Source: a virus. From it: 25,132 nucleotides of DNA. Position 1 is the first letter of the stretch. Every line of letters begins with the position of its first letter. Shown here one piece after another: positions 1-25,132 of this stretch. The translations under genes and the position numbers were made by a program. The stretch spans positions 1 through 25,132 of IMG/VR virus record IMGVR_UViG_3300031775_001255. One strand, given 5' to 3'. The notes below the pieces were generated by a model that saw nothing but the letters and a program-made list of their open reading frames with translations, had not been told where the DNA came from and searched no databases.

Positions 1-1
1 T

Positions 2-874
2 GGAATAACGGAGAGAGGGATTGACATTAGGAGCCTGGTCGAGCTATTAGGATTTGAGCCGAATTTAATAATTCATGCCGAAAACTTTAAACACGATAGA
101 TTAATAGTTGAAAATTTAGACTCCTATGACTGTAGTAAGGCCTTAATAATTGAGGACATGCACTACCCGGAATATATCTTCAATTCTTTCAAGCTGGGAG
201 GGTTTGATTATGTTTTTAATCATTGCAAAAACGATGACTTCAGCCTTATCCAGTCAAAGCTTCCAAGCGATACTGAATATCTAGACTATCCTCATTTTAT
301 AAATTTAGACACATTTAAAGATTATAATCTTCCCAAAGAATATGATATAATTCTTTATGGTTCTACAGAGGAGGCTATTTATCCATTCAGGAAGAGATTA
401 TTTGATTTAATATTAGCTTCGGATCTAAATGTGAAGCATATTCCATTCGGGGGATACCACGGCCACAACCCAACGCAAGGAGAATCCTTAGCTAGAGAGA
501 TAAATAAATCTAAAATAGGAATATCAACTAGGTCCAAGAGGGATTGTCTCATTAAAAAATACCTTGAAGTCCCAGCTTGCAACACTGCTGTAGCGGGAAA
601 CATTCCCTCGGAATGGTCTGACAACAAAGAACTTATCATTGAGTTAAATGAAGCGATGACATCCGATGAAATTATCAGGAAATTAAAATATTACATCAAG
701 GACGAAAAAGCTTTAAAAGATAAAACGGAATTGGCGCACAAACATGTGACTGAAAAATGCGGGTACGATAACGGAATAGAATTATTCAATAAAAACATAT
801 CGAAAATATTATTAGCATCTGAAAAATCTTTTTTAAAAAACATTAAGTGTATTGACATAAACCTCGAGAGTTAA
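2..874 (+). CDS. GT-B glycosyltransferase, CgeB-like (5' end outside window)
   Basis: The frame is open from base 2, so the gene starts upstream of the window. The ATG at 158 is internal, because residues before it read as continuous protein. About 290 residues are visible. The C-terminal half has the layout of CgeB-like GT-B glycosyltransferases: a hydrophobic strand with YDIILYGS, an arginine-rich helix after it, the GGYHGHNP turn, then SKIGISTRSKRD and a KKYLEVPACNTAVAGN segment, which resembles the nucleotide-sugar phosphate-binding part of the family. It probably transfers a sugar from a nucleotide donor in the cytoplasm. Acceptor and donor cannot be read from sequence. It stands 160 bp before the UDP-sugar dehydrogenase gene, in line with a glycan-related neighbourhood. 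The family call is by motif recall only, so the exact GT family is uncertain. Confidence 0.6.
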   Translation, partial: GITERGIDIRSLVELLGFEPNLIIHAENFKHDRLIVENLDSYDCSKALIIEDMHYPEYIFNSFKLGGFDYVFNHCKNDDFSLIQSKLPSDTEYLDYPHFINLDTFKDYNLPKEYDIILYGSTEEAIYPFRKRLFDLILASDLNVKHIPFGGYHGHNPTQGESLAREINKSKIGISTRSKRDCLIKKYLEVPACNTAVAGNIPSEWSDNKELIIELNEAMTSDEIIRKLKYYIKDEKALKDKTELAHKHVTEKCGYDNGIELFNKNISKILLASEKSFLKNIKCIDINLES

Positions 875-1034
875 TCGAAAAGAAAGTGGAATCCAGCTTG
901 GCTAGTTACTATGAACCTAAAGGCGACAAATACTCTATATTCTAAAAACACTTAGCCCCTTTTTTGGATTTAGTGTAGGGATAAAAAAAACAAAATAAGC
1001 ATCCCAAACGCTTTATTAACCTGTAATTAGGCTA

Positions 1035-1862
1035 ATGGAATCTCTGACAATAGGGGTCGTAGGCAATGGGTTCGTCGGAAGGGCGATGACAATGCTTAGG
1101 CCAAATGTAAATGTAAAGGTTTGGGACATAGACCCGACCAAGGTAGAACCACAGGGCATGTCGTTTAACGACTTCGTTATGGATAGTGGAATCATATTTA
1201 TTGCGGTCCCCACTCCAATGTCAGAAAATGGAGAATGTCACCTCGACATAGTCGAATCTGTTGTCTCTAGGATTAGATTAGTTGATAATCAGAAATGGAT
1301 AATACTAAGATCTACAGTTCCGCCTGGGACTTCTGAAAAATTAGGCATCTCATTTATGCCTGAATTCTTAACAGAAAGAAACTGGAAAGAGGATTTCATT
1401 AATTGCGAGCAATGGATACTCGGCACAGAAGACGATTCTCTTTTTGACCTTACTCAGAAAGTATTTCTCGCCTCTGACGTTAAAAATAAGAAGTTATTCA
1501 AATGCTCGATCAATGCTGCGGAGTTAATTAAATATACAAAGAATGTTTTCTTGTCCGTAAAGGTGTCTTACTTCAATGAGATTGAAGACTATTGCAGGCA
1601 AAAGGGGATTGATTATGAAGAAGTCAGATCCTTGGTTTCTGCCGATTCCAGAATCGGAGGAGGGCATACCTTAGTTCCTGGAATTGACGGGAAAAGAGGG
1701 TTTGGGGGAACGTGTTTCCCTAAAGATTGTCATGCTTTACTTCACGAGATGAAGAGATCTGGTGTAAATCCCTTTGTTATCCCCGCCTCCATTAGTCGAA
1801 ACGAATTAGTTGATCGTCCCGAAATGGATTGGCTCATCGATAAAGGGAGAGCATCTCTTTAA
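1035..1862 (+). CDS. Short UDP-glucose/GDP-mannose dehydrogenase-like protein
   Basis: 275 residues. The N-terminal NAD-binding Rossmann motif GVVGNGFVG lies at residues 8-15, with an acidic end to strand two (VWDID, 29-33). The central region has the family helix AELIKYTKN (162-170) and FLSVKVSYFNE (172-182), with Lys175 at the conserved lysine. The catalytic signature FGGTCFPKD is at 223-231, with Cys227 as the expected nucleophile. Family members usually run to about 390-450 residues and end in a UDP-binding domain. This protein stops about 45 residues after the catalytic Cys, so that domain is absent. It would oxidise a nucleotide sugar to a uronic acid if active. The stop overlaps the next ATG by one base (TAATG). 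No Shine-Dalgarno is visible at the start. Family call firm; activity uncertain because of the missing domain. Confidence 0.8.
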   Translation: MESLTIGVVGNGFVGRAMTMLRPNVNVKVWDIDPTKVEPQGMSFNDFVMDSGIIFIAVPTPMSENGECHLDIVESVVSRIRLVDNQKWIILRSTVPPGTSEKLGISFMPEFLTERNWKEDFINCEQWILGTEDDSLFDLTQKVFLASDVKNKKLFKCSINAAELIKYTKNVFLSVKVSYFNEIEDYCRQKGIDYEEVRSLVSADSRIGGGHTLVPGIDGKRGFGGTCFPKDCHALLHEMKRSGVNPFVIPASISRNELVDRPEMDWLIDKGRASL

Positions 1863-2350
1863 TGCGAAAAAAAAGACCTAAAATAAGAAGGAAGCCGAAC
1901 TGCTCTTGTTCGCTTTGCAAAAAGAGGATATACAGAAGGCCTTCTCAGTTGTTGGCTGGATTGGTATTTTGCAGTAGAGCATGCAATGGCAAATCCCAGA
2001 GGACAAATGAAAAAAAATGCCCAGAATGCGGCAAAGAATTTCTCGGTCAGGCAGGAGGGAATCAAAAAAATTGTTCAAGAAAATGCGCGGACAAGAGCCG
2101 GAAGGGAGCTAGATATAATTCAAAAAAAGGAAAAAATACTTCGGTTAGAGGCAACAAGTTAAAGGAGAGGTTGGCCAAACTAAGAGGGGCTCAATGCGAA
2201 AAATGCGAACACAAGAATTATAACATTCTTCAAGTTCACCACATTAAGCCTAAATCAGAGGGCGGGTCTAGCCTGAATGAAAATTTAATGCTTCTTTGTC
2301 CCAATTGCCACACAACAATACATTTGGGAGAGTGCGAATACAATGGATAA
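1862..2350 (+). CDS. HNH endonuclease with N-terminal zinc-finger pairs
   Basis: 162 residues, very basic N-terminus. Cysteine pairs at about 16/19, 37/41, 53/56 and 71/75 look like two zinc-binding ribbons. The C-terminal HNH core starts with CEKC (112-115), carries HH at 126-127 in QVHHIKP, an Asn in the SLNENLMLLC stretch, CPNCH (146-150) and His154. This is a beta-beta-alpha-metal nuclease fold with structural zinc, as in free-standing phage homing-type HNH enzymes. It would cut DNA. The target is unknown. It is coupled to the dehydrogenase by TAATG and overlaps the next gene by 8 bp. Its position between sugar genes and a DNA methyltransferase may mean either a mobile insertion or a companion to the methyltransferase. 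The family call is secure. Confidence 0.85.
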   Translation: MRKKRPKIRRKPNCSCSLCKKRIYRRPSQLLAGLVFCSRACNGKSQRTNEKKCPECGKEFLGQAGGNQKNCSRKCADKSRKGARYNSKKGKNTSVRGNKLKERLAKLRGAQCEKCEHKNYNILQVHHIKPKSEGGSSLNENLMLLCPNCHTTIHLGECEYNG

Positions 2351-2666
2351 AAAAACTTATTGCTTTGACCTAGACGATACTCTATGCTATATTAAGATAG
2401 GCGAAAAAACAGATTACATGTCATCATATCCTTACGAGTCTAGAATTAAAAAAGTCAACGAACTATACGAACAAGGGAATTTCATTATTATCGATACAGC
2501 AAGAGGTTCCGAAACAGGCATCAATTGGTTAGCCCGAACATATTCTCAGCTTATCGGCTGGGGGCTGAAGTTTCATAAACTTAGGTGTGGAATAAAACTT
2601 TCTGCGGATTATTATATTGACGACAAAGGTTTATCGGTGATAGACTACTTTAATGACGAACAATGA
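2343..2666 (+). CDS. Small HAD-superfamily phosphatase
   Basis: 107 residues. HAD motif I is FDLDDT (8-13), with Asp9 as nucleophile and Asp11 as acid/base. Motif II is the Thr in DTARG (51-55). A lysine for motif III is likely within 77-85, and motif IV is the DD pair at 93-94 in YIDDKG. There is no room for a cap domain, so it resembles the compact C0 sugar-phosphate or KDO8P phosphatase-like members often found in capsule or LPS gene sets. It would dephosphorylate a small phosphorylated metabolite, possibly a sugar phosphate given the neighbours. GGAGAG lies about 9 bp before the ATG. Its TGA stop overlaps the ATG of the alternative frame at 2663 by four bases, and it also overlaps the methyltransferase start at 2653. 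Superfamily firm; substrate unknown. Confidence 0.75.
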   Translation: MDKKTYCFDLDDTLCYIKIGEKTDYMSSYPYESRIKKVNELYEQGNFIIIDTARGSETGINWLARTYSQLIGWGLKFHKLRCGIKLSADYYIDDKGLSVIDYFNDEQ

Positions 2667-3726
2667 AGAGTCAACCAATATTCCTTCCATCATCCCTACT
2701 ATATCGCTTTGCACCGGATATTCCGGGATCGAAATTGGAATCGGAAAAGTGCTCGAAAATATTCGCTGCGTCGCTATGGTGGAGAGGGAAACCTTCCTCT
2801 GCTCCCTCCTTCTCTCGAAGATGGAAGAAGGATTGCTGGAGCCATGCCCTTTGTTCTCGGATGTTAATACCTTCCCGTGGGAAGAGTTTCGTCCAATCAT
2901 GGGTGAAGGAATTCTTACCTTTGGTTGGCCCTGCCAACCAGTCTCCAGTATCGGAAAAAGAGAAGGAGTCAAAGATGAAAGATGGCTCTTCGATATCATA
3001 TCAGACGGAGTTGAAATTATGCAACCGGGATGGCTCTTTGCAGAAAACGTCGAAGGACTGCTCTCTGCCAAAATGCCCGGAGGGGGGCTTGTTATTGGCC
3101 ACTGCATCGAAAGACTGGAAGAGTTGGATTATACAGTTGAGGTCGGAATATTTAGCGCGGAGGAAGTCTTCGCTCCTCATAGGAGGAAGCGTGTCTGGCT
3201 CTTGGCCCACCGCAAGGGTGTCAAGTGCGAATGGGCCATCACAGAAAGAGATAAACTTAGGGAATCCAAAGAGGAGATTGGAAGTGGAAGTTTTTTGTCA
3301 AACGAATGGCCATCAAGACCAAGAGACGCTCAAAACGAATGGGAAGAACCAAGAGTTGTCTTGGCCCACCCCAAGAGCCGGAAATCCGGGAAGCAGAAAA
3401 AAAAGCAAGGGGGGGAAGATTCTCAATCAGGAAGCGAAAAAATGGTCAACCCCTCAAGCCAGCGATCATGTGGGAACCTACAGACCGAAGGATGCGACCC
3501 TGAGGAGGGATCTGGGATCAAAGGGGAGAAGCGGAGTCCTGAATCCGAATTGGGTGGAGAGCCTAATGCTGAGCAGGTTCGTCAAGTCGGAGATTCCCTC
3601 TTTAATGTGGACCCAACTATCCGAAGACTGGAGCGCCTTAAAGCCCTTGGAAACGGAGTAATTCCGGACTGCGCAGCCAAAGCTTTTGTTTTTTTATTTA
3701 ATCGTTTAGCGGAGAGAGAGCAATGA
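2653..3726 (+). CDS. DNA cytosine-C5 methyltransferase (Dcm-like)
   Basis: 357 residues. Motif I (SAM binding) is SLCTGYSGIEIGIG at about 18-31. Motif IV is GWPCQP with catalytic Cys94. Motif VI is ENVEG at 131-135. Motif VIII is HRRKRVW at 176-182. A long variable target-recognition region follows. Motifs IX-X end in LKALGNGVIPDCAAKAF near 329-345. All core motifs are intact, so it should methylate cytosine at C5 in a specific DNA site, likely protecting phage DNA or competing with host restriction. The target-recognition region carries repeated L/M-A/V-H/N-P strings (LAHP, MVNP). The gene is richer in G+C than its neighbours (sampled lines at 2761 and 3481 are about 57-60 percent, against about 35 percent for a sampled nrdA line), suggesting separate acquisition or dual-coding constraint. 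A second frame is open through nearly its whole length. Confidence 0.9.
   Translation: MTNNEESTNIPSIIPTISLCTGYSGIEIGIGKVLENIRCVAMVERETFLCSLLLSKMEEGLLEPCPLFSDVNTFPWEEFRPIMGEGILTFGWPCQPVSSIGKREGVKDERWLFDIISDGVEIMQPGWLFAENVEGLLSAKMPGGGLVIGHCIERLEELDYTVEVGIFSAEEVFAPHRRKRVWLLAHRKGVKCEWAITERDKLRESKEEIGSGSFLSNEWPSRPRDAQNEWEEPRVVLAHPKSRKSGKQKKKQGGEDSQSGSEKMVNPSSQRSCGNLQTEGCDPEEGSGIKGEKRSPESELGGEPNAEQVRQVGDSLFNVDPTIRRLERLKALGNGVIPDCAAKAFVFLFNRLAEREQ
2663..3661 (+). CDS. Possible overlapping gene in the +1 frame of the C5 methyltransferase
   Basis: A 332-codon frame runs stop-free through almost the whole methyltransferase gene. Its ATG overlaps the HAD stop as ATGA, the same coupling used by real genes here. 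The predicted protein is Ser/Lys/Arg-rich, has no known domain that I can name, and contains three related tryptophan-proline strings: WPTA at 181, WPTPRA at 234 and WSTPQA at 261, followed by LNPNWVESLM at 293-302. I recall WPTPxA and LNPxWVExLM strings as recurrent in predicted proteins near phage C5 methyltransferases. They are read from the same bases as the LAHP/MVNP strings of the methyltransferase, so conservation of one frame would automatically create similarity in the other. The region is also G+C-rich and poor in stops on both strands. It could be a true overlapping gene or an echo of the methyltransferase frame. Confidence 0.35.
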   Translation: MKSQPIFLPSSLLYRFAPDIPGSKLESEKCSKIFAASLWWRGKPSSAPSFSRRWKKDCWSHALCSRMLIPSRGKSFVQSWVKEFLPLVGPANQSPVSEKEKESKMKDGSSISYQTELKLCNRDGSLQKTSKDCSLPKCPEGGLLLATASKDWKSWIIQLRSEYLARRKSSLLIGGSVSGSWPTARVSSANGPSQKEINLGNPKRRLEVEVFCQTNGHQDQETLKTNGKNQELSWPTPRAGNPGSRKKSKGGKILNQEAKKWSTPQASDHVGTYRPKDATLRRDLGSKGRSGVLNPNWVESLMLSRFVKSEIPSLMWTQLSEDWSALKPLETE

Positions 3727-4646
3727 AATATATGGTTGTAGGCGGAGCTGGCTTTATAGGCAGCAATATAGTAAACAGATTAGTTGGGTTAGGCCATGAA
3801 GTTATTGTCGTTGATAATCTTTTAACAGGCAAAAAAGAAAACCTTAACCCTGATGCTAAATTTATATTGGCAGACCTAAATGGTTGTAGCCCAAAGAATC
3901 CTACGTATTTCGATCAAGTTATTAAAGAAATGGACGGAGTAGATACTATTTTTCATCTAGCTGCCTTGGCAAGAGTTCAACCATCTATTGTTAACCCTCA
4001 TTCATTTAATGACACAAACGTAGGCGGAACACTGAATCTTCTGTGGATGGCTCACAAGGCAGGAGTCAGAAGGTTAGTATATAGCGCATCCTCCTCGGCC
4101 TACGGTGACGCCACTATATTGCCAACCCCAGAAACAGCCCCTATTGATCCGGTCAGTCCTTATGGGTTGCAAAAAGTAATAGGGGAGCAGTACTGTAGAA
4201 TGTTCTCCTTGGTATATGGATTAGAAACCGTCAGCTTGCGTTACTTTAATGTTTTTGGAGAAAATCAGGCAACAGAAGGGGCTTATCTTTTAGTCACGGG
4301 GATCTTCACCCAACAAAGGCTAGAAGGTAAACCTATGACCATTACAGGAGATGGCGAACAAAGAAGAGATTTTACCTATGTTGGGGATGTAGTTTCCGCC
4401 AATATATTATCAGCAAACTCCGACAAGGTTGGAAAGGGTGAAGTTATTAATATAGGAAATGGAGAAAATAGGTCTGTGAATGAATTAGCCGACATAGTGG
4501 GAGGCCCAAAAGTTTACATTGATGCGGTGGCAGAACCGAAAGAAACTCTCGCTGACAACAAAAAAGCCTTTGACCTGTTGGGGTGGAGACCAACCACCTC
4601 TATAGATGAATGGTTTCCGCTTTATAAAAAATCGTTAGGTCTATAA
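3723..4646 (+). CDS. NAD-dependent nucleotide-sugar epimerase (extended SDR, GalE/WbpP-like)
   Basis: 307 residues. The Rossmann motif GGAGFIGSN is at 7-15 and the conserved Asp31 in VVDNLLTG fits NAD binding. FHLAALARVQPS is at 78-88. The catalytic triad is the Ser cluster SASSSAYG (121-128), Tyr147 and Lys151 in YGLQK. RYFNVFGENQ at 173-182 and the RRDFTYVGDV stretch at 214-223 are typical of UDP-hexose 4-epimerases and related SDR enzymes. It would epimerise or otherwise modify a UDP-sugar in the cytoplasm. Length and motifs are normal for the family. A good GGAGAG ribosome-binding site precedes the ATG, which overlaps the methyltransferase stop by four bases. It is coupled to gmd by TAATG. 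The exact substrate (UDP-Glc, UDP-GlcNAc or a uronic acid) is not readable. Confidence 0.85.
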   Translation: MKYMVVGGAGFIGSNIVNRLVGLGHEVIVVDNLLTGKKENLNPDAKFILADLNGCSPKNPTYFDQVIKEMDGVDTIFHLAALARVQPSIVNPHSFNDTNVGGTLNLLWMAHKAGVRRLVYSASSSAYGDATILPTPETAPIDPVSPYGLQKVIGEQYCRMFSLVYGLETVSLRYFNVFGENQATEGAYLLVTGIFTQQRLEGKPMTITGDGEQRRDFTYVGDVVSANILSANSDKVGKGEVINIGNGENRSVNELADIVGGPKVYIDAVAEPKETLADNKKAFDLLGWRPTTSIDEWFPLYKKSLGL

Positions 4647-5686
4647 TGAGCGCAAGAAAAGTTATAGTAACCGGAGTTACGGGTCAAGATGGCAGTTACA
4701 TGGTAGACTACCTGTTGTCTAAAAACAACATTGAAGTCTATGGGCTGGTAAGAAAAACAAGCTGGCCAAACACAGAGAGAATTAAACACATAAAGAATGA
4801 TAGGTTTAAATTAGTTCAGGCCGACTTAACGGATTCGCATAGTTTAGACAACACCATTCGAGACATAGATCCGGATTATTTTATTAATTTTGCGGCGCAA
4901 TCTTTTGTTGGGGCTAGCTGGGATTTACCCAAGGTGACGTTTGAGACAAACGCCACCTCGGTTCTAGATATACTAGAGGCCATAAGAACCCATTCGCCTC
5001 AATGTAGGTTTTATAACGCAGGAACATCGGAAGAGTTTGGGGATGTGGTTTATACACCGCAAGACGAATCCCATCCGATTAGGCCAAGAAGCCCATATGG
5101 AGCCAGCAAAGCAGCTGCGAGGCATTTGGTCAAGGTATATAGAGAAAGCTATAACCTATATGCTGTGCAGGGGTGGTTATTCAATCACGAGTCCCCTCGA
5201 AGGGGCGAAGAATTTGTCACCAGAAAAATAACCAAAGCCATTTCAGAGATGAAAGTTCTTATAGAAAACGATTCTCGCCCCGAAGTTTTGAAACTAGGAA
5301 ACATAGACTCAAAAAGGGACTGGAGTCATGCTAGAGATTTTGTTCATTCTGTTTGGCTTATGTTGAACCAAGAGGCTCCAAAAGATTATGTCATTGCTAG
5401 CGGGGAGACCAGAAGTGTTCGAGACTTCTTGATAACTTGTTTTGATTATGCAGGTTTCCCAATAGAATTCAAAGGCGAGGGTCTGGATGAGAAAATAATA
5501 TACAAGCCATACGGGGTGACCATTGCTGAGATTGACCCTTCGTTTTATAGACCCGCCGAAGTTTCTCTTTTGTGCGGAGATGCCTCTCTCGCTCAGTCAG
5601 AGTTGGGTTGGCATCCTGAGTATACATTTTCGGACTTGGTTGGTGACATGATGGAAGAGGATATGAAGAAGACAAAAATAAGATAA
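4646..5686 (+). CDS. gmd: GDP-mannose 4,6-dehydratase
   Basis: 346 residues, full length for the family. TGVTGQDGSY (9-18) is the NADP-binding motif that marks Gmd. NFAAQSFVGASW is at 81-92. The catalytic residues are Thr127, Glu129 (TSEEFG), Tyr151 and Lys155 (YGASK). NHESPRRGEEFVTRKIT (180-196) is a Gmd hallmark. It converts GDP-D-mannose to GDP-4-keto-6-deoxymannose, the branch point to GDP-fucose, rhamnose, perosamine or colitose. No partner synthase such as Fcl is present in this window, although the preceding SDR gene could act next in the pathway. The ATG shares one base with the stop of the upstream epimerase gene, so the two are probably co-translated. Confidence 0.93.
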   Translation: MSARKVIVTGVTGQDGSYMVDYLLSKNNIEVYGLVRKTSWPNTERIKHIKNDRFKLVQADLTDSHSLDNTIRDIDPDYFINFAAQSFVGASWDLPKVTFETNATSVLDILEAIRTHSPQCRFYNAGTSEEFGDVVYTPQDESHPIRPRSPYGASKAAARHLVKVYRESYNLYAVQGWLFNHESPRRGEEFVTRKITKAISEMKVLIENDSRPEVLKLGNIDSKRDWSHARDFVHSVWLMLNQEAPKDYVIASGETRSVRDFLITCFDYAGFPIEFKGEGLDEKIIYKPYGVTIAEIDPSFYRPAEVSLLCGDASLAQSELGWHPEYTFSDLVGDMMEEDMKKTKIR

Positions 5687-5696
5687 ACATAATTCA

Positions 5697-8147
5697 ATGC
5701 AAATTAAAAAACGAAACGGAAGGCTGGAGCTATTCAATGTTGATAAAATCAATGCTTGCGCCCAACGAGCCTGTGCAGAGCTGCCAGATGTCTCAGCTAG
5801 CGAGATAGTTCTGGACGCCCAACTACAACTTTATGATAAAATCTCCACCGCCGAAATAGACCAGGCTTTAATATTATCATCAAGAGAAAAAATAGAAAAA
5901 GAGCCGAATTATTCTTACGCAACAGCTCGCCTAGTCTTAAACTGTCTTTACAAAGAGGTATTCAAAGAAGGCGTGGACTCTGATGTATTTGACTTGCAAT
6001 ATAGAAAGTCTTTCGTCCAAAACACAAAAAAGCTTGTTGAGGCCGGAAGGTTAGATAAGAAATTACTATCTTTCGACCTTAAAAAACTCAGTCTGTCGCT
6101 AGATTTAGACAGGGATAAGAGTTTTAAATATTTAGGAATCCAAACCCTTCACGACAGATATCTAATTAGAGAGGAAGGCAAGGTAGTTGAGTCTCCCCAA
6201 GCTTTTTGGATGAGAGTGTCAATGGGTTTATCTATAAACGAAAAAGACAAAGATGATTGGGCTATAAAATTTTATAACTTGATTAGTCAGTTTAAATATA
6301 CTCCATCCACGCCAACCCTATTTAATAGCGGAACAACGCACTCTCAGCTTTCGTCTTGTTATTTAAATACATTTGACGACAGCATTGATGGGATATTTGA
6401 TGGAGCTTGGCAGGAAGCCAGAAAATCTAAATTCGCGGGGGGTTTAGGTTTGGATGTAACGCCGTTCAGATCTTCGGGTTCCCACATTAACGGCACAAAT
6501 GGCGTCTCTAGTGGGCTAGTTCCTTGGCTTAAAATATATAATGATTTATTAATTGCAGTAAATCAAGGAGGTAAAAGGCCCGGTGCTGGATGTGCGTACC
6601 TAGAGCCTTGGCACATGGATTATGAAGACTTCTTGAACTTAAGAAGGAATACGGGGGATGATCGCCTTCGATGTCATGACATGAATACGGCTTCTTGGAT
6701 TCCAGATGCCTTTATGAACAGGGTAAAAGAAGAACGTTCTTGGTACATGTTCGATCCAAAAGAGTGCCCAGACCTACACGGCTTATACGGAGAAGCATTC
6801 GATAAGCGTTATGATCTTTATTGCAAAAGAGCAGACAAAGGAGAGATCAAGTCTTTCAACAAGGTTGAAGCAAAGGAATTATGGAAGAAAATGCTTAAGG
6901 TCCTTTTTGAGACATCTCATCCATGGAACACCTTCAAAGACCCTTGCAATATTAGGTATACCAATCAACACGAGGGGCCAGTTCATAGTTCTAACCTTTG
7001 CACAGAGATAACCTTGCACACAAAAGCTTCCTCATATTCTTCCGGGAAAAAGACGAAGATCGGAGAAACTGCTGTTTGCAATCTTGGGTCAATAAACATA
7101 GTTAACCATCTTCGAGAAACATATAACAAGGACGGCGGCGTCTCGAACAGGGACATAAATTGGACTATGTTGTCTGAGAGTATCCACTTGGCCATCCGAA
7201 TGCTCGATAATGTTATTGACATTAATTTTTATCCCACCGAAGAAGCGGAAAACTCAAACCTCAAGCATAGGCCGATAGGCTTAGGAATGATGGGGCTTCA
7301 TGACGCCCTTCATTTGCTTGATATATCTATAGACAGCAAAGAATCTATAAAGTTTAATGACAAGTTGTTTGAATTTTACAGCAAAGAGGCGATACTTGCC
7401 AGTAGTACTCTATCAAAAGAAAGGGGGCCTTATGAATCCTTCAGAGGTTCGCTTTGGGATGAAGGAGTAATGCCCTTGGACAGCTGGAATGCTCTTATGG
7501 AATACAAAGGAAAGCCAAAGAGCAGGACAACTAATTTTGACTGGTCTGAAGTAAAGAGTTCCATAAAGGATCATGGAATGAGAAACTCCAATGTTATGGC
7601 AATAGCCCCAACAGCGACCATAGGTTATATTAATGGGGTGGAACAAAGTATCGAACCTAACTTCTCAGTATTATTTGTTTATGAAAATAAAAGTGGCAAT
7701 TTCTACATAACAAACGAACATTTCGTAAATGATATGAAAAAAGAGGGGTTATGGAGTCCGGAGGTTGCCTCTTTGATTAAAAGCGTAGACGGAGACCTTT
7801 CCCTTTTAAATGGAGATATACCCGCTCATATAAAGGATAAATACAAAACAGCCTTTGATAGAGATATGTTTAAGTTGATCGATTGTAATGCGGCTAGGCA
7901 GAAATGGATAGATCAGTCTGTTAGCTTTAATTTATACAACAAAGGAACATCCCTGAAGTACCTTAATGACATCTATATGTATTGTTGGGAAAGCGGCTTA
8001 AAAACAACCTACTATTTAAGAAATCGAGCTGCTAGCAAAATAGAGAAAGCCACATCGGATTCAGCTCAACCCATTGAAGATCAACAGTCGGATTCTTGTA
8101 GCTTAACCGCTATGGCCAATGGCGAAATATGCGAAAGCTGTCAATAG
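5697..8147 (+). CDS. nrdA: Class I ribonucleoside-diphosphate reductase, large (alpha) subunit
   Basis: 816 residues. An N-terminal ATP-cone domain occupies about 1-90 (KRNGRLELFN at 5-14), so overall activity may be controlled by ATP/dATP. The catalytic barrel has the redox Cys221 (SSCYLNT), the SSNLCTEI loop with Asn433, the thiyl-radical Cys435 and Glu437, and the second redox Cys461 in AVCNLGSIN. MAIAPTATIGYINGVEQSIEPNFS is the conserved nucleotide loop. The C-terminal tail ends CESC followed by Gln, the shuttle cysteine pair that accepts electrons from thioredoxin or glutaredoxin. It reduces ribonucleoside diphosphates to deoxy forms for phage DNA synthesis, together with NrdB. Unusually, nrdB lies 14.5 kb downstream behind the glycan island. 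No clear Shine-Dalgarno is seen; the start is 10 bp after gmd. Confidence 0.97.
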   Translation: MQIKKRNGRLELFNVDKINACAQRACAELPDVSASEIVLDAQLQLYDKISTAEIDQALILSSREKIEKEPNYSYATARLVLNCLYKEVFKEGVDSDVFDLQYRKSFVQNTKKLVEAGRLDKKLLSFDLKKLSLSLDLDRDKSFKYLGIQTLHDRYLIREEGKVVESPQAFWMRVSMGLSINEKDKDDWAIKFYNLISQFKYTPSTPTLFNSGTTHSQLSSCYLNTFDDSIDGIFDGAWQEARKSKFAGGLGLDVTPFRSSGSHINGTNGVSSGLVPWLKIYNDLLIAVNQGGKRPGAGCAYLEPWHMDYEDFLNLRRNTGDDRLRCHDMNTASWIPDAFMNRVKEERSWYMFDPKECPDLHGLYGEAFDKRYDLYCKRADKGEIKSFNKVEAKELWKKMLKVLFETSHPWNTFKDPCNIRYTNQHEGPVHSSNLCTEITLHTKASSYSSGKKTKIGETAVCNLGSINIVNHLRETYNKDGGVSNRDINWTMLSESIHLAIRMLDNVIDINFYPTEEAENSNLKHRPIGLGMMGLHDALHLLDISIDSKESIKFNDKLFEFYSKEAILASSTLSKERGPYESFRGSLWDEGVMPLDSWNALMEYKGKPKSRTTNFDWSEVKSSIKDHGMRNSNVMAIAPTATIGYINGVEQSIEPNFSVLFVYENKSGNFYITNEHFVNDMKKEGLWSPEVASLIKSVDGDLSLLNGDIPAHIKDKYKTAFDRDMFKLIDCNAARQKWIDQSVSFNLYNKGTSLKYLNDIYMYCWESGLKTTYYLRNRAASKIEKATSDSAQPIEDQQSDSCSLTAMANGEICESCQ

Positions 8148-8229
8148 TTATCTATTTCTGTGTCAATATAAGTTTTTCGGTGTAAAACTATGTATACATA
8201 TAAAATAATTTAACTCAAACCTAAATATT
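8148..8229. promoter_or_regulatory. AT-rich spacer after nrdA, possible promoter region
   Basis: This 82-bp gap is one of the few real gaps in the window. It is very AT-rich and holds a 10-bp perfect palindrome ATGTATACAT at 8190-8199 followed by TATAAAATAAT. I could not pair this with a convincing -35 box, and no terminator hairpin with a T-run is seen. A start site for the following small-gene block is plausible but unproven. Confidence 0.25.
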
Positions 8230-8421
8230 ATGATAGAATTCTATAACGTTAAAAAAAAATGCAAGGTTCAGATTGATGAATCTAAGGTCACCAAGAAGAC
8301 TTTTGAGCAAACATTAAAGAGTGGGGCCGTAAAGGTCAGGCATGCCTTTCAGTCGGTTGATGATGACGGCACTAAGCTGACCAAGTTTTGCAGTAAGGCT
8401 CAATTCGACGCGCTTTCATAA
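8230..8421 (+). CDS. Small conserved-type phage protein, function unknown
   Basis: 63 residues, predicted cytosolic, no signal peptide or membrane segment. It is lysine-rich at the N-terminus (VKKKCKVQIDESK) and has a central AVDDDG-like stretch (SVDDDGTKLTKFCSKAQFD) that I recall from short uncharacterised proteins of marine phages. Both cysteines (positions 11 and 54) are isolated, so a zinc site is not supported by the visible pattern alone. It is the first gene after the AT-rich gap downstream of nrdA and precedes the holin-like gene. The start has no Shine-Dalgarno; the ATG follows CTAAATATT. No function is proposed. Confidence 0.6.
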   Translation: MIEFYNVKKKCKVQIDESKVTKKTFEQTLKSGAVKVRHAFQSVDDDGTKLTKFCSKAQFDALS

Positions 8422-8436
8422 AAGAACAGACCTCCG

Positions 8437-8871
8437 ATGGGCATCGTATTAAACACGATTATCGGGGCAGGCATCAAGTTGGGAGCCAATTTGATTAATT
8501 TCTGGTTAGAGCATAAGAGGCAACAGCAACTACTTATTGCAGCCAGGGACAGCACCCTGATTCAGGCTATACTGGACAACCAGATAGAACAAGCGAAGGA
8601 TCCATTCGTTAAGGTCACTCGTAGGATTTTGTTTATGTCTCTGACGTTTACCCTGTGTTTTCTTATGGTTTTTTACGCCATGAATCCGGGCATCGAATAT
8701 GATATAGTAGTCCCCAAGGGAGAGGGATCAAGAGTTGGCTTTTTTAGTTGGTTTACGGGCTCCGAAGACTTAGTGGTGGTAAGACTAACCGGAGGGCTCA
8801 TGCTTTCTTCTTTTATGGAATTATGCTTTATGGTTGTCGGTTTTTATGCGGTTCCATCTCGAATCAGATGA
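8437..8871 (+). CDS. Small membrane protein, holin-like
   Basis: 144 residues. An amphipathic or hydrophobic N-terminal stretch (about 1-24) is followed by a charged helix with HKRQQQ and ARD, then an ARG-containing DPFVKVTRR junction. Two clear membrane segments follow at about 64-84 (ILFMSLTFTLCFLMVFYAM) and 118-140. The arrangement of an N-terminal hydrophobic stretch, a charged helix, a DPxxKxTRR turn and two transmembrane helices resembles the three-segment holin-like proteins of marine phages and gene-transfer agents. If so, it would form inner-membrane lesions that start lysis. No endolysin or spanin is recognised next to it, which weakens the call. It could equally be another phage inner-membrane protein. 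No Shine-Dalgarno is visible. Confidence 0.45.
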   Translation: MGIVLNTIIGAGIKLGANLINFWLEHKRQQQLLIAARDSTLIQAILDNQIEQAKDPFVKVTRRILFMSLTFTLCFLMVFYAMNPGIEYDIVVPKGEGSRVGFFSWFTGSEDLVVVRLTGGLMLSSFMELCFMVVGFYAVPSRIR

Positions 8872-8874
8872 GCG

Positions 8875-8982
8875 ATGGGGAATATACTAATAAAGGGAGC
8901 GGCCCTTCTGCTAAAGAAAGGTTATAGGCTTAGAGTTTTTAACTCTATTAGGCCCATACTTGACGAATTAGCTTTTAGTTGA
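8875..8982 (+). CDS. Tiny 35-residue ORF fitting exactly between neighbours
   Basis: This frame encodes 35 residues, beginning MGNILIKGAALLLKKGY and ending DELAFS. It starts three bases after the stop of the holin-like gene and its TGA stop shares its last base with the ATG of the following glycosyltransferase gene (TGATG). That precise fit between two genes and the coupling pattern used throughout the window are the reasons to call it. The N-terminal half is amphipathic with lysines, so it could be a small membrane-associated peptide. No family is recognised. It could be a leader that couples translation to the next gene rather than a functional protein. Confidence 0.4.
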   Translation: MGNILIKGAALLLKKGYRLRVFNSIRPILDELAFS

Positions 8983-10064
8983 TGAATAAAGAATTAGGAA
9001 TAGTATGTTGTTACTTCAATCCTTGCCATTTTGAAAGCAGGAAAGAAAACTTCATGCAGTTTTATAAAAACATTAAGTTTTGTACGGATGATATTTGCGT
9101 AGTTGAGTTGTCTTTCGGATCGGATGAATTTTCCTTGCCCGAAGAAATGGAAACGCTTAAAGTTAATTCAAGTTCGATACTTTGGCAAAAGGAAGCTCTG
9201 TTAAATATTGGGATTAAGAAGTTATTGTCTGAGGGTTATGAGAATATAGCTTGGTTCGACGCGGACATAGCTTTTGATAATACAATGTGGCATCAGGACA
9301 TTATTGATACATTGAAGCAATATAAAATCTGCCAAACCTTCGGAAAGGTGTGCAAATATAAATGGAAAAAAGTAAAGAACGGGGAAGTATACTCCGATAG
9401 ACTTTATCTGCATGGTTCCGCTAGATACTTCAAGGATACCGGCATGATATATTCCAAGAAAGGAGACTCCGGGTTTGGTTGGGCCGCTAGGTCGGAAGTT
9501 CTTGCTGAATGCAATTTGTTTGACAAAGGTATTATTGGGGGCGGAGACGCCTTGATCTGGTATGGCATGCATTATAATTCTCTCAATATAGCAGAGGCTT
9601 GCAATACCCACCCCGTTTTCACATATGATTTTCCGGATTATCGACTAGCTTATATAGATTGGTGTAAAAAATGGAGCAAGGCTGTAAACGGCAGTGTTGG
9701 TTACAGTTATACTTCTCTTCAAACAATGTACCACGGAAGCATTAAAGACAAAAAGTATACAGATCGTTATGATGTTTTAGTTAGGCATAAATATGATCCT
9801 TCGTCAGACATCAAATACTCAGATAGCGGAACGATTGAATGGGCCAATGACAAGTTAGAACTGCATAAAGAAGTTAGTTCTTATTTTGCCTCAAGAAACG
9901 AAGATGGGTTCTTAAAAGATAGCGGCAAAATAAAGAAACCAAAAGAAAAGAAAAAATGGTTCTTTCAGAGGTGGATAGAAAATGCTGACGCAGCTATTTC
10001 GGCTGAACTAGAAAAGGAAAACACAAAAATAAGAGCTTTAAAAGACTCTCAAGATGAATCATGA
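8982..10064 (+). CDS. GT-A type glycosyltransferase
   Basis: 360 residues from the ATG at 8982, preferred over the TTG one codon earlier because it is coupled to the upstream stop as TGATG. The first 230 residues look like a GT-A fold: an N-terminal strand GIVCCYFNP (6-14), KEALLNIGIKKL helix (70-81), and the metal-binding DxD as WFDADIAF (91-98, Asp93/Asp95). A later GIIGGGDALIW motif is the acceptor-side loop common in related phage enzymes. The last ~60 residues are highly charged (KKPKEKKK followed by a helical tail), perhaps for membrane or partner contact. It would transfer a hexose from a nucleotide sugar. It begins the glycan island, and its stop overlaps the neuB start by four bases (ATGA). 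Confidence 0.7.
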   Translation: MNKELGIVCCYFNPCHFESRKENFMQFYKNIKFCTDDICVVELSFGSDEFSLPEEMETLKVNSSSILWQKEALLNIGIKKLLSEGYENIAWFDADIAFDNTMWHQDIIDTLKQYKICQTFGKVCKYKWKKVKNGEVYSDRLYLHGSARYFKDTGMIYSKKGDSGFGWAARSEVLAECNLFDKGIIGGGDALIWYGMHYNSLNIAEACNTHPVFTYDFPDYRLAYIDWCKKWSKAVNGSVGYSYTSLQTMYHGSIKDKKYTDRYDVLVRHKYDPSSDIKYSDSGTIEWANDKLELHKEVSSYFASRNEDGFLKDSGKIKKPKEKKKWFFQRWIENADAAISAELEKENTKIRALKDSQDES

Positions 10065-10894
10065 AAACATACCTAATATCTGAAATTGGAATTAACCATA
10101 ACGGAAGCATGGATATAGCTAAAAAGCTTATTGATATTTCTGCTTTGGCTGGCTTTAATGCCGTTAAGTTCCAGAAAAGAAACCCAGATGTTTGCGTCCC
10201 CGAACACCAAAAAAATATCGAAAAAGATACCCCTTGGGGAACAATGACTTATTTGGAGTATAAATACAAAGTAGAATTCGAGAAGGAAGAATACGACGAG
10301 ATTGACGCTTATTGTAAGTCGAGAGGAATCGACTGGTCTGCCTCTCCCTGGGACGAGGACTCCATAGATTTTCTTTCCGATTATAAATTACCTTGGGTAA
10401 AGATAGCATCAGCTAGTATAACCGAAGAGGATGTGCTTCGTAAGTGCGCTAAGATTTTCCCAAAGATTATAATGTCCACCGGAATGAGTACGGAAGAAGA
10501 GATTGATAGGGCTGTTTCGGTTTTGGAGTCAGCCAACTGTGAATCGATTTGCATTCTTCATTGTAATTCTTCTTATCCTGCTCCGGCGGAAGATCTTAAT
10601 TTAAATTACATAAGAGAGTTAAAGAAAAAGTATCCCAAACACCAGATTGGATACAGTGGTCATGAGTATGGACTTACTTCCTCGATAGCATCTGTAGCTC
10701 TTGGGGCCGAAGTGGTGGAGCGTCACGTCACGTTAGACAAGTCTATGTGGGGTAGTGATCAATTATGTAGCGTAGAGCCCCACGGAATGTTTAAACTTGC
10801 CCGGGGAATCAAAGAACTTGAGTTGGCCTTGGGCGATGGGATCAAAGTTGTAACGGAAGACGAAAAGAAAAAACGCAAGACCCTAAGAAAGTAA
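10061..10894 (+). CDS. neuB: N-acetylneuraminate (nonulosonic acid) synthase, short form
   Basis: 277 residues forming the TIM-barrel domain of NeuB. SEIGINHNG is at 7-15, AVKFQKR at 34-40, IMSTGMST at 137-144, ILHCNSSYPAP at 165-175, GYSGHE at 197-202 and VERHVTLDK at 219-227. His201 and His222 have the 21-residue spacing of the two metal-binding histidines of the characterised meningococcal enzyme. It condenses phosphoenolpyruvate with an N-acyl sugar such as ManNAc to make a sialic-type acid. The usual C-terminal antifreeze-like (SAF) domain, about 60-70 residues, is missing; the protein ends in a lysine-rich tail. Sialic, legionaminic or pseudaminic acid cannot be told apart here. It is coupled by ATGA to the preceding glycosyltransferase and followed by neuA, as expected for the pathway. 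Confidence 0.9.
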   Translation: MKTYLISEIGINHNGSMDIAKKLIDISALAGFNAVKFQKRNPDVCVPEHQKNIEKDTPWGTMTYLEYKYKVEFEKEEYDEIDAYCKSRGIDWSASPWDEDSIDFLSDYKLPWVKIASASITEEDVLRKCAKIFPKIIMSTGMSTEEEIDRAVSVLESANCESICILHCNSSYPAPAEDLNLNYIRELKKKYPKHQIGYSGHEYGLTSSIASVALGAEVVERHVTLDKSMWGSDQLCSVEPHGMFKLARGIKELELALGDGIKVVTEDEKKKRKTLRK

Positions 10895-10912
10895 AACGGG
10901 GCATACTTAACG

Positions 10913-11644
10913 ATGAATGTCTTGGCCATTATACCCGCAAGAAGCGGAAGTAAAAGTATCAGGCATAAGAACCTCGAAAAGGTCGGCGGCAAATCTTTAT
11001 TAGAGCTTTCCATCAGCCATGCTCTAGAGTCTAGTTTAGTTAATAGGGTTATTGTTAGTACAGATAGCAAGGAGTACGGAAAGGTGGCGACCCAAGCCGG
11101 GGCAGACGTGCCCTTTCTTCGACCCGAGGAAATCAGCGGGGATTGTTCTTCGGATTTTGAATGTTTTGATCATTGCTTAAGAGCATTAAGGCGGGATGAT
11201 TCTTATTTTCCGGATATTTGTGTGCATTTAAGACCGACTTCTCCCCACCGGTCAGTTGAAATTATGGATAAAATGATTAAATTTCTTATGGAGAATGATG
11301 ATTATGATAGCTGCAGGACGGTAGAGAAAGTCTTGCACCCTCCGTTTAAAATGTGGTACATGGATGGGAACAAAGACCTTACGCCTATTGTTCCTAAGGT
11401 CAGGACGCTTAAGTATTCCATGGAAAACGTATATGAACCATGGAATCAGCAGACGGAACTTTTACCAAGTGCTTACCTTCATAATGGAAATATTGACGTT
11501 GTGAGATCCTCTGTGATTATGGACAAAAAATCCATGTCAGGCTCTAAAATAAAGGGTTTCCTGATGGAGCATAGTGTAAATATAGATAGTAGGGAAGAAT
11601 TGAAAGAGGCCCAAGAGAAAGAAAATGATAAGTCACGAACATAA
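10913..11644 (+). CDS. neuA: CMP-N-acylneuraminate cytidylyltransferase
   Basis: 243 residues. The N-terminal nucleotide-binding signature IIPARSGSKSIRHKN (6-20) with Arg10, Lys14 and Asn20 is characteristic of CMP-sialic acid and CMP-KDO synthetases. VIVSTDSKEY and the HLRPTSPHRS stretch (about 107-116) match further family motifs, and the C-terminal part has YLHNGNIDVV. It activates the nonulosonic acid made by NeuB to its CMP form, the donor for sialyltransferases. It lies 18 bp after neuB. Its last six codons (KSRT and preceding ND) lie inside a 20-bp sequence that is also the first 20 bases of the next gene and recurs exactly at 12416, so both the end of this protein and the start of the next appear to have been laid down by one recombination event. 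Confidence 0.92.
   Translation: MNVLAIIPARSGSKSIRHKNLEKVGGKSLLELSISHALESSLVNRVIVSTDSKEYGKVATQAGADVPFLRPEEISGDCSSDFECFDHCLRALRRDDSYFPDICVHLRPTSPHRSVEIMDKMIKFLMENDDYDSCRTVEKVLHPPFKMWYMDGNKDLTPIVPKVRTLKYSMENVYEPWNQQTELLPSAYLHNGNIDVVRSSVIMDKKSMSGSKIKGFLMEHSVNIDSREELKEAQEKENDKSRT
11625..11644 (+). repeat. 20-bp exact repeat, copy 1 (neuA/GT8 junction)
   Basis: These 20 bases are identical to 12416-12435. They are the whole overlap between the neuA end and the start of the GT8 gene, encoding MISHEHK in the downstream frame. A third, 17/20 version starts the third sulfotransferase at 13653. The GT8 paralogue at 15718 lacks it. Confidence 0.9.
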
Positions 11645-12419
11645 GTTTGGTTTCGCGACTCTTACCATGGAAGATAGCGTTCCAGGAGTCGTTGCTTTAT
11701 ACAAATCTTTAAAATCCAATAAGTCTAATCACCCTTTAGTTTGTTTGTATTCTGAATTGTCCGAACATTCCATAAAAAAACTTTCTGATTTGGGTGTCAG
11801 GCTAAAGAAAGTGTCGAATATTTATAACCCCTATGAAGATAGACATAACAGATTCGAGACGATATTTAATAAGTTGCATTGTTGGGGTTTGGTGGAGTAC
11901 GAAAGGGTTATATATCTGGACTCGGATGTTTTAAATCTTAAAAACATGGATTCTTTATTCAAACATCCAATTAATGACGGCGGTATTTGTGCGTGTCGTT
12001 GTTCTGATTTCTTCAAAAAAGAAAGAGCCAAATGGCGAAAAAAAAGGGGAATGTCGGTATACGAAGAAGGGCCCGCCCCACCACTTACTTGGAATGGTGG
12101 TTTTTTGATGTTAAGCCCCAATGAAAAAGAGTTTGATAAGATCATTAATCAAGTGGGCAAGTTACCTTCTTATGATGGAACCGACCAGGGCTTCTATGTT
12201 TCCTATTTTGGCAATAATGTCACAATTCTTCCGGAGGAGTACAATTATAGTGTATGGAATTTTGATAACCGCATCGGCGGAAAGGAAAGATTCGAAAAAC
12301 AAAAAGATTCTTTGTTTAATTTGCACTACTTGGGGGGCAAAGTTGGGTGGGGAAAAGACACATGGGGCTTTAAGTACCTTAATGAATTCTGGAGGACTTA
12401 TTACAATATCGAGTTATGA
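11625..12419 (+). CDS. GT8-family glycosyltransferase with grafted N-terminus
   Basis: 264 residues. The GT8 layout is clear: ATLTMEDSVPGVVALYKSL (11-29) at the start, NKLHCWGLVEYERVIYLDSDVLNL with the DxD at 99-101, the WNGGFLML loop near 135-142, and LHYLGGKVGWG near the end in place of the HYxGxxKPW donor-binding motif. It probably transfers a hexose from a UDP-sugar onto a cell-surface glycan. Its paralogue at 15718 starts directly with MKSFSYVTLT, whereas this protein has six extra residues (MISHEH) that are the characteristic start of the sulfotransferases downstream. It overlaps neuA by 20 bp and the first sulfotransferase by four (ATGA). Donor sugar unknown. Confidence 0.82.
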   Translation: MISHEHKFGFATLTMEDSVPGVVALYKSLKSNKSNHPLVCLYSELSEHSIKKLSDLGVRLKKVSNIYNPYEDRHNRFETIFNKLHCWGLVEYERVIYLDSDVLNLKNMDSLFKHPINDGGICACRCSDFFKKERAKWRKKRGMSVYEEGPAPPLTWNGGFLMLSPNEKEFDKIINQVGKLPSYDGTDQGFYVSYFGNNVTILPEEYNYSVWNFDNRIGGKERFEKQKDSLFNLHYLGGKVGWGKDTWGFKYLNEFWRTYYNIEL

Positions 12420-12435
12420 TAAGTCACGAACATAA
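12416..12435 (+). repeat. 20-bp exact repeat, copy 2 (GT8/sulfotransferase junction)
   Basis: This is the second identical copy of the sequence at 11625-11644. Here it begins the first sulfotransferase gene, where its MISHEHK reading is native to the family, so this junction, or a sulfotransferase start like it, is the likely source of the copy upstream. Confidence 0.9.
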
Positions 12436-13033
12436 ATGTATTTTTGTACATATACCCAAGACAGGAGGGACGAGTGTTGAAAAAGTTTTCCCTAATGGCG
12501 TTCTGCGTCTTTTGAATAAGCGTAGAGACCAGCACCCGACCCTCTCTTGGTATAAACAAAATGAGCCCGGCATCTACGAAACATATTTTAAGTTTTCTGT
12601 CTGCAGGAATCCTTACGACAAAATGGTTTCTGAGTATTATTGGCATACAAACGATCCACTTAATCAATTCAAGGGGCTATTTAAAGGTTTATCCTTTCGG
12701 GATTTTTTAGATTCTTTTTTTAGGGTGGATAGTAATTTTTTCGACTTTTTCTACAAAGGTTGGTTCGATAAACATTTTGAAACCCACAGAATTCCCCAAA
12801 TTAAATTTTTAGATCCATTGTCTGAACTTGATTTTGCCATAAGGTTTGAAAACCTTCAAGAAGACTTTAATATCGTCTGTGACAAAATTGGAATTCCACG
12901 ACAACGACTTCCTCATAAAAATAAAACGAAGCACAAGCCTTACGCCGAATACTATGATGAAGAAACAAAACAAATCATTGCGGAAAAATACGCAAAGGAC
13001 ATTGAGTATTTCGGGTATGAATTTGGAGAATAG
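12416..13033 (+). CDS. PAPS-dependent sulfotransferase 1 (carbohydrate type)
   Basis: 205 residues. The 5'-phosphosulfate loop is FVHIPKTGGTSVE (10-22), with Lys15 and the Thr/Ser that bind PAPS. The 3'-phosphate site is FSVCRNPYDKMVSEYYW (60-76), with Arg64 and Ser72. These two motifs define the Sulfotransfer_2-type carbohydrate sulfotransferases. It would add sulfate from PAPS to a hydroxyl or amino group of the glycan being built by the neighbouring enzymes. No PAPS-making genes are in the window, so host PAPS is needed. The C-terminal block EYYDEETKQIIAEKYAKDI followed by EYFGYEFGE is nearly shared by the next two genes. First of three tandem copies; its stop touches the next start. Confidence 0.85.
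   Translation: MISHEHKCIFVHIPKTGGTSVEKVFPNGVLRLLNKRRDQHPTLSWYKQNEPGIYETYFKFSVCRNPYDKMVSEYYWHTNDPLNQFKGLFKGLSFRDFLDSFFRVDSNFFDFFYKGWFDKHFETHRIPQIKFLDPLSELDFAIRFENLQEDFNIVCDKIGIPRQRLPHKNKTKHKPYAEYYDEETKQIIAEKYAKDIEYFGYEFGE
12978..13033 (+). repeat. Sulfotransferase 3'-end repeat, copy A
   Basis: The last 56 bases of sulfotransferase 1, including the stop codon, match the last 56 bases of sulfotransferase 2 (13595-13650) at 53 positions, with a 27-base exact block at 13001-13027. The middles of the two genes are far less similar. Confidence 0.85.
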
Positions 13034-13035
13034 TG

Positions 13036-13650
13036 ATGATTATTTCACACAAACATAAATTTATATACTTTAAAGCCAAGAAAGTCGCGGGGACTTCAAC
13101 CGAAATACTACTGAGTGATTTAGTGAATGATACAGATATTGTCACCCCAATATCAAAAGGAGATTCCCCTACCCATAAACCACGCAATTACAATGGATTT
13201 GCCAATCATTCACCTCCTCTACGTATAAAGAATAAAATTGGAGAAGATAAATTTAATTCTTATTTTAAGTTCATCACCGTCAGAAACCCTTTCGACAGGG
13301 TTGTTTCTTGGTATTTTTGGGAAAAAAGCATCAAAAAATTAAATAAAAATTTTAAAGATTTCGTTCTATCAAAAGGTTGCGAATCTCTTGGCGCGTTTAG
13401 CGATTGGGTATTTCTGAAAAAGGAATATATTGCAGACGACTACATTCGTTACGAAAACCTTAAAAAGGACACTAAGCGCATACTTGGTAAATGGTTTGAT
13501 GTCGATGATTTTGTTTATCCTAAGGCGAAAACAACTCAACGAAAAGAAAAAAAACACTACACCGAATACTACGATGATGAAACTCGTCAAATCGTTGCGG
13601 AAAAATACGCAAAAGATATTGAGTATTTCGGGTATGAATTTGGAAAATAG
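13036..13650 (+). CDS. PAPS-dependent sulfotransferase 2
   Basis: 204 residues from the ATG at 13036. A GTG at 13033 overlapping the previous stop would add one residue. The 5'-phosphosulfate loop is atypical: FKAKKVAGTSTE (12-23) keeps the lysine and the GTS but replaces the usual HIPK with FKAKK. The 3'-phosphate site FITVRNPFDRVVSWYFW (79-95) is standard. The C-terminal block (KHYTEYYDDETRQIVAEKYAKDI) is nearly the same as its neighbours. It probably has a related but different acceptor from sulfotransferase 1, because the central 100 residues diverge strongly. It is the middle copy of the tandem trio and is followed after two bases by the third. Confidence 0.8.
   Translation: MIISHKHKFIYFKAKKVAGTSTEILLSDLVNDTDIVTPISKGDSPTHKPRNYNGFANHSPPLRIKNKIGEDKFNSYFKFITVRNPFDRVVSWYFWEKSIKKLNKNFKDFVLSKGCESLGAFSDWVFLKKEYIADDYIRYENLKKDTKRILGKWFDVDDFVYPKAKTTQRKEKKHYTEYYDDETRQIVAEKYAKDIEYFGYEFGK
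13595..13650 (+). repeat. Sulfotransferase 3'-end repeat, copy B
   Basis: Partner of 12978-13033 (53 of 56 bases identical, exact block 13618-13644). A more diverged third version ends sulfotransferase 3 just before 14465. Confidence 0.85.
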
Positions 13651-13652
13651 AA

Positions 13653-14465
13653 ATGATATCCCACGAACATAAATGCATCTTCGTTCATATTCCTAAGAAC
13701 GCTGGATCTTCGGTAGAGAGGGCCTTTGGTTTTTCGGATATATATCATCAGGGCTCCGCTAGGCATGCACCTCCATTTTCAATGAGGGGTTACTGGGGAG
13801 GCAGCAGGCCTAATATGGAGTACCCGTTTAAGAAACTATATGAGCGGCCTCATCACAATCCTTCTTATGGCAGACATTTCGACGAGTATTGTAAGTTCGC
13901 GATTGTGCGCAACCCTTGGTCTAGGCTTGTGTCCACTTATAAGTATGACTTTAAGCTAATGAATTATTCCGACGAAGACCTAGTTGCCGACTCTAATTCT
14001 GACTCGTCGCAAAAATGGTTATCTACGAGAAGGCAGCACCTTCGGGAATTACTAAGCAAGAGCGGGGATTCTTTCAAGGATTTTGTGAATTGTCTGGCCG
14101 ACGAGTGGTTTGGAGTGAACAGAGATTTACCACGTCCTTCTAAAAAATACTTTTCGACTTCTAAGCATAAAGATCCTTCGAGTCCCAAACAATACTCCTG
14201 GATTAAATGGCACGAGTACAGCCAGATTACATTCGTTATGAACGAAAGAAACGAGCCTTGCCTTGATAGGGTTTTGCGTTTTGAGACCTTGGATAGAGAT
14301 TGGTCTAATCTGTGTGGCGCGAATAGTTGGGACTTGGAATTACCTCATACAAACAAGTCACCTGGAAAACACTACACAGAATACTACGATGATGAGACCC
14401 GAGACATGGTAGCAAGACGCTACGCTACGGATATAGAATATTTCGGGTATGAGTTTGGACGTTAA
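13653..14465 (+). CDS. PAPS-dependent sulfotransferase 3
   Basis: 270 residues, 65 longer than its tandem partners. The 5'-phosphosulfate loop is FVHIPKNAGSSVERAF (10-25) and the 3'-phosphate site FAIVRNPWSRLVSTYKYDF (82-100). The added length lies mainly between the two motifs (RHAPPFSMRGYWGGSRP) and in the central helical region. The C-terminal block KHYTEYYDDETRDMVARRYATDI is again shared. Start codon and first 20 bases are a 17/20 match to the repeat at 12416. It would sulfate a glycan. The size and divergence suggest a different acceptor. It is followed after three bases by a GT29-like sialyltransferase gene, which places sulfation and sialylation in one operon. Confidence 0.87.
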   Translation: MISHEHKCIFVHIPKNAGSSVERAFGFSDIYHQGSARHAPPFSMRGYWGGSRPNMEYPFKKLYERPHHNPSYGRHFDEYCKFAIVRNPWSRLVSTYKYDFKLMNYSDEDLVADSNSDSSQKWLSTRRQHLRELLSKSGDSFKDFVNCLADEWFGVNRDLPRPSKKYFSTSKHKDPSSPKQYSWIKWHEYSQITFVMNERNEPCLDRVLRFETLDRDWSNLCGANSWDLELPHTNKSPGKHYTEYYDDETRDMVARRYATDIEYFGYEFGR

Positions 14466-14468
14466 AAA

Positions 14469-15077
14469 ATGTTAGACGTAAGCAAAAGTTTAGTTCTTGT
14501 AGGTAATGGTCCTTCTATGGTCGGGTCTAGTCTTGGGGAGACAATTGATGGTTTTGATTACGTAGTTCGTTTTGGTGATCCTGTGATTAAAGGTTTTGAG
14601 GAGGACGTTGGTAAAAAGTTTAACATATGGGCTCGCAACTCTTCTTGTAATGAATTTTCCTACAACGATGTATTAAGTAAGACTTCTGATCTGGTTTGTG
14701 AGATATCTGTAAACTCGGTCCGAGCAATTTGCGAAGGTGACTCTTGCGTTGCTCCGTCTAAGTATCTTATGATGTTTCCTGGTTCTGAGTTTGTTTTGGG
14801 TGTTAACGAATTACTTACCGAGTACAATTCTTCATTCAATATTTCTTCTCCGTGGAGTCGTAAAAAAACTAAGTGGGCTTCTACTGGTGTTATAACAGTC
14901 TGGTTTTTATTAGACGTTGTCGGTTTTCATAAAGTTAGCGTTTGTGGCTTTGACAATTTTTCTGGAAAGCATCAGCACTATTACGATAAGACAAAAGTCA
15001 GAAGTCATCATGACGGGTCTGCAGAGGCTAATTTTATAAAAGCTTTAATAACTAACAACAAAATTAACACCTTATGA
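14469..15077 (+). CDS. GT29-like sialyltransferase 1
   Basis: 202 residues. Sialylmotif-L-like block: VLVGNGPSMVGSSLGE then IDGFDYVVRFG (9-36). Sialylmotif-S-like block: ASTGVITVWFLLDV and VSVCGFDNF (137-164). The very small motif HxxxxE is His181 to Glu186. This order and spacing match GT29 (eukaryotic-type) sialyltransferases in compact form. It is 150 residues shorter than animal enzymes because the N-terminal anchor and stem are absent. It would transfer a nonulosonic acid from CMP, made by NeuB and NeuA upstream. Codons favour T in third position (GTT, TCT, GGT) more than nrdA does, hinting at a separate origin. Overlaps the next gene by ATGA. Acceptor unknown. Confidence 0.72.
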   Translation: MLDVSKSLVLVGNGPSMVGSSLGETIDGFDYVVRFGDPVIKGFEEDVGKKFNIWARNSSCNEFSYNDVLSKTSDLVCEISVNSVRAICEGDSCVAPSKYLMMFPGSEFVLGVNELLTEYNSSFNISSPWSRKKTKWASTGVITVWFLLDVVGFHKVSVCGFDNFSGKHQHYYDKTKVRSHHDGSAEANFIKALITNNKINTL

Positions 15078-15721
15078 AAAATAAAAAATTATACGACTCT
15101 TTATACGAGGCGGGTTATCATGGAGACTATGATACTTGTCATTCGCATAATATCATAAAACTTCTATTAAAAGATGCCGGAAAAGACAGTGGGATTTTAG
15201 ATATCGGTTGCTCTCAGGGCTCGGCCTTGGTGCTGTTGCAACATGCTGGTTTTAAAAATTTATCGGGCATTGATATAGCAGATAAGGCAATAGAGATGTG
15301 TCTAGATAGGGGTTTGCTTGATGTTAAAGTGGCGTCTGCAACAAAACTTCCTTTCCTGGAGTCTTCTTTTGATTTTGCATATTCGTCAGATGTGTTTGAA
15401 CATTTAGATATTACTGAAGTCCCAAAGGCTTTGTTTGAGGTGTATAGAATCCTTGCTCCCTCTGGGGCGTGTTTTCTAGAGATAGCGACCATACCTGAAA
15501 CCGATAAGACGTTGCAGGACATCACGAAGAGTCATGGCTTTGACAACCTTCATTTAACAAACTTATCTGCTCAGAAGTGGGAAGTCCTTTTTGAGTCTGC
15601 AGGATTTTGCTCTGAATTTATATTTAATAAAAAAAGAAGAGCGGATAAAAAGCAGCTAAAGAAATTAAAAATGCAAAGAAGGTCCCCAGGCTTTTTGGTT
15701 AAGCTAACAAAGCGTTCATGA
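15074..15721 (+). CDS. Class I SAM-dependent methyltransferase
   Basis: 215 residues. Motif I ILDIGCSQGSALVLL (41-55) binds SAM, ending with an acidic residue in SGIDIADKAIEM (63-74). Motif II/III region LPFLESSFDFAYSSDVFEHLD (91-111) and YRILAPSGACFLEIAT (123-138) complete the Methyltransf_11-like fold. A basic C-terminal tail (KKRRADKKQLKKLKMQRR) is unusual for the fold and might bind a membrane or an anionic polymer. The substrate is probably a sugar or a glycan end, judging by its place between a sialyltransferase and a GT8 gene, overlapping both by ATGA. Other small-molecule substrates are possible. Confidence 0.82.
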   Translation: MKNKKLYDSLYEAGYHGDYDTCHSHNIIKLLLKDAGKDSGILDIGCSQGSALVLLQHAGFKNLSGIDIADKAIEMCLDRGLLDVKVASATKLPFLESSFDFAYSSDVFEHLDITEVPKALFEVYRILAPSGACFLEIATIPETDKTLQDITKSHGFDNLHLTNLSAQKWEVLFESAGFCSEFIFNKKRRADKKQLKKLKMQRRSPGFLVKLTKRS

Positions 15722-16506
15722 AATCTTTCTCTTACGTAACTCTTACAACGAATCGTGATGTTAAAGGAGTGGTTGCTTTACACAACTCACTTGCCAGTAA
15801 TGGCTCGTCTTACCCTGTTGTTTGTTTATTTAGCGAGTTATCCGATTCCAATAAAGCACGGTTGTCTAAATTGAAGAATGTTATACTTAGGGAAGTAGAT
15901 CCTATCTATAATCCCTATGGTTCTGATAATCGTTTTCCAACCTGTTTTAATAAGCTGTACTGTTGGTCGTTGGAAGAATATGATCGTGTTATTTTTCTTG
16001 ATTCTGATGTCTTGAACCTGAACAATATGGATCATCTATTCGACCATGACTACTCTCCCAGTTTACTTTGTGTTACAGACCCCAAGGATTACTATGTAGA
16101 GCAGCGAGTGGAGTGGTACGCCAGAGTTAAGAAAAACAGAAAAGGCGAGAAAAAGACTCATTTTTCTTCAGCAGATTGGAGTTCGGGTTTTTTAATTCTT
16201 AAGCCCGATAAGATTTTATTTAAAGATCTTCTTTCTAAGTTAGGTTCTATTGAATCTTTTGATTCTGCTGATCTTGGTTTTTTTAACACGTACTTTAAAG
16301 ATAAGATTTCAATAATTGACGAATCCTATAATTATCTTATACGCAACTTTGATGGCAGGTTTGATGGTATTAATAAGTTCGAATCCGAAAGAGACTCTAT
16401 TTATAATCTGCATTACTTAGGGTCTCATAAGCCTTGGCACAAGGGTCGTCCTCCTTGGGGGCATAAATTTTTATGGGAACTGTGGAATAACTACTATGAA
16501 TCATGA
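15718..16506 (+). CDS. GT8-family glycosyltransferase (paralogue of the gene at 11625)
   Basis: 262 residues. VTLTTNRDVKGVVALHNSL (7-25) opens the fold, LDSDVLNLNNMDHLF carries the DxD (Asp95/Asp97), DWSSGFLILKP replaces the usual NSG loop, and LHYLGSHKPWH keeps the HYxGxxKPW donor-binding motif. It aligns throughout with the GT8 protein at 11625 (NPY, FNKL, CW, EEYxRVI, NFD, KxFExxxDS), so the two are clearly paralogues. It would add a hexose from a UDP-sugar. Unlike its paralogue, it starts directly with the GT8 first strand. It overlaps the upstream methyltransferase by ATGA and the next gene by 11 bp. Confidence 0.83.
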   Translation: MKSFSYVTLTTNRDVKGVVALHNSLASNGSSYPVVCLFSELSDSNKARLSKLKNVILREVDPIYNPYGSDNRFPTCFNKLYCWSLEEYDRVIFLDSDVLNLNNMDHLFDHDYSPSLLCVTDPKDYYVEQRVEWYARVKKNRKGEKKTHFSSADWSSGFLILKPDKILFKDLLSKLGSIESFDSADLGFFNTYFKDKISIIDESYNYLIRNFDGRFDGINKFESERDSIYNLHYLGSHKPWHKGRPPWGHKFLWELWNNYYES

Positions 16507-17197
16507 TAAAGTAAGAGAAAAACTCCTTAGGTTTTCCAAAGAAACTCCTATATTAGAAGTTCCCGGCTCTATTTGCGTTGTAGGCAATGGAAGCTCTTTA
16601 TTAGATAGTGGGTTGGGGGAAAAAATAGATTCGTTTGATGATGTTGTTCGTTTTAATACGATCAACCTGACTGGTTATGAATTAGATGTTGGTACGAAGC
16701 TTACGATTTGGGCGGGGAATGTATGGGGAGATACTGGGTTAAAATCCGGCCAAAGCAGAAATCCTTCTATGCTACCCAAAGATTGTAGGGCTTATGTTCA
16801 TATACCTACCGTCAAATATCTTGAATACAAAACACTTAGAAAACGAGCTGATCGTTGGAGGGGTAGAGCCAAACATAAAAATTTTATAGCCAGGGGCTCG
16901 GTTCTTAAATCTTGTAGCACAGAGCTAGGTATACCTAAAATGGGCGTTAAGATGCAACCTCCTGGTCGTTCCCGTAATACTATTTTTGAGTCATCAACAG
17001 GCATTAAGCTACTTCATTATCTTATTGCGGGCTGTCATATCCCTGTTGTACATATTACGGGTTTTGATTTCTTTAAACAGGTAGACTCTTCTATTCATTA
17101 TTATGGTGATGTAAATACTAGCATGGGGCACTTCCCTGACAAAGAGCGAGATTATGTAGGTAAGTATATTAAAGCCGGGAGGATTGTGGTGTTATGA
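16496..17197 (+). CDS. GT29-like sialyltransferase 2
   Basis: 233 residues and the clearest of the three. Motif L: CVVGNGSSLLDSGLGEKI followed by DSFDDVVRFN (27-54). Motif S: SSTGIKLLHYLI with HITGFDFF (166-193). HYYGDVN at 201-207 is motif III-like, and His212 to Glu217 is the HxxxxE very small motif. A basic segment (120-140) separates L and S. It is expected to transfer sialic-type acid from CMP to a glycan acceptor in the cytoplasm. It has no N-terminal anchor or signal. It starts within the end of the GT8 gene (11-bp overlap) and overlaps the FkbM methyltransferase by ATGA. This is the second GT29-methyltransferase-GT triplet in a row. Confidence 0.8.
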   Translation: MNHDKVREKLLRFSKETPILEVPGSICVVGNGSSLLDSGLGEKIDSFDDVVRFNTINLTGYELDVGTKLTIWAGNVWGDTGLKSGQSRNPSMLPKDCRAYVHIPTVKYLEYKTLRKRADRWRGRAKHKNFIARGSVLKSCSTELGIPKMGVKMQPPGRSRNTIFESSTGIKLLHYLIAGCHIPVVHITGFDFFKQVDSSIHYYGDVNTSMGHFPDKERDYVGKYIKAGRIVVL

Positions 17198-17877
17198 AAA
17201 CTGAAGAACTTAAGAAACTTGAATATGAGCATGTTTTACCTTATCTCACCAAGAAGGAAAGGTTCCGCATATTAAAACTGGGCGAATGGGAAAACTCGGA
17301 ATTTTTAGCTTTGCGTAAATACCCTTTGCCTAAAGACTCTTCTGTATTGGAGCTAGGGGCTTGCACGGGAATTTTTGCTGCTTATGTAAACTCTATTATT
17401 GATGGCAATCACTTAGTTGTGGAAGCTAATCCAGAAATGATACCCTGCATAGAGCAAACAAAAAAAGCTAATAACTGCGATTTCGACATTTTAAATTGCG
17501 TTGCAGGCCCTTCCGGCTCTACCACCTTCTACATTAATGAGTTTCGATTAGGCTCTTCAATTGCCGTGCCACAACAGGACGGAGGGTTTAAGCCTGCGAC
17601 TGTGGATAGTGTTAGCCTATCAGATTTAAACCCTTCCGAAAAGTTTAACGTTTTGATATGTGACATCGAAGGGGGTGAGTATGATCTTCGAGATCAATTC
17701 CCTGCAGAGTTTGCTAGTTTCGAGAAAATTTATATAGAGACCCACAAAATCCATAAACATTTGTACAAGGGGGGTTGGAGACGTCATGCAAAGTTTATTC
17801 GATCCATAAAGAAGACGCACACGGTCACAGAAATAACCAGCGCTTCCCCAGGGCACTACTATATGGAGCGTAAATAG
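17194..17877 (+). CDS. FkbM-family methyltransferase
   Basis: 227 residues. VLELGACTGIFAAYV (46-60) is SAM motif I, HLVVEANPEMIPCIEQ (72-87) the acidic loop of the FkbM type, and VLICDIEGGEYDLRDQF (152-168) the family hallmark. FkbM-type enzymes O-methylate sugars, polyketides or other small molecules. Here a sugar or glycan hydroxyl is most likely because all neighbours are glycan enzymes. N-terminal 40 residues are helical and charged. ATGA overlap upstream; two bases separate it from the next gene, with GGG just before that ATG. Family call firm; substrate inferred. Confidence 0.85.
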   Translation: MKTEELKKLEYEHVLPYLTKKERFRILKLGEWENSEFLALRKYPLPKDSSVLELGACTGIFAAYVNSIIDGNHLVVEANPEMIPCIEQTKKANNCDFDILNCVAGPSGSTTFYINEFRLGSSIAVPQQDGGFKPATVDSVSLSDLNPSEKFNVLICDIEGGEYDLRDQFPAEFASFEKIYIETHKIHKHLYKGGWRRHAKFIRSIKKTHTVTEITSASPGHYYMERK

Positions 17878-17879
17878 GG

Positions 17880-18740
17880 ATGAAGCTCGCAGTTATTACT
17901 TACGGCGATGCCGGATATTTTGAGGATTCTCGAAACCTTCCTTATGTTGCCTTGGAATCTTTTCGTCGCGAGTTCGAAGGGGCTGCTGATTATTATTGTG
18001 TGTCCACGCAAGACTCAATTCCCGCAAAAGCTTCTAAGTTAGGTTTTCATTATGAGAAGGTCGACTTGCCCAAAATTTACAGCGAAGATTCTTACGAACA
18101 CTGTAACGGTAGTTGGTCTGTTAGGTATCCTACTGAGATTTATTTATTTTCTGTAATACCTCAGCATTTTAAAACATTAGGTTACGATTATGTCCTAATA
18201 GTGGATGGCGACACTTTTTGTAACAATGAGTTTTCTTTGGATTTTCTTGATGACACTCATTGTATATATGGTGTGCAAGAACCTATACCAGAAACATTGG
18301 CTCTAAACACTGGAGTAGTTTTTTACAACACAGCTGTGTGTGAGCAGCTTAACTTTTCAAAACTATGTGCCGAGATGTACGGCGACAAAGACGTACCGTA
18401 CACGGCGGATCAACCGTTTATTAATACGTTGATAGGTCGACATAAACTCCCTATAAAATTCATAAGCTATTGGCACAATTTTTTATTTTTAAACAAGAAG
18501 GCTTATAATCGCCACAAAGTTAGAGAGAACCTGGGCTTTGACCCTCTCAAGGCTTCTGTTGATGATATTATAATAGGACACTTCATACAAAATCAAACAC
18601 AGCCTAGCCATACTATTGTAAAGAGTGGCAGACTTGTTAAGGAAAAGAACAAAGATCATAAAAGAAATTACCCCGCAAGAAATGACTTGTTGGCCAAATG
18701 GAAGATTCTCTGTAATGATATTGAGAAACAGTTTATATAA
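17880..18740 (+). CDS. GT-A glycosyltransferase, GT8-like
   Basis: 286 residues. The N-terminal strand KLAVITYGD and the DYVLIVDGDTFCNNEF segment with DxD (Asp109/Asp111) define a GT-A fold. LALNTGVVFYNT (about 145-156) is the NTG loop of GT8-like enzymes, and TADQPFINTLI matches the later Asp-Gln acceptor loop. GHFIQNQTQPSH sits where GT8 proteins have HYxGxxKPW, so the donor site is modified. It likely transfers a sugar to the growing glycan. A charged C-terminus ends just before the next gene, whose preferred start lies 25 bp downstream. Confidence 0.68.
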   Translation: MKLAVITYGDAGYFEDSRNLPYVALESFRREFEGAADYYCVSTQDSIPAKASKLGFHYEKVDLPKIYSEDSYEHCNGSWSVRYPTEIYLFSVIPQHFKTLGYDYVLIVDGDTFCNNEFSLDFLDDTHCIYGVQEPIPETLALNTGVVFYNTAVCEQLNFSKLCAEMYGDKDVPYTADQPFINTLIGRHKLPIKFISYWHNFLFLNKKAYNRHKVRENLGFDPLKASVDDIIIGHFIQNQTQPSHTIVKSGRLVKEKNKDHKRNYPARNDLLAKWKILCNDIEKQFI

Positions 18741-18765
18741 TACCTTCCCCAAGGTGTTTCATTGC

Positions 18766-19545
18766 ATGGGTCCCAAGAAGTGGAAGAAGTATGGGCTTAG
18801 ATTTTTCAACACCTACATAAATTATTTAAAGACGCTCTCTGACTGTAAATCCAAGTCTGACCTAATAACTTATTTATTTGTGGATACGCATAAGGATCGT
18901 GTTAGTCCTTTGGAGTTGTCTCTTAATAAGTTTGGCTTCCGTTATATCAAAATAGGAGAAGGGAAGTCCTACACCCATGACGCTAGAACTCCTTGGGTTA
19001 TGGAAGCTTTGGATTCAGTTAAAACTCCGTATGTCATGGGGCTTGATTCTTATGATTGTGTGGTTATGGATTCTCCGGAACATATAGTTTCCGTCTTTAA
19101 AGAGAACTTCAACTGCCGGATGGTTTATAACACCGAGATGCTTTCGTTCCCACCGAACAAGGAGCTTTACGACTTCGAGACTAGCGTTAATGATTATCCT
19201 TACGCATTCGTAAATGCCGGTGCATGGATCAGCGAAACAGATTTTTATAAAGAAGTCTTGGAGTTTAACAATGTTCAAGTTCCTAGGATTAAGGGTAGTG
19301 ACCAAGAGATAAATAGATTGGCTCATAAGCATTTTCACCCCGATATTCAAGCAGACGATCATTGTCATATATTTCAGACTGCCTGTGCTACTGGGAAGTG
19401 GGGCTTTGATAAAGTATTCGGGGGTCGTAAAAAACCTAAAGATTTACTAAGATTAGCAGAATATCTACCTCATAATGGTTACTATGTTAGAATTGAAAAC
19501 ACTGCTGGTCCTTATTGGGATCTAACATTACTATCTGATAAATAA
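18766..19545 (+). CDS. PLOD-like GT-A glycosyltransferase
   Basis: 259 residues from the ATG at 18766, chosen because AAGGTG lies 9 bp upstream and the preceding gene ends at 18740. ATGs at 18715 and 18625 would overlap that gene. The protein contains YVMGLDSYDCVVMDS (89-103), a variant of the DxxD metal site, FVNAGAWISETDFYKEV (the N/S-G-x-W-I loop), GSDQEINRLA, and DDHCHIFQTA near the end. This order matches the glycosyltransferase domain of collagen lysyl hydroxylase (PLOD) and its viral and bacterial relatives. It would transfer Glc or Gal from a UDP-sugar. Coupled to the next gene by TAATG. Family by motif order only, so moderate certainty. Confidence 0.6.
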   Translation: MGPKKWKKYGLRFFNTYINYLKTLSDCKSKSDLITYLFVDTHKDRVSPLELSLNKFGFRYIKIGEGKSYTHDARTPWVMEALDSVKTPYVMGLDSYDCVVMDSPEHIVSVFKENFNCRMVYNTEMLSFPPNKELYDFETSVNDYPYAFVNAGAWISETDFYKEVLEFNNVQVPRIKGSDQEINRLAHKHFHPDIQADDHCHIFQTACATGKWGFDKVFGGRKKPKDLLRLAEYLPHNGYYVRIENTAGPYWDLTLLSDK

Positions 19546-20405
19546 TGAGTAAGCATTTATTATGCACTGTGGCCGACGATGGTTTCGTAGCTATGACAAG
19601 AGTCATGTTGCATTCTTTTGCAAAGCACAATTCTTGGTTTAAGGGAGATGTTTTAGTAATTCACGGCGGGGATAAATGTCCTTTGTCTGAAGAATCAAAA
19701 GAAAAACTATCAAATTGTTGCTCTTTAAATATTTCCTTTGAAGACGTGGGTGATCTTTATTTACCAATAATGTCCAGAGTTCTAAAGCATAAGGGAAACG
19801 AACAAAACATTCGGACTCTAGTTGGGTTTTATAAGTATGAAGTTTTTCGAGATCGTGGGTACGAAAGATCAGTAAGCCTTGATGGAGATATGCTTATCCA
19901 AGATGATATTGGGTATCTATTTGATAACCCGAGCAAAATGCTATTCTGTCTTGACGGATTAGGAAACTCTTTTAGCGGAGATTTAGGGCCGGGAGAACCA
20001 TTTCCGTCAAAATACAATGAGATAAACACAGGAATGATGTCCGTAGATGTTTCGTCTCTTGATTCGAATTTCTATAATATTTTATATGATTTTGCTTTAA
20101 ATTATAATTACGCCAAGCATTCTTTACCAAGAAATGAACAGACTCTTTTGAGTAGATTCTTAAGAAATCGCTCTAAATCTATAGCTCCGCAGAGTTATAA
20201 TGTGATCCGAAGGGGCTTGCACAGCAAAGCGTTTAGAAAAGGTTTCGCAAAAAAAGCTAAAATCATACATTATACAGGGGACAAGCCGACCTCCCCGGTT
20301 AACACGGGCAACATTTCATTTCGACTCAATGGATTAATGAGGGGTTATAAATCCGTTATGGATCTTTGGAGAAATTATAATAAAAAATACTTTAATAATG
20401 AATAA
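19545..20405 (+). CDS. GT8-family glycosyltransferase
   Basis: 286 residues. CTVADDGFVAMTRVMLHSF (7-25) is the GT8 first strand and helix, YERSVSLDGDMLIQDDI has the DxD (Asp113/Asp115), YNEINTGMMSVD the NTG loop, and KIIHYTGDKPT the HYxGxKP donor motif. It belongs with the other GT8 genes but is more distant from the 11625/15718 pair. It would add a hexose to the surface glycan. Its ATG overlaps the preceding stop as TAATG, and the GT29-like gene after it begins eight bases before its stop. Confidence 0.78.
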   Translation: MSKHLLCTVADDGFVAMTRVMLHSFAKHNSWFKGDVLVIHGGDKCPLSEESKEKLSNCCSLNISFEDVGDLYLPIMSRVLKHKGNEQNIRTLVGFYKYEVFRDRGYERSVSLDGDMLIQDDIGYLFDNPSKMLFCLDGLGNSFSGDLGPGEPFPSKYNEINTGMMSVDVSSLDSNFYNILYDFALNYNYAKHSLPRNEQTLLSRFLRNRSKSIAPQSYNVIRRGLHSKAFRKGFAKKAKIIHYTGDKPTSPVNTGNISFRLNGLMRGYKSVMDLWRNYNKKYFNNE

Positions 20406-20958
20406 ACCCAAACTCATCATAATTGGCAACGCTAAGCCAGAGAAAAATTATTCGGATCTAATTAAGCCCGAGGATTATGTCGTAAGATTCAACAAAATCC
20501 AGCACCTTCGGGGCGGCATGGTGGGAGACAGAACGGATTTGATTGTTTTGGTTACTAATCATAGCTTAAGAATGCATTGCTACAGGGGGAGATTGCATAA
20601 GGATGTGATGAGGCACTATAAAACTGCAAAAAGCGTTTGGTATAGATTAAGTTCCGGGCAGGGCCTTGGTTATAAATCTTATATGAGGCAAATTGAAAGA
20701 AGGTTGGGTTTGTTGGGAGTTCAAAATGAAATCCTAAGTGACGAAGATTGCTTATCCTTAGTTTCGGATTTCAACTATAAGAGACCCTCAACTGGCTTTG
20801 TTGTTTTGAACAGGATCATCAAAGATCCTTCTTTTGTGGAATATGATAAGTATTTATGTTGCCTGGACGGCTCCTATATTCGACGGCATCATAATATGGC
20901 TTTAGAAAGAAAACAGATCAAAAAGTGGGTCGATGAAGGAGTGTATAATATATTATAA
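20398..20958 (+). CDS. GT29-like sialyltransferase 3 (divergent, short)
   Basis: 186 residues. LIIIGNAKPEKNYSDLI and EDYVVRFNK (6-33) give a weak sialylmotif L, with VGDRTDLIVLVTN (42-54) after it. RPSTGFVVLNRII (129-141) and YLCCLDGSY make the S block. His165 to Glu170 is the HxxxxE motif. It keeps the order L, S, HxxxxE of the other two but lacks the conserved SxLG in motif L, and is the shortest. It may be a sialyltransferase or a related CMP-sugar enzyme with another function. It closes the long coupled run that begins at 8982. The next gene has its own promoter in the 57-bp gap that follows. Confidence 0.55.
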   Translation: MNKPKLIIIGNAKPEKNYSDLIKPEDYVVRFNKIQHLRGGMVGDRTDLIVLVTNHSLRMHCYRGRLHKDVMRHYKTAKSVWYRLSSGQGLGYKSYMRQIERRLGLLGVQNEILSDEDCLSLVSDFNYKRPSTGFVVLNRIIKDPSFVEYDKYLCCLDGSYIRRHHNMALERKQIKKWVDEGVYNIL

Positions 20959-20963
20959 ATTTC

Positions 20964-20993
20964 TTGACAACAATTTATATACAAGTGTATAAT
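20964..20993 (+). promoter_or_regulatory. Consensus sigma70 promoter
   Basis: TTGACA at 20964-20969 and TATAAT at 20988-20993, spacer 18 bp. Both boxes match the housekeeping consensus exactly. The start point would fall near 21000, leaving about 15 bases before the ATG at 21016 and no Shine-Dalgarno. It would drive the last two glycan genes in addition to any read-through. Confidence 0.8.
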
Positions 20994-21015
20994 GATGAAG
21001 AATATATAACAATAA

Positions 21016-21684
21016 ATGGCAAAGAAACTTGAAATTATCGTACCATATCGCAATAGACCGGAGCATCTCGCTGAATTCGCTCCTGTCTTGAGTGATTTTT
21101 TAAAAGCAGAAAAAATTCCTTTTCATATATCAATAGTGAATCAAGCGGATGACTTGCTGTTTAATAGGGCGAAGCTTATTAATGTGGGTTTTTTGGAAAC
21201 CTGTGGGAGTTCGGATTATACTTGCTTTCACGACGTAGACATGCTCCCGAAGAAAAAAGGAGCGGACTATTCTTATACTAAGACTGCTCGACAGGTTCAC
21301 TCTCCCACGGAGTACAGTATGGGCGGCATTTCCTTGGCAAACAATAAGATTATCAAACAGGTGAATGGTTGGTCAAATGCATATTGGGGTTGGGGAGGAG
21401 AGGATAGGAACTTTTGCCATAGACTCAAGAATCACGGCATTAAACTTGAGGAGTCTCAAGGTTTTCGCAAGTGGGCATGGGGCAAGGAACATTTCAGGGA
21501 ACTGGAAGGGCATCACGATGAGGCAAGAAAAGAGCACAAGAAGAAACAACACAGAATAACAAAGAAGCTTAAAGTAATGCCGGAATTAAATGACTCCGAC
21601 GGCTTAAGCGATTGTTTATATAAGATTATTGATGTTGAAAAACATGATTTATATGATATAATAAATGTGGATCTTTCTGAATGA
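21016..21684 (+). CDS. Beta-1,4-galactosyltransferase-like enzyme (GT7)
   Basis: 222 residues. The GT7 signature set is present: VPYRNRPEHL (9-18), FNRAKLINVGF (49-59), the metal-binding FHDVDMLP with DxD at 73-75, GGISLANNKIIKQVNGWSN (103-121) and YWGWGGED (123-130). These correspond to the FNRAKLLNVG, DVDLIP and WGWGGEDDD motifs of animal B4GalT proteins, without their transmembrane anchor. It would transfer Gal, GalNAc or a related sugar from a UDP-sugar to a terminal GlcNAc or similar acceptor in beta-1,4 linkage. The C-terminal 60 residues are a charged tail of unknown role. Preceded by a consensus promoter and coupled to the next gene by ATGA. Galactose is a classical acceptor for sialyltransferases, so this enzyme might make the acceptor site. 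Confidence 0.82.
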   Translation: MAKKLEIIVPYRNRPEHLAEFAPVLSDFLKAEKIPFHISIVNQADDLLFNRAKLINVGFLETCGSSDYTCFHDVDMLPKKKGADYSYTKTARQVHSPTEYSMGGISLANNKIIKQVNGWSNAYWGWGGEDRNFCHRLKNHGIKLEESQGFRKWAWGKEHFRELEGHHDEARKEHKKKQHRITKKLKVMPELNDSDGLSDCLYKIIDVEKHDLYDIINVDLSE

Positions 21685-22565
21685 GAATACTAGGCATAGC
21701 TCAAAAAAGCACCGAATACGGTATGCATCGAATAAAAGAGTTGGTGTCTCCCGAGATTGATTTTGTTTTTCTTGAGGGTTTTAAAAAAACAGATTGGGAC
21801 TTCATAGAGGATCATGGCCCCTTTGACGGCATATTATCTCAGTGTATAACCCATATTCCCCTAAAATACAGAGACAAAACGGTTTTATTTGGGCTTGGGA
21901 GTGCCAATCGCCGTTTGATCGCGAAGGCTCACATTAGGGATACTTTCATTGAACACCCGGCTAGAGATATATGGGTGAACTGTAATACTTCTCGAAAGAA
22001 ATTGCTCAAACACGGCCTCGATGCTAAGGTTATGTATAGACCCAATAAGCTGGATGTACCCGAAGAGTGCCCGGCGATACCAAACAATAAGATTATTTTG
22101 TGGTACTCATGCTCCTGGAATGGGTGCGTTAAAAAATACAGAGAATTATCTTGTTCGGTCTTAGAGTATTTAAAGAACACAGATATCAAGGTATTTATGT
22201 TCCCTAATAATAAGCCATGGATTGAAGCTAGGAACATCTGCTCTTTGGGCAAAATCAATTTAAAAGAACTTATGCCCACTACCAGAGGAATGGTCAGGTT
22301 GGCAGAATTTGGGGATTTCGGTAGATCTAATTATGATTTTTGTTCTTCGGGAAAATGGTTGCTTAACTACGATGTCGATGAACCTTTCGCTGAAAGCGTC
22401 AACCCTACCGATACTCCCAAACAAATTTTCAAAAGAATCCGTCATTTAGTTGACAATCCTTCTATGGATGACCATATAGCAAGATGGCAATACTCTGTAG
22501 ATCACTTCAAAGAGGACAAACTCAGGGAACATTGGATTTCATCCATTAGAAACGCTTTTTCTTGA
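21681..22565 (+). CDS. GT-B-like glycosyltransferase
   Basis: 294 residues, no membrane segments. Two alpha/beta halves are visible. The first (1-110) has strands separated by helices with DGILSQCITHIP and TVLFGLGSANRRL. The second (135-290) begins with KIILWYSCSWNGCVKKYREL, typical of the second Rossmann domain of GT-B enzymes, and continues through LAEFGDFGRSNYDFCSSGKWLLNYDVDEPFAE. The Lys after SSG and the acidic residues near 225 sit where GT-B proteins bind the donor phosphate. Donor and acceptor are unknown. It is the last gene of the glycan island and ends 36 bp before nrdB. Fold call is inference from pattern. Confidence 0.5.
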   Translation: MRILGIAQKSTEYGMHRIKELVSPEIDFVFLEGFKKTDWDFIEDHGPFDGILSQCITHIPLKYRDKTVLFGLGSANRRLIAKAHIRDTFIEHPARDIWVNCNTSRKKLLKHGLDAKVMYRPNKLDVPEECPAIPNNKIILWYSCSWNGCVKKYRELSCSVLEYLKNTDIKVFMFPNNKPWIEARNICSLGKINLKELMPTTRGMVRLAEFGDFGRSNYDFCSSGKWLLNYDVDEPFAESVNPTDTPKQIFKRIRHLVDNPSMDDHIARWQYSVDHFKEDKLREHWISSIRNAFS

Positions 22566-22590
22566 CTTCTTTCTCTTTCTCGTTTATAGT
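22562..22590 (+). promoter_or_regulatory. Sigma70-type promoter for nrdB
   Basis: TTGACT (22562-22567) and TATAGT (22585-22590), spacer 17 bp, one mismatch from consensus in each. The -35 box overlaps the TGA stop of the upstream gene. Transcription would begin only about 3-5 bases before the ATG at 22601, so the message would be nearly leaderless, unless initiation is shifted. AAGG at 22593-22596 would be mostly upstream of the start point. Confidence 0.7.
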
Positions 22591-22600
22591 TTAAGGTCTT

Positions 22601-23614
22601 ATGTCAGATAAAACAGGAGAACTTCTTTCTGAAAACATTGCCGGGGTAAATAGAATACTTCCACACAAGCATAAATATGCATGGGACTTATTCCTAACTA
22701 GTTGCGCAAACAACTGGATGCCTACTGAGATATCCATGCAGAATGATATTAAACAATGGAAAAACGGAGAAATAACAAAAGATGAAAAATTACTTGTCAA
22801 AAGGTGCTTGGGATTCTTTGCTGGAAGTGAGTCTTTGGTTGGTAATAACCTTTTGCTTTCTGCTTTTAGATTCATTACGGATGCTGAATGTCGTCAGTAC
22901 ATATTGCGCCAAGCTTTTGAGGAAAGCCTTCATAATCTTACCGTCGTATATATTTGCGACAGCTTGGACTTGGATATCGATGAAGTTTTCAATGCGTATG
23001 AAACCATCCCGAGCATTAAGGCAAAAGATGATTTCCTTATGGAAATCACTACGGACATCAGCAGGCAAGAATTCAATGCAAATTCAAAATCAGGGAAGCA
23101 AGAGATTTTAAGAAATCTTTTGACTTATTATATTGTCTGCGAGGGAACTTTTTTCTTCAGTGGGTTCGCGATGCTCTTAGCTCTGGGCAGGCAAAATAAA
23201 CTTCAAGGAGTATCGGATCAGATTAAATATACTTTGCGGGACGAATCAAGCCATATAGCATTTGGCACGTACCTGATCAATACCCTTATAGAGCAAAACC
23301 CATCCATCTGGACAAAATCGATCCAACAAGAGTTCATAGAACATATCAAAAGAGCTGTAGAGTTGGAGATTGCCTATGCTCACGATGTTCTTCCGACTGG
23401 AATTCTCGGTCTTAATGCTGAGATGTTTGTTGATTACATGCATTACATAGGAAACAGAAGATTAGAGGGTATTGGTCTAGATCCTGTATTCCCCGGAGAC
23501 AAGAACCCTTTTCCTTGGCTTGGTGAGGTTGTTGACGTACAGGCGATGGGGAATTTTTTCGAAAGAAGGGTCAGAGAATACCAGCAAAGCGGATCATTGG
23601 AAGACGATTTTTAG
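22601..23614 (+). CDS. nrdB: Class I ribonucleotide reductase small (beta) subunit, Ic-like
   Basis: 337 residues. Metal-ligand candidates are Glu77, Glu108, His111, Glu181, Glu215 and His218. Their spacings equal those of the Chlamydia trachomatis R2 ligands (Glu89, Glu120, His123, Glu193, Glu227, His230), including Glu in place of the usual Asp at the first site. The position of the radical tyrosine, four residues after His111, is Val115 (LHNLTVVYIC), matching Chlamydia Phe127 in lacking Tyr. The tail YQQSGSLEDDF is the R1-binding C-terminus. It should hold a radical-initiating metal cofactor for NrdA, likely Mn/Fe or another Tyr-independent type. Its own promoter is just upstream, and the gene is separated from nrdA by the glycan island. 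Confidence 0.95.
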   Translation: MSDKTGELLSENIAGVNRILPHKHKYAWDLFLTSCANNWMPTEISMQNDIKQWKNGEITKDEKLLVKRCLGFFAGSESLVGNNLLLSAFRFITDAECRQYILRQAFEESLHNLTVVYICDSLDLDIDEVFNAYETIPSIKAKDDFLMEITTDISRQEFNANSKSGKQEILRNLLTYYIVCEGTFFFSGFAMLLALGRQNKLQGVSDQIKYTLRDESSHIAFGTYLINTLIEQNPSIWTKSIQQEFIEHIKRAVELEIAYAHDVLPTGILGLNAEMFVDYMHYIGNRRLEGIGLDPVFPGDKNPFPWLGEVVDVQAMGNFFERRVREYQQSGSLEDDF

Positions 23615-23661
23615 TCTTCTGTGTGTATATTTTGGTTTTTTCTTTTCAAAAAGGCCAACAA

Positions 23662-23690
23662 CTCGTGTATTTTATAGTAAATACTACGAG
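23662..23690. promoter_or_regulatory. Inverted repeat before the virion gene block
   Basis: CTCGTGTATTT (23662-23672) faces AAATACTACGAG (23679-23690) across a TATAGT centre. The arms pair over 11 positions with one extra T on the right. It lies three bases before the ATG of the following gene and includes a possible -10 (TATAGT), without a good -35. It could be an operator, a 5' RNA hairpin near the start codon, or, less likely, the nrdB terminator, as no T-run follows. Confidence 0.5.
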
Positions 23691-23692
23691 CT

Positions 23693-24088
23693 ATGGCAGA
23701 ACTAAATCCTATTGAATACATTAGATACAGGGGCAAAGCTGATCCGATCAAGCAAGGCACCCTGTCAATAACAACCACTGGAGAACTTAATCAGGGGTTA
23801 GACAATCTTGAGATAGTCGGAGATGTCATTGATATTTCCGATTACCACTTGCACAGTTATCAGATGATTCCCGGGGCAGGAACTTTCGCCGGGGGAGTTG
23901 ACGGAACTTTTAGAATAGAAGTCTCCAACAATGGAGATGACTGGACTGCTTTGGCTTGCTTTTTGGTCCCTACTGTTGATGCTCCAGTTGTTTATTCTGA
24001 TTATTTTAATTTTAAGTTTGCTCGAGCAAGAATTACTGGCTTGGACGGAAAATATACAATCGTCGAAAGACATAACTCTTACTCATAA
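23693..24088 (+). CDS. Small beta-rich protein, probable virion component
   Basis: 131 residues with no signal peptide or membrane segments. The sequence is rich in beta-forming and turn residues: GTLSITTTGELNQGLDNLEIVGDVIDISDY near 22-51, then GGVDGTFRIEVSNNGDDWTALACF at about 67-90 and FKFARARITGLDGKYTIVERH near the end. This immunoglobulin-like or jelly-roll-like pattern of strands with an EVSNNGDDW motif is common among accessory head or tail proteins, and also in carbohydrate-binding modules. It is coupled by TAATG to the tail-fibre-like gene, which supports a structural role. No named family is recognised. The role as a virion protein is inferred from context. Confidence 0.55.
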   Translation: MAELNPIEYIRYRGKADPIKQGTLSITTTGELNQGLDNLEIVGDVIDISDYHLHSYQMIPGAGTFAGGVDGTFRIEVSNNGDDWTALACFLVPTVDAPVVYSDYFNFKFARARITGLDGKYTIVERHNSYS

Positions 24089-25132
24089 TGCACAACGAAC
24101 TTCACTTGCTCGGCAACGAGCCCCTTAAGGAGTGCAGTCGCAACGGGGCCAATTATTTAAGAAGAAGCCTTGTTTTAGGCAATTATATCGGATCGCCAAA
24201 TCCTCCTGGCGAGCCGGGTAATATTATTTACGATGGAGGCGGAATTGAAGATTTCGCATTTGATGGAAGTAAGGATGTCATGGTCCAAGTGGATCGTACC
24301 GTCGTTAGAACATTTGGTTATCAATCAATTACTGGTTATAAAGACTTCATTAATACTGTCCGAATAAATCATCTTATAGTAACCGGTCAGCAGGACATCG
24401 AACATGTCCGAGATTTATATGTGGGAGACCCTCTTGTTTCATTAAACAGTGGAATAAAAGATGTATCTTCTGTTAATAATGGTTACGATTTAGGTCTTGC
24501 GCTACAAAGAGGTTCCGCAGATAAGAATGTGGGATTCATTTGGGACGAGAACCCTCCTGCAGAAGCTACGGCTCATGAGGGCGGAGAATTTGCATTTATT
24601 TCTACAACAGAAGATGGGTCTACCAAGGGAGATGTTTCCGTTGAAGATTATTTGGATATAAGATTGGGTAATTTAAATGTCGAGAAGGACAGCAAATCGA
24701 AGGGTTCTTTTTACCTGACAGGTGAGAATTTTGATATCACTGTTGATAATGAGGTTCATGACGTTGAACAGAATGTCCTTTGGGATATCGAGGGCAACGA
24801 AACCCACGATGTCGAAGGCAACCTTACCCAGAACGTGGCCGGAGACGTCACGATAACCGGGGATAACATAACGCTTACGTCCAATAACGAAACCCACAAC
24901 GTCGGAGACGATTACCTACTGAACGTCACTGACGATCACACTGTCAACGTCGGTGGAGACTCCCTTTTGGACGTTGAGGGCAACTCAACCGTAGACGTTG
25001 AAGGAAACCTCACCCAGAACGTGGCCGGAGACGTCACGATAACCGGGGATAACATAACGCTTACGTCCAATAACGAAACCCACAACGTCGGAGACGATTA
25101 CCTACTGAACGTCACTGACGATCACACTGTCA
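24088..25132 (+). CDS. Tail fibre/spike-like protein with beta-helix repeats (3' end outside window)
   Basis: The frame runs from ATG at 24088 to the right edge, at least 348 residues, with no stop. The first ~210 residues are a non-repetitive region with LALQRGSADKNVGFIWDE and EFAFISTTEDGSTKGD, a pattern I recall from phage tail-fibre and neck-fibre proteins. From about residue 213 the sequence becomes a run of short repeats of the VxGNxTxxV type (for example NETHDVEGNLTQNVAGDVT), like the trimeric beta-helix of T4 gp5, VgrG and other spikes. It would be an extracellular fibre or puncturing spike of the virion. At DNA level, 121 bp recur exactly with a 186-bp period. It may bind the host glycan, the same class of molecule that the upstream island modifies. 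Confidence 0.75.
   Translation, partial: MHNELHLLGNEPLKECSRNGANYLRRSLVLGNYIGSPNPPGEPGNIIYDGGGIEDFAFDGSKDVMVQVDRTVVRTFGYQSITGYKDFINTVRINHLIVTGQQDIEHVRDLYVGDPLVSLNSGIKDVSSVNNGYDLGLALQRGSADKNVGFIWDENPPAEATAHEGGEFAFISTTEDGSTKGDVSVEDYLDIRLGNLNVEKDSKSKGSFYLTGENFDITVDNEVHDVEQNVLWDIEGNETHDVEGNLTQNVAGDVTITGDNITLTSNNETHNVGDDYLLNVTDDHTVNVGGDSLLDVEGNSTVDVEGNLTQNVAGDVTITGDNITLTSNNETHNVGDDYLLNVTDDHTV
24826..24946 (+). repeat. Tail-fibre exact repeat, unit 1
   Basis: 121 bases identical to 25012-25132, offset 186 bp (62 codons, in frame). The next bases of unit 1 read into GGDSLLDVEGN. The second copy is cut by the window edge, so the true repeat may be longer. Confidence 0.97.
25012..25132 (+). repeat. 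Tail-fibre exact repeat, unit 2 (cut by window edge)
   Basis: Exact copy of 24826-24946 up to the last base of the window. Silent sites are identical too, which means recent duplication or ongoing homogenisation, rather than selection on the protein alone. Confidence 0.97.

Follow-up and report, generated by a model that had tools for sequence, protein, structure and literature searches.

A +1-frame gene overlapping a phage C5 cytosine methyltransferase gene is conserved among relatives and probably encodes a second polypeptide of the enzyme

The window analyzed in this work, a stretch of 25,132 nucleotides covering positions 1 to 25,132 of the IMG/VR virus record IMGVR_UViG_3300031775_001255, contains a methyltransferase gene that is open in two reading frames, and, as judged by comparison with its relatives, the second of these frames is a real gene. 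With a probability of about 0.9, one DNA stretch encodes here two polypeptides of a single C5 cytosine methyltransferase of the M.EcoHK31I/M.AquI type. The existence of two-polypeptide C5 enzymes is established by M.AquI and M.EcoHK31I (PMC3404938), and the split between motif VIII and the recognition domain is known to be the boundary of two structural domains, the C-terminal helix folding into the large one (PMC5944983). In the proposed scheme, frame 0 (alpha) would supply the large catalytic domain with motifs I-VIII and also motif X, packing back onto this domain, and frame +1 (beta), starting about 10 nt downstream, would supply the small domain with W-x-T-P recognition modules and motif IX. 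The two chains, presumably translated separately, would assemble into one enzyme marking the phage DNA and protecting it against restriction, with the W-x-T-P modules acting as target-recognition units.

The features of the locus are listed in Table 1. The first-pass annotation had described the +1 frame as open for 999 bases from position 2663, which was confirmed: beta runs from ATG to TAG through 332 codons, +1 relative to alpha. The described overlap with the upstream HAD-like ORF is also present, the stop of the latter (TGA, 2664-2666) being overlapped by the ATGA of beta. The three WPTP-type strings and LNPNWVESLM ascribed to the product are all present (WPTA, WPTP and WSTP at residues 181, 234 and 261, LNPNWVESLM at 293-302), with the literal WPTP found in one string only. 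Over these modules alpha reads LAHR, LAHP and MVNP, and the sharing of bases pointed out earlier is real, WPTP lying over LAHP and WSTP over MVNP. Motif X of alpha partially overlaps the end of beta. An HNH endonuclease ORF (window 1862-2350; PF01844, E 6e-11) is located shortly 5' of the HAD-like ORF and the methyltransferase. Elsewhere in the window, two adjoining ORFs (10061-11644) resemble N-acetylneuraminate synthase and CMP-sugar synthetase, as judged by eye from their translations, and sialyltransferase-like ORFs at 14469, 16496 and 20398 (also by eye) lie amid many glycosyltransferase- and sulfotransferase-like ORFs.

Table 1. Features of the overlapping methyltransferase locus (positions in the window)
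Feature	Position	Strand	Evidence
HAD-like ORF, upstream; stop overlaps beta start	2343..2666	+	PHROG_1238 E 4e-20; PHROG_415 polynucleotide kinase E 1e-4
alpha: C5 cytosine methyltransferase, 357 aa, motifs I-VIII and X, without in-frame motif IX	2653..3726	+	PF00145, PHROG_363
beta: overlapping +1-frame gene, 332 aa, putative recognition modules and motif IX	2663..3661	+	PHROG_1008; profile matches
Twin starts: alpha ATG 2653, beta ATG 2663, 10 nt between	2653..2666	+	
alpha catalytic domain, motifs I-VIII	2704..3210	+	constraint in relatives
beta W-x-T-P modules: WPTA 3203, WPTP 3362, WSTP 3443	3203..3454	+	
beta motif IX LNPNWVESLM ... EDWSALKPLE	3539..3652	+	profile 15.1 bits; alignments
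alpha motif X RRLERLKALGNGVIPDCAAKAF	3622..3690	+	42.5 bits

An open second frame of this length is hardly expected by chance. When the gene's own codons were permuted synonymously, the interval 2663-3658 stayed open in 1 of 20,000 recodings (mean of 6.0 stops), and this test is conservative, because the second frame may already have influenced which codons the gene uses; upon recoding with the codon usage of the neighbouring genes, it was open in none of 20,000 (mean of 18.7 stops, minimum 6). Three W[PSA]T[PA] strings did not arise in any recoding of either kind. In the actual gene, 17 stops interrupt the +2 frame.

Alpha carries SLCTG, PCQP, ENV and HRRKR, i.e., motifs I, IV (PCQ), VI (ENV) and VIII in one chain. 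It is matched by PHROG_363 (E 1.9e-35), and by PF00145 (E 3.8e-24) over residues 16-207 only, corresponding to profile positions 3-182 of 324. Motif X, as expected of a C5 enzyme, resides in alpha; motif IX, expected in the same chain as motifs I-VIII, is encoded in the window solely by the +1 frame. In the family, the +1 product has this motif in the form LNPxWVEWLMGxPxGWT, which is absent from the methyltransferase frame. Residues 90-198 of the window beta match PHROG_1008 (E 3.9e-7), a phage family labelled DNA methyltransferase that was also matched by all ten beta proteins tried in the first set; the label does not convey that the matching protein is encoded in +1 relative to a C5 methyltransferase. 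A Pfam search assigned beta to no family, and the beta profile matched none of the solved structures. AlphaFold models of beta were weak (mean pLDDT 58), being confident solely at about residues 24-88 and 148-170 and in the LNP helix, with the N-terminal part predicted to be helical.

Relatives were collected as 80 viral contigs fetched by a beta pattern and 80 fetched by alpha patterns, the loci fetched by alpha alone constituting a set not chosen on beta. Scans of viral contigs with single alpha or beta proteins gave no match, and alignments were required; the profile of beta, in turn, has a +1-frame match in almost every alpha homologue. In the alpha-fetched set, 67 of the 74 scored loci lack +1 stops from motif VIII to motif X and 68 lack frame-0 stops, while the +2 frame is interrupted in every one. 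For all scored unique loci the respective counts are 127, 123 and 0 out of 134, with 79 stops in 11 loci for frame 0, 11 stops in 7 loci for +1 and 995 stops, spread over 134/134 loci, for +2. The loci with beta stops are five whose motifs IX and X are both encoded by frame 0, together with L162 and L161; those with alpha stops include all five loci having motif X in +1, and in 10/134 loci alpha is broken with beta open. Second-frame stops accompanied by an intact methyltransferase frame, the pattern that the first-pass annotation had named as counting against a second gene, were found in only 6/134 loci and are thus rare: five of these have IX and X in the alpha frame, and the sixth, L162, has IX in the alpha frame and X in the third one.

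The overlap arrangement is seen in related genes of phages and bacteria, numbering well above a hundred. Phage C75C1 shows the same layout, with a 480-aa methyltransferase and a 459-aa +1 ORF ending in LNPNWVEQLMGLPTGWTALDYSEME, and so do other loci fetched alongside. Phages Hades and HB10c2, meant as single-frame controls, were rejected as such, since both carry the overlap, and L203, considered as beta without alpha, was rejected upon finding that it holds an alpha-frame fragment with motif X. Two tandem alpha/beta pairs are present in L088 (133-1952). In the deposited record of L009 (2360-2953), it is the beta frame that is annotated as methyltransferase, the overlying alpha frame being unannotated. 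Our literature search, in which few subscription papers were covered, returned no prior account of such a layout across phages.

Short profiles of motifs IX and X placed both motifs in 139 unique loci. Motif IX was located in +1 and motif X in frame 0 in 122 of them; both motifs were in +1 in five loci, both in frame 0 in another five, and seven were of other types or unscored. Among bacterial genome contigs, 75/80 loci are arranged like the window, and 2/80 have both motifs in +1. Cultured phages cover all three types (Hades and HB10c2, IX in +1 and X in 0; Upyo, both in +1; Papez, both in frame 0). Most scored loci give one IX and one X across the two frames; L005 and L077 give two IX matches, those of L005 (2071-2281) being both strong, in +1 and separated by 210 nt, which suggests a duplication of the end of beta. 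L149, L161, L162 and L088 stand outside the main motif patterns. In L015, L027, L031, L032 and L044, alpha stops after motif VIII, and both IX and X are in beta; since alpha lacks IX and X in these loci, a complete enzyme needs both frames.

The motif profile built on beta only also recognizes a frame-0 motif IX just 5' of X in L143, L151, L157, L160, L163 and Mycobacterium phage Papez. The phage C5 methyltransferases of Papez and L160, whose main frame encodes IX and X, possess the same motifs; unlike the window, they have all of them in a single frame, and their +1 frame is interrupted. In L143, L151, L157 and L163, which also have IX and X in frame 0, a shorter +1 ORF of 163-183 codons (stop to stop) is nevertheless present, and reading of the alignments showed TPTA/LPTP-type strings without motif IX in that of L143 and L157. 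Three loci (L040, L138 and L141) have 13 to 17 alpha stops between VIII and X, with beta open and X in frame 0; this pattern is unexplained by the simple two-chain scheme and possibly represents a three-piece enzyme or a decaying alpha.

It could be argued that beta, though genuine as a protein, serves a different purpose, e.g., as a regulator or an antirestriction protein, and overlaps the methyltransferase by chance; the W-x-T-P modules without an assigned fold, as well as the predicted helical N-terminal part, would suit such a protein. We consider this highly improbable, as beta has motif IX in nearly all loci whose alpha lacks it and motif X in the five loci whose alpha lacks X.

Another explanation is programmed frameshifting, in which ribosomes would move from frame 0 into +1 once motif VIII has been translated and return to frame 0 to read motif X, joining alpha and beta in a single chain. 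The order of elements in the DNA (I-VIII, recognition modules, IX, X) is indeed that of a single-chain enzyme, and a single shift would be enough in the five AquI-like loci; in most loci, however, two shifts would be needed. Besides, the open stretch of beta, with hardly any change that creates a stop, reaches back almost to the start of alpha, and the first ATG of beta recurs at particular positions (32 nt 5' of the serine codon of motif I in 29 loci, 8 nt in 9); a frameshift located after VIII would not call for this. Considering also that two-polypeptide C5 enzymes are already known (PMC3404938), frameshifting appears quite improbable. In the window, the beta ATG is 41 nt 5' of the motif I serine codon and 10 nt 3' of the alpha ATG, and in a smaller group of loci the beta start lies inside alpha. 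From these positions we infer that beta is initiated separately, near the start of alpha.

Selection on the second frame, which the first-pass annotation had considered worth testing, was measured directly in 41 disjoint nucleotide-aligned pairs formed by relatives alone (the nearest alpha relative of the window, L013, is 54% identical); changes were sorted into four classes, depending on whether they were synonymous in each of the two frames. From VIII to X, selection is much stronger on the +1 frame than on alpha, with omega of 0.09 (0.07-0.12) for beta and 0.45 (0.31-0.64) for alpha over the 41 pairs. Differences at alpha codon positions 1, 2 and 3 amount in this region to 0.257, 0.095 and 0.089, so that variation peaks at alpha position 1, the third position of beta codons. 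Over motifs I-VIII, omega is 0.09-0.10 for alpha and 0.49-0.83 for beta, the amino acids of which are weakly constrained there; from motif X onward, alpha has omega of 0.02. From motif I through X, hardly any change creates a stop in beta, while the control +2 frame accepts stops and gives omega of 1.7-3.9 where computable. The second frame in the relatives is a conserved gene.

These data bear on the simplest alternative, also raised in the first-pass annotation, namely that only alpha is coding and its conservation merely projects into the other frame. Alpha does clearly dominate over motifs I-VIII, but the region from VIII to X is conserved in +1 and relaxed in alpha, varies most at alpha position 1 (beta position 3), and is free of stop-creating changes in +1, which +2 accepts; moreover, the alpha frame of L141 is interrupted over a W-x-T-P module at which beta is open. 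Projection is thus contradicted and its probability is practically negligible. At the level of sequence, the coding status of both frames in relatives, the partition of motifs and the domain-wise split of constraint are established, and the map of selection follows the two structural domains. The middle of alpha, the repeats of which the first-pass annotation found hard to explain, is mostly a shadow of beta, and its LAHP/MVNP strings are the imprint of the W-x-T-P modules. Judged by where it lies, by its motif IX and by the way its modules vary, beta most likely encodes the half of the enzyme that recognizes DNA.

The relatives have from 0 to 6 W-x-T-P-like strings per beta. The window module at 3359-3478 matches that of L086 with 63% identity in the beta frame, and the two modules differ by 0.70, 0.30 and 0.15 at beta positions 3, 1 and 2, respectively, in an alignment that was beta-guided and leans that way. 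As the alpha of L086 is only 26% identical to that of the window, the module may have been exchanged between the two lineages, convergence being the alternative. Motif IX of the window is at the low end of the family by its score, with about 15 extra residues after LNPNWVESLM. The window copy might accordingly be decaying, i.e., beta would be real in the family and the function of motif IX lost here, which is compatible with the two-polypeptide explanation. The extra residues do split the motif, and G-x-P-x-G-W is not intact; however, 332 codons are free of stops, both frames remain open through the insertion, and another module of the window is well conserved, making decay rather unlikely.

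The gene for the small chain of M.EcoHK31I is nested inside that for the large chain, in another frame. The window pair resembles this enzyme in having motifs I-VIII and X in the larger chain and IX, albeit weak in the window (15.1 bits), in the smaller one (PMC3404938), a likeness of motif layout. It differs in the extent of beta, which begins no more than 10 nt from the alpha start and covers almost the whole of alpha, and also in that the recognition domain of M.EcoHK31I was assigned to the larger chain (PMC3404938), while selection points here to beta. M.AquI, divided within its variable region, has both IX and X in the second chain, as do L015, L027, L031, L032, L044 and L176; unlike it, the window keeps X in alpha, the placement of both motifs in the small chain being found in 5/139 loci. 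A long second-frame overlap in M.AquI is not described in PMC3404938.

Generalizing with moderate confidence, we propose a widespread class of phage C5 methyltransferases made of two nearly co-extensive genes in different frames, each strongly constrained only over its own domain, in which W-x-T-P units would be exchangeable recognition cassettes of variable number, motifs IX and X would have moved between frames in several lineages, and the middle of alpha would be largely filler. Long same-strand overlaps have rarely been established in double-stranded DNA phages, and the present one is long, common and measurable. It accounts for the unusual repeats of low complexity seen in this class of phage methyltransferases and suggests that records annotated in a single frame miss half of the enzyme; codon-optimised expression from one annotated frame would destroy the other half. 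The family offers a natural set for studying the shared selection of two frames and the exchange of recognition modules.
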